From assembly GCF_028882275.1 (NCBI RefSeq), contig NZ_JARBUT010000001.1, forward strand, positions 868,001 through 932,000: a DNA stretch of 64,000 nt. Direction: 5' to 3'. This document shows, one piece after another, positions 1 through 64,000 of the stretch. Each line of letters begins with the position of its first letter. The first letter of the stretch is position 1. The notes under the pieces were generated by a model. The model saw only the letters and a program-made list of their open reading frames with translations. It was not told the origin of the DNA and ran no database searches. The position numbers were made by a program, and so were the translations under genes. The DNA is from Nocardiopsis sp. N85 (lineage in GTDB: Bacteria > Actinomycetota > Actinomycetes > Streptosporangiales > Streptosporangiaceae).

Positions 1-278
1 AGCGCCCTCGACACGGCTTCGACGTCGAGGGGGCGTCGGAGCGTGAGCACTTCGACGCCGACCGGGCGCCCGTCGAAGGCACGGTAGACGAGGAAACCGC
101 CGTGGTCCGTGGTCCTCTCCACCGGTGCGTCGTCGAGGAGCGGGTATCCGGCGTCGGCCTCCCGGTCGATGGTGATGTTCCGGGCCGTGCCCTCCGCCTC
201 GGGGGTCACGATGACGTCACCCCCGAGGAGCGGCACGAGAACCGATGCCGGGGCGGGGGCGGTCGTGTCACGTTCCAT
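1..278 (-). CDS. Hypothetical protein, C-terminus cut by window edge
   Basis: An ATG at 276-278 on the minus strand opens a frame that stays open to the window edge, giving 92 residues. It begins MERDTTAPAPASVLVPLLGG and has high G/C at third positions, as expected for a real gene. It contains charged segments such as TIDREADAGY and a hydrophobic GGFLVYRAF stretch. The family is not recognised with confidence; the acidic, beta-rich look recalls small DUF2283-like proteins, but this is a guess. It lies downstream of the kinase at 355-2025 in the same orientation, with about 75 bases between them, so the two could be co-transcribed. Confidence 0.6.
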   Translation of the reverse strand, partial: MERDTTAPAPASVLVPLLGGDVIVTPEAEGTARNITIDREADAGYPLLDDAPVERTTDHGGFLVYRAFDGRPVGVEVLTLRRPLDVEAVSRA

Positions 279-354
279 GTGAGACGACGATGGGGAGGCG
301 GAGCGTCGCTCGGGGGCGGAACGGCGTGATCGCCGGGCGACCGTCGCGGCCGGT

Positions 355-2025
<1,671 letters not shown>

Positions 2026-2131
2026 CCCCGTCCCCCACCGTCTCCCGTGCCTCGCCCACGGCCCCACGGTCCCACGGCCGTTCCCGGCCATTGGGGCCGT
2101 ACAGGGCGTAAGGGTACAGTCGTCCGCGTTA

Positions 2132-4579
2132 ATGTGGTCCCCTGTGCCCACAGCCCGAACCCCCGACCTCGTGGGCGATGCCCGAGCCCCCACCGTGAAA
2201 TCGAGTGCCACAGCCGTGAGCCTGAGTCTCTACGTCGGTCCGGACTCCCAACCGGACAAGTACCGTCTGGTCCGTTCCGTGGGACGCGGCGGCGAGGCCA
2301 CCCTCTACCTGGCCGAGGTGACCCTGGCCGGGCAGACCGAACCGGTCGTGGTCAAGGCCCTGGACGCCGACGTCACCACCGATCCGGCCCAATTCGCCGA
2401 GTTGAGCTCGCGCTGGGCCGAGCAGGCGGAGCTGTTGCGCTTCATCAACCGGCTGGGCGTGGTGGGTGTCCGCGAACACTTCGAGGGTGCCCCCGAACAC
2501 CCCGAGGGGCGGTCCGGGGAGTACACCGAACGCTGCCTGTACCTGGTGATGAACCACATCGACGGCCTGGACCTGCGCGACTGGCGGGCCGAGCACGCCG
2601 AGGAGGGCCCGCGCGGACAGCGCGAGGCGCTGCGCCACCTGGAGCAGGTCGCGCAGGTGCTGGACATGCTGCACTCGGGTCGGGCCACCCCCTCCCGGCG
2701 CCCGGTGGTGCACGGTGACCTCTCCCCGGGCAACGTCATGATCGACGCGGACGGTCAGGCCACCCTGGTGGACTTCGGGCTCAGCCGCATCGCGGCCCGG
2801 CACATGACGGCCCGCCCGTGGTTCACCCCGGGGTACGCGGCTCCGGAGATCTTCGGCGGCGAGTACTCCCCGGCCACCGACCGCTACGCCTTCGGCGCCG
2901 TGGCGTTCTACGCCCTGACCGGTGAGGACCCGCCGCCCGCCCCCGAGCAGCTGCGCGAACGCTTCGCGGCCCTGCCGCTGGTCGCCGACGCCGGGGAGCG
3001 CACGCGCGCCCTGATCGTGTCGATGTTCTCGGCCGAACCCGGCGAGCGCCCGGGGGCCTCGGACTGGGTCCGGGCGCTGCGGACCCTGGCCACCTCGGTG
3101 CCGTGGACCGGCCCGGGGCACGAACCCGGCGGCCCGGTGGCCGACGGTGACCCCGGTGCCTCCGCCGTGTTCGCGGCGTCGCTGTTCAGCGCCGTCGCGG
3201 ACGGGGCGGACGTCCCGGACGAGCCGGGCGGGTCCGACGAGGACACCCTGGCGACCGCGAAGATCGACCCCTCCGCGCTGCCGGGCGGCGCTCCGAAGGG
3301 CTCGGCGCCGCCCCAGGGCGCGCCGTTCGCCGGTCCTCCACCCGCCAGCCCGCCCGTCCCCGGCGCCCCGCCCGCCCCGGGCACCCCGTCCGACACCGCC
3401 GACACGGTGATCATCCCCGGTGGCCGGGGCCCGGACGCCCCCCGGGCCCCTGCCGACCCTCGGACCCCGCCGTCCGGCACGGACGCGACCGTCGTCCTGT
3501 CGTCGAACCCGACGCCCGCCCCCGGTGGAGGTCCGGCGGCCTCCGATTCCGAGGCGACCGTCGTCCCGCCCTCCGGGACGGGGGATTCCCGGATCGAGGA
3601 GATGCCGCACCGCCCGGTCGGCGGGATGCGCGGACGCCCCGTCCAGCAGCGTCCCGGCCCCGGTCCCTCGCCCGCGCCGCGCGCCCCCGCCGGGCCGCCG
3701 CCGGGGAGAGCCGGCGGCCCCACCCCGCCGGGCGGCACGGCACGCCCGCCGATGCCCCCGCCCCGCTCCGGTCCGACACGTTCGGGCCCGATGAACCCCG
3801 GTCCCGCCTACGGTCCCCCGCCCGCGTACTCCCGGCCCGCCTGGGGACCGCCCGCCGGGGCGGCCACCGGGGCCTTCCCGGCCCACGGCGCTCCGCCCGC
3901 GCCGGAAGCCCCCGGGAAGAAGTCGCGCAAGCCCCTGATCATCGGCCTCGCGGTCGTCACCGTGCTCGGCATGTTCGGCGGTGCCGCCCTGACCTACGTG
4001 GTCATGGACCGGGGCCTGCCCTTCCTGGGGGGCGACTCCCGGCAGGTCGCCGCCGACGCCCCCGGCGAACCGTCCGCCTCCGAGGAGGCCCCGTCCGCGG
4101 CGGACCTTCCCACGGAGGAGGAATCGGCGTCCGCGGCCGACACGGACGGCTCCGCCGGCGACCCGGCGCCGGGCGACAGCACCCTGCTCACCCAGTTGGA
4201 GATCGTCGACGACGACGGCTACTGGCGCCCGGAGACCGGTAGGGCGGAGGTCGACGGGCAGGCCTACACCCGGGCGATCGTCCCTGGTTTCTGCATGCAG
4301 CACAGCTCGTCCTGCGACGGGTGGGCCGACTACAACCTGGGCCGCAAGTGGTCGACCTTCACGGCCACCATCGGTGTCGACGACAACTCCAGCGCCTCGG
4401 CGACCACCACGTTCACCGTCTACACCGACGGTGAGCCCGAAGTGACCGAGACCCTGAAGCTGGGGGAGACCCTGGACATCGAGGTCGACGTGCGCGACGC
4501 CCTGCGTCTGCGCATCGAGGTGGACAGCGATCAGAACGGCGTCTACCCGGTCTGGGCCGACCCCACCCTCACCTCCTGA
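2132..4579 (+). CDS. Membrane-anchored serine/threonine kinase-like receptor
   Basis: An 815-residue protein. The kinase domain spans about residues 43-320, with glycine loop GRGGEAT, lysine in VVVK (75), catalytic loop HGDLSPGN (194-201) and DFG (214-216). HGD in place of HRD marks a non-RD kinase. A Pro/Gly/Ala-rich linker of about 270 residues leads to one membrane helix near residues 603-627, then an extracellular domain of about 190 residues starting with an acidic Ala/Ser-rich stretch. The layout is that of a PknB-like sensor, with a different outer domain that has no PASTA repeats. It is divergent from the 355-2025 kinase. A TACAGT box at 2115-2120 sits just upstream of the ATG, so the mRNA may be nearly leaderless. 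GTG codons at 2195 and 2216 are alternative starts. Confidence 0.88.
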   Translation: MWSPVPTARTPDLVGDARAPTVKSSATAVSLSLYVGPDSQPDKYRLVRSVGRGGEATLYLAEVTLAGQTEPVVVKALDADVTTDPAQFAELSSRWAEQAELLRFINRLGVVGVREHFEGAPEHPEGRSGEYTERCLYLVMNHIDGLDLRDWRAEHAEEGPRGQREALRHLEQVAQVLDMLHSGRATPSRRPVVHGDLSPGNVMIDADGQATLVDFGLSRIAARHMTARPWFTPGYAAPEIFGGEYSPATDRYAFGAVAFYALTGEDPPPAPEQLRERFAALPLVADAGERTRALIVSMFSAEPGERPGASDWVRALRTLATSVPWTGPGHEPGGPVADGDPGASAVFAASLFSAVADGADVPDEPGGSDEDTLATAKIDPSALPGGAPKGSAPPQGAPFAGPPPASPPVPGAPPAPGTPSDTADTVIIPGGRGPDAPRAPADPRTPPSGTDATVVLSSNPTPAPGGGPAASDSEATVVPPSGTGDSRIEEMPHRPVGGMRGRPVQQRPGPGPSPAPRAPAGPPPGRAGGPTPPGGTARPPMPPPRSGPTRSGPMNPGPAYGPPPAYSRPAWGPPAGAATGAFPAHGAPPAPEAPGKKSRKPLIIGLAVVTVLGMFGGAALTYVVMDRGLPFLGGDSRQVAADAPGEPSASEEAPSAADLPTEEESASAADTDGSAGDPAPGDSTLLTQLEIVDDDGYWRPETGRAEVDGQAYTRAIVPGFCMQHSSSCDGWADYNLGRKWSTFTATIGVDDNSSASATTTFTVYTDGEPEVTETLKLGETLDIEVDVRDALRLRIEVDSDQNGVYPVWADPTLTS

Positions 4580-4639
4580 GGGCGAGCGGCCGGGACGTGG
4601 ACGCCCGGTGCCGTGACCACCGGAGGACGGGACCGTCCA

Positions 4640-4816
4640 TCACCCGGTGCGCGCGACGCTTTCGATCTCGTCGAGCAGGGCAAGGACATGCTCGCGCTTT
4701 TCCGCGAACGACACGGTGGTCGCAACCTCCCCGAACACGGGGTGTTGCGACCACCGCTGGAACCCACGGGTCGGCCACCGGGCACCGTCGGCGGCCGGGG
4801 CCGCGCTCCTCCCGTG
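4640..4816 (-). other. Open segment after the GH15 stop, possible gene remnant
   Basis: Directly after the TAG stop of the GH15 gene, the same minus-strand frame stays open for 58 codons to a TGA at 4640-4642. The end of the frame reads TVSFAEKREHVLALLDEIES, which looks like a coding amphipathic helix. There is no convincing start codon apart from GTG codons inside it. It may be a short gene starting at an internal GTG, a remnant of a lost gene, or chance. The rest of 4580-4816 shows nothing recognisable. Confidence 0.25.
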
Positions 4817-6622
4817 CTACTCGGCGCGCCACCCGCCCTGCCGGTCGGCCAGGTTGAGCGCCGTCGTCACCAGCGGCACGTGGCTGAACGCCTGCGGGAA
4901 GTTGCCCACCTGGCGGCCGATCCGCGGGTCCCACTCCTCGGCGAGCAGTCCCACGTCGTTGCGCAGGGCCAGCAGCCGCTCGAACAGCTCCTTGGCCTCC
5001 TCCTGCCGTCCGATGGACAGCAGCGCGTTGGCCATCCAGAAGCTGCACGCCAGGAACGCGCCCTCGTCGCCGGGCAGCTGGTCGGCGGAGTTCTCCAGGT
5101 CGGTCCGGTAACGCAGCACGAACCCGTCCACCATCAGGTCCTTGCGCACCGCCTCGATGGTCCCGATGACCCGCGGGTCGTCGTAGGGCAGGAACCCCAC
5201 CTCGGGGATGAGCAGCAGCGCGGCGTCCAGTTCCTTGCTGCCGTAGTACTGGGTGAACGTGTTGCGTTGCGGGTCGTACCCGTACTCGCACACCTCGGAG
5301 TGGATGGTGTCGCGCAGGGCCCGCCACCGTTCGATGGGTCCCTCCTTGCCGAACTCCTCGATGCTGCGCACCGCCCGGTCGGCCGCCACCCAGGCCATCA
5401 CCTTGGAGTGCACGAAGTGCTGCCGGGGTCCGCGCACCTCCCACAGGCCCTCGTCGGGTTCGTCCCAGCACCATTCCAGGTAGTTGACCAGGGAGCGCTG
5501 CAACCCCCACAGGTAGTCGCCGCCCCGGATGCCCGAGCGCCGGGCCAGGTGCAGGACGTCCATGACCTCGCCGTACACGTCCAGCTGGTACTGGCCCACG
5601 GCGGCGTTGCCGATGCGCACCGGCCGGGACGCCTCGTACCCGGGCAGCCAGTCGGCCTCCCACTCGGTGAGCCGTCGTTCGCCCCGGATGCCGTACATGA
5701 TCTGCATCAGCTGGGGTTCGCCGGCCACGGCCCGGACCAGCCATTCGCGCCAGGCCAGCGCCTCGTCCTTGTACCCGGAGCGGATGAGCGCCTCCAGGGT
5801 GATGGTGGCGTCGCGCAGCCAGCAGTAGCGGTAGTCCCAGTTGCGGACGCCGCCGATCTCCTCGGGCAGCGAGGTGGTGGGGGCGGCGACGATCCCGCCG
5901 GTGGGCCGGTAGGTGAGCGCCTTCAACACGATGAGGGAGCGGATGACGGCCTCGCGGTAGGGGCCCTCGTAGGTGCACTGGGACACCCACTTCTCCCAGA
6001 ACCGCTCGGTGCGCGACAGCGCCTTCTCGGCGTCGAGGTGGTCGGACTCCTCCACCTGGGAGGGGTGCCAGGTCATGACGAAGGACACCCGTTGGCCCGC
6101 GGTGACGGTGAAGGTGGCGTCGTGGGTGAAGTTGTGCCCTTGGAGGTGGACGGGGGTGCTGAGCCAGACGGCGTCGGGTCCGGCGACCGCCACCAGTTCG
6201 GTGCCGGCCCGATGCACCCACGGCACCACGTGGCCGTAGTCGAAGCGCAGGCGCAACACGGTCTCCATGGTGACGCTGCCGCTGAGCCCCTCCACGAGGC
6301 GGACGATGTGCGGGGCCCCGCCGCGCGGGGGCATGAAGTCGATGACCCGGACCGAGCCGGTGTCGGTGTCCCACTCCGATTCCAGGATGAGGGTGTTTCC
6401 CCGGTAGCGCCGCCGGGCGGCGCGGGGATCGCCGTCGGCGGGGCGCAGGGTCCAGCAGCCGTTCTGTTCGTCGCCGAGCAGGGCCGCGAAGCAGGCCGAG
6501 GAGTCGAAGTCGGGCAGACAGGCCCAGTCGATGGAACCGTCGCGACCGACCAGAGCGGCGGTCTGCATGTCGCCGATCATTGCGTAGTCTTCAATCCAGC
6601 CGGGCACGCGGCTCACCCCCAT
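4817..6622 (-). CDS. Glycoside hydrolase family 15 (glucoamylase/trehalase-like)
   Basis: A 601-residue protein of the usual length for bacterial GH15 enzymes. It starts GVSRVPGWIEDYAMIGDMQT, followed by GSIDWACLPDFDS; this N-terminal beta-sandwich signature is typical of the family. The catalytic-domain hallmark RNWDYRYCWLRDATITLEAL lies mid-protein, with NAAVGQYQLDVYGEVMD further on. Family members hydrolyse alpha-1,4-glucans, or trehalose in actinobacteria, by inversion; the substrate cannot be told from sequence here. No signal peptide is visible, so it is probably cytosolic. On the minus strand an AAGGA box precedes a GTG at 6625 by 9 bases, and the ATG at 6622 follows directly; either could be the start. 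Confidence 0.9.
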   Translation of the reverse strand: MGVSRVPGWIEDYAMIGDMQTAALVGRDGSIDWACLPDFDSSACFAALLGDEQNGCWTLRPADGDPRAARRRYRGNTLILESEWDTDTGSVRVIDFMPPRGGAPHIVRLVEGLSGSVTMETVLRLRFDYGHVVPWVHRAGTELVAVAGPDAVWLSTPVHLQGHNFTHDATFTVTAGQRVSFVMTWHPSQVEESDHLDAEKALSRTERFWEKWVSQCTYEGPYREAVIRSLIVLKALTYRPTGGIVAAPTTSLPEEIGGVRNWDYRYCWLRDATITLEALIRSGYKDEALAWREWLVRAVAGEPQLMQIMYGIRGERRLTEWEADWLPGYEASRPVRIGNAAVGQYQLDVYGEVMDVLHLARRSGIRGGDYLWGLQRSLVNYLEWCWDEPDEGLWEVRGPRQHFVHSKVMAWVAADRAVRSIEEFGKEGPIERWRALRDTIHSEVCEYGYDPQRNTFTQYYGSKELDAALLLIPEVGFLPYDDPRVIGTIEAVRKDLMVDGFVLRYRTDLENSADQLPGDEGAFLACSFWMANALLSIGRQEEAKELFERLLALRNDVGLLAEEWDPRIGRQVGNFPQAFSHVPLVTTALNLADRQGGWRAE

Positions 6623-6625
6623 CAC

Positions 6626-7053
6626 ATCGTTGAGTCCTTGCGGTCGGCGCGGCACTCTCGCCTCCGGACGGGATCGCGGCGCTCCATTGCGGACCACATC
6701 GCGCACGCCCGTGTGCACGCCCCGTCGGGGTGCTTCTCCCGGCCCGTTCCGGCGGAGCGGCGTCCGCCGCGGACCGGGGCGCCGCTCGGATCACGGCCTC
6801 TCCCCTCGGACCACCTGCCGCATGCCCCTGTACCCGGTTATGTTCCCAGGTGAGGGCAGGCGAAAAGGTCGGTCCCCGGGAGCCGCTCCAAGACGGTCCT
6901 TCCGTTCACCGCGATTCCCCATCTTCCCCCCTGCGCCGGGCACGCGCCACCCGCAATTGCACGTGCATTGGAGAGTGCAGCCGGATATGTGGTCGATTGG
7001 GGTTTTTGTCGGTTCAGAAGTTACGTCGTGGTGATCAACAAACGATGACGAGG
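6626..7053. other. Intergenic region with a less GC-rich core
   Basis: About 430 bases lie between the start of the GH15 gene and the end of the YczE-type gene. The stretch near 6945-7050 is clearly richer in A/T than its surroundings and has no open frame with normal third-position bias. It probably contains the GH15 promoter. I see no gene, tRNA or clear terminator in it. Confidence 0.5.
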
Positions 7054-7734
7054 TCACCGATGGCCCGATCTGATCGGGGTTTCGGGGAGGTTCTCGGACA
7101 TCCGGAACAAGGGGAGGAAGATCTGGGCGAGCGGGCCGATCGTCACGGCGAACAACAGGGTGCCCACCCCCACCGTGCCGCCCAGCAGGAACCCGGTGAC
7201 GACCACGAGCGCCTCGATCCCGGTGCGGGCCAGCCGCACCGAGATCCCCAGGGCCGCCAGTCCCGTCATGAGCCCGTCGCGCGGGCCCGGGCCCAGACCG
7301 GCCCCGATGTAGCAACCGGTGGCCATCGCGCACGCCAGGATCCCGACGAGTAGTTCGCCGACGCGGATCCACGGCACCCCGGTCTCCGGCAGCAGCCACA
7401 GGAACAGGTCCGCGGTCACGCCCACCACGATCACGTTGCTCAGCGTGCCCAGGCCCGGCTTCTGCCTCAGGGGGATCCACAGCAGCATCAGGAGCGCCCC
7501 GACGATGACGGTCCAGGTGCCGACGGACAGCCCGGTGCGCAGGGCCAGGCCCTGGTCCAGCACGGCCCAGGGCATCGCTCCCAGGCCGGACTCGATCAGC
7601 AGGGCGACGCTGAGCCCGTACAGGGTCAGGCCGACGTACAGCCGGACCAGGCGGCGCAGTCGCGGCCGGGGGAGCACGGGGGTGATCATCACCCGGCTCA
7701 GGAGGGAGGGGCGGGGGCCGCGCCGTTCGTTCAC
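7054..7734 (-). CDS. YczE/YyaS/YitT-type integral membrane protein
   Basis: A 226-residue, highly hydrophobic protein with about five membrane helices. It has the family features LYGLSVALLIESGLGAMPW near the N-terminus and GAGLGPGPRDGLM in the middle; the GLG.GPRDG type of motif is typical of YczE-like proteins. Its transport substrate or role is unknown. The GTG start at 7734 is preceded by AAAGGA at a good distance; an ATG at 7749 would lie upstream of that ribosome binding site. It is divergent from the MocR regulator at 7926. YczE genes are commonly found next to MocR/PdxR-type regulators, which suggests the regulator controls it. Confidence 0.85.
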   Translation of the reverse strand: MNERRGPRPSLLSRVMITPVLPRPRLRRLVRLYVGLTLYGLSVALLIESGLGAMPWAVLDQGLALRTGLSVGTWTVIVGALLMLLWIPLRQKPGLGTLSNVIVVGVTADLFLWLLPETGVPWIRVGELLVGILACAMATGCYIGAGLGPGPRDGLMTGLAALGISVRLARTGIEALVVVTGFLLGGTVGVGTLLFAVTIGPLAQIFLPLFRMSENLPETPIRSGHR

Positions 7735-7832
7735 GGGACGTCCTTTCAAGGAAAAGAGGGGATCATCGGATGAGATGCGGGCGCGGGCTCCGGGCGTCTT
7801 CGGGCACCCGCGATGATCCCCCGTTCCGCAGA

Positions 7833-7866
7833 GGTGCCACTTCGGTATCCTGGCCGATGTGGCACC
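7833..7866. promoter_or_regulatory. Inverted repeat, candidate MocR operator
   Basis: A perfect 8-bp inverted repeat GGTGCCAC (7833-7840) and GTGGCACC (7859-7866) is separated by 18 bases. A third half-site GTGCCA lies at 7876-7881. The spacer contains TATCCT (7844-7849), which could serve as a -10 box for the regulator gene. The site sits between the divergent YczE and MocR genes. Regulation by MocR is inferred. Confidence 0.55.
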
Positions 7867-7925
7867 ACGTTCACAGTGCCAATTCCAACAAGTGGCCCTG
7901 GGCGGGCGCGGAAAGGCGCGGTGTC

Positions 7926-9407
7926 ATGGCGCGACAGGGCGGCGGGGTCCGCACATCGGAGCGCTCCACCGCGGGCGGCGGGTCCCGGCGGATCAACGGC
8001 CGCCTGCTGGCCCGCCTCATCGGCGAGGCCCCCGTGGAACGCCCCTACTACCTGGCCATCGCCCGCGCCGTCAGCGGCCTGGTGCTGGACGGGCGGGTCC
8101 CCACCAACACCCGCCTGCCCGCCGAGCGCGACCTGGCCACCGCACTGGGGGTCAGCCGCAACACCGTCACCGCCGCCTACGCCTGGCTGCGCGACAACCG
8201 GTTCCTGGACAGCCGCCAGGGGGCCGGCAGCTGGACCGTCCTGCCCGACGCCGGCGCCGGGGAGTCCTCCCCGTCACCGTTCCTGTCCGGTGCCGAGCAG
8301 ATCGACCTGGGAGTGGCCGGCCCTCCGGCCGTGGAGGGGTTGCGCGACGCCGGGTTCCGGGCCGCCGAACAGCTGGCCGCGCACGTCGGCGGGCTCGGCT
8401 ACCACCCCTACGGCCTGCCCGAACTGCGCCACGCCATCGCCCGCCGCTACGTCGAGCGCGGCCTGCCCACCACCCCCGGACAGATCTTCGTCACCAACGG
8501 CGCCCAGCAGGGGGTGGCCCTGGTCCTGGACCTGCTCGTGCAGGCCGGGGACGAGGTCCTGGTGGAGTCGCCCACCTATCCGCACGCCGTGGACGCGGTC
8601 CGCCGCACCGGCGCCCGGGTGCGCACCGTCGGGGTGACCCCGCAGGGCTGGGACATGGAGTACCTGGTGGACGCGTTCCGCCAGTGGAAACCGGAGCTGG
8701 CCTACCTCATCCCCGACTTCCAGAACCCCACCGGCGCCCTCATGGACGACGACGAACGCCGGGTCCTGGTGCGCGAGGCGCGCCGGGCCGGCACCCAGCT
8801 GGTCATCGACGAGTCCGTGGCCGAGCTGGCCATCGACTCCGGCGACCTGCCCACCCCGGTGGCCGCCCACGACACCGACGGCCGGGTCATCTCGATCGGC
8901 TCGGTGGGCAAACTGCTGTGGGGCGGGCTGCGGGTGGGCTGGGTGCGCACCACACCGCCGATGGTGGCCCGGCTCATGGCGGTCCGCCAGCGCTTCGACC
9001 TGGCGGGGTCGGTCCTGGACCAGCTCACCACCACCCACCTGCTCGCCGACGTCATGCGCATCCGCGCCGAGCGCAGCCGCTGGCTCCGCCGCAACCGGGA
9101 CGCCCTGCTGACGGCGCTGCGCGACCGGCTGCCCGACTGGCGGCCCAACGTGCCGGGCGGCGGCCTGGTGCTGTGGGCGGCGCTGCCGCACCCGGTGGCG
9201 AGCGCCCTGTCCGCGGCCGCGGTCCGCCACGGCGTCCACCCGGCGGCGGGGCCGGTGTTCGGCACGGACGGGACGCTGGAGCGTTATCTGCGCCTGTCCT
9301 ACACCCGGCCGCCGGACGTGCTCGCCGACGCCGTGGACCGCCTCTCCGCCGCCTACGCCGAGACGCTGGCCCACCCGGCCCAGCCCCACGGGCGGCTCTA
9401 CGTCTGA
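7926..9407 (+). CDS. MocR-type GntR regulator with aminotransferase-like domain
   Basis: A 493-residue protein. Residues of about 40-110 form a GntR winged helix (AIARAVSGLVLDG, TRLPAERDLATALGVSRNTV). The rest is a class I aminotransferase fold, with YHPYGLPELRHAIARRY, the substrate/PLP region PDFQNPTG, and the likely PLP lysine in SIGSVGKLLWGGLRVGW. Such proteins bind PLP as an effector and act as transcription factors rather than enzymes. PLP synthesis genes are absent nearby, so the target is probably the divergent YczE-type gene and the regulator itself. The ATG at 7926 is chosen because the frame upstream runs through the operator-like repeat. Confidence 0.9.
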   Translation: MARQGGGVRTSERSTAGGGSRRINGRLLARLIGEAPVERPYYLAIARAVSGLVLDGRVPTNTRLPAERDLATALGVSRNTVTAAYAWLRDNRFLDSRQGAGSWTVLPDAGAGESSPSPFLSGAEQIDLGVAGPPAVEGLRDAGFRAAEQLAAHVGGLGYHPYGLPELRHAIARRYVERGLPTTPGQIFVTNGAQQGVALVLDLLVQAGDEVLVESPTYPHAVDAVRRTGARVRTVGVTPQGWDMEYLVDAFRQWKPELAYLIPDFQNPTGALMDDDERRVLVREARRAGTQLVIDESVAELAIDSGDLPTPVAAHDTDGRVISIGSVGKLLWGGLRVGWVRTTPPMVARLMAVRQRFDLAGSVLDQLTTTHLLADVMRIRAERSRWLRRNRDALLTALRDRLPDWRPNVPGGGLVLWAALPHPVASALSAAAVRHGVHPAAGPVFGTDGTLERYLRLSYTRPPDVLADAVDRLSAAYAETLAHPAQPHGRLYV

Positions 9408-9447
9408 GTCCGCGCGGGGCCGGGCACCGGGCCGGGGGTGAGCGGGC

Positions 9448-10269
9448 TCAGGAGACGAACCGGTGGGCGAAGCGCACGACCTCGCCGATCACCTCGTCCC
9501 GGTTCGTCTCGTTGAACACCTCGTGGCGGGCGCCGGGGAAGATCCGCGCCGTGAAGTCCTCGCCCCTGATCGCCTCGATGCCCCTCGCGGTGCCGGAGAT
9601 CGGCACCAGCCGGTCGTCGGAGCCGTGCACCCACAGCAGGGGCGGCCCGACCAGGGGTCCGGCCTCCACGCCCCGCTCGACCTCCGTCAGCATCGCGTTC
9701 ACCGTCGTGCGCTTGAACGGGCCGTGCCAGACCAGTTCGTCGGCCACGTAGGCCTCGCCCACCGCCGGGTCGCGGGACAGGGTGGCGGGGTCGATGGGCA
9801 CGTCGGGGATCTCCTCGGCGGCGGCCAGCGCCTCCAGGGCCTCCCACCGGCCCAGGACCGGTCCGGACAGCACCAGGGCGGTGGGCGCCTCGGGGTGGGT
9901 CTGGGCGTAACGGGAGGCGATGAGTCCGCCCATGGAGTGACCGATGAGGATCAGGGGCAGGGTGCGGTAGGCGGTGCGGGCCTGCGTGACGACCCGGTGC
10001 ACGTCCTCCACGACACCCGCGAAGTCGTCGATGAGGACGCGCTCGCCGGAGGAGCCCCCGTGCCCCCGGTGGTCGGCGCCGTAGACCACCGCGCCGGCGG
10101 CCACCAGGTCGGCGGCGACCTGCTCGTAGCGTCCGAGGTGTTCGCCGTAGCCGTGTACCAGCACGGCCAGCCAGGTCGGTTCGCCCCCGGTGGGGGCCCA
10201 CGCCCGGGCCGCCAGCCTCCCGGACCCGTTCGGACCGCCCGCCAGTCCCCAAGCGCGTGTGGTGATCAC
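9448..10269 (-). CDS. Alpha/beta hydrolase, monoacylglycerol lipase-like
   Basis: A 273-residue alpha/beta hydrolase. The oxyanion segment is VLVHGYGEHLGRYEQVA, then come DHRGHGGSSG, the nucleophile elbow GHSMGG, the catalytic Asp in VHGSDDRLVP and the catalytic His in ARHEVFNE. The HGYGEH and DHRGHG motifs match the monoglyceride lipase/lysophospholipase group (Hydrolase_4). No signal peptide is seen, so it is cytosolic. It is transcribed away from moaA. The GTG at 10269 gives a start at MITTRAWG. Confidence 0.92.
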   Translation of the reverse strand: MITTRAWGLAGGPNGSGRLAARAWAPTGGEPTWLAVLVHGYGEHLGRYEQVAADLVAAGAVVYGADHRGHGGSSGERVLIDDFAGVVEDVHRVVTQARTAYRTLPLILIGHSMGGLIASRYAQTHPEAPTALVLSGPVLGRWEALEALAAAEEIPDVPIDPATLSRDPAVGEAYVADELVWHGPFKRTTVNAMLTEVERGVEAGPLVGPPLLWVHGSDDRLVPISGTARGIEAIRGEDFTARIFPGARHEVFNETNRDEVIGEVVRFAHRFVS

Positions 10270-10593
10270 CGTGTCCTGCCTCCTCGTCGGGTGCGCCCCT
10301 GCGGCGGTCGCGGAGACGATCGCCCGTGGCGAGGGACACCTTAGGGCATGCCCCGTGGGCGCTCACCCCGCCGCCCGCCGCCCCGGACGTCGCCGGGGCG
10401 GCGGGCGGCACGGGGTCCGGATGATGCTCCGGAAACACGGGGGTTCTCTCGTGTGCGCCGACGAAATCCGTCAAACGGGTTGATAAGGGCTACTCATTCC
10501 GAAAGTTGATCTTCTACGCTGATGGGTGGGTATCCCGCAAGTGGGTACGAGTGGCGTTCTGCTCGACGATTTCAACTGGAGAGGGTGACGCCC
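10270..10593. other. Divergent intergenic region with a strong palindrome
   Basis: The 324 bases between the hydrolase and moaA hold a perfect 17-bp inverted repeat. The arms are 10370-10386 and 10393-10409, with a 6-base loop. No gene is visible. Because both flanking genes point outward, the hairpin is not an obvious terminator for either. The A/T-richer stretch from about 10470 to 10560 probably carries the moaA promoter. Confidence 0.6.
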
Positions 10594-11601
10594 GTGCTGG
10601 CCGACTCTTACGGGCGCGTGTCCACGGACCTGCGCGTCTCGCTCACCGACCGCTGCAACCTCCGGTGCACCTACTGCATGCCTCCCGAAGGCCTGGAGTG
10701 GCTGCCCAAGCCCGAGCTCCTCACCGACGACGAACTCCTGCGCCTCATCGACATCGGGGTCACCCGCCTGGGCATCACCGAGGTGCGCTTCACCGGCGGC
10801 GAACCCCTGCTCCGTCGCGGCCTGCCCGGCATCATCGCCGGCACCACCGCCCTGGGCCCCCGCCCCCACACCGCCCTCACCACCAACGGCATCGGCCTGG
10901 CCCGCATGGCCCCCGCCCTGGCCGAGGCCGGCCTGGACCGCGTCAACGTCTCCCTCGACACCCTGCGCCACGACGTGTTCGAGACCCTCGCCCGCCGCCG
11001 CCGACTCGACGACGTCCTCGAAGGCCTGACCGGCGCCACCCGCGCCGGGCTCACCCCCGTGAAGGTCAACACGGTCCTCATGCGCGGCGTCAACGACGGC
11101 GAGGCCGCCGACCTGCTGCGCTTCTGCATCGAGCACGGCTACGAGCTGCGCTTCATCGAGCAGATGCCGCTCGACGCCCAGCACGGGTGGCGCCGCGACG
11201 ACATGATCACCGCCGACGAGATCCTGGCCCGCCTGGAGGCCGTCTTCGACCTCGCCGACGCCGACCCGGCCGCGCGCGGCAGCGCGCCCGCCGAACTCTT
11301 CCGGGTCCTCGGGCACACCTTCCCGAACGGGCACGAGGCCACCGTCGGCGTCATCGGCTCGGTCACCCGGCCCTTCTGCGGCACCTGCGACCGGGTGCGG
11401 CTCACCGCCGACGGACAGATCCGCAACTGCCTGTTCGCCCGCGAGGAGTCCGACCTGCGCACCCCGTTGCGCGAGGGCGCCTCCGACGCGGAGATCGCCG
11501 AACGCTGGACGGCGGCGGTCGCCCGCAAGCTCCCCGGCCACGGCATCGACGACCCGGGCTTCCTCCAGCCGGCCCGGCCGATGTCCGCGATCGGAGGGTG
11601 A
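10594..11601 (+). CDS. moaA: GTP 3',8-cyclase MoaA (molybdenum cofactor synthesis)
   Basis: A 335-residue radical SAM enzyme that converts GTP, together with MoaC, to cyclic pyranopterin monophosphate. The SAM cluster motif is CNLRCTYC near the N-terminus, followed by RFTGGEPLLR. The second 4Fe-4S cluster is CGTCDRVRLTADGQIRNC. The protein ends in GG, the conserved MoaA tail. The frame could open at 10522, but GGAGAGGG at 10578-10585 is well placed for the GTG at 10594, and the resulting length matches the family. The guanylyltransferase MobA lies at 14230; moaC and the other pathway genes are not in the window. Confidence 0.95.
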   Translation: MLADSYGRVSTDLRVSLTDRCNLRCTYCMPPEGLEWLPKPELLTDDELLRLIDIGVTRLGITEVRFTGGEPLLRRGLPGIIAGTTALGPRPHTALTTNGIGLARMAPALAEAGLDRVNVSLDTLRHDVFETLARRRRLDDVLEGLTGATRAGLTPVKVNTVLMRGVNDGEAADLLRFCIEHGYELRFIEQMPLDAQHGWRRDDMITADEILARLEAVFDLADADPAARGSAPAELFRVLGHTFPNGHEATVGVIGSVTRPFCGTCDRVRLTADGQIRNCLFAREESDLRTPLREGASDAEIAERWTAAVARKLPGHGIDDPGFLQPARPMSAIGG

Positions 11602-11721
11602 TCGCAGGTCCCGCGGCGGAAAATCGGTGGACGAAAAGTACCTTTTGCGGCTGAATGTCTCGGGGTGCGCTCGCGTCCGTCCCGAAGCACAGGCCGTTCG
11701 CGGAAAGGGAGGTGGCCTGTC

Positions 11722-12909
11722 ATGACCTATACCGAGATCCCCGGCGACCGGGTCCCGATCCGCATGTGGGCCCGCCCGGACGAGGTCGAGGACGCCGCCA
11801 TGCGGCAGCTCCACAACGTCACCGCCATGCCCTGGATCCACGGCCTGGCCGTGATGCCCGACGTCCACTACGGCAAGGGCGCCACCGTGGGCTCCGTGAT
11901 CGCCATGCGCGACGCGGTCAGCCCCGCCGCCGTGGGCGTCGACATCGGCTGCGGCATGACGGCGGTGCGCACCGACCTGACCGCCGAACGGCTCCCGGAC
12001 GACCTGGGCCGACTGCGCTCGGCGCTGGAGGCGGCGATCCCGGTCGGGTTCCACTTCCACGACGAGGCCGTCGATCCCGCCACGATCCCGGGACTGCGCA
12101 GCCGGGCGTGGGACGCGTTCTGGAAGGGGTTCGACGACCTCGCCGACGCCGTCCACCCGCGCCGCGAGCGGGCCCTGCGCCAGCTGGGCACCCTCGGCGG
12201 GGGCAACCACTTCCTGGAGGTGTGCCTGGACGACGAGGGCGCGGTGTGGCTGGTGCTGCACTCGGGGTCGCGCAACATCGGCAAGGAACTGGCCGACCAC
12301 CACATCGGCGAGGCCCGCGACCTGCCGCACAACCAGGACCTGCCCGACCGCGACCTGGCGGTGTTCCTCACCGGGACCCCGGAGATGGACGCCTACCGCC
12401 GGGACCTGTTCTGGGCGCAGGACTACGCCCGCCGCAACCGCGACGTCATGATGGGGCTGGCCTGCGAGGTCCTGGCCCGGCAGGTGCCGGGCACCGGGTT
12501 CGGGCAGTGGATCTCCTGCCACCACAACTACGTGGCGGAGGAGACCTACGACGGGGTGGACGTCCTGGTGACCCGCAAGGGCGCGATCCGCGCAGGTGCG
12601 GGGGAGTACGGGATCATCCCCGGCAGCATGGCGACGGGGACGTACATCGTCAAGGGCCTGGGCAACGAGGACTCGTTCAACTCGGCGTCGCACGGGGCCG
12701 GACGCCGGATGAGCCGGACCAAGGCCCGTAAGACGTTCACCGCCGCCGACCTGGTCGAGCAGACCAGGGGCGTGGAATGCCGCAAGGACGCCGGTGTGGT
12801 CGATGAGATCCCGGCGGCGTACAAGGACCTGGAGTCGGTCATCGAGGCCCAGACCGACCTGGTGCGCGTGGTCGCGCGCCTGCGTCAGGTGATCTGCGTC
12901 AAGGGGTGA
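11722..12909 (+). CDS. rtcB: RNA-splicing ligase RtcB
   Basis: A 395-residue RtcB, which joins 2',3'-cyclic phosphate and 5'-OH RNA ends using GTP and Mn2+. Visible signatures are MPDVHYGKGATVGSV, the metal cysteine in GVDIGCGM, GTLGGGNHFLEV, LHSGSRNIGK, and SHGAGRRMSRTKA, which carries the guanylylated histidine. The start at 11722 follows GGGAGGTGG at ideal spacing; upstream in-frame codons lack this. No archease gene is adjacent. A strong hairpin follows the stop, so the gene is probably monocistronic. Confidence 0.96.
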   Translation: MTYTEIPGDRVPIRMWARPDEVEDAAMRQLHNVTAMPWIHGLAVMPDVHYGKGATVGSVIAMRDAVSPAAVGVDIGCGMTAVRTDLTAERLPDDLGRLRSALEAAIPVGFHFHDEAVDPATIPGLRSRAWDAFWKGFDDLADAVHPRRERALRQLGTLGGGNHFLEVCLDDEGAVWLVLHSGSRNIGKELADHHIGEARDLPHNQDLPDRDLAVFLTGTPEMDAYRRDLFWAQDYARRNRDVMMGLACEVLARQVPGTGFGQWISCHHNYVAEETYDGVDVLVTRKGAIRAGAGEYGIIPGSMATGTYIVKGLGNEDSFNSASHGAGRRMSRTKARKTFTAADLVEQTRGVECRKDAGVVDEIPAAYKDLESVIEAQTDLVRVVARLRQVICVKG

Positions 12910-12916
12910 GGGTGCG

Positions 12917-12946
12917 GGCGGCCCGGCCGGTTCCGGCCGGGCCGCC
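12917..12946 (+). terminator. Terminator-like hairpin after rtcB
   Basis: A 14-bp perfect inverted repeat (12917-12930 with 12933-12946) around TT begins 7 bases after the rtcB stop. There is no long T run, as is common in high-GC actinomycetes. Confidence 0.65.
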
Positions 12947-13149
12947 TTCCGTGCCGCTCGCCATCGCCGGGAGCGGCCCTGTGACGGGTTCGGCCAGGGG
13001 GCCCGTCGGTGGGTTCCGCCCTTCCCCCGGTGCCCGTGTCCGGCTCCCGCGGAAGGCGGTGCCCCGGTGGCCCTCGTGTGCCCCGGAACACCGCGTCGGG
13101 GAGTCCCCCGGGAGAGGCGTCGCCGCGTTCCGGCGACGACCGTGGAAGA

Positions 13150-13178
13150 GCCCCTCGCGCGGTGCGGGCGCGAGGGGC
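13150..13178 (-). terminator. Terminator-like hairpin after the small secreted protein gene
   Basis: An 11-bp perfect inverted repeat (13150-13160 with 13168-13178) and a 7-base loop lie about 20 bases past the stop of the minus-strand gene at 13199. Confidence 0.55.
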
Positions 13179-13198
13179 CGTGTTCCTCGGGTGCGTCG

Positions 13199-13582
13199 TC
13201 AGTAGACCAGCGGGGTGAACTGCGGGGAGGCGAAGGTCCCACCGGTGTGGAAGTCGATGCTGCGACCGGCGGGGATGCTGTACAGGTGGGTCCTCTTGGA
13301 GGCCGCGTTGGCCCACGTCCCGCGGATCGTCACGTAGTAGGAGGGGGTGCTGGAGGAGATGCCGACCGACGTGCACTGGCCGGGGCCGACCACCCGGGTG
13401 GAGAAACCCCCGCTGTTGGAGAAGGTGGCGTGGGCCGTGTAGTTGGAGGCCACGTTGCACAGACGGAAGGTACCGGCGGCGGCGGCGGGGGCCGCGGTGC
13501 CGATGGTGATGCCGAAGGACAGCAGCAGGCCCAAGGCCATGGCCAGGGCGATCGTCTTGCCTCGGGAGAGCGCGGCGGTCAT
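13199..13582 (-). CDS. Small secreted protein of unknown function
   Basis: A 127-residue preprotein. The N-terminus MTAALSRGKTIALAMALGLL continues into a hydrophobic core and an AAPAAAAG-type cleavage region near residues 33-39. The mature part of about 88 residues is rich in Ser, Thr, Gly and aromatic residues and has two cysteines (RLCN and GQCTS), which could form one disulfide. It looks like a small beta-sheet exported protein. I do not recognise the family. The ATG at 13582 is chosen because GAGGAG sits just upstream on the minus strand; ATG codons further upstream lack this. The upstream region is strikingly A/T-rich. Confidence 0.75.
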   Translation of the reverse strand: MTAALSRGKTIALAMALGLLLSFGITIGTAAPAAAAGTFRLCNVASNYTAHATFSNSGGFSTRVVGPGQCTSVGISSSTPSYYVTIRGTWANAASKRTHLYSIPAGRSIDFHTGGTFASPQFTPLVY

Positions 13583-13655
13583 GGGACTCCTCGTCATGGC
13601 GGTGAGTGAGGGGCCGGGGCAGGGGCCGCCCCGCATCTGGGGGCGATGCGTACTC

Positions 13656-13700
13656 AACCACACTCGAAGAGTGACTTCTAGGTGTTTGTGTGGTTTTTTT
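13656..13700 (+). terminator. Hairpin with T-tract in an A/T-rich island
   Basis: AACCACAC (13656-13663) pairs with GTGTGGTT (13688-13695) and is followed by a run of T to 13700. A smaller CACTC/GAGTG stem lies inside the loop (13661-13673). On the plus strand this looks like an intrinsic terminator, yet no plus-strand gene ends here. It lies upstream of the secreted protein gene on the opposite strand and may be a regulatory element instead. Confidence 0.35.
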
Positions 13701-13826
13701 CTTGCTTTGTATGTGTTTCCAGGCCTTTTCTGTGGTGTTCATGGTGGGGTGTCCTCCGCGTTCACCTCGAACGTGTGAGCCCTCGCCCGGTCCGGACCCT
13801 GATCGGTCCGGGGTCCCGGGCAGGGA

Positions 13827-14084
13827 TCACTCCCACCCCTTGAAGTGCCAGACGTTCCGGTTGCCGCCGGGAAGGGGCTCGTACACGGCCCGCACCTCGT
13901 GCGCGCCCTTCGCCTGCGGCGGCCGTGGTGCGGACGGAGCCCTCAGCAGGGCGCCGAGATCCCCCACGGGCACCTCGTAGATCTCCTCGTGGTCGTACAC
14001 CCCCTCGATCGCGAGCCCGTCCCAGCACGGCGGGCCTCCGACGAGGTGTACGGTCACGTGGTCGTCCAACGATGTCTCTCTCAC
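13827..14084 (-). CDS. Small hypothetical protein
   Basis: An 85-residue protein opening with GTG at 14084 (RETSLDDHVTVHLVGGPPCW) and ending in NRNVWHFKGWE. Codon use is normal for the window, and the sequence has a structured, acidic beta-rich look (GVYDHEEIYEVPVGDLGALL). I do not recognise the family. The start is uncertain because AAGG directly abuts the GTG. It stands alone between the secreted protein gene and mobA, transcribed away from mobA. Confidence 0.6.
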   Translation of the reverse strand: MRETSLDDHVTVHLVGGPPCWDGLAIEGVYDHEEIYEVPVGDLGALLRAPSAPRPPQAKGAHEVRAVYEPLPGGNRNVWHFKGWE

Positions 14085-14229
14085 CCTTCCATGATGTGAC
14101 GGAGCGGGACGGGGGACGCCGCGACGCGCCCAAGCGAAGGAGGGCTTCTCCCGTGGACGGGGGAACCCCGAGACCCCTCACCCCTCTCTGACCGCCCTGC
14201 GCGGCACGGGGAGGGTGCATGCTGGGGGA

Positions 14230-14793
14230 GTGAGCACTCTGGACGCGGTGATCCTCGCGGGCGGGGCGGGCACCCGCATGGGCGGCGTCGACAAGCCGGG
14301 ACTGGCGGTCGCCGGACACACCCTCGTGGAGCGCGTCGCGGCGGCGGTCCGCGCCCACGCGCCCGACGGCCGGATCATCGTGGTGGGCCCCGAGAGGGAT
14401 TCGCCGCCCGCCCTGTACGTGCGCGAGGACCCGCCGGGCTCGGGGCCGGTCCCCGCCCTGCGCGCGGGGCTGCCGCACGTCACCGCCGAGCGGTTCGCCC
14501 TGCTCGCCGCCGACCTGCCCCACCTGACCGGAGGGCACCTGGCGACCCTGGAGGGTGCCGTCGAGGACGTCGGCGCGGTGTTCGTCGACGGCGGAGGACG
14601 GGAGCAGTGGCTCACCGGTGTCTGGGACACCGGTGCCGTTCGCGCGGCCCTGGCGGCGTACACCGGTCGGTCCCTGTACGGGCTCCTCGGTCCGCTGGGG
14701 CCCCGGTTCGTCCAAGCCCCCGATCCGGACGCCGTCGCCGACTGCGACACCCCCGAGGACCTCGCCCGCGCCGCCCGGCGCCTCGACGGCTGA
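14230..14793 (+). CDS. mobA: Molybdenum cofactor guanylyltransferase, MobA-like
   Basis: A 187-residue nucleotidyltransferase that should attach GMP to molybdopterin. The nucleotide-binding signature is ILAGGAGTRMGGVDKP at the N-terminus, followed by LLAADLPHLT, the expected DxP metal region. The GTG at 14230 follows GGGGGA; the ATG at 14215 lies upstream of that box. MobA and the CofC/molybdenum hydroxylase transferases share this fold. The presence of moaA 3 kb away supports the MobA reading. Confidence 0.83.
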   Translation: MSTLDAVILAGGAGTRMGGVDKPGLAVAGHTLVERVAAAVRAHAPDGRIIVVGPERDSPPALYVREDPPGSGPVPALRAGLPHVTAERFALLAADLPHLTGGHLATLEGAVEDVGAVFVDGGGREQWLTGVWDTGAVRAALAAYTGRSLYGLLGPLGPRFVQAPDPDAVADCDTPEDLARAARRLDG

Positions 14794-14929
14794 CGCCGGG
14801 GAGCCTCCCCGCGGTGACTCCACGGCCGGTGCCCCGGTGCCGTGCGCCGTGGACGTGCCGGTCGGGCGTGCGTCCCGCGTCGCCCGTGCGGGAGCCCGAC
14901 CGGCCTGCGGTGACCACCCGGATCCCGGG

Positions 14930-15337
14930 TCAGCGGCGGGCGTCGCGCCAGGGGTGGGGGAGGGCGCCGCCTGCGCGGAGGTGGCGGTGGAGGGAGTCGA
15001 AGGCCCTGTCGGCCCGGCGCAGGACGGCGGCCGGGTCGACGGTGGGGTCCGACGCCTCGCGGAGGAGCGAGGAGAGGCGGTCGAAGAGCGCGTCGGCGCG
15101 TTCCCGTTGGCCGGGCGTGGCGGGCCGGTCGCGCCGGTCGGCGGCGGTCTTCCGGTCGGGCATGGTGGTTTCCTTTCTCGCGGTCGGTGCGGTCGGTGCG
15201 GTCGGTGCGGTCGGTGCGGACGCGCGGGTTCCGGGGTTTCGTCGGGGCAGAGGCCCGGCCGGGTGGTGCGCGATCGTGGCGGGCCGGGCTCGGGGCCGGA
15301 TGAGTCGGGCGAACTCGTCGAAGGTCAGGGGTTTCAC
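14930..15337 (-). CDS. Small hypothetical protein, coupled to upstream gene
   Basis: The GTG at 15337 overlaps the TGA of the 15334-15624 gene (GTGA), giving a 135-residue reading frame. It starts KPLTFDEFARLIRPRAR, contains four Ala-Pro-Thr repeats encoded by a 9-bp tandem repeat, and ends in a helical domain (ERADALFDRLSSLLREASDP). A second start is plausible: the ATG at 15163 (MPDRKTAADRRDRPA) follows AAAGGA at good spacing and would give a 77-residue protein. Possibly both are used, or the region holds two genes joined in frame. The function is unknown. Confidence 0.6.
   Translation of the reverse strand: MKPLTFDEFARLIRPRARPATIAHHPAGPLPRRNPGTRASAPTAPTAPTAPTARKETTMPDRKTAADRRDRPATPGQRERADALFDRLSSLLREASDPTVDPAAVLRRADRAFDSLHRHLRAGGALPHPWRDARR
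15180..15219 (+). repeat. 9-bp tandem repeat encoding Ala-Pro-Thr
   Basis: The unit CGGTCGGTG is repeated about four times without change, inside the frame of the gene at 14930-15337. It may vary in copy number by slippage. Confidence 0.8.
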
Positions 15338-15624
15338 AGCCGCCCCAGGAGTTCGGAGACCAGGTCGCGGGCGAGGTGGTCTTCGCCGCCTTCGTGCGCG
15401 ACCGGGACGGTGACGTGGGGTTCGCCCCACATCGGTCGCCACCACCGGTGGTCGACGTAGCGGACGGTCACGTGGCGTCCGGCGTACTCGGCGCGCACCG
15501 ATCCAGGGAGGTCGCCGTCCCTCGCGGCGATCCCCCGACGGCGCAACGCGGAGTGCAGAGCGAGGACCGCCGCCTCGGCTTCAGGAGCGAACGGGGTTCG
15601 TGGAGCATCGTTCATGGCACCCAT
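15334..15624 (-). CDS. Small hypothetical protein
   Basis: A 96-residue protein, MGAMNDAPRTPFAPEAEAAV at the N-terminus and HLARDLVSELLGRL at the C-terminus. The core GRHVTVRYVDHRWWRPMW is aromatic and beta-rich, so it is likely a small folded protein. It is divergent from the XRE gene at 15714 with about 90 bases between them, and its stop overlaps the next gene by four bases, so the two minus-strand genes form an operon. Small genes opposite XRE/DUF397 pairs are common in actinomycetes, but I cannot name this family. Confidence 0.7.
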   Translation of the reverse strand: MGAMNDAPRTPFAPEAEAAVLALHSALRRRGIAARDGDLPGSVRAEYAGRHVTVRYVDHRWWRPMWGEPHVTVPVAHEGGEDHLARDLVSELLGRL

Positions 15625-15699
15625 GGTGAGCGATCACCTCCGGCTTTCCGTAGTGATCAGAAGACACTGAGAAAACCGGTGCGTTCCCGGAAAATTATT

Positions 15700-15718
15700 G
15701 GCATGCTTTGAGCATGCC
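15700..15718. promoter_or_regulatory. Palindrome over the XRE start codon
   Basis: GGCATGC (15700-15706) and GCATGCC (15712-15718) are perfect inverted repeats around TTTGA and include the ATG at 15714. An A/T-rich AAAATTATT lies just upstream and may be a -10 region. No ribosome binding site is visible, so the mRNA may be leaderless, with the palindrome acting as operator. This is inference. Confidence 0.45.
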
Positions 15719-16475
15719 TTTGAACCCCTTCGCTGAGGCTCTCACTGAGTTCCGGGAACTCGCAGGGCTTACGCAAACCCAGCTAGCCCAAAGGGCACAG
15801 GTTTCCGTGTCTTCCGTGAACAGGTGGGAGCATGGGCACTCGCCACCAAAGCGCGATAATGCGGAAAAGTTGGACACGGCATGCGAAGCCGATGGAAAAC
15901 TGTTAGTCGTGTGGCACGCGCAGACTTCGCGTTCAGGGCTGCCGGAATGGGCGAGGGACCTTGCTGCGATTGAGCCCGCCGCTCGACACGCGACCCTGAT
16001 CACGTCATCAGGGGTGCCAGGGATGTTGCAGGCCCCCGAGTACGCCCGCGCCGTATTTCTCGCGGGCAGCCCCACGTCCAGTGAGGACGACCTCGCACGT
16101 CTGGTCGCCCTACGGTGCGACCGCCTTGCGGAACTGCCCGACTTGCGAATCGCCGCTACATTTCCCGCGACGGCCGTCGGAGGACTGTCCGCAGACCTCC
16201 GAGGGGCACAGGCGAAGCACTTGCTCTCATGGGCGGAAACCGGACGGGTCACACTCACTCTGGCCCCACCCGGAGCTGCGATGCCACTGCCTGTCGCTCC
16301 ACTCATGGTCTACCGGTTGCGATCCGGCGAGAGGATCATCGCTAGTGATCACGCAGACGGTACCGTAGTACTAAACGCCGATTCGACGGAGCGCGTAGAC
16401 GCCGTGGTCACGGCAGCCTTGACCAACGCAATGCCCGTCGCGTCCTCCCTGGAATACCTGGAGAGCCTCACATGA
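15714..16475 (+). CDS. XRE-family regulator with DUF5753-type ligand domain
   Basis: A 253-residue regulator. Residues of about 1-65 are an XRE helix-turn-helix (EFRELAGLTQTQLAQRAQVS, then VNRWEHGHSPPKRDNAEKLD). The rest matches the DUF5753 region found in actinomycete XRE proteins: SGLPEWARDLAAIEPAAR, GMLQAPEYARAVF, LPLPVAPLMVYRL. Codon use is clearly less GC-biased than in the neighbours, suggesting later arrival. The stop overlaps the DUF397 start (ATGA), a linkage typical of this pair. A TTG at 15708 is an alternative start. Confidence 0.9.
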   Translation: MPLNPFAEALTEFRELAGLTQTQLAQRAQVSVSSVNRWEHGHSPPKRDNAEKLDTACEADGKLLVVWHAQTSRSGLPEWARDLAAIEPAARHATLITSSGVPGMLQAPEYARAVFLAGSPTSSEDDLARLVALRCDRLAELPDLRIAATFPATAVGGLSADLRGAQAKHLLSWAETGRVTLTLAPPGAAMPLPVAPLMVYRLRSGERIIASDHADGTVVLNADSTERVDAVVTAALTNAMPVASSLEYLESLT

Positions 16476-16654
16476 GCACCCCCACCGAGTGGCACAAGTC
16501 CAGCTACAGCGCCAACGGGAACAACTGCGTGGAAGCGCGTGAGGGTGTCCACGGTGCGGATGTCCGCGACACCCAGAACCGGGAGGCCGGGCACCTGGCC
16601 TTCGACCGCGTCGAGTGGTCCGCGCTGCTCGCCGGGGTGCGCGCCGGCCGCTGA
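16472..16654 (+). CDS. DUF397 protein
   Basis: A 60-residue protein, STPTEWHKSSYSANGNNCVE at the start and VRDTQNREAGHLAFDRVEWS further on. The W.KSSYS...CVE signature is diagnostic of DUF397. Its start overlaps the XRE stop by four bases. Such pairs resemble regulator and antagonist couples (as in the BldB/AbaA-like loci of Streptomyces), but the role here is inferred only from the family. A strong hairpin follows directly. Confidence 0.92.
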   Translation: MSTPTEWHKSSYSANGNNCVEAREGVHGADVRDTQNREAGHLAFDRVEWSALLAGVRAGR

Positions 16655-16666
16655 CCCCGAAGCGCG

Positions 16667-16704
16667 GTGAGAACCCCCGGACCGGACCGCCCGGGGGTTC
16701 TCAC
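16667..16704 (+). terminator. Terminator hairpin after the XRE-DUF397 pair
   Basis: A 14-bp perfect inverted repeat (16667-16680 with 16691-16704) with a 10-base loop begins 12 bases after the DUF397 stop. It also argues against translating the next gene from the in-frame GTG at 16667. Confidence 0.75.
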
Positions 16705-16733
16705 ATGTCGCGAACCCGGTGTACTCTCGCGCC

Positions 16734-16772
16734 ATGACGATCAGGAAGGGCGGTCTCCGCCCGGGCCGTTGA
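16734..16772 (+). CDS. Possible 12-residue leader peptide
   Basis: The ATG at 16734 opens MTIRKGGLRPGR and stops at TGA 16770-16772. That TGA overlaps the TTG start proposed for the large HEAT-like gene (TTGA). A TACTCT box at 16722-16727 would start transcription very near this ATG, so the peptide could be read from a leaderless mRNA and deliver ribosomes to the TTG. This is inferred from sequence only. Confidence 0.3.
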   Translation: MTIRKGGLRPGR

Positions 16773-19700
16773 GCCCCACCGAGCCGACGCAGGCGTCGGC
16801 CCCCTCACTTCTCTCCACCGTCGAACCCCTCTCCGCGACCGCGCGGACGCGCGCCCTGTCGGACTTCGCCCGCCGCCGCGCGGGAACCCCGGAACTCACC
16901 GCGATCATCCGCGACCTTGAGGCCCACACTCGGGGAACCGGGTTCGCCCCGCACGCCCAACGTGCGTTCGCCTCCCAGCTGGCCCTGGTCTCCCGCGACC
17001 TCGACGCGGTCGTCCGCCACCTCGCCTCGCCCCACCACGATCTGCGCCGGGCCGCCCTGCGCGCGGTCCGCGCGCTCCCCGTCCCCGACGAGGCCGTGAT
17101 CCCCGCCCTGCGCGACGCCCCCACCGAGCTGCGCCGCGCCCTCTACCGCACCCTGCTCCACGCCCGCCGCACGGCCCTCGCGGACCGACTCCTGTCCCGC
17201 GTCCACCACGATCACGGCGCACCCGAGGCCGCCGCCCTCCTGCCCGCCTGCTCCTCGCGGGTCGTCGCCGCGCGCCTGCCCGACCTCGCCCACGCGGTCC
17301 TGTCCTGGCGGCGGCTCGCCCGCCGCCACCCGGACACCCTCGTCGCCTACCTGCACGCCCTGCGCGAGGCGGGCCGCGACGACGAACCCGCCGACCGCAC
17401 CCGCCTCCTGCGCGCCCTGGACCCGCTCCGCCCCGAGGCGGTCGCCGACCTGGCGACCGGGCACCCGGGGCGGCGGTACCACGCCTACCCGCACGCCGCC
17501 CGCGTCCACGACCGAACGCACGGAGACGACGAGCGCTTCTACCCGACCCGCTACCCGGCGACGGTCTACGGGGACCGCAGCGTCCGCTCCCTGATGCGCG
17601 CCATGCGCGGTTCCCCCGAAGCGGCCCGCCCCGTACTCCGCGCCATGGAACCCGAGGTCCGCGCCCGCTACCTGGAGGCCTTTCTGGAGCGCCGCGACAC
17701 CCTGCGGATCCCGTCGCTCACGGCCAACCTCGACCTCCTCGCCCCACGACGGGCCGAACAGGAGGCACGGTCCGCTCTGGAACGCCTCCGCCGTTCACGG
17801 CGCAACGGACGCCGCGACGACCCGAACCTCGACCTGGACGTCCTCGCGTTCCTGCCCCACGCCGAGGTGGCCGGGACGCTCACCGAAGCCGCCGGCTCAG
17901 GTGACGTCGACCGACGCGCCCGCGGCCTGGCCGCCCTGCTCAAGGCGACCGTGCGCACGGGTGATCCGGCGCTGATCGCCGACGTCCTCCTCACCCGTGC
18001 CGAACGGGCCCGCGCCGAACGCGACCCGGTGCGCCGCGTCCTGCTGAGCGCCGTCGCCGACACACCCCCGCCCCTGCTCGAAGCGTCGCTCCCGGCCCTG
18101 GAACGGTTGCTCGCCGACACCGTCCAGGCCCGCGACACGAGTGCCGACACCCGCCGGGCCCTGCGCGACATCGCCGCCCGCCTGCTCCGCCACCCCGGCA
18201 CCGGCACCGCGCTCACCGCGTGGGCGCTGGAGGTCTACACGCGCCTGGTGGAGCGCTTCGGCGGCGAGGGCCTGGGGGAGCCCGGCCGCCCTCGCGCGAA
18301 CCCTCCCTGGTGGACGTCGCGGAGGCGGGGGCGCGGCGTCGACCTGGAACCCCACCTGGACCAGGTACTGCCCCGAGGAACGGAACACGAGCTGTACCGG
18401 CGCCTGACCCCCGTGCTGGCCGCCGCCCGCGAACGCGGCGATCACCTGCCCACCGTCCTGGTGGTCCGCGAACTGGGCCGCCGGGCCCGGAACCTCCCGG
18501 AACTGCGCGCGCACCTGCGTGCGGCCGTATCGGAGACCGGGGATCCGGCCGTGGCCGGCCCGGCGGCCCGGCTCCACCTGTCCGGACCGGACGCGGCGCG
18601 GGAGGCGCTCCGCCTGACCGGGACCGACCCCGACACCGTGCGGATCCCCCGGGTCTGGCGTCTCCTCGCCCGAGAGCACGGCACCGACGCCGTCCTCACG
18701 GCCGTGACGACGGCGACCCGGGTCCGTGACGGGCGCGCCTGGATTCCGGACGTCGACCGGCGGGCGGCCCGGCTCTGGCCGCTCCGCCTGACCAGTGCCG
18801 TCGCCGAACACCTGAGCGTCATCGCCGCCGATCCCGCGCTGAGCGTCGACGACCGGGAACGGGCCCTGCTCCGCCTGGGCGACCTGCCCCGGACGACGCA
18901 CCGGTTGTGGCCCTACCGGACCACCGAGGACATCGTGCTGCGGGAGGCCGCCCTGCGCGCCCTCGGCCGGAACCACGACCGCGACCTGGAATCCCTCCTG
19001 GACGCCATGGACGGTCCCCAGTCCCGGGCCGCCGCGCCGGCGCTGTCCCTCAGGGCCCTGGCCACACCGCCTTCGGAGCTGGGTCCGGCCCTGGCCCGGG
19101 CCCTGGACGGCCCGGCCAAGGTCACCGTCCGCAAGACCGCCGCCCGCCTCCTGGCACACCATCGCCCGCCCGGCGCCGTGGAACACCTGGCCCGGATCCT
19201 GGCCGCCGACGGGCCGCACCGCGACGTGCGCGCCGCCGTGATCGGTGCCCTCGCCCGGTGCCTGGACGACCCTGCGGCGCTGCCCGCACTGGCCGAGCAC
19301 GCCCCGGGGTTCGCGGACACCGAGACCCGGCTCGCCCTCCTGGGCCCCGGGCCCCTGCGCTGCCCGCCGGAGCACCGGGCGGCGATGGCCGCGCTGGTGG
19401 CCTCGTTGCCCGAGGCGGAGGAGACCCACTGGCGGTTCGGGTACTGGACCTCCCGCTGGGCCTCCTGGGGTGGTGCGCCCGACGTCGACGCCCTCAACGA
19501 CGCCGCGTGCGACATGGGACGGCCCTTCGGCCGGACCCGTGTCGGGCTCCACGCCCTGTGGCGTGGGGGGATCGCCCTCGACCGGGCGCACGAGGTGGTG
19601 GACCGCCTGCTCGATCTCGTTCCGGGACCGTCGGCGGGGCCACTCGTCCGCGTTCGGGAGGGAGCGGACACACCGCATCGCCGGCTGACCGTGCTGCTGG

Positions 19701-20221
19701 GGGAATTCGCTTCGGCGGTGTACACGGGGGAGCGGGACGACCCCGGCCGGTTCGACGGTCGTGTGCGGTCGGTCGTGCGCTCCCTGGAACGCCGGGACGA
19801 GTATCTGCCCGAGGCGATGGACCTCGTCATCGGACGCGTGGAGTCGCGGATCGGCCGCGACGGGGGTCGGGTACGGCCCGCGGAGATCACGGGACTCCTC
19901 CTGTGGTACCTGCGCCTGGGCTCGCGCACGGCCCACTTCGGCGACGACGTCCCCCTCCGTCCGGTGAAGGCGCTGTGCGACCGCTGGGGGCGCGACGAGA
20001 TCCCCTGGGACGTCCGGGCCGAGATCGTCCGGGGCCTCCTGCGGGCCGCGACGGAGGAGGAGCGGATCCGCCCTGCGGCGGGAGTGCTCGCCCTGGCGCT
20101 CGTCCGACGCGCCCTGACCGAGTGCGGACCGGCCGACCCCTGGCCCGAGCTGCTCACCCGCATCGCGGATCCGGGCGACCCCGCCCTGCGCGCCGCCGCC
20201 TGGCGGGTGGCCGCCGACTGA
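16769..20221 (+). CDS. Giant HEAT-like repeat protein, paralog A
   Basis: A protein of about 1150 residues built from Leu/Ala/Arg-rich amphipathic helices in the pattern of HEAT/ARM repeats, for example HHDLRRAALRAVRALPVPDE and REAALRALGRNHDRDLESLL. No catalytic motif, signal peptide or membrane helix is visible. It is homologous along its length to the next gene: shared landmarks are RAGTPEL, LHARRTALADRLL, AAALLPACSSRVVAARLPDL, RTGDPAL and GRPFGRTRVGLHAL. The TTG at 16769 is chosen because it gives an N-terminus matching the paralog; the frame is open back to 16667 through the upstream terminator. It is probably a scaffold. I know of no assigned function. Confidence 0.8.
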   Translation: MSPTEPTQASAPSLLSTVEPLSATARTRALSDFARRRAGTPELTAIIRDLEAHTRGTGFAPHAQRAFASQLALVSRDLDAVVRHLASPHHDLRRAALRAVRALPVPDEAVIPALRDAPTELRRALYRTLLHARRTALADRLLSRVHHDHGAPEAAALLPACSSRVVAARLPDLAHAVLSWRRLARRHPDTLVAYLHALREAGRDDEPADRTRLLRALDPLRPEAVADLATGHPGRRYHAYPHAARVHDRTHGDDERFYPTRYPATVYGDRSVRSLMRAMRGSPEAARPVLRAMEPEVRARYLEAFLERRDTLRIPSLTANLDLLAPRRAEQEARSALERLRRSRRNGRRDDPNLDLDVLAFLPHAEVAGTLTEAAGSGDVDRRARGLAALLKATVRTGDPALIADVLLTRAERARAERDPVRRVLLSAVADTPPPLLEASLPALERLLADTVQARDTSADTRRALRDIAARLLRHPGTGTALTAWALEVYTRLVERFGGEGLGEPGRPRANPPWWTSRRRGRGVDLEPHLDQVLPRGTEHELYRRLTPVLAAARERGDHLPTVLVVRELGRRARNLPELRAHLRAAVSETGDPAVAGPAARLHLSGPDAAREALRLTGTDPDTVRIPRVWRLLAREHGTDAVLTAVTTATRVRDGRAWIPDVDRRAARLWPLRLTSAVAEHLSVIAADPALSVDDRERALLRLGDLPRTTHRLWPYRTTEDIVLREAALRALGRNHDRDLESLLDAMDGPQSRAAAPALSLRALATPPSELGPALARALDGPAKVTVRKTAARLLAHHRPPGAVEHLARILAADGPHRDVRAAVIGALARCLDDPAALPALAEHAPGFADTETRLALLGPGPLRCPPEHRAAMAALVASLPEAEETHWRFGYWTSRWASWGGAPDVDALNDAACDMGRPFGRTRVGLHALWRGGIALDRAHEVVDRLLDLVPGPSAGPLVRVREGADTPHRRLTVLLGEFASAVYTGERDDPGRFDGRVRSVVRSLERRDEYLPEAMDLVIGRVESRIGRDGGRVRPAEITGLLLWYLRLGSRTAHFGDDVPLRPVKALCDRWGRDEIPWDVRAEIVRGLLRAATEEERIRPAAGVLALALVRRALTECGPADPWPELLTRIADPGDPALRAAAWRVAAD

Positions 20222-20308
20222 TCCGCCCGGCACGGGACGTTCCGGGACCGTCGCGTACGGCGGCCCGTACACCGCCGTCGGCCCGGAGCGCCACCCGTCC
20301 GGCCGCCA

Positions 20309-20342
20309 CCCGTCCGGCCCGCCCCGGGGCGGGCCGGACGGG
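20309..20342 (+). terminator. Perfect palindrome between the two HEAT-like genes
   Basis: A 34-base perfect palindrome (17 + 17) lies 87 bases after the stop of paralog A and is a likely terminator. Just before it, a 15-base unit GCCACCCGTCCGGCC occurs twice in tandem (20290-20319). The rest of 20222-20559 shows no gene. Confidence 0.6.
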
Positions 20343-20559
20343 CGAGGACCCCTGGCACGGGCGTCGTCCACAGGCGGGGAAAACGGGTGGCGGACCGTGG
20401 CGGCGGGGACGGAGAATGGATTCAGGGGCTCCGCACCGATGGCGGAGCACGACGCCCCGAATCGACGCCGTCCCGCCCCGCTCCCCCCGCCACCCTGCCT
20501 CCACGCTCCGTGGACGACGCCCGCCGCCCCGGCCTCCGCCTCCGCACAGAGAGTGCTTC

Positions 20560-23500
20560 GTGACCGACCTCCCCTCCGTCGAGGACCTGCTCGCCGCCAC
20601 CGCCGACCTGTCCCACCGCGACCGGATGGCTCGCACCGCCGCCCTGGCCCGGGAGCACGCGGGCACCCCGGAACTGTCCGACCTCCTGGAACGGCTGCGC
20701 ACCGGCCGCCACGGCCCCCTCGCACTGCACATGGCGATCGCCGCCCGCGACACCGCCGCCTTCGCCGCCGTCCTGTCCGGCCCCGACCAGGAGTCGCGCC
20801 GCCGCGCCCTGCTCCGGACCTGGCCCGGGGTCGGCGACGACGCCCTCGCCGCCGCTGTGGACGACGCCGCCTCGGCGGTGCGCCGCGAGCTCTACCTCAC
20901 CCTGTTCCACACCCGGCGCGAAGCCCTCGCCGACCGGCTGCTGCCCGCCGTCCGTCGCGACCACGGCGACTTCGAGGCCGCCGCCCTGCTCCCCGCCTGT
21001 TCCGCGCGCACCGTCGCCGCCCGCCTGCCCGACCTCGCCTACGCCGTGCGCGCCCGGGGGCGGCTGGCCCGACGTCATCCCGGCATCCTCCTCGACCACA
21101 TGCGCGCCTTCCGCGACGCCCCGCCCCCGGGCCTGGTCTGGCCCCGCGACGTGCTCCCGCTCCTGGCCGCCCTGGACCCGATCGCCCCCGGCGCGCTCCT
21201 GGACCTCCTCGGTCCCCTCCGGGATCCGGAACTCCTCGCGGAACTGCCTCGGGTCCGCGACCTGGGGGAGGAGTCCTCGGCGGTGCCCCGCTACCCCGAG
21301 GCCTTCCCCCGCCTTTTCGACCACACCCGCGCCGAGAGGGAACTCTTGGACGCGATCGCCCACGACCCGACCGAGGCGCTGCGGGTGCTCACCGCCATGC
21401 CCCGCCCCCTGGCCGCGACCTACCTGAAGCGTCTCACCGGACACGGCACCGCGCTCCTGCCGTTCCTGGACCTGCTGCCCCCCGCCCGTGCCGAGGCCGA
21501 GGCCGAGCGGATCCTCGCCGTCCTGGCCGACCGACGCGAGCGGGGGACCACGGCCGGCGACCCCCACGCCGACCTCGACGCCGCCGCCTTCCTGCCCCGG
21601 GCACGGGCCCGGGAGATCTTGGACCGGGCGGCCGACGCCGGCGATCCCGAGCGCCGTGCCCGGGCGCTGACCCGCCTCATGGAGGCCGCCGCCCGCACCG
21701 GGGATCCGGCCCTGCTCGCGGAGGTCGCCTCCGCCCGGACGAACCGGGCCCGCGCGGAACGGGATCAGGTCCGCGCCGCCCTCCTGGCCGGGCTGACCCG
21801 TGTTCCGGTCCCCCTCCTGGCCGCGGCCGCCGGGTTCGACGCCGTCGGCCCCGACGCCGGAACCTCGTTCCCGCACGCCCTGCTCGACGACACCGCCACC
21901 ACACCCGACACCTCCACGGCGACCCGGGTGGCGTTGCGGGTCCTCGCCGCACGCCTCCTCACCCACCCGGACACCCGCGACCTCCCCCGGGCGCGGGCCT
22001 GGGCGGTGGAGGTGCAGGCCCGCCTCATCGAGGTCTTCGGGGAACGCGGCCTCCAAGTGCATGTCCACAAGGAACTCCGGGGGCTGGCCGCCGGTCGGCT
22101 CCGCGAACCCGACACCCTCCTGCCTCCTCTGGAGCGGATCCTCCCCCCGGGGCTCGAACACGCCCTGTACGCCCGGATCGCCCCGCACACGGCCGCCGCC
22201 GGGGCCCGCCGCGATACCGCGCCCGCCCTGCTCCTGGCCCGGCAACTCGGTGCCCGGGCCCACGACCTCCCCCGCCTCCAGGACGCCCTGCGCGCGATCA
22301 TCCTCGCCGACCCCCGCTCCTCCGACGCCGGACGCGCGGCCCGTCTGCACCTCAACGGCGTCCCCGCCCGACGGACCCCCTCCGGGCCCGGGGACGAGGG
22401 CACCGCAGCCGATCCCACCGACGGACGAGACGAGGTCCTGCGCCGCGCCCTGGCGTTGTTCGCCGCGGACCCCGCCACCGTCCTGACCGAACCGGTGTGG
22501 GCGGTCCTGGCGGACCGTGCCGCCCCCGGCGTGGTGAGCGGCGCCCTGGACGTCATCGTTCGGGCGGCGGCCGAGGACGGGCACCGGTGGGCGGAGTTCC
22601 CTCGGTGGACCACCCGCACCTGGCCCGGACACCTGGTGGACCGCCTCGCCGACCGGCTGACGGTTCTGGCCTCCGACCCCGACCGGCCGGTCTACGAGCG
22701 CGCCGACCTCGTCCACCGACTCGCCCGCCTCCCCGGTACGGCCGACCGCCTGGCCGCCCTCTCGGAACGCGAGACCTCGACCGAACTCCGCCCGTACCTC
22801 GTGGGCGCTCTGGGCCGCGTGGACACGCCCGAGCGCGCCGTGACCGCCCTGGAGGGCCTCCTCCACGGGCCCCACGCCCACCTCGCCGTCCGGGCGCTGA
22901 CCCGGCACGCCGCGTACCTGCCCCCGTCCCGGTCGCGTCCGCTGATCGCACGTCTGCTGACCGGACCCGGCGCGATCATCGCCCGTAAGGAGGCGGCCCG
23001 GCTGGCGGTGGCGCACCGGCCACCGGGCGTCGTCGACGACCTTCTCCGCGCACTCGCCGACACCGACCTCCACCGTGACGCCAGGGCGGCCGTGGTCGGC
23101 GCACTGACCCGCTTGACGGACGGCGCGCCCGACGTCGTGGAACGCTTGGCCGCACGGGTCCCCGAGTTCGACGCCCCCGAGATCCGACGCGAGGCGCTCG
23201 CCGTGGAGCCCCTCGACCTGCCGCCCGCCCATCGCACCGCCTTCGCGCGTTTCGTGATCGCGCTGCCCGACCTCGCCGACGCCGATCCGGCGCTCATGAC
23301 GGCACGCGCCCGCTGGTACCCGTGGTGCCCGGACCTCGTCGACGACACGGTGGCGGCGGTGACCGATCTCGCCCGGCCCTTCGGCCGGACCCTGCCGGTG
23401 CTGTCGGCCCTGCTGGACTCCGGCTCGATCGACGGCCGTCTCCCGGCCCTCCTCATCGCCCTGGCGGACGCCGACGCGGCCGACGCCACCAGCCGCCCGA

Positions 23501-24063
23501 TCCCGGTGCGGCCGCGGGTCCGTGAACCCCACGAGACGTTCCAGAGAAGGATCTCCACCCTCGCCTGGAGCGTCCACCGGCGTCTGGAGCGGTCCACCGG
23601 TGCGCGCCGGTCGTCCCTGGCCAGGGGGATCGCGCCGGTGATCGACCGTCTGGGCGATCGTCCCGAACACCTGGAGCACGTCGTCCGGCTCACCGAGGCC
23701 TCCCTCGTGGAGGACGATCCGGATGGCGCCCTCGCGTCCGCCGAGGCCCTCATCGGGATCCTGGCCCGGCACCCCCTGTACACGATGGTCCACCTGGACC
23801 CGGTGACCCGGACGGTACTGCGGGCCTGGGCCCCGGAACCGGCGTCCGCGCCGATCGAGGCGCGGGTACGCGACCTCGTGGCGCGCTCCCGGCAACGGGG
23901 CGACCACCGGGGAGTCCTCGACGGGCTGGTCGCGGTCGGGGCCGTCGGTATGCGCGGCTGGCTGGAAGGATGGGTCGAGCCCTGGCCGGGCCTGTTGGTG
24001 GAGGCGGGGGAGTCACCGCACGCGGCGGTACGGGAGCGGGCACGGCTGACGGCGGTCTCCTGA
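20560..24063 (+). CDS. Giant HEAT-like repeat protein, paralog B
   Basis: A 1167-residue paralog of the preceding gene with the same helical repeat architecture (SAVRRELYLTLFHTRREALA; AAALLPACSARTVAARLPDL; ARPFGRTLPVLSALLDSGSI). By eye the two are roughly 35-45 percent identical in the N-terminal third and still alignable at the C-terminus. No enzymatic motif or membrane segment is seen. The GTG at 20560 is chosen because TDLPSVEDLLAATADL then aligns with the N-terminus of paralog A; the ORF otherwise runs far upstream in frame without coding character. A weak AGAGAG box precedes it. Tandem placement suggests duplication, and possibly a hetero-complex. Confidence 0.82.
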   Translation: MTDLPSVEDLLAATADLSHRDRMARTAALAREHAGTPELSDLLERLRTGRHGPLALHMAIAARDTAAFAAVLSGPDQESRRRALLRTWPGVGDDALAAAVDDAASAVRRELYLTLFHTRREALADRLLPAVRRDHGDFEAAALLPACSARTVAARLPDLAYAVRARGRLARRHPGILLDHMRAFRDAPPPGLVWPRDVLPLLAALDPIAPGALLDLLGPLRDPELLAELPRVRDLGEESSAVPRYPEAFPRLFDHTRAERELLDAIAHDPTEALRVLTAMPRPLAATYLKRLTGHGTALLPFLDLLPPARAEAEAERILAVLADRRERGTTAGDPHADLDAAAFLPRARAREILDRAADAGDPERRARALTRLMEAAARTGDPALLAEVASARTNRARAERDQVRAALLAGLTRVPVPLLAAAAGFDAVGPDAGTSFPHALLDDTATTPDTSTATRVALRVLAARLLTHPDTRDLPRARAWAVEVQARLIEVFGERGLQVHVHKELRGLAAGRLREPDTLLPPLERILPPGLEHALYARIAPHTAAAGARRDTAPALLLARQLGARAHDLPRLQDALRAIILADPRSSDAGRAARLHLNGVPARRTPSGPGDEGTAADPTDGRDEVLRRALALFAADPATVLTEPVWAVLADRAAPGVVSGALDVIVRAAAEDGHRWAEFPRWTTRTWPGHLVDRLADRLTVLASDPDRPVYERADLVHRLARLPGTADRLAALSERETSTELRPYLVGALGRVDTPERAVTALEGLLHGPHAHLAVRALTRHAAYLPPSRSRPLIARLLTGPGAIIARKEAARLAVAHRPPGVVDDLLRALADTDLHRDARAAVVGALTRLTDGAPDVVERLAARVPEFDAPEIRREALAVEPLDLPPAHRTAFARFVIALPDLADADPALMTARARWYPWCPDLVDDTVAAVTDLARPFGRTLPVLSALLDSGSIDGRLPALLIALADADAADATSRPIPVRPRVREPHETFQRRISTLAWSVHRRLERSTGARRSSLARGIAPVIDRLGDRPEHLEHVVRLTEASLVEDDPDGALASAEALIGILARHPLYTMVHLDPVTRTVLRAWAPEPASAPIEARVRDLVARSRQRGDHRGVLDGLVAVGAVGMRGWLEGWVEPWPGLLVEAGESPHAAVRERARLTAVS

Positions 24064-24078
24064 GGGGCCGGACCGGCC

Positions 24079-24300
24079 CTACCGCTCCTTCAGCTCGTCC
24101 ACGGAGACGGTCTCGCGCAGGAAGCCCCGCAGCTCCAGGAAGTTCGTCAGGTAGGCGCGGTGCTCGTCGCAGGCCGTCCACACCTTGCGCCGGTCCGGGG
24201 TGTGCACCTTCGGGTTGTTCCAGACCAGGGCCCACACCGCCGCCTCGCGGCAGTCGCGCCGCGAGCAGATCGCGGTCTCGGCCCGTTCCTCATCGCCCAA
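24079..24300 (-). CDS. Small conserved Cys/His protein, probably zinc-binding
   Basis: A 73-residue protein with TAICSRRDCREAAVWALVWN, HTPDRRKVWTACDEH, and LTNFLELRGFLRETV. The C-x4-C and C-x2-H pairs suggest one zinc site. The same pattern occurs in a small protein conserved in streptomycetes and relatives that is often mislabelled acetone carboxylase; its function is unknown. The TTG at 24300 is preceded by GAGGGGG at a suitable distance. The frame is open further upstream, but that part would run through the hairpins of the candidate 6C RNA, so it is not used. The RNA lies immediately upstream in the same direction. Confidence 0.72.
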   Translation of the reverse strand: MGDEERAETAICSRRDCREAAVWALVWNNPKVHTPDRRKVWTACDEHRAYLTNFLELRGFLRETVSVDELKER

Positions 24301-24375
24301 TGCCGACCCCCTCGGAGAAAAACCTCCCGCCCGGTCAAAGGGCGGTAACGGCAGGGTAGGGGGCCCGGCCCCGAA

Positions 24376-24490
24376 AAGACAAAGGCGACGCCGGGTGGTT
24401 ACGGGGGCAAACCACCCGGCGTCGCACACGATGTTCCGACGGGGGCTCGAAACATCGTTCCGCGCTTCGACGGGGGACCGAAGCGCCAAG
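24376..24490 (-). ncRNA. Candidate 6C small RNA, three C-loop hairpins
   Basis: Read on the minus strand, three consecutive stem-loops each show five C in the loop. Stem 1 has 8 bp (24462-24469 with 24479-24486), loop GTCCCCCGT. Stem 2 has 11 bp with one mismatch (24429-24439 with 24447-24457), loop GCCCCCG. Stem 3 has 16 bp, perfect (24385-24400 with 24410-24425), loop TGCCCCCGT, and is followed by a T-rich stretch, so it doubles as an intrinsic terminator. Two C-rich hairpins plus a terminator are the description of the actinobacterial 6C RNA class. Upstream, TTGACG (24521-24526) and TACATT (24495-24500) could be the promoter. The match to the family is by eye and needs a covariance-model search. 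Confidence 0.7.
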
Positions 24491-24494
24491 ACCC

Positions 24495-24526
24495 AATGTA
24501 CACCGACCCCCCCGGGGGTACGTCAA
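24495..24526 (-). promoter_or_regulatory. Candidate promoter of the 6C-like RNA
   Basis: On the minus strand, TTGACG (24521-24526) lies 20 bases from TACATT (24495-24500), or 18 bases from the alternative TGTACA (24497-24502). The spacer is a C/G run. A start of transcription near 24488 would give an RNA of about 110 bases. Confidence 0.4.
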
Positions 24527-24848
24527 GAGTCGGTTACGAGGTTGTCTCGGGAGAGTCCCGCCCTCTCTGGGGCTTTAGTCCCAGGTCAGTACGTATACCG
24601 CCATTCCAGGGGCCTTTCGGGGACGTGACGGAAGAGACGTCCATGCCCTCGTGGTCATCGGAATCCCAAGAGGGTCCAAAGTCCTTATCCATGCCCGGTC
24701 ACGTGTCTCCTCCGCTCCCTTTCCCGGTCGGAGCGGCCGGGACGTCGCCTTCGTGCGACGGAACGTGTGACGGAGGGGGATAACGGGGAGGCAGATGAGC
24801 GGAGGTCGGCCCGTCGGGCCGCGCGCAACCGATCAGCAGGGGGTACAC
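24527..24848. other. Intergenic region upstream of dodecin
   Basis: About 320 bases lie between the candidate RNA promoter and the dodecin gene. Open frames here are short and lack normal third-position bias. The stretch from about 24540 to 24690 is less GC-rich than its surroundings and is likely to carry promoters. No further gene is visible. Confidence 0.45.
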
Positions 24849-25058
24849 ATGTCCCACCACACCTATCGGGTCACGGAGATCGTCGGTACCTCGCCGGAGG
24901 GCATCACCCAGGCGATCCACAACGGCATCGACCGGGCGTCGAGCACGCTTCGCGGGCTCGACTGGTTCGAGGTCACCGAGGTCCGCGGGCACATCGAGGA
25001 CGGCCGCGTCGCGCACTTCCAGGTGGGTCTCAAGGTCGGCTTCCGCCTGGACGAGTAG
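24849..25058 (+). CDS. Dodecin, flavin-storage protein
   Basis: A 69-residue protein matching dodecin from end to end: YRVTEIVGTSPEGITQAIHN, RASSTLRGLDWFEVTEVRG and HFQVGLKVGFRLDE. The aromatic WF of the LDWFEV segment is the residue pair expected to stack on the flavin. Dodecins form dodecameric shells that bind riboflavin or FMN (or CoA in some bacteria) in the cytosol. The start follows GGGGG, 5 bases upstream. It stands alone. Confidence 0.95.
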   Translation: MSHHTYRVTEIVGTSPEGITQAIHNGIDRASSTLRGLDWFEVTEVRGHIEDGRVAHFQVGLKVGFRLDE

Positions 25059-25119
25059 CCGGGGGCACGGGAGGGGCCGGTGGGGCGTCGACGGCCCCCA
25101 CCGGCCCCCGCGCCCTCGG

Positions 25120-25911
25120 TCAGCGCTCCTCGGAGGCGTCCCGGCCGCGTTGCACGTCCACGTGCACGTGGTCCAGGTGGCGCAGGATCTCGTTGTCCGG
25201 GTCGGCATCGTAGTCGCGCCACCCCAGGGACGGGTAGTAGGTGCTCCAGATGCGGTCGTCGAAGATGATGACGTCGATGTCGTAATCGGGCGCGTGCGCG
25301 ATCAGCCAGTGCGCCATGATCCAGCCCTCGCGCCGGTTCCCCTCGTTGACCGGCCGGTAGAAGATGTCCAGCGCGCGCCCGTCGTAGTGCGCCGAACCCT
25401 CACCGTGCCCGGTGTTGTAACCGCCCGGAACGTATCCGCCCAGGCTCGGCTCGGAGAAGTGCTCCTCCACCCCGTCCTTGAGCCTCTGCGCCCGAGGGGT
25501 CAGCCCGGAGGGCTCCAGGTCCGGCTCGACGGCCAGGTCGCGGTCCTTCACGGAGCGGCAGGTCAACGACGGTCCGGCGTCGTCCTCCGGGCCGTTCTCC
25601 AGGACCTCCATCACCTCGTCGGGGATGTCCTCGACGTCGGGCGCCTCGACCGGCGCGGCGTCCCCCTGTGTCGCGACCGCGGCCGCGGTGGTGGCCCGCC
25701 GGGCCTGGTCCCGTTCGAGGCGGACGCTCTCCTCGCCGGTCCACACCGAGCACTCGGGGCCCCACGGCGTGGAGGTCGGGAAGGCGGTGTCGCCGCGCTG
25801 GGCGACCAGGCGGGTGCCCAGGACCGCGATGAGGCCCAGGACCAGGATGAGGCCGACGGCCAGGAGGCCCCGGTTCCAGCGGCGCTCCGGTCGTGCGGGT
25901 CGGTGTGCCAT
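25120..25911 (-). CDS. Membrane-anchored cell-wall hydrolase with M15-like zinc motif
   Basis: A 263-residue protein. A basic N-terminus (MAHRPARPERRWNRG) and one membrane helix near residues 16-37 place the rest outside the cell. The C-terminal domain of about 130 residues has GHGEGSAHYDGRALDIFYRP and HLDHVHVDV. The H-x6-D and H-x2-H ligands fit the D-Ala-D-Ala carboxypeptidase-like (M15/VanY) fold, as in the actinobacterial ARB_07466-type hydrolases. The probable substrate is peptidoglycan. The ATG at 25911 is preceded by AAAGG at short distance; the frame is open to 26097, overlapping the next gene. Confidence 0.78.
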   Translation of the reverse strand: MAHRPARPERRWNRGLLAVGLILVLGLIAVLGTRLVAQRGDTAFPTSTPWGPECSVWTGEESVRLERDQARRATTAAAVATQGDAAPVEAPDVEDIPDEVMEVLENGPEDDAGPSLTCRSVKDRDLAVEPDLEPSGLTPRAQRLKDGVEEHFSEPSLGGYVPGGYNTGHGEGSAHYDGRALDIFYRPVNEGNRREGWIMAHWLIAHAPDYDIDVIIFDDRIWSTYYPSLGWRDYDADPDNEILRHLDHVHVDVQRGRDASEER

Positions 25912-26068
25912 GCCCTTTGTGCCCTTCGCTCGTGCCGGGCGGCGACGCCCCCCGACGCGGGTTCCAGAGTGGTCAACTCCGGAAGACATGCTCAGATTTC
26001 CGGCACAAAGGACATTTTTCCCACATTGGTCCGCGGGCACTCCTGCGGTGGCCTCGCCGAAGGGCCGC

Positions 26069-26779
26069 TCAGAGCACCGACCACAGCACCAGCACACCGC
26101 CCGACAGCAGGGTCACCGCCCAGATCCGGTCCATGGTGACCCCCTTCCAGCGCAGGGCGTGCACCCCCAGGAAGTCGTGGGCCACCAACGCGGCGACCGC
26201 GCACGCCGCGAGCATCGCCGCCGTGTGCACCCCGGCGGCCAGCAGCCCGGTCAGGGTCGCGTCCCACAGGCCCCACGCCCCGGGTTCGGCCTCCGGGGCG
26301 GCCCCGGCCACGGTGGCCGATCCGTCGGTGGCCGCGACCCCGTGCCCGCCGTGTCCGCCGCCGGCGTCCATGTCGTGCGACGTGTTCCCGGCCAGCACCG
26401 GCATGAGCATCAGCCCCGCCCCGTGCGCCGAGGCCATGACGAACGACCAGGCCGCCAGCTGCCACGGCGGCAGTCGCAGTTCCATCCGGTGCGCGTGCCG
26501 ACGCCACAACAGCATCACCAGCCCGACCACCACGATCAGGCCCCCGCCGACCACGGGGAAGAGCACCGAGGCGGTCACCGAACCGGTGACGGTGATCGCC
26601 ACCGCGGCCACCGCCACGCTCCCGGCGTGGCCGACGGCGATCGGCGGCAGCGCGCGCAGCACCGCGCCGCGACCGCCCTCCTGGAGGCCCCGCGCCACGG
26701 CCAGCAGCCAGCCCATGCCCGGATGCAGACCGTGGAAGGCGCCCAACGCGACAAGGGCCAGAAGCTGAGCGGAGGTCAC
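26069..26779 (-). CDS. Multi-spanning membrane protein with His-rich loop
   Basis: A 236-residue protein with about six membrane helices. The first helix carries ALGAFHGLHPGMGWLLAVAR; the H...HPGMG pattern recalls the nickel/cobalt exporter (NicO/RcnA) and TauE-like families. A central loop is rich in His and Gly (TSHDMDAGGGHGGHG), which supports metal binding. A transport role for a divalent metal is an inference. The GTG at 26779 starts it (TSAQLLALVALG). It lies upstream of the cell-wall hydrolase in the same direction. Confidence 0.7.
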   Translation of the reverse strand: MTSAQLLALVALGAFHGLHPGMGWLLAVARGLQEGGRGAVLRALPPIAVGHAGSVAVAAVAITVTGSVTASVLFPVVGGGLIVVVGLVMLLWRRHAHRMELRLPPWQLAAWSFVMASAHGAGLMLMPVLAGNTSHDMDAGGGHGGHGVAATDGSATVAGAAPEAEPGAWGLWDATLTGLLAAGVHTAAMLAACAVAALVAHDFLGVHALRWKGVTMDRIWAVTLLSGGVLVLWSVL

Positions 26780-27032
26780 CGCGTCAGATTCACACGGGCC
26801 CGGGGAGCGGGCAACGGATCACCGGCACCTGACCGGGACCGGTCACCTGACGTGCCCGCGGTTTCACCGACGGCTCCGACGGGCAGTCACGCGTTCTCCC
26901 GGAGGTCGCCGACCGCACCGCCGCGCCCACCGGGCCCGGACACGGGGATCGCGGGGCCGGGGGAGCGCCCCTCCGCGCCGAACGGCCCGGATCCGCCGAT
27001 CGCCTCGTCGCCGACACCGGGCCCGCACACGG

Positions 27033-27066
27033 GAGGGGGCGCCGACCCTTCGGTCGGCGCCCCCTC
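27033..27066 (-). terminator. Strong terminator hairpin after the LCP gene
   Basis: A 15-bp perfect inverted repeat (27033-27047 with 27052-27066) and a CTTC loop begin 18 bases past the stop of the minus-strand LCP gene. The remainder of 26780-27084 shows no gene. Confidence 0.75.
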
Positions 27067-27084
27067 GGGCCGTGCTTCACGGTG

Positions 27085-28680
27085 TCACGGGCACAGCGTG
27101 CTCAGATCGGTGGCCTGCTCGCCCACCTGGCGGCCCGGGTCGGCCGGGGCCTCCTCGTCCAGCCCCGTGTACTCCTGCCACTCGGTGCGCTCGTTCTCCT
27201 CCACGGCCTCCTCGCCCGGCGCGGCCGGGTCCGTCGGGGAGGGGGTGCCGGTGGGCAGCTCGTCGCCGTCCGACTCCTGGGCCGCGATCGCCTCGTCGAC
27301 CAACCGCTTGACCTCGTCCCAGTCCGGGTTGGCCGTGTTGACCTGCGGCGGAGACAGCTGCAACGTGCTCATCCCGCCGGTGTCGCCGACCAGGTCGGCC
27401 AGCTCCACGAACGCGGGCACCTTCGACTGGGGGATGTCGGTGCTCAGGGTCCGCTCGGTGGCGCCGGCCAGTCGCCGGTAGCTGGTGAGGACGGTGGTCG
27501 GCTCCACCTGCTCGGCCACGTACTTGATGAGGCAGCCCTGGCGGCCCATGCGCCCGTAGTCGTCGCTGTTGACACGCGAACGCCCGTACCAGAGCGCCTC
27601 GTGGCCGTCCAGCAGCTGGATGCCCGGCTCCAGGACCCCGCCGTGCACGCCGTAGGGGATGGGCTCCTCGATGTTCACCCGGATACCGCCGATGGCGTCG
27701 ATGAGGTCCCGGAACCCCATCATGTCGACCATCGCGTAGTAGGAGACGTCCAGACCGACGTTGTGCCCGATGACCGCCTTGAGGGTGTCGGCCGCCGGGT
27801 CGGAGACGTGGGGGTTGATCGCCAGCTCCTCCGGGTCCTCGGCCACCGTCTGGTAGACGTCGTTGAGCAGCAGGTCGAACCCGTAGGGCTCGGGATAGCG
27901 CTCGGCGAGCGCGGTGTCCTCGGGGAAGCGCGCGTCCTCCAGGTTGCGGGGCAGGCCCACCAGGACCGCCTCGCCGGTGCGCGTGTCGACGCTGGCCACG
28001 ATCATCGTGTCCGTGCGCACGCCGTACCGGTTGTCCGCCGAGTCCGAACCGATCAGCAGGACGTTGACCCGCTCGGCCCCGTTCCACGGGTCGGCGGCGT
28101 CGTGCGGCATGTCCTCGCGATCGGGCCCGCCGAAGATGTTGTTGAGCGCCGCGTAGGTCGTGTACCCGCCGTGCAGGGCCAGCGCGGAGGGCGCCGCGAC
28201 CATCAGGCACAGCAGCACCACCACGGCCCCGCTGAGCAGCCGGACGCCCAGCGACCCCCCCGCCGGGCGGGTGATGACCCACGAGTGCACGATGACGGCC
28301 ATCCACAGCACCGCCACGACGAACACCACGCCCATCGCCGTCAGCAGCCAGCTGCTGCGCAACGCCATACCGGCCACGGCCGTCAGGGTGTCCGCCCCGG
28401 CGCCGGTCAGGCTCATCGCCCACACCACCAGGGCCGCGATGGCGGCCAGGTACAGTCCCAGGATCACCGCGCCCGCCACCCAGCGGCGCATCCGCAGGTG
28501 GGCGATGCCCGGAAGCGGGACCGCGGCGGCCGTCCACAACAGGGCTCCGGCCGTGCTCGGGCGCGTCGACGCCCTGTCCCCTCGCTCGTCCTCCGCTGCC
28601 ACCGACGCTTCCTCTCCAGGGGTCGGAGTTCCGGCCCCGTACTGTCCATTGTTCCCCGCCGATGGACCGCTCGCGGTCAT
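27085..28680 (-). CDS. LytR-CpsA-Psr (LCP) family cell-wall glycopolymer ligase
   Basis: A 531-residue protein. Residues of about 45-175 contain four hydrophobic helices, more than the single anchor of typical LCP proteins. The LCP domain follows: VNVLLIGSDSADNRYGVRTD with TDTMIVASVD, LVGLPRNLED, ALWYGRSRVNSDDYGRMGRQ. The Arg/Asp-rich motifs match the polyprenyl-phosphate binding site. The C-terminal tail is acidic and Pro/Thr-rich. LCP enzymes attach teichoic acid, arabinogalactan or capsule to peptidoglycan outside the membrane. It is transcribed alone and ends in a strong terminator. Confidence 0.92.
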   Translation of the reverse strand: MTASGPSAGNNGQYGAGTPTPGEEASVAAEDERGDRASTRPSTAGALLWTAAAVPLPGIAHLRMRRWVAGAVILGLYLAAIAALVVWAMSLTGAGADTLTAVAGMALRSSWLLTAMGVVFVVAVLWMAVIVHSWVITRPAGGSLGVRLLSGAVVVLLCLMVAAPSALALHGGYTTYAALNNIFGGPDREDMPHDAADPWNGAERVNVLLIGSDSADNRYGVRTDTMIVASVDTRTGEAVLVGLPRNLEDARFPEDTALAERYPEPYGFDLLLNDVYQTVAEDPEELAINPHVSDPAADTLKAVIGHNVGLDVSYYAMVDMMGFRDLIDAIGGIRVNIEEPIPYGVHGGVLEPGIQLLDGHEALWYGRSRVNSDDYGRMGRQGCLIKYVAEQVEPTTVLTSYRRLAGATERTLSTDIPQSKVPAFVELADLVGDTGGMSTLQLSPPQVNTANPDWDEVKRLVDEAIAAQESDGDELPTGTPSPTDPAAPGEEAVEENERTEWQEYTGLDEEAPADPGRQVGEQATDLSTLCP

Positions 28681-29078
28681 GTGGTGCCGTTCGCGAGCAC
28701 GTCCGTATCCGTCGACGGTGACGTCCGTACGGAGAGAGGAAGGCCCTCCCCCCGATGACCGGTGAGGGTCCGGGGCGTGCCGTCGGGGCCGATGCCCTCC
28801 GTCGCGCGGCGTGAAGTGCCCCGGGGGAAGTGGCGCGGGCCCGTGAGATCAGTGTGGCGCTCTGCCTGAGTTGTGTGCACGGCTACTCCCTCATTAGGGA
28901 TGTTCTATACAAGTCTGTTATGTGGTTCCAACGCCTTCGATGGGGCATTGGGACACGCTTCTCGGCCGTTCAAAGGGGTGAATCAGCCGATTTCTTTCTC
29001 GATCGGTAGTGATGGCGGCGCCGTAGCTGCGATGATCTGGCCGCAGGAGGGGGCGTCGTCCGGGGGAAGGGCGGCGTC
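28681..29078. other. Divergent intergenic region, LCP and Lrp genes
   Basis: About 400 bases with no convincing gene. An A/T-richer patch at 28890-28930 contains TTCTATACAAGT and is a likely promoter area for the Lrp-type gene. No clear palindrome is seen. Confidence 0.4.
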
Positions 29079-30008
29079 ATGGGAACGAAAGGCACCATTG
29101 TGCTCGATGCGGTTGACGCGGCGCTGATGCGCGCGTTGCAGGGGGACGGCAGAGCGACGTTCCAGGCGCTGGCCGACGGGGTCGGCCTCTCTCGTACGGC
29201 GGTGCGCGCCAGAGTGCGCCAACTGGTCCAGTCGGGGGCCATCAGGATCGTCGGCGTTCTGCACGCCGGTGTGGTGGGCATGGAGGTCCTCGGCCATGTG
29301 TCGTTCCGTGTCGCCGGTCCTGTCGGCCCCTTGATGGACGCCCTGGGGGAACGCGAGGCGGTGACCTTCGCCGCGCAGTCGGCGGGCAGGTTCCCGGCCG
29401 TCGCCCATGTGCGGTTGGCCGATGACGCCGCTCTCACCAAGGAGCTCGCCGAGTTGCGCGCGCTGCCGGGGGTGGAGGGCGCGGAGGTGTTCCGCGCGGT
29501 GTCGGTGTTCAAGGACGCCCACAGCAGCGTTCGGGAACTGCGCGACGTGGAGTTGGACGCCCTGGACTGGCGGCTGGTTCGCAGACTGCTCCGGGACGGG
29601 CGCGCCTCGTACGCGGATCTGGCCCGGCAGGTGGGCCTGTCGCAGGCGGCGGCGCGCTCCCGAGTGGTGCGTCTGCTGGACTCGGGGGTGATCCACGTGA
29701 CGGCGATCGTGGAGCCGACGGCGCTGGGGGCCAACGAACAGCTGGGGTTCGGGTTGCGCTGCCGCGGCGACGCCGAGGCGCTGGGGGCGGCGCTGGCGAA
29801 CATGTCCCGCGTCTCGTTCCTGGCCAGCGGGTTCGGCCGTTACGACATCGTGGGGACGCTCACCGCGCCCGACCGCTGCCGGTTGGTGGAGGCGCTGGAG
29901 GCGCTCCGGGGCGCACCGGGGGTCGGTCACGTGGAGACCTGGGAGCACCTGTCGATCCGCAAGGAACGGCGGGGCGGGGACCGGACGCTGGAGTGGATCC
30001 CCGGGTAG
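29079..30008 (+). CDS. Lrp/AsnC-family regulator, duplicated form
   Basis: A 309-residue protein, about twice the usual length of 150-160. It has two AsnC-type helix-turn-helix units: DAALMRALQGDGRATFQALA with GVGLSRTAVRARV near the N-terminus, and DWRLVRRLLRDGRASYADLA with VGLSQAAARSRV at about residues 165-205. Each is followed by a RAM-like ligand domain (second: RVSFLASGFGRYDIVGTL). Such tandem-Lrp proteins are known in actinobacteria. The target is probably the following RraA-like gene in the same direction, but a 185-base gap separates them. A GGGGGAAGGG box precedes the start. Confidence 0.9.
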   Translation: MGTKGTIVLDAVDAALMRALQGDGRATFQALADGVGLSRTAVRARVRQLVQSGAIRIVGVLHAGVVGMEVLGHVSFRVAGPVGPLMDALGEREAVTFAAQSAGRFPAVAHVRLADDAALTKELAELRALPGVEGAEVFRAVSVFKDAHSSVRELRDVELDALDWRLVRRLLRDGRASYADLARQVGLSQAAARSRVVRLLDSGVIHVTAIVEPTALGANEQLGFGLRCRGDAEALGAALANMSRVSFLASGFGRYDIVGTLTAPDRCRLVEALEALRGAPGVGHVETWEHLSIRKERRGGDRTLEWIPG

Positions 30009-30193
30009 GGGGCGTGCCGCGGAGGCACCGGTCCCACGGTCTCGCGCGCTGGGTCGCCGACAAATGTAACCATCGGTAGCATTTTTACGTGTTTCCGCCA
30101 CGTATGGCTTGCGTCACGCCTAAGTTACCCGTGAGTATGGAGGAGGCCGGTTCGAATCGGCCACACCGGGCGCGGGTGTAGCGGGAGGCAGAC

Positions 30194-30979
30194 ATGGCGC
30201 TTGCGGACACACTGACGGCTGTGGGCACGGTGGCGTTGGCCAGGTGCGGTGCCCGACCCTTCGGGACCGATCTGTTCTCCGTCTGGCCCGGGGCCTCCTT
30301 CGCGGCGACCGCCTTTCCGGTGCGCTGCGCCCCCGGGGACAACCTCGCCCTGCACGTCGCCATCGCCCAGGCGCCCCCCGGGGCCGCCCTGGTCGTCGAC
30401 GTCTCGGGGGAGACCGAGTACGGCTACATCGACGAGATCCTGGCGGTGGCCGCCCGTGCCCGCGGCGTGACCGGCATCGTCCTGGAGGGGTGCGTGCGCG
30501 ACGTCGCCGCCATCGCCCGCTGCGAACTGCCCGTGTTCGGCGCGGGGGTGGCGGTGCGCGAGGCGCGTCCGGAAGCGGGCGGCTCGGTCGGGGAGCAGAT
30601 CACCATGGCGACCGTGGGGCCGGTCCCCCTCCCGGTGCGCAGGGGCGACTGGATCGTGGCCGACGACGACGGCGTCGTGTGCCTGCCCCGGGGGCAGGTC
30701 AGCGCCATCATCGCCGAGACGATGGACAGCATCACGCGCGAGCGGGAGATCATCGACGCGGTGTGCGCCGGGGAGAGCACCCTGGACCTGCTCGGGCTGG
30801 ACCCGTCGCGGGTCAGCGGCTGGGAGGGCGCGGTCGAGACCCGGAGCCGGCGCTCCGGCGCGCGCACCAGGCCCCTGGGCGGTCGCCGTGAGGGGGCGGC
30901 GCGCGGTTCCGGGGGCGACCAGTCCCGGCCGCGCCTGTCCTCGCGTCCGGCGCTCGGCGAGGCCTACGGCGGCGAGTAG
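30194..30979 (+). CDS. RraA-like / 4-hydroxy-4-methyl-2-oxoglutarate aldolase family protein
   Basis: A 261-residue protein. The first 195 or so residues match the RraA/HMG-aldolase fold: VRCAPGDNLALHVAIAQAPP, VLEGCVRDVAAIA and GDWIVADDDGVVCLPRGQV. The R and D of GCVRD and the ADDDGV segment are the expected substrate and metal positions, so an aldolase or oxaloacetate decarboxylase activity is possible. A disordered tail of about 50 residues rich in Arg, Gly and Ser is an addition to the normal length. The upstream 30 bases hold a GGGAGG box. Confidence 0.85.
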   Translation: MALADTLTAVGTVALARCGARPFGTDLFSVWPGASFAATAFPVRCAPGDNLALHVAIAQAPPGAALVVDVSGETEYGYIDEILAVAARARGVTGIVLEGCVRDVAAIARCELPVFGAGVAVREARPEAGGSVGEQITMATVGPVPLPVRRGDWIVADDDGVVCLPRGQVSAIIAETMDSITREREIIDAVCAGESTLDLLGLDPSRVSGWEGAVETRSRRSGARTRPLGGRREGAARGSGGDQSRPRLSSRPALGEAYGGE

Positions 30980-31191
30980 CCCCGCGCGCCCCACCCGTCC
31001 CGGGTGTCACATGCGGTTCGGCTTTCGTGCCGGCCCGAGGTGTGACCGCGGCCTCGGTCCCGGGGTGCCCCGTGTGCTCGCCCCGTGTGCCACATGCGGC
31101 TCAGGAGGTGTGCCGGTTCCGAACGCGCGAACGGCCCCGACCCTGGAAAGGGGACGCCCCCAGGGGTGGGGCCGCGGCGCGGCCGGGCCGC

Positions 31192-31893
31192 TCACTCCTC
31201 GGTCAGGGAGAGCAGTTCGTCGATGTAGCAGGTCGCCTCGCGCACCGCGGCCGTCGGGTCGGCGGCGCGGATGGCCTCGGTGAGTTTGGAGTGGTCGATC
31301 CCGTCCCCGGTCGGCGTGGGGGCGGCGCCCTCCTCCTCGTTCTTCTCATAGGCCGTGTGCGCGATGCTCGCGTACACCACCTGCGCGATGTCGTCGTACA
31401 GGTCGATGAGCAGCGTGTTGTGGGTGGCGTTGACGACCGCGCGGTGGAACGTGAAGTCGGCCTCCACGAACGCGCTCATGTCCCGATCGCGCCAGGTGGA
31501 CTCGCGCAGGGCCATGGCCCGGTCGATGTCGGCCATGTCCTCCTCGGTGTGGCGCAGCGCCGCCAGGCGGGCCGCCTCCACCTCCAGGGCGCGGCGCACC
31601 TCCAGGTTCTCGCGCACGCGCGAGCGCTCCAGGCGTCTGCGCAGGGCTCCACCGAGTTCGCTGGAGGCGCGCACGAACGTGCCCGCCCCCTGGCGGATCT
31701 CCAGCAGGCCCGCGTGCGCGAGGGCCCGTACGGCCTCGCGGACCGTGTTCCGGCCCACTTCGAGCTGCTCCGACAGTTCCGACTCGGTGGGGATGCGGTC
31801 GCCGATGCCCCACTCACCCGAGTCGATCTGGGCTCGTAACTGACTGATGACCTGGTCGACGAGACCGGTCCGGCGTGTCGAGGCGAGGGGCAC
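31192..31893 (-). CDS. FadR-type GntR regulator
   Basis: A 233-residue regulator. The winged helix spans about residues 10-75 (IGDRIPTESELSEQLEVGRN, TVREAVRALAHAGLLEIRQG). The C-terminal FCD helical domain shows EADFTFHRAVVNATHN, with D and H residues that normally bind a metal. Such proteins sense small organic acids. The GTG start at 31893 follows AGGAGG at ideal spacing. It is divergent from the MFS gene at 32061, which is the likely target. Confidence 0.92.
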   Translation of the reverse strand: MPLASTRRTGLVDQVISQLRAQIDSGEWGIGDRIPTESELSEQLEVGRNTVREAVRALAHAGLLEIRQGAGTFVRASSELGGALRRRLERSRVRENLEVRRALEVEAARLAALRHTEEDMADIDRAMALRESTWRDRDMSAFVEADFTFHRAVVNATHNTLLIDLYDDIAQVVYASIAHTAYEKNEEEGAAPTPTGDGIDHSKLTEAIRAADPTAAVREATCYIDELLSLTEE

Positions 31894-31967
31894 GCTTTTA
31901 CCTCCTAGGGGCGGGTCGCCGGATGACAGGGCCAGCGTACGGATGCGGTCGGTTAAGGCCGGAGCTT

Positions 31968-31994
31968 AGACCAGTCACGGACCGGAATTGGTCT
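31968..31994. promoter_or_regulatory. Inverted repeat, candidate operator for the FadR-type regulator
   Basis: AGACCA (31968-31973) and TGGTCT (31989-31994) form an inverted repeat 15 bases apart between the divergent regulator and transporter genes. The half-sites are short, so this is tentative. Confidence 0.35.
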
Positions 31995-32060
31995 CGAACG
32001 TCAATGCGTTATCCTCATGCAGTACATCGGGTCATCCTACGAATCTGTGAGTCGCCTTCC

Positions 32061-33344
32061 ATGAGTACCCGAGTCCTTCCCCGGAACAGCGAGACGAATC
32101 GTCGCCCTCAGGACGGGAACACCCCGGACCGCCCCTCGGTCGGAGCGTTGTTCCTGATCGCCGCCGGTATCGCCCTGGCGGCCCTCAACCTGCGCACGGC
32201 CATCACCAGCGTGGGCCCCCTCCTCGGCGAGGTCACCGGAGCGCTCGGGATGACCGCCGTGGGCGCCGGCGTCCTCACCACCCTGCCCGTGCTGAGCTTC
32301 GCGCTCTTCGGGGCGCTCACGCCCTCGCTGTCCCGCCGACTCGGCTCGCATCGACTCCTGGTACTGGCCCTGGTCGCCCTCACCCTCGGCCTGGGCGGAC
32401 GCGCCCTGGTCGGATCCCCGCTGCCGTTCCTCGCCCTGAGCGTGCTGGCGCTGTCGGGCGGCGCGATCGGCAACGTCATCCTCCCGGTCCTGGTCAAGCG
32501 GCACTTCCCGCACCGGGTCGGGCTGATGACCACCGTCTACACCACGGCCCTGGCCCTGGGCACCACCATCGCCGCGGCCACCACCGTGCCCCTGTACGAC
32601 TCGACCGGTCAGTGGCGCGTGGCCCTGGGCTCCTACGCCCTGTTCGGCCTGATCGCCGTCGTGCCGTGGCTGCTGGTCCTGCGCCACGGGTCCACCCCCG
32701 GCGGCTCCACCCGGACGTTCGGCTTCGGCCGGGTGCTGTCCACCGGTGTGGGCCTCCAGTCGATGCTGTACTTCGGCACGCAGTCGTCGGTGGCCTACAT
32801 CATGTTCGGCTGGTACGCCCAGATGCTGCGCGACCAGGGGATGAGCGCACAGAGCGCCGGGCTGGCCCTGTCCTACCTGACGCTGCTCGGCATCCCCATG
32901 TCCCTGGTGCTGCCCACCCTGCTGACCCGGGTGCGCGACCAGCGGCCCTTCGTGCTGATGTTCTCCCTGTCCTATCTGGTGGGGCTGGGCGGGCTGTGGT
33001 TCTCGCCGATGAACGGGGTGTGGGTGTGGACCACCCTCATCGGCGTCGGCATGGGCAGCTTCGTGTACGCCCTCACCTCGTTCGCGCTGCGCACCCGCAC
33101 GGGGGAGGGCACGGCGGCCCTGTCGGCGACGAGCCAGAGCCTGGGCTATCTCATGGCCGGTACCGGTCCCTTCCTGTTCGGTCTGCTCCACGAGCTGAGC
33201 GGCGGCTGGCACGCCCCGCTCCTGCTGCTGCTGGCCCTGGTCCTGGTCAACGCCGTGACGGGCTGGCTGCTGGGCCGTCCCCGTCACCTGGAGGACGCCC
33301 TCGCCGCCCGCGACGGGCGGCGCGGGTCCACCGCCCGGCCCTGA
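32061..33344 (+). CDS. MFS transporter, CynX/NimT type
   Basis: A 427-residue transporter with 12 predicted helices. The first helix reads ALNLRTAITSVGPLLGEVT, the usual start of the CynX/NimT group, which includes cyanate and nitroimidazole transport-related proteins. The other helices are typical of MFS. The substrate is unknown. The ATG at 32061 is chosen over upstream codons in the same frame that lie in the operator region. The divergent FadR regulator suggests an organic acid or related compound. Confidence 0.9.
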   Translation: MSTRVLPRNSETNRRPQDGNTPDRPSVGALFLIAAGIALAALNLRTAITSVGPLLGEVTGALGMTAVGAGVLTTLPVLSFALFGALTPSLSRRLGSHRLLVLALVALTLGLGGRALVGSPLPFLALSVLALSGGAIGNVILPVLVKRHFPHRVGLMTTVYTTALALGTTIAAATTVPLYDSTGQWRVALGSYALFGLIAVVPWLLVLRHGSTPGGSTRTFGFGRVLSTGVGLQSMLYFGTQSSVAYIMFGWYAQMLRDQGMSAQSAGLALSYLTLLGIPMSLVLPTLLTRVRDQRPFVLMFSLSYLVGLGGLWFSPMNGVWVWTTLIGVGMGSFVYALTSFALRTRTGEGTAALSATSQSLGYLMAGTGPFLFGLLHELSGGWHAPLLLLLALVLVNAVTGWLLGRPRHLEDALAARDGRRGSTARP

Positions 33345-33416
33345 GGCCGGTTCCGCGAGCCGAGACGCGAGGACCGTCCGGTGGCCGCGCGCCCGGAGCG
33401 CGCCCCGGGGCGGGTC

Positions 33417-34268
33417 CTAGCCGGGCAGCCAGTCCAGGTGGCCGATGAGGTACACCGAACCGACGAACGCCACGATGTCGATGATCGTGTGCGCCACCAC
33501 CAGCGGCATCACCCGGCCGTACCGGTGATAGAACCAGCCGAACACCAGCCCCATGACCAGGTTGCCGAAGAACATCCCCACCCCCTGGTACAGGTGGTAG
33601 AAGGCGCGCAGCACCGAACTCGCCACCACCGCCTTCCAGGGCGACCACCCCAGCTGCCCCAGCCGGTGCAGCAGGTAGCCGACGACGATGACCTCCTCCA
33701 GGATCCCGTTCTTGGCGGCCTGGAGGATCAGCACGGGCACGTCCCACCAGTTCCCCTCCAGGGCGCTGGGGGCGATCGTCACGGTCATGCCCAGCCGCCA
33801 CGAGACCACGTAGACGACGAGGCCGCCGGCCCCGATCAGGGCCGCCAGCAGCGCGCCCGAGCCCAGGTCGAACCCGGGCCTGCGCAGATCGAACCCGATG
33901 GTGCGCGTCGACTCGGCGGACCGGTGCAGCAGGTACCCCACCAGCAGCACCGGGACCAGACCCACCGCCACCCGGTACAGCTGCCAGGACAGGTCCAGCC
34001 ACGGCCGCTCGTCGGCCTGGGGGCGCACCAGGCTGGCGGTGTGCTCGGCCAGGGACTCGGTCGCGGTGAGCACGCCGAGGAAGTTGATGGTCGCCGACAC
34101 GGCCGCGGCGCCCAGGGACAACGCCAACAGGCACACGATCTCCCACCGCAGGGTGGTCGCCCCCGGCAGGCCGATGCCGGGGGCGGCGGGCGGCCGCGCG
34201 GAGGCGGGGCCCTCCTCGGACGGGGAAGGGTGCCGGTCGGGGCGGATCTCGTCTCTCACGAGACGCAA
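33417..34268 (-). CDS. CPBP-family intramembrane protease
   Basis: A 283-residue membrane protein with about seven helices. The CPBP (Abi, CAAX-protease-like) motifs are GILEEVIVVGYLLHR, with the two Glu, then RAFYHLYQGVGMFFGN and VAHTIIDIVAF. These Glu and His residues form the metal or glutamate active site of the family. Roles in prenyl-protein processing or in bacteriocin self-immunity are known for some members; none can be assigned here. It ends about 70 bases from the convergent MFS gene. Confidence 0.88.
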   Translation of the reverse strand: MRLVRDEIRPDRHPSPSEEGPASARPPAAPGIGLPGATTLRWEIVCLLALSLGAAAVSATINFLGVLTATESLAEHTASLVRPQADERPWLDLSWQLYRVAVGLVPVLLVGYLLHRSAESTRTIGFDLRRPGFDLGSGALLAALIGAGGLVVYVVSWRLGMTVTIAPSALEGNWWDVPVLILQAAKNGILEEVIVVGYLLHRLGQLGWSPWKAVVASSVLRAFYHLYQGVGMFFGNLVMGLVFGWFYHRYGRVMPLVVAHTIIDIVAFVGSVYLIGHLDWLPG

Positions 34269-34420
34269 TCTACGCGCCCCGGGCGCCCGGCGATCACCGA
34301 CCTGGACGGCCGGTCCTGGTGACCGCCCTCGTCACGGCCGTCACCCTCGTCGCCGTCGTCGTCCGGACACGCCGACGGCCGCCCCCCGGGAACGGGGAGC
34401 GGCCGTCGGCACAAGCCGCC

Positions 34421-34454
34421 GGCCATGCGCGTGTGACACGGATCGCGCATGGCC
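34421..34454 (-). terminator. Hairpin downstream of isocitrate lyase
   Basis: An 11-bp perfect inverted repeat (34421-34431 with 34444-34454) with a 12-base loop lies about 85 bases past the end of aceA. The gap 34269-34537 holds no gene. Confidence 0.5.
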
Positions 34455-34537
34455 GACGGCTAGGGGGTGGCGGCCGTCCCGCCCCGCCCCAGCCACGAAA
34501 GCGGGGAGGGACGACCGCCGAGGAAAGAAGACCAGGG

Positions 34538-35836
34538 TCAGTGAGCCGCTGAGAACTGGTCTTCCTCGGTGGAACCGGTGAGAGCCGTGGTGCTGGCCTC
34601 GGGGGCGATGGTCGTGCTGATGGTGTCGAAGTAGCCGGTGCCGACCTCGCGCTGGTGGCGGGTCGCGGTGTAGCCGTCGGCCTCCGCCGCGAACTCGGCC
34701 TCCTGGAGCTCGACGTACGAGGTCATCCCGTTCTGGGCGTAGCCCTTGGCCAGGTTGAACATCGAGTAGTTGAGCGAGTGGAAGCCGGCCAGGGTGATGA
34801 ACTGGAACTTGTAGCCCATGTGGCCCAGCTCGCGCTGGAACTTCGCGATGGTCGCGTCGTCCAGGTGGCGCTTCCAGTTGAAGGACGGCGAGCAGTTGTA
34901 GGCCAGCATCTGGTCCGGGTACTCGGCCTTGATGCGCTCGGCGAAGTTGCGGGCGACCTCCAGGTCGGGGGTCGCGGTCTCCATCCAGAGCAGGTCGGAG
35001 TGCGGGGCGTAGGCCAGGCCGCGGGCGACGCAGGCGTCGACGCCGTTGCGGAAGCGGTAGAAGCCCTCGGCGGTGCGCTCACCGGTGACGAACGGCTGGT
35101 CGCGCTCGTCGATGTCGCTGGTGATCAGCGTGGCGGCCTGCGCGTCGGTACGGGCGATGACCAGGGAGGGGACACCGGCGACGTCGGCGGCCAGGCGCGC
35201 GGCGTTCAGCGTCTTGACGTGCTGTCCCGTGGGGATGAGCACCTTGCCGCCCAGGTGGCCGCACTTCTTCTCGGAGGCCAGCTGGTCCTCCCAGTGCACG
35301 CCCGCCGCGCCGGAGGCGATCATGCCGCGCATGAGCTCGTAGGCGTTCAGGACGCCACCGAAGCCGGCCTCGGCGTCGGCGACGATCGGGGCGAGCCAGT
35401 GCGGGGCGTTCTCGTCACCCTCGGCCCAGGTGATCTGGTCGGCGCGCATCAGGGCGTTGTTGATGCGGCGGACGACGGCCGGGACGGAGTTGGCCGGGTA
35501 CAGGCTCTGGTCCGGGTAGGTGTTGCCGGAGAGGTTGGCGTCGGCCGCGACCTGCCACCCGGAGAGGTAGATGGCCTTGAGACCGGCGCGGACCTGCTGG
35601 ACCGCCTGGTTGCCGGTGAGGGCGCCGAGGCTGTTGACGTAGTCCTCGGTGTGCAGGAGCTTCCAGAGACGCTCGGCACCGACGCGGGCCAGCGTGTGCT
35701 CTTCGGTGATCGAGCCGCGGAGCTTGACCACCTGGTCGGCGGAGTAGGTGCGCTCGATCCCGGCCCACCGGGGGTCGGTCTCCCACTCCCGCTGGAGTGC
35801 CGCGCTGGCTTCCTGACGTCGAGCGCTGGTGCTCAT
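34538..35836 (-). CDS. aceA: Isocitrate lyase
   Basis: A 432-residue enzyme that splits isocitrate into glyoxylate and succinate in the glyoxylate bypass. The hallmark [20 protein letters not shown], with the catalytic Cys, is present, together with [15 protein letters not shown] and [17 protein letters not shown]. The length and the N-terminus [15 protein letters not shown] fit actinobacterial AceA; an upstream in-frame start at 35875 is less likely. Malate synthase is not in the window. The divergent RamB-like regulator is the expected controller on acetate or other short-chain acids. Confidence 0.97.
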
Positions 35837-36024
35837 GTGCGTTCCCGCCTTACGTGTAGTCCCCAAGGTGTTCACACCGGTCGAGGGGAGGGCCTGCCCG
35901 GGGCCAGGGGGTGAGCCCCTGGGCGGTAAGTTCCCCGCCGGTAACTATGATTCTTAGGGAAGATCCAGAGCTTTTCCACTCGAAATCGGGTGAAGATTGT
36001 CGATTCTTTCCGTACGATGAACGC

Positions 36025-37500
36025 ATGGCGTACTTTGGTGCTGAAGAAATACCGTCTTTGACAGGTGACCTAGATCTCGTCACCTTTGGCCAGCGGCTCC
36101 GTCATCTGCGTCGAGCGCGCGGCATGACCCTGTCTGACCTGGGAGAACGTGTGGGAAGGGCGCCTTCCCAGCTCTCCCTGCTGGAGAACGGCAAACGTGA
36201 ACCCAAGCTTTCCCTCCTCACGTCCCTTGCCTCCTGCCTCGGCGTCTCCGTCGAGGAACTTCTCTCCAAGCAGCCCCCCAACCGGCGCGCTCAGCTGGAG
36301 ATCTCCGTGGAGGAGGCCCAGCGCGACCCCGTCTACCAGACCCTCAACCTCCCGCACCTGAGGGTCGGCAAGCGGGTCCCCAACGACGTCCTCGAACACA
36401 TCGTCGGCCTCTACGACGAACTCAAGCGCCGCAGCGCCAAGCCCACCGCTACCCCGGAGGAGGCCCGGCGGGCCAACGCGGACCTGCGCCGACAGATGCG
36501 CGAACGCGGCAACTACTTCGAGCACATAGAGAAGTCCGCCGCCGAGACCCTGGGCGCCGTCAACTACACCGCCGGCGCGCTCTCCCAGGGGCAGATCCTC
36601 GCGATCGCCACCCACCACGGGTTCAGCCTCCGGTACGTGCAGGACCTGCCCCGCTCGGTGCGCTCCCTCACCGACCACGTCAACCGGCGCATCTACCTCA
36701 AGCGCGAGACCACCCTGGGCATGCACAGCCCGCGCACGATCCTCCTCCAGACCCTGGGCCACGTCGTGCTCGGCCACCGCACGCCCAAGGACTTCGGCGA
36801 CTTCCTGCGCCAGCGGGTGGAGGCCAACTACTTCGCGGCGGCCGTGCTCATCCCCGAGTCCACCGCCGTCACCTACCTCCAGGAGGCCAAGCAGGCCCGC
36901 GACCTGTCGGTGGAGGACCTGCGCGACGTCTACTCGGTGTCCTACGAGATGGCCGCGCACCGGTTCACCAACCTGGCCTACCGTCACCTGGACCTGGTCT
37001 GCCACTTCATCCGCAACGACGAGACCGGCATCATCTACAAGGCCTACGAGAACGACGGGCTGGTCTTCCCCACGGACGAGACCGGCGCCATCGAGGGCCA
37101 GCGCATGTGCCGCCAGTGGTCGGGCCGCCAGGTGTTCGCCTCACCCGACCGGTACTCGATCTACTACCAGTACACCGACAAGCCCAACGGCACCCACTGG
37201 TGCGTGGCGCACGTCGACCCCAGCCGGGAGCGCAACTTCGCCATCACCCTCGGCGTGCCCTACAAGGAGTCGCGCTGGTTCCGCGGTCGCGAGACCACCA
37301 ACCGCACCAAGTCCAACTGCCCGAGCGGGGAGTGCTGCGTGCGTCCGCCCGCCGACCTGGCCGCGCGCTGGGAGGGCAACGTGTGGCCGTCGGCGCGGGC
37401 GCACTCGCACGTGCTGTCGGCGCTGCCGTCGGGGACCTTCCCCGGTGTGGACGAGCACGACGTGTACACGTTCCTGGAGAAGTACGCCCTCGACGACTGA
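36025..37500 (+). CDS. ramB: RamB-like short-chain fatty acid regulator (XRE plus ImmA/IrrE-like)
   Basis: A 491-residue protein. The N-terminal XRE helix-turn-helix is TFGQRLRHLRRARGMTLSDL with PSQLSLLENGKREP. The middle carries an IrrE-type region (ILLQTLGHVVLGHRTP) and a long C-terminal DUF2083-like domain rich in Cys and Trp (KSNCPSGECCVRPP). This architecture is that of RamB, which represses aceA and aceB in corynebacteria and mycobacteria. The divergent aceA supports the call. The start at 36025 is chosen by the family N-terminus MAYFGAEE; TACGAT at 36013-36018 suggests a leaderless mRNA. Confidence 0.93.
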   Translation: MAYFGAEEIPSLTGDLDLVTFGQRLRHLRRARGMTLSDLGERVGRAPSQLSLLENGKREPKLSLLTSLASCLGVSVEELLSKQPPNRRAQLEISVEEAQRDPVYQTLNLPHLRVGKRVPNDVLEHIVGLYDELKRRSAKPTATPEEARRANADLRRQMRERGNYFEHIEKSAAETLGAVNYTAGALSQGQILAIATHHGFSLRYVQDLPRSVRSLTDHVNRRIYLKRETTLGMHSPRTILLQTLGHVVLGHRTPKDFGDFLRQRVEANYFAAAVLIPESTAVTYLQEAKQARDLSVEDLRDVYSVSYEMAAHRFTNLAYRHLDLVCHFIRNDETGIIYKAYENDGLVFPTDETGAIEGQRMCRQWSGRQVFASPDRYSIYYQYTDKPNGTHWCVAHVDPSRERNFAITLGVPYKESRWFRGRETTNRTKSNCPSGECCVRPPADLAARWEGNVWPSARAHSHVLSALPSGTFPGVDEHDVYTFLEKYALDD

Positions 37501-37703
37501 GCCGGTCCGGCGGGAAGAGGGGGGTGCGGTGCGAGCCGCGACCCCCCTCTCGCGTGGGCGGACCTCCCGGCCGACGCGCCCCGGTGCGCGTGGGGGCGCG
37601 GCGCCCTCCCGCGTGGGTGGACCTCCCGGCCCGGTGCCCCGCGGCCCGGGGCCACGTCGGCGGCGGGACGACGTCCGCGCGTCGTCCCGGTCGCGGGCGG
37701 AAC

Positions 37704-38261
37704 TCATCGGTCCTCGGGGATCAGGGCCATGGGACGGGCGGAGTGGTGGATCCACCGACCCTTGGCGCGGTACACGCGGGCACCGGACCAGCCCTCGCCG
37801 GGGCGGCGGCCCAGCCGCAGGGAGGTCCACGACCAGCGCCAGCGGAGGAACTCCCCGGTGTGGACGTTGATGCGCTCGCCGTGGTGCAGGTTGGGGCGGA
37901 AGGTCACCCAGGTGATCTCCACCCACAGGTCGCGGGGGTCGGGGTGGGGGAGGGTCGCGGAGAGGTGGAGGGGATCGGATTCGGGGGAGAACCGGTTCTT
38001 GTGGACGCGGGGTCGGCGACCCGCGACGGATTCGCCGAGAAGCGTGCACACGACGCTGTAGACGGTGGCGCGACCTTCGGAGAGGACGTGGACGTCGGCC
38101 CGTCCGGGACGCGGTGCGTCGGTGGCGGTCGCCGAGGCGGGCGGGGTGATGTGCCGACGGACCCGCCACGCGTGCTGTGGGGCCTTGAGCCATTCCAGAC
38201 GCCACAGGATGATCCCGGTCATGCCCGCCACCAGGGAGAAGAGGAAGGTCAGAATCTCCAC
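37704..38261 (-). CDS. Hypothetical protein with one N-terminal membrane helix
   Basis: A 185-residue protein. GTG at 38261 begins VEILTFLFSLVAGMTGIILW, a membrane anchor, followed by a basic segment and a polar domain with aromatic, Arg-rich stretches (DLWVEITWVTFRPN, LRWRWSWTSLRLGRRPGEGW). I do not recognise the family. It lies between ramB and the acyl-CoA dehydrogenase, on the opposite strand. Immediately downstream, between ramB and this gene, the phrase GCGTGGG-GGACCTCCCGGCC occurs twice about 60 bases apart. Confidence 0.65.
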   Translation of the reverse strand: MEILTFLFSLVAGMTGIILWRLEWLKAPQHAWRVRRHITPPASATATDAPRPGRADVHVLSEGRATVYSVVCTLLGESVAGRRPRVHKNRFSPESDPLHLSATLPHPDPRDLWVEITWVTFRPNLHHGERINVHTGEFLRWRWSWTSLRLGRRPGEGWSGARVYRAKGRWIHHSARPMALIPEDR

Positions 38262-38439
38262 ACGGTCACGGTAGCCCGGCGGTCGCCGTCGGCCCGCCCG
38301 GACACACGGGAGCACGCGACCGTTCGTGGACCCGTGGCGCCGCGCCCCGGGGGCCGCGCCCCGTGGCGGCGCCGCCTCGATGCCCCGCAGGGCCGGTGTC
38401 CTGTTCTCCACGGGGCCCGATTGTGTCCGCCCTCCCTCG

Positions 38440-38458
38440 GTGTTACCGTTGGTAACAC
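38440..38458. promoter_or_regulatory. Perfect palindrome upstream of acyl-CoA dehydrogenase
   Basis: GTGTTACC (38440-38447) and GGTAACAC (38451-38458) are exact inverted repeats around GTT, 52 bases before the start codon. The form is that of a TetR- or FadR-type operator. No regulator gene is adjacent, so it is probably bound by a regulator encoded elsewhere. Confidence 0.6.
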
Positions 38459-38509
38459 GAGTTGATCTCCCCCCTCCTCCCCCGGAGGGTCCGACAAAGG
38501 ATGTAGCGC

Positions 38510-39739
38510 ATGAGTGAGGCCACCGCGCCCGCCTTCAGCCTGGAACCGAGCGAGGACGTTCGCGAGGTCCGGGACTGGACCCACGGGTTCGCCGCCGACG
38601 TCATCCGCCCCGCCGCCGCAGAGTGGGACGAGCGGGAGGAGACCCCCTGGCCGATCATCCAGGAGGCCGCCAAGATCGGCCTGTACTCCCTCGACTTCTT
38701 CGCCAACCAGTGGCTGGAGCCCAGCGGCCTGGGCATCCCCGTCGCCTTCGAGGAGCTCTACTGGGGTGACCCCGGCATCGCCCTGGCCATCACCGGCACC
38801 GGGCTGGCCGCCGTCTCCGTCGCCGCCAACGGCACCCAGGAACAGCTCTTCGAGTGGACGCCGCAGATGTTCGGCACCGCGGACGACGTCAAGCTCGCCG
38901 CGTTCTGCTCCTCCGAGCCCGACGCCGGCAGCGACGTCTCCGCCATCAGGACCCGCGCCGTCCACGACCAGGCCAAGGACGAGTGGGTCCTCAACGGCAC
39001 CAAGACCTGGGCCACCAACGGCGGCATCGCCGACATCCACGTCGTCGTCGCCTCCGTCGACCCCGAGCTGGGCTCGCGCGGCCAGGCCACCTTCATCGTC
39101 CCCCCGAACACCCCCGGTCTGAGCCAGGGCCAGAAGTTCGCCAAGCACGGCATCCGCGCCTCCCACACCGCCGAGGTCGTCCTCGACGACGTGCGCGTCC
39201 CCGGTTCCTGCCTCCTCGGCGGCAAGGAGAGGCTCGACGAACGCATCGCCCGCGCCAGGGAAGGGCAGCGCTCCAAGGGCCAGGCCGCCATGAAGACCTT
39301 CGAGGCCTCCCGCCCCACCGTCGGCGCCATGGCCGTCGGCTGCGCCCGCGCCGCCTACGAGTACGCCCTGGAGTACTCCACCCAGCGCGAGCAGTTCGGC
39401 AGGCCCATCGGCGACAACCAGGGCGTCGCCTTCCTCCTCGCCGAGATGGCCACCCGCATCGACGCCGCCCGCCTGCTGGTGTGGCGCGCCGCCTGGATGG
39501 CCCGCAACGGCAAGGACTTCGACAGCGCGCAGGGCTCCATGAGCAAGCTCTACGCCAGCGAGACCGCCACCTTCGTCACCCAGAACGCCGTGCGCATCCT
39601 CGGCGGGAACGGCTACACGCGGGAGTACCCCGTGGAGCGCTGGCACCGCGACGCCACCATCTTCACCATCTTCGAGGGCGCCAGCGAGATCCAGAAGCTC
39701 ATCATCGGCCGCACCATCACCGGCCTGCCGATCCGCTGA
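38510..39739 (+). CDS. Acyl-CoA dehydrogenase
   Basis: A 409-residue FAD enzyme for the first step of beta-oxidation or branched-chain acyl breakdown. Motifs: [18 protein letters not shown], the FAD/substrate region; [19 protein letters not shown]; the C-terminal [20 protein letters not shown]; and [18 protein letters not shown] with the catalytic Glu near IFEGASEIQ. Chain-length preference cannot be read. AAAGGA precedes the ATG by about 9 bases. It is a single gene followed by a strong hairpin pair. Confidence 0.95.
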
Positions 39740-39859
39740 CGCCACCGCGGGCCGGACGGGCCCGCGGCGGAGTCGGCCCCCGGCCCCGGGCCGGAACCCC
39801 GGGGCGGGTGGAGGAATCCGCCCGCCCCACCCCGGACCGGCCCGGCGGGGCGCTCCGAC

Positions 39860-39961
39860 GGTGGCGGGTGTCGGTGACGACACCCGCCACCGGCCCCGAC
39901 CGGGTCCTACGCCACGGGGCGGGTGCGGCGGGTTTCCCCGTCGCCGCACCCGCCCCGTGGC
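39860..39961 (+). terminator. Two strong hairpins after the acyl-CoA dehydrogenase gene
   Basis: The first hairpin has 14-bp arms (39860-39873 with 39878-39891). The second has 20-bp perfect arms (39911-39930 with 39942-39961). Together they form a double terminator between this gene and the next, whose start follows at 40012. Confidence 0.65.
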
Positions 39962-40011
39962 GTGCCCCTCCCACTTCGTTTCCACGGCCCGGATGTGCCA
40001 GGATTCCGGGT

Positions 40012-41478
40012 ATGCCCGGCACCCCGCCCCCCGCCGATCCGCGCTCTTCGTCCCTCCTCGCCGTTCTGGGCGCCCTCCTGGACCGCTCCCTCGTCCAGAT
40101 CGAGGACGCCACGGCCGACGCCCGCCTCCTCGACCGGGAGACGGCCCGCACCGCCGCCGACGTCTGGGCCGACAACACGCACCCCCTGTTCCTCTCCGCG
40201 CTGGCCCGCGGCCGGCGACGGCGCGAGGCCCGTGCCCGCGACGCCCTGCTGTGGATGGCCGACCGGGGTCCCCGCGGACGGGCCTGGACGGTGGAGCGCG
40301 CCGCCGAGGCCGGCCACGACATCGACGGACTGCTGCCGCCCGCCCCCGAACCCGTTCCCCACCGGGACCACGCCGGGAACCTCAGACCCGTGGTCGTCCC
40401 GGTCACCGAGGAGGTCGCCGCCGACCTGGCCGCCGACTACGACCTGGACACGGCCACGATCCGGGCCCTGGCGGTGGAGCGCCGAGGCACCGGGCTGGCC
40501 GCGCAGGTGACCATCGCGGCCGAGCGCCTCCACCGGGTCGCCGACCCGACCGGACCGGCCGAACTGGACGTACGCCTGCCCGAGGTCGACGAGGTCCGCT
40601 TCGATACCCGCGACGCCCCGGGGGTCCGCCTCACCTGCGGTCCCACCGGGGTCACGGTGGCCTTCGGCGACGGGCTCCTGCGCGGGGAGAACGCCACCCT
40701 GTGGAACCGCGACGACCACTGGCACCTCTCCGCCCGGGGCCGCCGCGCCGAGCGGGACGTCCCTCCCACCCTCCGCCGACGATGGGATCGCGGCCACGGG
40801 GCCGCCCCCCTCGAAGGCGTCGTCGACGGGCCCGCCGCCAGGACCGTCTCCCATCTGCTGACCTGGATCATGACGAGGATCCGCTCGACCTGCCGGCGGC
40901 CCGAGGGGGACCGGGTGCCGGTCCCCGCCCTCTGCCGTGCCCTGGCCGGCGCGGGTACGGCGATCGTGGCCGCCGGCGGACACCTGTCCCGGCGGCGCCG
41001 CGAACGGGCCTTTCGCGAACTGGCCCTGGAGTGGGTCCGCCGCGGCGGACCCGAGACGGCCCACTGGTTCGCCGCGGCCTTGGACCGGGTGTCCCGCCGT
41101 TCCGGGACGGAGGAACTGGCCGAGGCCCGTCGGCTCGCCGGCGAACTGGCCGCGCGGGCCGCGCCCCGGGCGGAGGAGACCACCGACACGCCCTCCTCGG
41201 CCGTGCTGCGCATGGTCTCCTACACCGCCTCCCACCAGGGGGCCGAAACCTCTCGGTCCGCCGAGGTGACCCTCCACCTGGCGGTCCCGGCCGATGCCGC
41301 CGACCCCGGGGCGCCCTGGATGCTGCGCGTCCTCACCGGCGGCGGCCCCGGCCGTGTGCGGGTGCTCACCCGGGCGTTCCGGGGGACGCTGCGCCCCCGG
41401 ACCATCGACGACGACGGAGGCGTGTCGACCCTCCTGGCCGGTGACGGGGCCCTGGAGGCGCGCGCCCGCTGGTCCTGA
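40012..41478 (+). CDS. Hypothetical protein, 488 residues
   Basis: A soluble-looking protein with N-terminal MPGTPPPADPRSSSLLAVLG and helices rich in Ala, Arg and Leu (LSALARGRRRREARARDALL, RALAGAGTAIVAAGGHLSRR). The centre contains beta-like segments (VRLTCGPTGVTVAFGDGLLR). No catalytic or membrane motif is recognised, and I cannot name the family. It has a style similar to the HEAT-like giants at 16.8-24 kb but no obvious sequence match. It stands alone between a terminator and a convergent TetR gene. Confidence 0.7.
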   Translation: MPGTPPPADPRSSSLLAVLGALLDRSLVQIEDATADARLLDRETARTAADVWADNTHPLFLSALARGRRRREARARDALLWMADRGPRGRAWTVERAAEAGHDIDGLLPPAPEPVPHRDHAGNLRPVVVPVTEEVAADLAADYDLDTATIRALAVERRGTGLAAQVTIAAERLHRVADPTGPAELDVRLPEVDEVRFDTRDAPGVRLTCGPTGVTVAFGDGLLRGENATLWNRDDHWHLSARGRRAERDVPPTLRRRWDRGHGAAPLEGVVDGPAARTVSHLLTWIMTRIRSTCRRPEGDRVPVPALCRALAGAGTAIVAAGGHLSRRRRERAFRELALEWVRRGGPETAHWFAAALDRVSRRSGTEELAEARRLAGELAARAAPRAEETTDTPSSAVLRMVSYTASHQGAETSRSAEVTLHLAVPADAADPGAPWMLRVLTGGGPGRVRVLTRAFRGTLRPRTIDDDGGVSTLLAGDGALEARARWS

Positions 41479-41657
41479 ACCCGTGGGGCCCGCGCCCCCC
41501 GTGAGGGCGGCTCGCGGAAGTCGGCCTGCGGCTCTTCGGGCAGGGAGCGGGCCCGTGGCCGGGATGGAACCGGATCACGGAATCGGTGCGCGGCCCCTCG
41601 GACCCCGGCCGGCCCGGGGGCGCGGACCGCCCGGCGGCGCGGCCCCGGGTGACCTCC

Positions 41658-42254
41658 TCAGGGCCTCGGCGCCAGCAGCCGGTACGCCGCGTCCGCGGCC
41701 GCGTCCTCCGCCTCGGCCGGGATCTCCCCACCGCCCGACAGATGCCGGCGGACCAGGGCCAGCGGCAGGTCCACCACCGCCATCCGCGTCCGCTCCAACG
41801 CGGGCCCGGCGGCCTCCTCCGGGGCGCGCAACGCCTCGGCGATCCCGACGAGCGCGGCCCCCGACCGCGCGTTGCCCCGTTCCATCCGCTCCCGCTCGGC
41901 CACGGGCCACCGCTCCACCTCGAAGTCGACGGGGGAGTACAGCAGTACGCGCGCCCGGTCCGGACGGGTCCGACTCCAGGCCACCACGTGACGGGCGGCC
42001 CCGGTGGCCGCCGCCAGCGGGTCCGCCACCGCCAGCACGGCCCGGAGCCCCTCCTGGAAATCGGCCAGCGCCTCCAACCGGACGGCGGCCAGCAACGCCG
42101 GCCGCCCGGGGAACCGGTGGTACAGCGAACCACTGGGCGCCCCGGCGGCCCGAGCCACCGCGACCATGGTCACCGCCGCCGGACCGCCCCGCGCGGCCAC
42201 GGTGATGGCGGTCTCCACGAGGGCGTCGGTGTCGAAGCGCGAGGGTCTTCCCAT
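41658..42254 (-). CDS. TetR-family regulator
   Basis: A 198-residue repressor. The helix-turn-helix lies within residues 10-55: DTDALVETAITVAARGGPAA, then VARAAGAPSGSLYHRFPGRP. The C-terminal ligand domain is TetR-like. It is divergent from the SRPBCC/HAD pair with a palindromic operator in the gap, so it likely represses those genes and itself. GTG at 42275 and ATG at 42254 are both possible starts; the ATG gives the usual N-terminus MGRPSRFDTD. Confidence 0.92.
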   Translation of the reverse strand: MGRPSRFDTDALVETAITVAARGGPAAVTMVAVARAAGAPSGSLYHRFPGRPALLAAVRLEALADFQEGLRAVLAVADPLAAATGAARHVVAWSRTRPDRARVLLYSPVDFEVERWPVAERERMERGNARSGAALVGIAEALRAPEEAAGPALERTRMAVVDLPLALVRRHLSGGGEIPAEAEDAAADAAYRLLAPRP

Positions 42255-42281
42255 GGGAGGGACTTTATGCTCCACTGGTTT

Positions 42282-42299
42282 TTAGAGACACCCCTCTAA
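42282..42299. promoter_or_regulatory. Operator-like palindrome between TetR and SRPBCC genes
   Basis: TTAGAG (42282-42287) and CTCTAA (42294-42299) are inverted repeats around six bases, in a short A/T-rich gap between divergent genes. It probably binds the TetR protein at 41658-42254. Confidence 0.55.
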
Positions 42300-42317
42300 T
42301 AATGGAAGGTGCATCCG

Positions 42318-42851
42318 ATGCGCGTCCACAACGTCCACCGGCGCCGCCTGACGGCGTCCCCCGCCGAGGTCGGCGCCCTCCTCGACGGCCTGGCCTCCGA
42401 CACCGACGGCCTCTGGCCCACCGACCACTGGCCCGCCATGCGCCTGGACCGTCCCCTCGGGGTCGGCGCCGCGGGCGGCCACGGCCCCGTTCGCTACACC
42501 GTCGTCGAGTACACGCCGGGGGAGCGCGTGCGCTTCCGCTTCTCGGCCCCGCGCGGCTTCGACGGTTTCCACGAACTCACCGTCGTCCCCGAACCCGACG
42601 GCGGCGCCGTGCTCGGCCACCTGCTCCGGATGCGCGCCCGCGGGCCCGCCCTGCTCACCTGGCCCCTGCTGTTCCGGCCCTTCCACGACGCCCTCCTGGA
42701 GGACGGCCTGGACCGCGCCGAACGCACCCTCACCGGCACCGTCCGCACCCCCGCCCGCTGGGGGTGGTACGTCCGGCTGCTGCGTCGCGCGGCCCTGCGC
42801 ACCTCCCGAACGCGGCATCCCCTTCCGGGCGCCGATCCGGCCCGTCCCTAG
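42318..42851 (+). CDS. SRPBCC (START-like) domain protein
   Basis: A 177-residue protein. The N-terminus MRVHNVHRRRLTASPAEVGA with the later GPVRYTVVEYTPGERVRFRF and GFDGFHELTVVPEPDGGAVL are the beta-strand pattern of the SRPBCC fold, which binds lipids or other hydrophobic ligands. It may be a polyketide cyclase or a coenzyme-Q-binding-like protein; the ligand is unknown. GGAAGG at 42304-42309 is ideally placed for the ATG at 42318. The TetR gene is divergent. Confidence 0.8.
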   Translation: MRVHNVHRRRLTASPAEVGALLDGLASDTDGLWPTDHWPAMRLDRPLGVGAAGGHGPVRYTVVEYTPGERVRFRFSAPRGFDGFHELTVVPEPDGGAVLGHLLRMRARGPALLTWPLLFRPFHDALLEDGLDRAERTLTGTVRTPARWGWYVRLLRRAALRTSRTRHPLPGADPARP

Positions 42852-42889
42852 GACGGGCCCCGGCGCGCCCCCACCCCCTCAGGAGACCC

Positions 42890-43423
42890 GTGTCCCACCG
42901 CCCCCTGCTGTTCCTGGACGTCGACGGCCCGCTCAACCCCTTCCGGGCCAAGGCCCGACGCCGCCCCGACGGGTACACCACCCACCGTCTGCGCCCGCAC
43001 GGATGGGAGGACACCCCCAGGCCCCTGCGCGTGTGGTTGCGCCCCGACCACGGCGAACGGCTGCTCGCCCTGCCCTACACCCTGGTGTGGGCCACCACCT
43101 GGGAGCACGACGCGAACACGATGATCGGGCCGGTCCTGGGCCTGCCCGAACTCCCGGTGGTGGAACTGCCGCACTGGTCCACCGCCGCCGAGGGGCTCTG
43201 CTTCAAGACCACCACCCTGGTCGAGTACGCCGACGGGCGCCCCTTCGCCTGGGTGGACGACATGATCACCGACCGGGACGTCGATCTGGTGCGCCGACGC
43301 CATCCGGGCGCGGCCCTCCTGCACCGGGTGGACCCGCGTCCGGGCCTGCTCGACGCCGACTTCCGCCGCCTGGAGGAGTGGCCGCCGGCCCGCCCGGCCG
43401 GGGCCCTCCCCGAAGACGCGTGA
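42890..43423 (+). CDS. HAD-like hydrolase
   Basis: A 177-residue protein. HAD motif 1 is LLFLDVDGPLNP near the N-terminus; TLVWATTWEHDANTMIG and GRPFAWVDDMITDRDVDLV provide the later Thr and acidic metal-binding positions. The fold is that of small HAD-superfamily phosphatases. GTG at 42890 follows AGGAG. It is 38 bases downstream of the SRPBCC gene and may be in the same operon under the TetR regulator. Confidence 0.8.
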   Translation: MSHRPLLFLDVDGPLNPFRAKARRRPDGYTTHRLRPHGWEDTPRPLRVWLRPDHGERLLALPYTLVWATTWEHDANTMIGPVLGLPELPVVELPHWSTAAEGLCFKTTTLVEYADGRPFAWVDDMITDRDVDLVRRRHPGAALLHRVDPRPGLLDADFRRLEEWPPARPAGALPEDA

Positions 43424-43705
43424 CCCCCGACCGGGCGCCGACCGCGCACCCTTCCCCGTAGGCCGCCGCACCGCGTGGCGCGGCCGTACCGGTGCCGGAC
43501 GCGCCCGGCGGCGGTGCGGCCTTCGTGCCCCGGTGCCGGTCCCCGCCCCGTCGTGCGGACCCGCGCCCTTCGCCGTACGTCCTCCGCCGCGCATCCTCCA
43601 CCGGGAACGCGCGCCGTCACGCCGGACGCGCCCGGCGACCGCTCCCGGGGCCGTCGTCCGGGGCCTTCCTGGCGTCGGGAAACGTCCCGGATCTACCCTG
43701 AACCC

Positions 43706-44485
43706 ATGCACGCCACCACGGGCAACGACGCCCCCATCACCATTCCCACCACGCACAACGGCCCTGACGGTTCCGGCAACGGCGGCTACAGCGCCGGTCT
43801 GCTCGCCGCCCGGCTCACCACCGTCGGCGGACCCGCCGTGCGGGTCACCCTGCGCACCCCGCCGCCCCTGGGTCGTCCGCTCACCGTGGAGGGGCCCGCC
43901 GACGCGCCCGCGCGGCTCATCGACCCCGAGGCCGCCGACGCCGGGGCCCGCCTCATCGCCGAGGCCGAGACCGTCGTCGTCCCCGACACCCCGGCGGTTC
44001 CCGGCGACCCCATCGACCCCGCCACCGCGAAGGACGCCGAGAGCCGCTACCCCGGCCTCACCCTCCACCCCTTCCCCCGCTGCTACAGCTGCGGTCCCGA
44101 ACGCGCCGAAGGCGACGGCCTGCGCCTGTTCGCCGGCCCGGTGCGCCCCGGCCACGGCCCCGACGGCGTCGGCGGCACCGTCGCCTGCTCCTGGACCCCG
44201 CACCCGGTCCTCGACGACGGCACCGGCGCCGTCGACCTGCCCGACGTGTGGGCCGCCCTCGACTGCCCCGGAGGCTGGTCCAGCGACGTCTCCGGCCGCC
44301 CCGCCCTCCTGGGACGCATCACGGTCCAGGCCCTGCGCGCCCCCCGCGTCGGTGGGACCCACGTCGTCGCCGGACACCTGGAGTCCATCGAGGGCCGCAA
44401 GATCCGCACCGGCAGCGCCCTGTACGACGCCGAGGGCCGCCTCCTCGCCCAGGCGTGGGCCACCTGGATCGCCCTGCCGTCCTGA
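43706..44485 (+). CDS. Thioesterase-like (hot-dog) protein, function unknown
   Basis: A 259-residue protein. The N-terminal part has ITIPTTHNGPDGSGNGGYSA. The C-terminal part includes GRITVQALRAPRVGGTHVVA and ALYDAEGRLLAQAWATWIAL, the beta-strand ending of acyl-CoA thioesterase hot-dog folds. A CYSCGP segment in the middle may bind metal. The substrate is not predictable. It is preceded by a 282-base gap without visible genes. Confidence 0.65.
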   Translation: MHATTGNDAPITIPTTHNGPDGSGNGGYSAGLLAARLTTVGGPAVRVTLRTPPPLGRPLTVEGPADAPARLIDPEAADAGARLIAEAETVVVPDTPAVPGDPIDPATAKDAESRYPGLTLHPFPRCYSCGPERAEGDGLRLFAGPVRPGHGPDGVGGTVACSWTPHPVLDDGTGAVDLPDVWAALDCPGGWSSDVSGRPALLGRITVQALRAPRVGGTHVVAGHLESIEGRKIRTGSALYDAEGRLLAQAWATWIALPS

Positions 44486-44601
44486 CATCGCGTTCCCCGC
44501 CGGAGCCCCCGGCCCCGTTCACGTCCGGCCCCGCAGCGGGCCGCCTTCCGCAACCCCTAAGGTGAAGCGTTGTGGCCTACCAAGACGTGCGGCGGTAACC
44601 G

Positions 44602-45252
44602 ATGAACGACAGCGACGACGCCTCCGGCACGGTGACCGTGTCGGAGGTCCCCACCGTCCGCCGGGGGCGCGGCGGGCGGGGCCGCGACCCCGAGCGCCGC
44701 CGCGCCATCCTCGACGCCGCCGACCGCGTCATCCAACGCGACGGCCCCGACGCCTCCATGCTCGCCATCGCCGCCGAGGCCGGGATCAGCAAACCCATCC
44801 TCTACCGGCACTTCGGCGACAAGGGCGGCCTCTACCGGGCACTGGCCGGCCGCCACGTGGACCCCCTCATCGAGCGCATCCGCGCCGAACTGCACCAGCA
44901 CACCGAGTTCGAGGTGCGCGCCCGGACCACCGTCGGCGCCTATCTGTCGATGATCTCGCAGAACCTCAACCTCTACCGTTTCCTCATGGACCGGGCCACC
45001 TCCGAGGACCAGCGCACCCGCAGCGACCTGGGCATGATGGTCCGGCGCCTGGGCGAGGAACTCGCCGAGCTCATGCTCGTCGAAGGACGCGTCACCGGCC
45101 GTCTGCGCGCCCAGATCACCGCGCACGCCGTCGTCGGCATGGTCCAGGCGGCGGGGGAGTGGTGGCTGGAGCACCCCGAGGTGGGCGAAGAGGAGATCAT
45201 CGACAACCTCACCGCCTCCGTGGTCGGGGCGGTCCAGGGCAACCACGACTGA
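44602..45252 (+). CDS. TetR/AcrR-family regulator
   Basis: A 216-residue repressor. The helix-turn-helix is RRRAILDAADRVIQRDGPDA with AEAGISKPILYRHFGDKGGL. The C-terminal domain is helical with a VGMVQAAGEWWLEHPEVGEE stretch, a feature shared with Mycobacterium fatty-acid-linked TetR proteins. The target is unknown; neighbouring genes are not obviously a regulon. Confidence 0.93.
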   Translation: MNDSDDASGTVTVSEVPTVRRGRGGRGRDPERRRAILDAADRVIQRDGPDASMLAIAAEAGISKPILYRHFGDKGGLYRALAGRHVDPLIERIRAELHQHTEFEVRARTTVGAYLSMISQNLNLYRFLMDRATSEDQRTRSDLGMMVRRLGEELAELMLVEGRVTGRLRAQITAHAVVGMVQAAGEWWLEHPEVGEEEIIDNLTASVVGAVQGNHD

Positions 45253-45295
45253 CGGGACACCCCTCTTCCCCTCTTCCCCTCTTCCCCCTGTTCCC

Positions 45296-45326
45296 TTGAC
45301 CTGGAGCGCACTCCAGGTCCCATGCT
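45296..45326 (+). promoter_or_regulatory. MerR-type promoter with 19-bp spacer
   Basis: TTGACC (45296-45301) and CATGCT (45321-45326) are separated by exactly 19 bases. Inside lies the perfect inverted repeat ACCTGGAG (45299-45306) and CTCCAGGT (45311-45318). This spacing, longer than normal, is the hallmark of MerR-activated promoters. Just before it, CTCTTCCCC is repeated three times (45262-45288). Confidence 0.85.
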
Positions 45327-45333
45327 TGAGCAC

Positions 45334-45741
45334 ATGAGGGACTACTACACCCCCGGTGAGATCGCCGAGCGCTTCGATCTCACCCTGGACACCCTGCGCT
45401 ACTACGAGAAGGCCGGGCTGCTGCGGCGGGTGGACCGCGCCCCCAGCGGACACCGCCGCTACCGCACCGACGACGTCGAACTCCTCCACCTCATCCGCTG
45501 CCTGCGCGACACCGACATGCCCATCGCGCGGCTGCGCGAGTTCGCCGAACTCGTCCGGGACGGGGACCACACCATCCCCGAACGCCTGGAGGTGCTCCAG
45601 GAGCACAAGAACCGGCTCGACGACCGCATCGCCGAACTCGTCGACCGCCAGGGCGCCATCGAGCACAAGATCGACTACTACCTCGGCGTGCTCGCCGAAC
45701 GCGCCGCCGAGACCGCCCACACCCTCAAGGACGTGAACTGA
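45334..45741 (+). CDS. MerR-family regulator, probably leaderless mRNA
   Basis: A 135-residue regulator with MerR helix-turn-helix YTPGEIAERFDLTLDTLRYY, EKAGLLRR and RYRTDDVELLHLIRCLRDTD, then a long coiled-coil dimerisation helix. No C-terminal metal-binding Cys is present, so it likely senses an organic compound. The ATG at 45322 lies inside the -10 box; the ATG at 45334 is 8 bases past it, at the expected start of transcription, so translation is probably leaderless. The stop TGA overlaps the aldo/keto reductase start (TGATG). Confidence 0.92.
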   Translation: MRDYYTPGEIAERFDLTLDTLRYYEKAGLLRRVDRAPSGHRRYRTDDVELLHLIRCLRDTDMPIARLREFAELVRDGDHTIPERLEVLQEHKNRLDDRIAELVDRQGAIEHKIDYYLGVLAERAAETAHTLKDVN

Positions 45742-46709
45742 TGCGCTACACCGAGATCGGCGGCCGCAAGGTCAGTGCCCTGTGCCTGGGCGCCATGAAG
45801 TTCGGCAGCCAGACCGACGACGCCACCTCCGCCGCCATCCTGGACCGTTTCATCGCCGCGGGCGGCACCTTCGTCGACACCGCCGACTGCTACCAGTACT
45901 GGGTGGAGGGCTTCGAAGGCCACGAGAGCGAGACCTTCCTGGGCCGCTGGCGGCGCGCGAACGGCATCACCGACGAGGTCGTCATCGCCACCAAGATCGG
46001 CGCCCAGCCCACCGTCCCCGGTGGCGGTCCGGAAGCCCAGGAGGGGCTGTCCGCCGAGGTCGTCGCCACCGCCGCCGAACGCAGCCGCCGACGCCTGGGC
46101 GTGGACCGCATCGACCTGCTGTACACGCACAAGGAGGACCCGCACACCCCCCTCGAAGAGACCATGGCCGCCCTGTCCCGCCTCGTCGACGAGGACACCG
46201 TCTCCCTGCTGGGCATGAGCAACCACCGCACCTGGCGGTTGGAGCGCGCCCGGGCCGCCGCCCGGGACCACGGCCACCGGCCCACCGTCCTCCAGTACCG
46301 CTACAGCTACCTCCAGCCCCGCCACGAGGTCCGGCTGGAATCACCCGCCTTCACGCACGTCACCCCCGAACTCCTCGACTACGTGCGCGCCGAGAACGCC
46401 GCGGGACGCGACCTGACCCTGGTGGCCTACACCCCGCTCCTGAGCGGCGCCTACGTCCGCCCCGAGCGCGCCGCCGCACTCGGCCCGGCCTACGACCACC
46501 CGGGCACCCGCAACCGGCTGGCCGCCCTGGACGAGGTCGCCCGGGAGACGGGGGCGACCCGCAACCAGGTGGTCTTGGCCTGGCTCATCGCCGGAGGGGT
46601 CGTCCCCCTGGTCGGTGTGAGCGGCGTCGACCAGCTCGACGAGGCGGTGGAGGCCGTCGACCTCACGCTCACCCCCGAACAGCGACGGCTCCTCGACGAG
46701 GCCCACTGA
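45741..46709 (+). CDS. Aldo/keto reductase
   Basis: A 322-residue NADPH-dependent oxidoreductase. The catalytic tetrad is visible: Asp in FVDTADCYQYW, the Tyr in DCYQYW, Lys in IATKIGAQP and His in LLYTHKEDPH. The C-terminal nucleotide-binding region is GVVPLVGVSGVDQLDEAVEA. It is translationally coupled to the MerR gene, so the regulator should respond to the enzyme's substrate or a related toxic carbonyl. The substrate is not known. Confidence 0.93.
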   Translation: MRYTEIGGRKVSALCLGAMKFGSQTDDATSAAILDRFIAAGGTFVDTADCYQYWVEGFEGHESETFLGRWRRANGITDEVVIATKIGAQPTVPGGGPEAQEGLSAEVVATAAERSRRRLGVDRIDLLYTHKEDPHTPLEETMAALSRLVDEDTVSLLGMSNHRTWRLERARAAARDHGHRPTVLQYRYSYLQPRHEVRLESPAFTHVTPELLDYVRAENAAGRDLTLVAYTPLLSGAYVRPERAAALGPAYDHPGTRNRLAALDEVARETGATRNQVVLAWLIAGGVVPLVGVSGVDQLDEAVEAVDLTLTPEQRRLLDEAH

Positions 46710-47066
46710 CCGTGGGGGCGCGCGGTGGCCTCTCCGCGACGGTGTGACCCGCCCACCGGGCCGCGTGGCCTGGTCCGGTCGCCCGACGTCCACCGGAGCA
46801 TCCACCGCGTCCGGCAGAACGGCCGAAAGCGGACACACGTATCGGTGTCCGGGTGGCTCCGACCCGCCTCCTCCGGGAATCCCGGCAGGTCGGGGCCGCC
46901 GCCCGGGGGCTTCGGAGTCCCCCGGGACGGGAGTGGCCCCTGAGAAAGCGCACGGTTTCGTCGTGCACATGTTCGCGAACACGGTTTTTACCGAGCTTTG
47001 ACCGGATACCTTCCCTAGAGGCGGTGCCCCGATCGTGCCGCCCCGGCGACCCGTGGGGAGGGGCAC
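46710..47066. other. Intergenic region before the large tail-anchored protein gene
   Basis: 357 bases with no convincing gene. A less GC-rich stretch at 46955-47020 (with TTTTTACC and TTGACC-like boxes) is the likely promoter area. No strong palindrome was seen. Confidence 0.4.
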
Positions 47067-50000
47067 TTGCCCGAGAGCGTGTACCACCAGATCCACTTCG
47101 CCTGGGCCGATCCCACCCTGCTGGGGCGCGTCGGCCCCGGACCCGCCGCCGCGTCCCTCACCGAGAACGCACGCCTCACCCTGCGCGCCTGGCGCGACCG
47201 GCTCCAACCCGCGCTCACCGTCGACTACCGGGCCTGTCTGCCCGACCCCGCCGACCACCCCGAGACCCTGTGGGCGCGCGCCTACCCCGACGGACAGGGC
47301 GCGCTCGTCTACCGCTGGCCCGGGGAGGTCGACACCGCGCACGCCTGGGCCATCGTCGGCCCGGCCGACGGTCTGACCCTGCCGCGGCTCCTGTCCCTGC
47401 ACGAGAACCCCAACACCCGCCCCCACCCGCGCCGCCCGCCCAAGGCGGGCTGGGGCACCATGTCCGTCCTGGACGCTCCCGAGCCCTGGGAACGGTCGGC
47501 GGCGCCGGGGGCGGTGCGCACCCGGGACCGCCGCGCCGCCGACCTCACCCTCGGCGACGACGAACTCCTGGTCGCGGGGGTCGCCTCGGCGCTGGAGCAC
47601 CCCGAGCGGCCGGTGCGCGTCCTCCTGGCACCGGACCGCGCCGACCTGTGGCAGGCGGTCCAGCTGCGCTTCCTGTGGGGGATGCACCGGACGCTGTACG
47701 ACGTGCTCACCCCCCGGGGAACGATCCCGGCGGCGGGGTGGGACTGGTCGCTGTCCACCTACGACCCGGTGCCGGCCGACTCCACCCAGCACATCGCCTT
47801 CGGTCCGCCCACCGGCGGGTCGGGGCCGCTGCTCCGACCGCCGGGCACGGACTTCCGCACCGTCGCCGAACGCCTGGTGGGCGTCCTGCGCGACGAGGGC
47901 GGCGACGCGCTCGCCGCGCACCTCGCCGAGCGCGGCATCCCGGACGCGCCGACCTTCACGGACCGCCGTGACCTCCTCGTCGACTGGCTCGCCCCCGCCC
48001 CCGCCCCCGCACCGGCTCCGGCCCAGGCCTCGGCCGCCAGGGAGGAGGCGGACGGGTTCCCACGGACCCGGGGCTCACTGCTCACCGGCGTGTTCCCCTC
48101 GACGGCGCCGCCCGGCGACCACCCCGAGCCCGGTACGGTCCTTCCGCCGATCCCGGAGCCGGACGCGCCCCGGGCGTGGCGGGACGCGCACCCGGACGAC
48201 GCCCACCGGCCCTCCGCTGCTCCTCCGGCGGACACCGGGCCGGACGCGCCCGCGTCCGCGACGGCGCCCGGGGTCGAGTCGCCCGTTCCGGGGGCGGCGG
48301 ACGAGCCCTCCGACGACCTTCCGGCGTCCGTCGGCCCGGACGCACCGGCGCCCACGGACGAGGAGACGTCCACCGCTCCACGACCCGCTTTCGAGAACGC
48401 GCGCCCCGGTGCCCCCTCCCGGCCCTCCGACACCTCGACGGCGGAGCCGACCGACGCCGGGCGGACCGCCTCGCAAGCGCGTACGCGCTTCGGGGCCCGC
48501 CCCACCACCCCCGGACCCCTCGGCGGATCGTCCCGGCCCACCGACGATGCCCCGGTCACGGTGGATCCGGGTGCGCCCGCTCCCAGGGACCTCGTCCCCC
48601 CGGCCGAGGCGCTGCCTCTCCAGGATTCCGGACCCTTCGGCGACCCGCACCGGTCCGAGCCCGGTGGTCCGCCGGATGCGGTGGGTCCGGGTGCGCCGAT
48701 ATCCCCGGACGCCGTTCCGCGGGCCGAGGCGCTGCCCTCCGACGACCCCGGACCCGCGACGGAGACCCCTACCGGCCCCCCGCTCCGGTCCACCGACGAT
48801 GCCCGGCCCCCGAGCGCCCCCGTACGGTTCGACGGGTCCGACGACCTCCCCCCGATCGGGGAACCGCCCGACGAGACCCCGACCACCCCGGGAACACCTT
48901 CCGCGAAGGACGCTCCCGTGCCCGGACCGTGGTGGACGCCGGACCGGGACGCGCCGGCGGACCTCCCCTCCCCCGACGAGGACCTGTGGCCGGGCGGGCC
49001 CGACGAACCGGACCGCACCGCCCTCCCGGAGGGAGCGTCGCGCACCCGCCGATTCGTGGCCGACACCGGAGACCCCGACGACGACCTTCCCGAGGCCGAG
49101 CCGCTCCCCGGCGAGACCCCCGCCCACGGCGGTCTCCTCTCCTCCTCCCGCCCGCCCCGCACCGGGGCGCTCCCCGACGGTGCCCCGGCCCGCGCCTGGG
49201 CGTCCCGGGAGGCGGCCGAGGCCGCCTCCGACCTGACCGAGGTCGAACCACCGGGAACCGAGGAGACCGGACCCCGGCCCCCCACCGAGTCGGAGGTCCC
49301 CACGGGGCGCGCCGCCCTGGAGGCGGCCTCGGCCCCCGCCCCGTCCCCGCCCGAGGGCGACGAGGCGCTCTGGCCCGAACCCGACGACGACGACACCCTC
49401 GAACCCCGGCGCCCCCGCATCGCCCCCGCCCACACCGAGACGTTCATCGGTCCCGACCCCGGGCCCGCCGCCACGGGCACCGCCCGGCCGGGACAGGGGC
49501 GCCCCCCGCGCATCTTCGACGCCCCCGAACCCCACGGGTCGCGCAGGCCCCGCATCGCCCCGGCGTCTGACCCCGAACCCGAGGCCGAGGTCGGGTCCGA
49601 GCCCGTGGCCGAGGAGGAACCGCCGCCCTCGGTACGGCGCTCCCCCTCTCCCATCCGCACCGGTCTCTTCCGCCGACGCCTCGCCCGCCTCGCCACCTCC
49701 GACACCGCAGGCCCCGACGACACCCCGGGGGAGGAGCCCCGCGCACCGCGCTCCGACCGGGTCCGCGCGCTCGCCGAGGGCGCCTTCGGCGGCCGCCCCG
49801 CGCGTCCCGGCGCCGAACCCCCGATCGCCGAGGAGCTCCCACCCGCCCCCGAACGGCTCCCGGACGACGCCCCGCCCCTCTTCCCCACCTCCGAACCCGA
49901 CGACCACCTCTCCGCCACCCTCGACCCGGACCCGCCCGTCGCCCCCGACTACGCCACCGAGACCGCCCCCGAACCCGACGACCAGGTCGCCCCCGAGGAC

Positions 50001-50402
50001 AACTGGCCCACCCAGTACGTCGACCTCCCCTTGGCCCGCCTGGAACGCTGGCTCACCAAGTACGGCCCGGAGGAGGCCCGCGTCGACCTCGTCGACGCCC
50101 GCGCCGCCGTGCGGGCCGAACGCGCCGAACTCCAACGGGTACGCGACGAACGCGACCACTACCACGCCGAACTCCAGGATTCGCGCCGCGAGGTCGCCCG
50201 CCTGGACCGGCCCTGGCTCGACGGCGAGGAGGACGAGGACCTTCCCGACGCCCCCCGCCGACCCCGATGGCCCGCCCGCGTCCTGGTCGTGATCCTCCTG
50301 GTCGCCTTCCTCGCCACCGGCCTGGAGGCCGGCGCCCGCTTCGGCCTCGGAGCCCTCGACCTCCTCGGGAGCGTGACCGACGCACCGTGGTGGCCGCTGT
50401 GA
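47067..50402 (+). CDS. Very large proline-rich tail-anchored protein with GAP1-like N-terminus
   Basis: A 1111-residue protein. Residues 1-310 are folded: the start PESVYHQIHFAWADPTLLGR and the later LRFLWGMHRTLYDVLTPRGT resemble the N and middle domains of GTPase-associated protein 1 (GAP1) of bacterial NTP-dependent conflict systems; this is a weak by-eye match. Residues of about 320-950 are a disordered Pro/Asp/Glu-rich segment. A coiled coil follows (EERADLVDAR-type, near ARVDLVDARAAVRAERAELQ), then a single membrane helix at the end (VLVVILLVAFLATGLEAG). So the bulk faces the cytosol. TTG at 47067 follows GGGGAGGGG. The SEC-C gene follows 51 bases later. Confidence 0.6.
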   Translation: MPESVYHQIHFAWADPTLLGRVGPGPAAASLTENARLTLRAWRDRLQPALTVDYRACLPDPADHPETLWARAYPDGQGALVYRWPGEVDTAHAWAIVGPADGLTLPRLLSLHENPNTRPHPRRPPKAGWGTMSVLDAPEPWERSAAPGAVRTRDRRAADLTLGDDELLVAGVASALEHPERPVRVLLAPDRADLWQAVQLRFLWGMHRTLYDVLTPRGTIPAAGWDWSLSTYDPVPADSTQHIAFGPPTGGSGPLLRPPGTDFRTVAERLVGVLRDEGGDALAAHLAERGIPDAPTFTDRRDLLVDWLAPAPAPAPAPAQASAAREEADGFPRTRGSLLTGVFPSTAPPGDHPEPGTVLPPIPEPDAPRAWRDAHPDDAHRPSAAPPADTGPDAPASATAPGVESPVPGAADEPSDDLPASVGPDAPAPTDEETSTAPRPAFENARPGAPSRPSDTSTAEPTDAGRTASQARTRFGARPTTPGPLGGSSRPTDDAPVTVDPGAPAPRDLVPPAEALPLQDSGPFGDPHRSEPGGPPDAVGPGAPISPDAVPRAEALPSDDPGPATETPTGPPLRSTDDARPPSAPVRFDGSDDLPPIGEPPDETPTTPGTPSAKDAPVPGPWWTPDRDAPADLPSPDEDLWPGGPDEPDRTALPEGASRTRRFVADTGDPDDDLPEAEPLPGETPAHGGLLSSSRPPRTGALPDGAPARAWASREAAEAASDLTEVEPPGTEETGPRPPTESEVPTGRAALEAASAPAPSPPEGDEALWPEPDDDDTLEPRRPRIAPAHTETFIGPDPGPAATGTARPGQGRPPRIFDAPEPHGSRRPRIAPASDPEPEAEVGSEPVAEEEPPPSVRRSPSPIRTGLFRRRLARLATSDTAGPDDTPGEEPRAPRSDRVRALAEGAFGGRPARPGAEPPIAEELPPAPERLPDDAPPLFPTSEPDDHLSATLDPDPPVAPDYATETAPEPDDQVAPEDNWPTQYVDLPLARLERWLTKYGPEEARVDLVDARAAVRAERAELQRVRDERDHYHAELQDSRREVARLDRPWLDGEEDEDLPDAPRRPRWPARVLVVILLVAFLATGLEAGARFGLGALDLLGSVTDAPWWPL

Positions 50403-50453
50403 CCTTCCCCGGAACCGACGCATCCGGGTGACGCCCACTCCTAACCTGGAGGG

Positions 50454-51494
50454 ATGACAGGAACACCGCCGGTCCCCGCCGCGCTCCCGCGAACGCTGCG
50501 GGAGACCGTCCAGGATCTCCCCCTGCCCACCCGCCTTCGCGCGGAGCTCGCCGCGACCACGGACGCGCACGTCCTTCTCGGCGCGGCCGTGGACCTGCGG
50601 GAGAGCGACCCGGACAGCGCCCGCGCCCTCCTGGACGCCCTGCGCGCCCACGCCCCCGACCCGGCGCATCGGCAGTACGCCACCCACGCCCTCGCCGACC
50701 TCCTCCACGGACAGGGGCGCCCGGACGAGGCCGCCCGGCTCATCGACGGCCTCCTCGACTCCGGCCGCCTCGACCGGGGCCTGGCCCTGATCCTCGCCGA
50801 GGACTTCACCGCCACCGGGGCCCTCGACCGGGCCCTGCACTGCTACAACATCGCCTGCCGCAGCATCCTCGCGGGACCGGCCGAGACCGTCGCCGGCCTC
50901 GACCGCATCGGCCTGGTGCCCCTCCTGGGCCGGGCCGCGGTCCGCGAACGCCTCGGCCTCACCCCGGACGGCCACGACCTGGCCGCGCGCGAGGCCGACC
51001 GGCACCGGCCCGACGCGGCCTCGGAGCCGCGCCGCCTCTCCGGAGACGTCGGCGCGGACCTGCCCTCCGACATGTTCGACCGCCCCTTCCCGGAGGCCGA
51101 CGAACCCCGTCCGCTCCCGGAGACCGTGCGCGAGAACCACGCCTTCTTCCCGTCACCGGCCCTCGCCGAGGCCCGCGAACGCGGCCTGCTGCCCGCCGAC
51201 ACCGACCCGGCGGCCCACCACCACGGCATCGAACGCACCCTGCGGGCCCAGGCCCGAGGGTTCCCCGACGTCCACCTGGGCACGATCGCGGTCACCCCGG
51301 ACGAGATCACGGCCTTCGCCGCCGAGCACGGGCTCGACCCCGCCGACCCGGGCACCCTCCGCGCCTGGATCTCGGCCGTCCCCGACCCCGGCTCCCCGCG
51401 CGTCACCGCCTGGCCGCCCGAACGCAACCACCCCTGCTGGTGCGGCTCCACCCGCAAGTACAAGAAGTGCTGCGGGTCCCCCTCCCTCCGCTGA
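50454..51494 (+). CDS. SEC-C zinc motif protein with helical repeat, paralog 1
   Basis: A 346-residue protein. The first 190 or so residues form TPR-like helical pairs (LLGAAVDLRESDPDSARALL; DEAARLIDGLLDSGRLDRGL; DRALHCYNIACRSIL). The C-terminus is a SEC-C motif (PCWCGSTRKYKKCCG), a zinc knuckle found in SecA and many uncharacterised proteins. It is the paralog of the gene at 61824-62813; the pair share 44 identical bases over the zinc motif. Possible role: protein-protein contact or RNA/DNA contact. It follows the large tail-anchored gene closely. Confidence 0.85.
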   Translation: MTGTPPVPAALPRTLRETVQDLPLPTRLRAELAATTDAHVLLGAAVDLRESDPDSARALLDALRAHAPDPAHRQYATHALADLLHGQGRPDEAARLIDGLLDSGRLDRGLALILAEDFTATGALDRALHCYNIACRSILAGPAETVAGLDRIGLVPLLGRAAVRERLGLTPDGHDLAAREADRHRPDAASEPRRLSGDVGADLPSDMFDRPFPEADEPRPLPETVRENHAFFPSPALAEARERGLLPADTDPAAHHHGIERTLRAQARGFPDVHLGTIAVTPDEITAFAAEHGLDPADPGTLRAWISAVPDPGSPRVTAWPPERNHPCWCGSTRKYKKCCGSPSLR

Positions 51495-51805
51495 CCCGGG
51501 TGTTCCGTCTCCCGGCGGGCGATGGACCCCGCACGGGATCCTCCGCCGCCGGTCCGCCCCGGGACGCACCCGGCCACCGGGGCGACCTCTCGGGCGGGGC
51601 CGACTCCACCTCCCGGCCCCTGCTCCGGCCGGGGGAGGCCCTCACCCACGCCCCGGACCCGGGCGGCTCTGATCGCGCCCCGGCCGGTCCGGTCCCCGGG
51701 CCGGGACCTTTTCGTGGTCCCCGCGCGGAACCCCTCGCCCGTATCCGGCATCGAACGGTCGTCCCTGTGCGAGATGACGATGACGGAAGAGCGAGGTGAC
51801 GCCCC

Positions 51806-53095
51806 GTGTTCGGAATCCTGCGTCCCTGTCGGCACACCCTCCCCGACGGGCTGGCGGAGGAGTGGATGTCCCACATGTGCGGGTTGTGCCTGGCCCTACG
51901 GGACGACCACGGCCAGGCCTCCCGGATCGCCACCAACTACGACGGCCTGGTCGTCTCCGTCCTGACCGCCGCGCAGGCCCCCGAACAGGCGGGCACCCGC
52001 CGGGCCGGCCGCTGCCCCCTGCGCGGCATGCGCGAGGCGAGGGCCGCCGACGGCGCCGGCGCCCACCTGGCCGCGGCGGTCTCCCTGATGCTGGCCTCCG
52101 CCAAGATCACCGACCACATCGAGGACGGCGACGGCCTCTACGCCCGACGCGGGGTGCGCGCCCTCGCGGGCCGGGTGGCCGAACGCTGGCGGCGCGGCGC
52201 CACCGCCTCCGGGGACGGCCTCGGCCTCGACGGTTCCGCCCTCCTCGCCGTCATCGACCGTCAACGCGACATCGAACTCTCCGCGGGTCCGGGCACCGAC
52301 GTCCTGACCGTCACCGCCCCCACCGAGGAGGCCACCGGCGAGGCGTTCGCGCACACCGCCGTCCTGGCCGGGCGTCCGGCCAACGCCGTCCCCCTGCGCG
52401 AGGCCGGCCGCCTGTTCGGCCGCGTCGCCCACCTCCTCGACGCCGTCGAGGACCTCGAAGAGGACCGCGCCCGGGGCGCCTGGAACCCGCTCACCGTCAC
52501 CGGCACCGACCTCGACCGGGCCCGTGACCTGTGCGACGGCGCCGTCCTGGGCGTCCGCCTCGCCTTGGCGGAGGCCGTGTTCACCGAGGACCGTCTGGTC
52601 CGCGCCCTCCTGGTGCGCGAACTCGGCCGCGCCGTCGACCGGACCTTCTCCCGGGCGGGTCACCACCCGCACGGCCACCCGCCCGGCCACGGCCACCCGG
52701 GGCGGCACGGGCACCCGCCCGGCCACGGGCACCCGGCACACCACGGTGCCGACCACCCGCACGGACGCCGGGACCGACACCGCGACGGAGGCACCGGTCA
52801 GGCCGGAGGCCAGGGCCCCGGTCACCCCGGCGGCGGTGACTCCGGCGGGCACGACAAGGGGAGCGGCTCCTGCCGCTGCTCCTGCCAGACCCCGGACCTG
52901 CGCCACCCGCCCCGGCGCCGAGGGCCGATCATCGGCTGCGCGGTGGCCCTGTTCATGTGCTGTACCTGCCAGTTCTGCTGCCGGGACCCCCACCCGGGGC
53001 CCTGGACCGGCGAACCGCGCTCCTCGTGGTGCGACATCTGCGAGTGCTGTGACTGCCCGGGGTGCGAGCACTGCTGCTGTTGCTGCGACGGCTGA
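51806..53095 (+). CDS. DUF5685 protein with His-rich and Cys-rich tail
   Basis: A 429-residue protein. The first 280 residues match DUF5685 of actinobacteria: MFGILRPCRHTLPDGLAEEW, MCGLCLALRDDHGQASRIAT, and ESVYDxx-type acidic helices (DAVEDLEEDRARGAWNPLTV) that recall prenyltransferase-like folds. The tail has an HPHGHPPGHGHPGRHGHPPG-type His/Gly/Pro repeat and then about 18 Cys in the last 100 residues (CCTCQFCC, CDICECCDCPGC), so it probably binds several metal ions. GTG at 51806 follows GAGG. It is convergent with the Wadjet operon. Confidence 0.85.
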   Translation: MFGILRPCRHTLPDGLAEEWMSHMCGLCLALRDDHGQASRIATNYDGLVVSVLTAAQAPEQAGTRRAGRCPLRGMREARAADGAGAHLAAAVSLMLASAKITDHIEDGDGLYARRGVRALAGRVAERWRRGATASGDGLGLDGSALLAVIDRQRDIELSAGPGTDVLTVTAPTEEATGEAFAHTAVLAGRPANAVPLREAGRLFGRVAHLLDAVEDLEEDRARGAWNPLTVTGTDLDRARDLCDGAVLGVRLALAEAVFTEDRLVRALLVRELGRAVDRTFSRAGHHPHGHPPGHGHPGRHGHPPGHGHPAHHGADHPHGRRDRHRDGGTGQAGGQGPGHPGGGDSGGHDKGSGSCRCSCQTPDLRHPPRRRGPIIGCAVALFMCCTCQFCCRDPHPGPWTGEPRSSWCDICECCDCPGCEHCCCCCDG

Positions 53096-53537
53096 CGGCC
53101 GCACCCCGCGTCAACGCGCGCGACCGGATCCGCGGGTTTTCCACAGGCACGAGAAAGTTCCGCCACGCCCCCGGATCCGGCCCGACCATGGAACCATGTC
53201 CGAACAGCGCACACCCGCCGCACTCCGACCTCTCCGCGTCGGTCGGGCGGGCACGCCTCCCCGCACCCGCGTCCGCCCGGCTCCGACGCCCTCGGGCGTC
53301 GCACCGCCGTCCGGCCGACCGCTTTCGAGGCCTCGAATCCGACGGGGGAGACCGACGCACGCGCAGCACACGTCCGAGGGGACGCGAGCCCGCGATGACA
53401 CGTCACACCCGACCACGGGCCCTGTCCGCCGTGCGCGCCGTCACCGTTCTCCAGCGCGGCACCCCGCCGGCGGAGCCGTTTCGCGCACACGAACCGTCAC
53501 GGAGAGCGGATGCGCCGCAACGGTCGGTCCGTATCCC
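53096..53537. other. Convergent intergenic region, DUF5685 and jetD
   Basis: 442 bases without a reliable gene. Open frames here are Arg/Pro-rich and lack the third-position bias of real genes. No strong terminator stands out, although transcripts from both sides meet here. Confidence 0.5.
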
Positions 53538-54815
53538 TCACCGGGACCGGATCGCACCCTCGGCGCCCTCCGCCGACAACGCCCGCAGATCCGCCACGAG
53601 GATCTCGGCGACCCGCTCCTCGTGAACGGCGACGCCACGGGAGGACAGGGCGTCCGCCAGCCCTGGATCCCAGGGCGCCGCCGTGACCCGGCCCGGGTGC
53701 GGAGCCGCCGCCGTCCCCGCTGCCGCCGCCAGGTAGTCACCGACGCCCATACGCCAGGGGCGGGCACCGGTTCCGGCCATGACGTGGGCGGCGATGCGCA
53801 GGCCCTCCCCGTCGAAATCCCCGTGGTAGCGCAGTTCCGCTCCACTCCGGGACAACGACCGGAGCAGGGCGACGGCGGCGCCGCTCGGCCATCCCGCCGT
53901 GCAGACCAGAGGCGGACAGGCGCTCCCCAGCCCGCGTTGCGCCACGGCCAGGACCGACGGGTTCTCCACCACATGGACCACCGGGGCGGACCATGGCGGA
54001 TGCGCGTCGGTGGACGACCGGTCCACGGACAGCTGGTCCAGGGTCACGACGGCGGCCCGTCCCGCGTCGGCCCACACACGAAGGGTCACGGCCAGGGGGC
54101 CGTCCCCCTCCGGGCGCAGACCCAGGGTCAGGACGGAACTGGAATGGACGTCGCAGTCCACCCCGAACGCCCCCCACAACGCCCTCCGGTCGTGCGCGTT
54201 ACCGGGCACGGGCAGGTCGCGCAGCGCGGCCAGGGCCTTCAGCACCAGGTGGGCCAAGGGACTGCCGCCGTCCAGCGCGTGCGGGTCCCCGACGACCTCG
54301 GCCGCCAGGGCCGGCAACGGCCGACCGTCCTCGGCGGGCAGGGCCGCCACGACCCGCAACGCGTGCTCCAGCCGGACCCGGAACACCTCCGGCCCACCCC
54401 CGGGCACACCGTCCGCGCGCACCCGGTCCACCCAGTGCGACAGCGCCGGCTGGGCGACGACCACCGGGTGCCGCGACAGCCACGACCACAACCGTTCACG
54501 TTCGTCCGCGACCCGCTCCCGGTGGGCGGCACGGTCGCCGATCGGGCCGACGACCGCCTCCACCACGGACCTGACGTCCGCGCCCGAAGGCGCCAGCGCC
54601 TCCTCCAAGCGGTCCAGCCGCACCCTCACGGCGGGCCCCGGATAGGAGGGCAGCCCCAACAGGTCGGCCACGGCCTCCTGCGACGCCGCGTCCAGCCCCT
54701 TCACTGTCACCGAGCGCACCGACCTGCCGGAGGACAGCCGTTCGTGCAACGCCCCCCACAGGGGGAGGAGGGTGTCCTCCCCGAGGTGTCCGGGTACCTC
54801 CCCGGCGGCGTTCAC
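53538..54815 (-). CDS. jetD: Wadjet component JetD (DUF2399-type, Toprim-like nuclease)
   Basis: A 425-residue protein. The C-terminal half has VVHVVENPSVLAVAQRG and AELRYHGDFDGEGLRIAAHV, the conserved E and DxD metal sites of the Toprim-like nuclease of JetD; an N-terminal DNA-binding region precedes it. This matches the TIGR02679/DUF2399 group. In Wadjet systems JetD cuts plasmid DNA that the JetABC motor has extruded. GTG at 54815 overlaps the jetC stop (GTGA), fourth and last gene of the operon. Confidence 0.88.
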   Translation of the reverse strand: MNAAGEVPGHLGEDTLLPLWGALHERLSSGRSVRSVTVKGLDAASQEAVADLLGLPSYPGPAVRVRLDRLEEALAPSGADVRSVVEAVVGPIGDRAAHRERVADERERLWSWLSRHPVVVAQPALSHWVDRVRADGVPGGGPEVFRVRLEHALRVVAALPAEDGRPLPALAAEVVGDPHALDGGSPLAHLVLKALAALRDLPVPGNAHDRRALWGAFGVDCDVHSSSVLTLGLRPEGDGPLAVTLRVWADAGRAAVVTLDQLSVDRSSTDAHPPWSAPVVHVVENPSVLAVAQRGLGSACPPLVCTAGWPSGAAVALLRSLSRSGAELRYHGDFDGEGLRIAAHVMAGTGARPWRMGVGDYLAAAAGTAAAPHPGRVTAAPWDPGLADALSSRGVAVHEERVAEILVADLRALSAEGAEGAIRSR

Positions 54816-57800
54816 CCGGTCTCCCCGGCGAATGCGTCGCTCTCCAGCTCCCCGCCCGTCCACACCCACCGGGCCGTGGTCACCGCGTCGTCGGCCTCAT
54901 CGGGCTCCGCCGGGATCAACTGGTGGATGGCGATACCGTCGAGCTCGGCGTAGGTGCACCACTCGTGATCGCTGGTCAGCACCATGTCCAGGCCGAGATC
55001 GACCAGGAGCGCGAAGATCTGCCCCCGGTTGGCGCTGTCCACACCGACGAACACCTCGTCCAACAGGATGAACCGGGGAGCACCGGGATCGGTGGCGTAG
55101 TGCGCCGCGACCGCCGCGAACAACGGCAGGTGCAGCGCGATCGCCTTCTCCCCGCCGGAGAGCCCCCCGTGGGCGCGCCGGGTCAGCACCTGCCACCCGG
55201 CGCCGTCGTCCTTGTCCAACTCGACGGTGAACCGGTGCCAGGCGGTGTAGTCCAACACCTGGGCCAGGTACTCCTCCCACCCGGCCGGCGTGTCCCCGGC
55301 CCGCGCGTCGTCGATCCGCTCACGGAAGAACGCGTGCAGGGCCTCGCGGTCGGCCTCGCCCAGATTCCGAGGGTCGCGGATCAGTAGTTCCCGGGCGCGC
55401 AGGGTGCCGCTCGGCGCGTCCGGTGCCACCTCCCAGCGCAGCCGGACCGCGATCCGGGACGCCGTGCGCACCCGGGACAACCGCTCGTTCATCCCCTCGA
55501 CCAGGCCCTGGGCCCGGCGCAGTCGGTCGGCGAGGTGACGTCGGGTGTCACCGGTCAACACCCGGTCGAACAGTGCGCGTTCCTCCTCGGTCAGGTCGCC
55601 GGACCGGACCCGCCGCTCCTCGACCAGAACGTCGTGCAACCCCCGGGCGCCGACCCGCACCCCGTCCACGAGCGCGCTCACCTGTTGGATCTCCTCATGG
55701 GTGACCAACTCCAGGAGCGCCCGTTCGGACAGCGCGTCCCGGGCGGTGTACACGGCCTCGGTGACCCTCGCGCGCGCCGTGCCGACCAGTTCGGGCGAGT
55801 GGTCGGCGCGGCCGGAGGCGGACGCCACGGCCCGCGCCGTCTCCAGCGTGCCGCGCACCGTGAACTCCTCGGGAACGGCCACGTCGATCCCCGAATCCTC
55901 GTACAGGGAGGTGCCCACGAGGGAACGGAAGTGCTCCGCCGCCGCGTCCCGCGCGGCCACCGCGACGGCGCTCGCGTTCCGCAGGGCGCGGACCTCGGTG
56001 AGCGTCACCCCCAGACCCTCCCTGAGGACGAGTCTCTCCTCCCGCAGATCCGCCAGCTCACGGCGCAGTTCCGTGGAACGCCGTTCCTTGGCCGCCACCT
56101 GCTCCTGGACCCGGCGGTGCTCCACCCCGACGGTGGCCTCCATCGTGTCCAGACGGGTCCGCAGGGCCCGCGCGTCGTCCTCGGCGACCAGGGCCGCTCC
56201 GGCCGACGCCTCGGCCTCCTCCTCGGAGCGCCGGGCGGTCTCGTCGAGCTCGTCGCGACGGGACCGCGCACCGAACAGCTCCACCTGATGGTCGAGCCGG
56301 TTCTCCACCGCCTCGCCCACGGCGGCCAACGCCTCGCGGACCGACTCCAGCGCCTCGGCGTCGACCGGCAGCCGGTGACGTGCCGCGAGGGAGTGGAGGT
56401 CCCGCTCGGCCGTCGCCACGAGGGGCAGATGCCCCTCCAGCCTTCGACGGCGCCGGTCCAGGCCCGTGCGCCGGTCGGCGACCCGTTGCTGTGCCGAACG
56501 CAGTTCACCGGCGGTCCCGCGGGTCTCGACGTCCGGGGGAAGCGCCGCCACTTCGGCGGCCAGCCTCCGTCGGCGTTCGGCCGCCTTCTCCCGCTCGGCG
56601 GAGACGAGGGCCGCGGCCCCGTCGAGTTCCTCCAGCCGTTCGGTGAGTTCGGCGATGGTGCGCGCCCGCGCCCGCTCTCGGGCCCGGGAACCGATGTGCG
56701 CGGGCTCCTCCTTGGACCAGTGGCCGTACACCGGACCCGTCCGCCAGTGCCCGTCGCCGCTCACCGCGACCACGGGACCGGCCTCCGCGCCCTCCGGTCC
56801 GGCGACGGGACCGCTCCCCGTATAGGCGACCCCGGCCAGGATCGCGCGCACACGCCCGGCGGGGACGGGGCTCTCCTCATCGACGACCAGCACCCGTGAC
56901 AGGTCGGGCCCGGCGACGGGCCTCCCGGCGACCGCCACGACCGTGTCGCCGAGCACCCCGCCCGCCGGCACCGACCCGTCGGGCATGATCCAGGCGTCCA
57001 ACAGCCCCGACGCCTCCAGCGCGGCCTCCACCCCGGCCTGCACGGACACGGGGATCCCCTCGGCGAAGGCCACCGTCCGCCACAGCGGGGCGCCGGGGCG
57101 CCCGGCCCGGTCGGCCGTCCGGGTGCGCGGCGCCACCGGGGCGACCTCCGTCGCCGTCTCCAGCTCCGCGATCGCACCGGCCACCTCGGCGCGTTCCCTT
57201 CCGACCGACTCGGCACGCCGCCGGTGCTCCTGGTCCAGCACGGCCAGGACCTCACCGGATCGCCGGTGCGCTTCGGCGACCACCGCGTGCGGTCCGGTAC
57301 CGCCGTCCCGGTCGATCCCCTCGACCAGCGCCTCCGTCTCCGGCAGGGACAGCTCCACGCACTCCCGGGCCCACGCCTCCACGGCCCGGGTCAGATCCTC
57401 CATCCGGGACTCGTGCGCCGCCGCGGCCTTGCCCGCCGTCTCCTCGGCGTCGGCCAGATCCTCGGCCGCGTCCCCCAGGTCCGACTCCAGCTCCTCGCGG
57501 CGCCGCACCCGCTCCCGGCGCAGCTCCGCGGCCGTCCGGACCTCCTCGATCAGGGAACCCCGGTGCCGCACGGCGGCCCGCACCAACCGGCGGAACCGGC
57601 CCACGCCCTCCGGGCCCTCCGCGACCAGGGCCTTCTCCGCCTCCTCGACCACACCGGCCAGGTCGGCCCGCTCGGCCGTGCGGGCGACCTCGCCCCTCAG
57701 GGACGCCGTCTCCCGTTCGGCGCGCGCCGCCCTCTCCGCCGCCTCCCGTGCCCGGGTCCGGGCACGGGAGGCCCGCGCCCGCCGCTCCTCGGAGTCCCGC

Positions 57801-58891
57801 GCCCGCGCGTCCGCGTCCTCGCGGGCCTGGTCCGCGCTCGACCGCAGGATCTCGATGCCCGCGCCGGCGCGGTAGGCGTCGCCGTCCTTCAACCCCCGCA
57901 GCTCGTCGGAGAGGGTCTCGAACCGACGTTCCAGGCCCTTCTCCCGCTCGTCCAGCTCCTCCGATTCCGCCGTGATCCGCGCGGCCTCGACCTCGACCCT
58001 TTTGACCTCGGCCGCGGACCGGTCCATGGCACCGGTCGCGGAGACGAGCCCCGCCGCCGCGCCCCGGAGGACCCGGGAGGCGTAGACCCGCTGCCGGTCG
58101 GCGAGCGCCTTGGCGGCCTCGACCTCAACGGCCAGGGTCCGCAGTTCCTCACGGTGGCGGTCCAACCGCTCGAACCCGCCCGCGATGTCGGCGAGCTCCC
58201 CGTGCCCCAACGGCGGCAGGGCACTGGACAGCAGCGACGACAACAACCCCGGGTCCAACCGCTCGGAGAGTTTGGGGGTGCGCAACTGGAGCAGCGCGGT
58301 GATGAGCGCGTCATAGCGCGCCTGGTCCAAACCCGGGTACAACGAGGAGCGGACCGCCGACCGGTACTCCTCCGCCCCCGGGTACACCACCCCGTGCCCG
58401 GGACCCTCCACCACCTCCTTGAGCTGCTTGACGGTGAGCGGCTGCTCCTCCGGGGTGAGCAGCGCCAGGGACCCGCCCACACGCGCGGACGCGGTGAAGT
58501 ACGTCGCCTTGACCGACGAGACGTCCCGGGTGGCCTGCAACCGGGCGCCCAGGGTCAGGTACTCGTTCCCGGAGGCGCCGGCCCGCTCGAACTCCAGCCA
58601 CACGTAGCCCACCCGGGTCGCCCCCGGGTACCCGTGCCCGATCATGTTCCAGTGCATCACCCGCTCGCCGCCGCCGAAGGTCGACAACCGGTTCGGGCGC
58701 AGGCTCGCGTCCAACAGGAACGGCAACAGCAGTTCCAGCGCCTTGGACTTGCCCGTCCCGTTGCGGCCCCGCAGCAGCAGCCGCCCCCGGTGGAAGGCGA
58801 AGGTCTCCCGGTAGTACCGCCACACGTTGAGGATGCCCGCGCGGCTCGGCCTCCAGCGGCCGGGCGTCACCCCACCGGGCTCGTCGGTCAT
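54812..58891 (-). CDS. jetC: Wadjet component JetC (SMC-like ATPase, TIGR02680 type)
   Basis: A 1359-residue SMC/MukB-like ATPase. Walker A is RGRNGTGKSK (41-50), the ABC signature is LSGGEKA (about 1244) and Walker B is ILLDEVFVG (about 1276-1284). Between them lie long coiled coils rich in Arg, Glu and Ala, with a globular hinge-like part near 590-720. As in other Wadjet complexes it should dimerise, bind JetA and JetB, and extrude DNA loops. ATG 58891 overlaps the jetB stop (ATGA) and a GGAG box lies upstream. It is the largest gene of the window. Confidence 0.93.
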   Translation of the reverse strand: MTDEPGGVTPGRWRPSRAGILNVWRYYRETFAFHRGRLLLRGRNGTGKSKALELLLPFLLDASLRPNRLSTFGGGERVMHWNMIGHGYPGATRVGYVWLEFERAGASGNEYLTLGARLQATRDVSSVKATYFTASARVGGSLALLTPEEQPLTVKQLKEVVEGPGHGVVYPGAEEYRSAVRSSLYPGLDQARYDALITALLQLRTPKLSERLDPGLLSSLLSSALPPLGHGELADIAGGFERLDRHREELRTLAVEVEAAKALADRQRVYASRVLRGAAAGLVSATGAMDRSAAEVKRVEVEAARITAESEELDEREKGLERRFETLSDELRGLKDGDAYRAGAGIEILRSSADQAREDADARARDSEERRARASRARTRAREAAERAARAERETASLRGEVARTAERADLAGVVEEAEKALVAEGPEGVGRFRRLVRAAVRHRGSLIEEVRTAAELRRERVRRREELESDLGDAAEDLADAEETAGKAAAAHESRMEDLTRAVEAWARECVELSLPETEALVEGIDRDGGTGPHAVVAEAHRRSGEVLAVLDQEHRRRAESVGRERAEVAGAIAELETATEVAPVAPRTRTADRAGRPGAPLWRTVAFAEGIPVSVQAGVEAALEASGLLDAWIMPDGSVPAGGVLGDTVVAVAGRPVAGPDLSRVLVVDEESPVPAGRVRAILAGVAYTGSGPVAGPEGAEAGPVVAVSGDGHWRTGPVYGHWSKEEPAHIGSRARERARARTIAELTERLEELDGAAALVSAEREKAAERRRRLAAEVAALPPDVETRGTAGELRSAQQRVADRRTGLDRRRRRLEGHLPLVATAERDLHSLAARHRLPVDAEALESVREALAAVGEAVENRLDHQVELFGARSRRDELDETARRSEEEAEASAGAALVAEDDARALRTRLDTMEATVGVEHRRVQEQVAAKERRSTELRRELADLREERLVLREGLGVTLTEVRALRNASAVAVAARDAAAEHFRSLVGTSLYEDSGIDVAVPEEFTVRGTLETARAVASASGRADHSPELVGTARARVTEAVYTARDALSERALLELVTHEEIQQVSALVDGVRVGARGLHDVLVEERRVRSGDLTEEERALFDRVLTGDTRRHLADRLRRAQGLVEGMNERLSRVRTASRIAVRLRWEVAPDAPSGTLRARELLIRDPRNLGEADREALHAFFRERIDDARAGDTPAGWEEYLAQVLDYTAWHRFTVELDKDDGAGWQVLTRRAHGGLSGGEKAIALHLPLFAAVAAHYATDPGAPRFILLDEVFVGVDSANRGQIFALLVDLGLDMVLTSDHEWCTYAELDGIAIHQLIPAEPDEADDAVTTARWVWTGGELESDAFAGETG

Positions 58892-60147
58892 GCTCCTCCT
58901 TCGAAGTCGGAACGGTCCACGGCGTACCGGTGGGCCGCCGCAAGGGCTTGATGGGCACTCTCGCCCGGGAGGGAGCCGGGCGCGCCACGGGCCAGTCCGT
59001 GCCCCACCAGCACGTCCACCGCGGCCTCGGCCAACCGGGCGGCGCCACCCTCGGAACGGAAGGTCCTGGCCCAGGCGGGCCGCCGCTCCAGCAGCCCCTC
59101 CACCTCCCCGGCCAGGTCGGCGAACGGCACCGGCGCGGTCGCCGCCACCAGGACGTCGAGCAGCAGCAGGGCCGTCTGCTTCACATGCCCCTCACCGGGG
59201 AACCGGTCGTCGGTGGACCGCCCGTCCGCGTCCACCAGCAGGTACCCCTCGGCCCGTTCCTCCAGCAGGAACCCGGCCTCCTCGGCCGCCCGGCGCACCA
59301 GGGAGCGCCCGGTCAGGGTCGACGCGTACTCCGCCTCGGCCTCGCTCAGGTCGGCGGTGTACACCACCGGGTCGTCCAACAGGCGGCGCATCAGCGAATG
59401 CCGGGCCCACAGCAGGCGCTGGTTGTGGGTGGGAGCCGCCTCCACGGCGGCCTCGCCGTCCCCGGGACGGGGCCCGTACCGTTCCTCGACCACCAGGGCC
59501 GCCGGGTCCGGCCCGTCCCCGGCCGCACGCGACGGAGGAACCGGAGCGCTCAACAACCGGGCCAGCCGCGCCGTGTCCGCCCGGTACAGCACCAGCGCGT
59601 CGGCCCCCGCCAGATACGACTCGGTACCGCCGTCCACGGCGGTGATGGCCCCGTAACGCTCCAACAACAGCAGGGCGTCCACCAGGGCCGCCCGCTCGGC
59701 CCGCACCGAGGAGTCGAAGTCGGCGATGTCGTCCTCCACCGCGCACGTGTGCGCCACCCGCTGGGCGAGCAGACCGATCGTGGTCCGGCTCAACACCGTC
59801 AACTCCGCCGCCGCCAGGAAGAACAACGTGTACCGCCGCCGATCGAACGGCGTACCGGTTCCGCGCACCCGCCGGGCCGGACGCGGCACGGCCACGTGGG
59901 AGTCGACGGCGCGCACCTTGGCCAACCGGGCGTACCCGTGCCGGGGCTCCACCGTCAACGCCCACCCGCAGAAGTAGTCGAACCACGCCGTCAACTCCGT
60001 GCGCCGGCGACGCACCACCGTGAACGCCGCCTCGTCCGTCTCCCGGGTGAGCAGGGGAGAGGCGAGCAACGCCCGGATGCCCACGGTCATCTCGTACCTG
60101 ACCTCGTCCACCCTGCGGTTGGCCGACCGCGCCGACGAGACCCTCAC
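58888..60147 (-). CDS. jetB: Wadjet component JetB (DUF2398 / TIGR02678 type)
   Basis: A 419-residue protein with winged-helix-like segments (FFLAAAELTVLSRTTIGLLA; LVDALLLLERYGAITAVDGG; TLTGRSLVRRAAEEAGFLLE). The RRYTLFFLAAAELTVL and SHLMRRLLDDPVVYT-type stretches match the DUF2398/TIGR02678 family, the KITE-like subunit in Wadjet complexes that use this protein set. The GTG at 60147 overlaps the jetA stop by four bases (GTGA). Confidence 0.86.
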   Translation of the reverse strand: MRVSSARSANRRVDEVRYEMTVGIRALLASPLLTRETDEAAFTVVRRRRTELTAWFDYFCGWALTVEPRHGYARLAKVRAVDSHVAVPRPARRVRGTGTPFDRRRYTLFFLAAAELTVLSRTTIGLLAQRVAHTCAVEDDIADFDSSVRAERAALVDALLLLERYGAITAVDGGTESYLAGADALVLYRADTARLARLLSAPVPPSRAAGDGPDPAALVVEERYGPRPGDGEAAVEAAPTHNQRLLWARHSLMRRLLDDPVVYTADLSEAEAEYASTLTGRSLVRRAAEEAGFLLEERAEGYLLVDADGRSTDDRFPGEGHVKQTALLLLDVLVAATAPVPFADLAGEVEGLLERRPAWARTFRSEGGAARLAEAAVDVLVGHGLARGAPGSLPGESAHQALAAAHRYAVDRSDFEGGA

Positions 60148-61715
60148 CGCGCCTCCCCCTCGGGCACCGTCGCCGCCCCGGGGACACCGATCGACACCAC
60201 GTGGTCCGGACCGGTGAACACCCCCAGCGGCGTGCGCAACGTCGCCACCCGGCCGTCCCCGGCCGCGAGCAGCACGATCTCCATCCGCCCGTCGGAGGTC
60301 AGGGCGCGACGCGCGCCGTCCCCCGAGACGGGCTCGGACAACGCCCGACCGAGCAACGACAACAACTCCTCGAACACATCGTGCTCCAACCCCCCGAACG
60401 CCGACAACCGCACCGGACCGTCGGTGGCCAGCAGCCGGAGGGCCCGCTCCATCTCCGCGCGCTGGGCCAGCGCCCGCTCCCGTCTGCGCTCACCCACCTC
60501 GCGCACGTCCCGGACCCGCGCGGTCCGGGCGACTCTCCCCGAACGCCCCGACGAACGCAGGTTCGGCGACACCGGGACCGGGTCGGCCTCCTCGGCCGCC
60601 CACGAGGTCCCCGGAGCGATCGACTCCCCGTCCTCATGGCCCAGGACCGCGTGCCGGGCGGGGGAGAGACCGGTCAGCGCCGACCACAGTCGGTGCCGCT
60701 CCTCCTCCGTGCCCGACCGCGCGAACCACCGCGCGGCGGTGCGCAGGTCCTCGGCCGTGCTGGAGGCCCGGCGCCGTGACTCGGTGATCCGCTCCAGGGT
60801 CTCCAGCAACGAACCGATGGCCCGCCGCGCCACCTCGTGCAACCTGCGCACACCCTCCTGGCCGTCCGCGGTGGGGGCGAACCACAACCGCAACCCCGAC
60901 CACTTGGCGCGCCTGCCCGCCATCCAGTCCGCGCGCGTCCGGTCCCCGGCGCTCGGCGGCAGGTTCGCCCCGTTCAGCGCGCGCTCCAACACCCGCTCGA
61001 TCCCGTGCCCCTCCACGCGCACCAGCGCGTCGGCGATGGTCCGGGCCCGCTCCTCCAGGTTGTCGACGAACGCGTCCAGGTACCCGACGGTGGCCCGCTT
61101 GACCTCGTGGAAGGTGTCCAGGTCGGCGCCGTCGGCGCGCAGCAGCCGCTGGAGTTCGTTGTTGAAGCGCTTGGTGTTGTCCCGGAGCGAGTCCAGGTGC
61201 CCCTCCAACTCCTGGAGGGCGATGAAGACCCGGTTGTCGGCGGCGGGATCGTCATCCCCCGTCAACAGGTGCAGGGCGGTCAGCCGATCGGCGATGGCGT
61301 CCAGGACCGCGGCCTGGAGGGCGCCCTTCTCCTTCAGCCGTTCCAGGGTCACCCGCACCCCGGCGAACTCGGCCTCTCCGCGCACGGTCAGCGTGTACTG
61401 GACGTTCTTGCGCTCGAACTCGGCGGCGGTGGCGTACCCGGCCGTGTAACTCTGCGAGGACTCCACCAGCCCGAGCGTCTCCAGGTGCCGCAGCGCGGCC
61501 TCCACCTCGTCCTGTTCCACCGGTTCGCCGAACCCGGTGTCGGGCAGCCGGGTGTGCACCTGCTCCAACAGCAGCGCCGTCTCCAGCCGTTCGTTGGCGT
61601 CGTTGAACACGTGCAGGATCGCGAAGTACAGATCGCGGCGACCGCCGACGGTGAAGTCGAAGACCCTGGCGGGAAGCCGCTCGAAACCGTGCATGCCCCA
61701 TCCGTTCCCACTCAC
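60144..61715 (-). CDS. jetA: Wadjet component JetA (DUF2397 / TIGR02677 type)
   Basis: A 523-residue helical protein, the kleisin-like subunit of Wadjet. The N-terminus has RDLYFAILHVFNDANERLET with winged-helix character, then long helices (FIALQELEGHLDSLRDNTKR; VGYLDAFVDNLEERARTIAD) typical of the DUF2397/TIGR02677 family. It is first in the operon. GTG at 61715 and ATG at 61694 are both possible starts; neither has a strong ribosome binding site. The gene is divergent from the SEC-C gene at 61824, leaving only 108 bases for two promoters. Confidence 0.86.
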   Translation of the reverse strand: MSGNGWGMHGFERLPARVFDFTVGGRRDLYFAILHVFNDANERLETALLLEQVHTRLPDTGFGEPVEQDEVEAALRHLETLGLVESSQSYTAGYATAAEFERKNVQYTLTVRGEAEFAGVRVTLERLKEKGALQAAVLDAIADRLTALHLLTGDDDPAADNRVFIALQELEGHLDSLRDNTKRFNNELQRLLRADGADLDTFHEVKRATVGYLDAFVDNLEERARTIADALVRVEGHGIERVLERALNGANLPPSAGDRTRADWMAGRRAKWSGLRLWFAPTADGQEGVRRLHEVARRAIGSLLETLERITESRRRASSTAEDLRTAARWFARSGTEEERHRLWSALTGLSPARHAVLGHEDGESIAPGTSWAAEEADPVPVSPNLRSSGRSGRVARTARVRDVREVGERRRERALAQRAEMERALRLLATDGPVRLSAFGGLEHDVFEELLSLLGRALSEPVSGDGARRALTSDGRMEIVLLAAGDGRVATLRTPLGVFTGPDHVVSIGVPGAATVPEGEAR

Positions 61716-61823
61716 GGCGCCATCCGATCGACCCCACCGTACTCGGACGCCGTACCGTGTTCGATCCCGTGGATTCCCTCGAAAACGGCGCACGTACCGG
61801 AACACCCCGTTACCGTCGAGGCC

Positions 61824-62813
61824 ATGACCCACGAGACCCTTCCGGAACCCCTCCAGGACGTGATCTCCCCGCGACTGTGGGAGGTGATCCGCGGCCTGGA
61901 CCTCCCCCGGGAGTTCCTGACCGACCTCGTCGACTTCCCCCACGAGGTCGGCGACGTCCTCCTCGACACCGTGGAGTACCTGGAACGCGCCGACCGGCCC
62001 GACGCCGCCCGCCGCCTCCTGGAGGCGGTCCGCGCCGACGCGCCGACCCGAGAGAGCGGCCAGTACGCGGCCTACTCGCTGGCCGACCGGCTCCGCGAGG
62101 ACGGCGCCACCCGGGACGCCGACGCGATCATCGACGTGCTCGTCGGCGACCCGGCGCTCATGCCCGGCCCCGCGCACCTGCTCGCCGAACTGCTCGAAGA
62201 GCTGGGCGACGTCGAGAGGGCGCTGCGCTGCTTCAACATCGCCTGCCGCGACGCGCTCTCCCGACCCGCCGACGACCTCGAACCGGACGACGCCCTGGAG
62301 GTGATGACCCTCCAGGGACGCGCCCGGACGCGCGAGCGGCTGGGCCTGCCCGAGGACGACCACGACCGGGCCGCCCGCCTCGCCTTCGACGGCCTCTCCG
62401 ACACCCTGGGCGCCTTCGACGACGAGTACCCCGACGACCCCGTCCTCCTCCAGGGCGTCCGGCCGGTCTTCTCTCGCGACTCCCTGCCCCGCGCCCGTCA
62501 GGCCGGACTGACCGACGCGACCACGCCGGAGAACGACCACTACACCGACGCCGAACGCGAACTCCGCGCGGGCAAGCGCGAGCGCCCCGAGACCCGCTTC
62601 TTCACGGTCACCGCCGACGCCGACGAGGTCGCCGCGTTCTCACGCGCCCACCCCCTGTCGCCCGGCGAGGACCCCCTCACCACCTGGGCGGAGGAAACGA
62701 TCCCGGAGGACTCCCCGCGCCTGTCCCCCTGGCCGCCCGGCCGCAACGAACCCTGCTGGTGCGGCTCCACCCGCAAGTACAAGAAGTGCTGCGGCACCCC
62801 GGCCCTGTCCTGA
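61824..62813 (+). CDS. SEC-C zinc motif protein with helical repeat, paralog 2
   Basis: A 329-residue paralog of the gene at 50454-51494. It shares TPR-like helices (LADRLREDGATRDADAIIDV; DVERALRCFNIACRDAL) and the final zinc motif PCWCGSTRKYKKCCG. Conserved landmarks FNIACR, GRARTRERLGL and SPWPPGRNEPC align with the other copy (YNIACR, RAAVRERLGL, AWPPERNHPC). It is transcribed away from jetA with a shared promoter region. Confidence 0.85.
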   Translation: MTHETLPEPLQDVISPRLWEVIRGLDLPREFLTDLVDFPHEVGDVLLDTVEYLERADRPDAARRLLEAVRADAPTRESGQYAAYSLADRLREDGATRDADAIIDVLVGDPALMPGPAHLLAELLEELGDVERALRCFNIACRDALSRPADDLEPDDALEVMTLQGRARTRERLGLPEDDHDRAARLAFDGLSDTLGAFDDEYPDDPVLLQGVRPVFSRDSLPRARQAGLTDATTPENDHYTDAERELRAGKRERPETRFFTVTADADEVAAFSRAHPLSPGEDPLTTWAEETIPEDSPRLSPWPPGRNEPCWCGSTRKYKKCCGTPALS

Positions 62814-63056
62814 CCCGCCTGCCCGGGCGTGCGTCGACGGGCCGCGGACCGGGCACCGGCCCAAGCGAAGGTTCATGGCCGTACTCCGCCGACCTGCGCC
62901 GGGACGGGCCGTGAAACCCGTTCCGCGCCGGGTCCGCTCTTGGCCGCCCCTCTTCCTCACGGCGTGTTCCGCCGGAGACGGGAGCGTGGAAGGTACCACC
63001 GCCGCCCGGGCCACCGTTGACGCACCTTCCCGGGTCCGGTCCGCCGGATCCCCCCG

Positions 63057-63551
63057 TCACACCCGGGGGGATCCACCCGTCACCTCCGGTTCACCGGGAG
63101 CGGGTGCCATCCGTCGGACCACCACCCCCAGGATCTGTTCCTCGGGGCAGGGCCCGTGGGCTCGGGAGTCCGAACTCAGCACGTTGTCGCCCAGCAGTGC
63201 CACATGCCCTCGCGGGCACGTTCCCCGGAGGCCGACCTCCACCGGGTACCGGTCGCCTCCTACGGCGACCACCCGCTTGATGTACCACCCCCGGCCGGTG
63301 ACCCTCCCGTCCAACGGGGCCGACTCGCGCCAACCGGTCACCGGGTCGGGCTCGCCCACGACCACCACGCCGTCCGTCGCCATGCCGGACAGGCCGCGGC
63401 GGACCAGCACCCGGTCTCCGGGCCGGTAGGTCGGTGTCATGCTCGTTCCCCGCACGGTGATCACCACATAGCGGCGGTGCAGCCACCAGGCCACCGCCCC
63501 GAGGGCGGTGAGTATCAGCACCACCAGACCCAGCACCGCACCCAGGATCAC
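63057..63551 (-). CDS. S26-family signal peptidase
   Basis: A 164-residue serine protease. The N-terminal membrane helix (VILGAVLGLVVLILTALGAV) is followed by the nucleophile motif RGTSMTPTYRPGDRVLVRR, the catalytic Lys in WYIKRVVAVGGDRYP and the late motif LLGDNVLSSDSR. The protein is shorter than general signal peptidases, like those dedicated to a cluster. GTG at 63551 overlaps the stop of the ABC transporter gene (GTGA). This coupling suggests joint function in export and processing of a peptide. Confidence 0.88.
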   Translation of the reverse strand: MILGAVLGLVVLILTALGAVAWWLHRRYVVITVRGTSMTPTYRPGDRVLVRRGLSGMATDGVVVVGEPDPVTGWRESAPLDGRVTGRGWYIKRVVAVGGDRYPVEVGLRGTCPRGHVALLGDNVLSSDSRAHGPCPEEQILGVVVRRMAPAPGEPEVTGGSPRV

Positions 63552-64000
63552 GCCATCACCTCGTCCGGTTCCGCGGGCGGGGCACCGGGTGCGTCGCCGC
63601 CGGTGTACCCCTCGGCCTGGAGGGAGAACAACCGGGCGTACTCCCCGCCCCTGCCCATCAGTTCCCCGTGGTCGCCCCGCTCGGTGATCACACCGTCCTG
63701 TAGGACCACGATCCGGTCCGCGCCGCGTACCGCCCCCAACCGGTGGGAGATCATCACCGTCGCGGCCCCGTCGCGCAGGGTCCGCAGCTGGTCCTGCACC
63801 CTCCGCTCGGCCTCCGGGTCCAGTCCCGAGGTCGGCTCGTCCACGATCAGCAGGTCCCGGCCCCGCCGCATCAGCGACCGTGCGATCGCGAGCTTCTGCC
63901 ACTGGCCGCCGGACAGGGTCGTGCCCGATGCCGTGTCCCCGTCCCCGTCCTCCGACTGGTAGAAGACACGGGAGAGCACCGTGTCGTACCCGTGCGGCAT
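63548..64000 (-). CDS. ABC exporter, nucleotide-binding C-terminus, cut by window edge
   Basis: The last 150 residues of an ABC transporter. Visible are the signature TTLSGGQWQKLAIARSL, Walker B with LLIVDEPTSGLDPEAE, and the switch His in VMISHRLGAVRGADR. The layout, with a short tail after the ATPase domain, is that of fused membrane/ATPase exporters. The N-terminal and membrane parts lie outside the window. It is coupled by four bases to the S26 peptidase gene. Confidence 0.9.
   Translation of the reverse strand: MPHGYDTVLSRVFYQSEDGDGDTASGTTLSGGQWQKLAIARSLMRRGRDLLIVDEPTSGLDPEAERRVQDQLRTLRDGAATVMISHRLGAVRGADRIVVLQDGVITERGDHGELMGRGGEYARLFSLQAEGYTGGDAPGAPPAEPDEVMA

Follow-up and report, generated by a model that had tools for sequence, protein, structure and literature searches.

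A putative small RNA with three C-rich loops in Nocardiopsis represents a family separate from 6C and common to Streptomyces

The closest described counterparts of the RNA considered here are likewise actinobacterial sRNAs with C-rich hairpin loops, in the first place 6C (RF01066), known as B11 in mycobacteria. In an excerpt of PMC8388888 6C is defined as two stem-loops with six or more Cs, and a part of PMC10470900 describes that B11 (6C) acts on ribosome-binding sites with G tracts and represses via a G6 tract, either of its C-loops being sufficient. Two expressed and conserved sRNAs of Streptomyces, scr5583 and scr1434, also carry a C-rich loop according to an excerpt of PMC3765725; they are named for flanking genes other than those of the present locus, and it is by this description that we set them apart. 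Finally, Streptomyces RNA 3202 (Scr3202, RF02833) resembles the present RNA in that it combines a hairpin with a terminator hairpin and has C-loops on both.

In the window, i.e. the whole stretch of 64,000 nucleotides analysed here, a minus-strand segment (24374..24486) very probably constitutes a gene for a small regulatory RNA, the transcription of which we infer. The putative sRNA is about 105-115 nt long, its 5' end being placed according to the -10 box, and contains three C-loop hairpins. Hairpin 1 (24462..24486, minus strand) has an 8-bp stem and the loop GUCCCCCGU, hairpin 2 (24429..24457, minus strand) an 11-bp stem and the loop GCCCCCG, and hairpin 3 (24385..24425, minus strand) a 16-bp terminator stem and the loop UGCCCCCGU. 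These stem lengths and the CCCCCG in every loop had been described in the initial annotation and are borne out by the sequence as well as by the predicted fold, which consists of the same three hairpins (MFE -76.8 kcal/mol, z -5.39, none of 200 shuffles equally stable). Hairpin 3 had also been described as a terminator with a T-rich tail; the terminator stands, whereas the tail CUUUGUCUUUU (24374..24384, minus strand) is U-rich and forms only an imperfect U-tract. Three C5-loop hairpins with stems of at least 8 bp within 130 nt are found at this sole place in the 64-kb window, and such triples occur in none of 30 Markov copies of it.

A DNA search of 60 genomes, including that of the window, located the element in all 37 same-genus genomes (worst E 2.2e-42) and also in G037, a genome of another family, with 80% identity. 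All 38 sequences of an alignment have CCCCCG in all three loops. The invariant columns are concentrated in the loops (24 of 25), followed by the stems (42 of 70), while the linkers and the tail have none (0 of 32). Pairing is kept in 99.7% of the 1328 pairing cells, a value reached by none of 500 shuffles, and 7 of the 35 pairs change on both sides, again with 0/500 shuffles as high; one of the five measures, which counts additional pair types, did not exceed the shuffles (132/500). Five of the 11 pairs of hairpin 2 are altered on both sides, and single positions of the alignment often show G-U pairs (UG:10, GU:10, UG:9). The stems of the three-hairpin form are backed by covariation. In 30 loci from 41 genomes of the window's family the loops contain 5/5/5 Cs in 29 cases and 4/4/5 in one (L099). 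The three-loop count given at the outset was right and is typical of the window's family.

R1, a model built on the three-hairpin RNA, was run against 394 class genomes. It matches all 41 from the window's family with E <= 4.1e-16, a number that includes the genomes used in building the model, and 104 of the 394 genomes in all at E <= 0.01. The weaker matches examined correspond to a two-hairpin form, which comprises hairpin 1 and the terminator hairpin, each with a CCCCCG loop, and in which hairpin 2 is missing; here the terminator loop already counts as one of the two C-loops. This form, too, is backed by covariation, 8 of its 21 pairs varying on both sides. A second model (R2) was built from an alignment of the two-hairpin form that held no sequence from the window's family, and the window element matches it with 64.5 bits (E 2.6e-8), which places both forms in one family. 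R2 finds a single place in each of 141 of the 394 class genomes, covering 52 of 137 genera. The Streptomyces-type family (that of G057) is matched throughout (121 of 121 genomes, 17 of 17 genera) and the window's order in 38 of 41 genomes, the three genomes without a match all belonging to one family (f3), while across the phylum the matches were confined to 10 of 296 genomes, all ten from the same class. The additional weaker matches of R2 in G023 and G035 appear to be single unrelated terminators and were discarded.

A pattern scan of the named genomes gave at least 118 loci, at least 101 of them two-hairpin, at least 16 three-hairpin and at least one of another kind. Among the 80 titles listed, the 13 titled three-hairpin loci belong to Nocardiopsis, Marinitenerispora, Nonomuraea, [Actinomadura] parvosata, Microbispora and two MAGs, whose titles say Streptosporangiaceae and Actinomycetota and nothing finer; those with two hairpins come from Streptomyces, Kitasatospora, Streptacidiphilus, Actinacidiphila and Jiangella, among others. 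The RNA and its neighbours make Nocardiopsis the most likely genus of the window as well. Two loci (L118 and L238) have a hairpin 1 without a C-loop and retain the terminator C-loop. In 65 loci the flanks of hairpin 2 are on average 0.57 identical to those of hairpin 1 (best 0.75), as compared to 0.34 for random hairpins and 0.30 between hairpins 1 and 3, which is suggestive, and only suggestive, of a duplication of hairpin 1 as the source of hairpin 2.

The neighbourhood of the RNA was compared by tblastn. Among the matches listed, the gene order is dodecin(-), DUF3099(+), RNA(+), a gene for a CxxxxC protein(+) and moaA(-), with local losses: DUF3099 was not detected in the window or its genus, dodecin not in Streptomyces-type loci, and the CxxxxC gene not in Jiangella-type loci. 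Pfam assigns dodecin, DUF3099 and MoaA to the respective products and gives no match for the CxxxxC protein; moaA is SCO1821 in an excerpt of PMC4021200. Two of the conserved neighbours are present in the window itself, so that the synteny agrees with the model match: downstream of the RNA lies the CxxxxC gene (24079..24300, minus strand, 73 aa, start TTG at 24300-24298), and on its other side the divergent dodecin gene (PF07311; 24849..25058, plus strand), both of which are candidate local targets. Because the neighbourhood is conserved, we regard the two- and three-hairpin RNAs as orthologous. Among the matches listed, Streptomyces-type loci and those of the window's genus have the CxxxxC gene closely behind the RNA and in the same orientation, the distance being short in Streptomyces. 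In L204 it is 4 kb from the RNA, and in 11 loci among the matches listed (L048, L109-L111, L116-L119, L123, L126 and L233) the RNA is followed by the convergent moaA, no co-directional gene being detected. Since the RNA is kept where the CxxxxC gene is missing, it is independent of the gene behind it. One locus (L019) is rearranged; there dodecin is about 1 kb further off and the conserved upstream block is lost, with the -35 and -10 boxes retained.

The promoter proposed earlier agrees with the sequence: a -35 box TTGACG (24521..24526, minus strand) and a -10 box TACATT (24495..24500, minus strand) precede the element, separated by a spacer of 20 bp compared to the usual 17. All 66 upstream variants of the three-hairpin form share this layout, TTGA(C/T)N - 20 bp - TANNN(T/G). 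Promoters of the MerR family typically have such long spacers, with a dyad at the centre. A partial dyad spans the spacer here (24498..24521, minus strand), making it a possible operator, and 8 of the 66 variants have a perfect dyad, GTACACCG N8 CGGTGTAC. Further upstream, the conserved element GGGACTCTCCCGAGACAACnTCGTAAC (24533..24559, minus strand), whose core CGAGA..TCGTRA is present in 58 of the 66 variants, is a probable regulator site. The Streptomyces copies differ from the window form in their upstream region, where AAGCTCA is repeated among the matches listed. In Streptomyces-type loci such as L128, L133 and L134 the conserved repeats AAGCTCAAGAAAAGCTCAGATCAAT lie upstream of the RNA, about 11 bp apart, an arrangement resembling a response-regulator site.

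No Rfam family reached its cut-off in the window or in five loci of the RNA (L006 and L045-L048), the latter comparison also taking in two unrelated weak hits. The best Rfam alignment of the window RNA is to Scr3202 (33.3 bits, E 0.0034), and membership in that family was rejected as the score is under the cut-off of 52; L045-L048, a Streptomyces-type copy among them, gave no match up to E 0.05. Weak Scr3202 matches were also seen elsewhere in the same genome (L036 and L037). The main texts searched contain no record of the RNA as scr1819-scr1822 or together with moaA or dodecin, and the unnamed core intergenic regions mentioned in a part of PMC11678152 may include it. Judged by models, stems and synteny, the RNA is best described as a member of a family that is absent from Rfam, separate from 6C and common to Streptomyces.

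The comparison with 6C deserves special attention as the element had initially been called 6C-like, with the Rfam covariance model as the proposed check. RF01066 (cut-off 47 bits) does not match the window locus and is also missing among the weak hits there, and in the whole genome it gives five weak places, all away from this locus. This lack of a covariance-model hit is one half of what the initial annotation had named as refuting it. As a guess about the mode of action the term survives; as a statement of family membership it does not. The window RNA has three hairpins with five Cs each (38 of 38 aligned sequences), not two with six or more, and it differs in its CCCCCG(U) loops, its other stems and its dodecin/moaA locus. 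6C is located beside a gene which we take to be ssd/CpaE-like, and the window RNA shares no such locus. In 11 of 19 genomes RF01066 exceeds its cut-off, and in G037, G047 and others the match lies apart from this RNA. At E <= 0.001 it matches 28 of 28 genomes from the other genera of the window's family, each of which holds this RNA too, as opposed to 0 of 13 within the genus. A loss of 6C from the genus, suggested by these numbers, was overturned by a diverged 6C. The ssd/CpaE-like gene turned up in all 8 genomes of the genus that were searched for it, and near it, in all except G008, there is a diverged 6C with three C-loop hairpins (stems 6-16 bp; hairpin limits looser than in the triple scan of the window and without shuffle control). 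In the window's own genome (C15) this copy lies at about 3044-3190 of L270 (minus strand); the others are L260, L261, L262, L264, L267 and L269. These copies are below the Rfam cut-off, their third loop is CGCCCCCGU, and the extra loop has the same octamer, GCCCCCGU, as the present RNA. Two unlinked three-loop RNAs thus coexist in 7 of 8 same-genus genomes, and in the window's lineage both are three-looped where relatives have two, the two-hairpin 6C of the family's other genera being represented by one locus (L247) and the published definition.

The loops of the RNA are complementary to G-rich sequences before the neighbouring genes. In the window, a GGGGG that is complementary to every C5 loop lies within the ribosome-binding site of the CxxxxC gene (24307..24311, minus strand), and dodecin has the ribosome-binding site AGGGGG (24838..24843, plus strand). 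Scored over 22 nt upstream of the start (24 nt for moaA), GGGGG preceded dodecin in 30 of 34 distinct loci of the window's genus, where GGAGG/AGGAG occurred in none; in other genera the numbers are reversed (GGGGG 1/31, GGAGG/AGGAG 24/31). Of the 31 loci of the genus that were scored for the CxxxxC gene, 20 have GGGGG and 27 have GGGG or more, the four copies without even GGGG being L010, L017, L018 and L022; this count includes L026, whose start is probably wrong, and leaves out 6 of the 37 same-genus loci that lacked the CxxxxC motif in an automated scan. Among the two-hairpin (Streptomyces-type) leaders listed, none of 11 has GGGGG before this gene. Apart from the Jiangella group, two-hairpin loci, most of them from Streptomyces, have GGGGG before moaA in 49 of 71 cases, the commonest leader being GAGGGAGGGGGCCCAC, as compared to 1 of 7 Jiangella-type and 0 of 4 three-hairpin loci. 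With a fraction of 0.68 moaA is an outlier among 13 groups of at least 12 distinct members, the others having 0-0.15, though several of these groups are probably spurious ORFs. The window baseline is 3 of 27 genes, dodecin among the three; starts were script-chosen for this baseline and for the moaA and group counts. We note that the GGGGG sites were noticed post hoc and are lineage-specific, that the genomes are not independent, and that GC-rich genomes may tolerate AGGGGG as an SD.

With an identical set of three loops, the most stable duplex formed with dodecin leaders is on average -14.4 kcal/mol within the window's genus as against -11.1 outside it, a modest gain with overlapping ranges (-17.9 to -7.4 vs. 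-16.6 to -6.9). Five leaders gave -12.7 to -19.0 against -6.3 for a canonical SD, where the control loop was shorter; matched loops shrink this gain. The sites agree with the constant C5 loops and with the action of B11 as given in a part of PMC10470900, and their complementarity indirectly supports a pairing of the C loops with G-rich ribosome-binding sites.

The element is probably a C-loop antisense sRNA. We assign a probability of about 0.6 to the reading that it acts in trans in the manner of 6C/B11, as a separate family, by masking G-rich ribosome-binding sites. An RNA of about 110 nt would be transcribed from its own promoter and end at hairpin 3; each hairpin would display the same CCCCCG(U) loop, which would pair with a G-rich ribosome-binding site and block translation, and several loops would serve as redundant or multi-target seeds. 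The middle hairpin would have been gained in the window's lineage, and likely targets would include lineage-specific neighbours, namely dodecin along with the CxxxxC gene for the window's genus and moaA for Streptomyces. Several near-identical constant loops in one RNA would also suit a multivalent decoy that titrates a protein or a G-rich RNA rather than blocking ribosome-binding sites; we consider this a minority reading, as base pairing better explains the GGGGG sites of the neighbours. The co-directional CxxxxC gene just downstream, with its short gap in Streptomyces, raises the question of a cis-acting leader or attenuator in which hairpins 1 and 2 govern read-through of hairpin 3 into that gene. 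This is unlikely because the 11 loci in which moaA follows directly have the RNA with no such gene detected behind it, and the 4-kb distance in L204, the independent folding of the three hairpins in the predicted structure and the invariant loop letters, which attenuation does not need, speak against it as well.

Hairpins are inverted repeats in DNA too, and one might see in them DNA sites, or a mere terminator of a neighbouring transcript, with no RNA at all; the frequent G-U pairs fit RNA, however, and promoter, hairpins and tail conserve their order and strand, which makes this very improbable. Hardly any more credible is that the element is a 6C with an additional hairpin. Size and C-rich loops agree, and the same-genus 6C also shows three C-loops, but RF01066 is unmatched here, the loops have five Cs each, the stems are different, and 6C sits at a locus of its own in the same genomes. 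Orthology is refuted on these grounds, although the C-loop hairpins of 6C and of this RNA may share an ancient common origin. A tentative suggestion, which we hold to be less probable than its opposite, is that two unlinked actinomycete families of C-loop sRNAs converge on a CCCCCGU/ACGGGGG code, the ribosome-binding sites beside this RNA having shifted to GGGGG in the window's lineage, with loops and local targets co-evolving.

If the preferred reading of a trans-acting sRNA is true, there is a second broadly conserved C-loop sRNA family beside 6C, i.e. a probable regulatory RNA in all 121 Streptomyces-type and all 41 window-family genomes sampled that is yet without an Rfam entry. Its candidate targets dodecin and moaA are testable in laboratory Streptomyces, and the two- and three-loop versions are a natural series for probing the role of the extra loops. 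A minor observation concerns the other genes of the window: two adjacent long open frames on the plus strand (16667-20221 and about 20700-24063) encode proteins that are similar by eye and are apparently tandem paralogues of a repeat protein.
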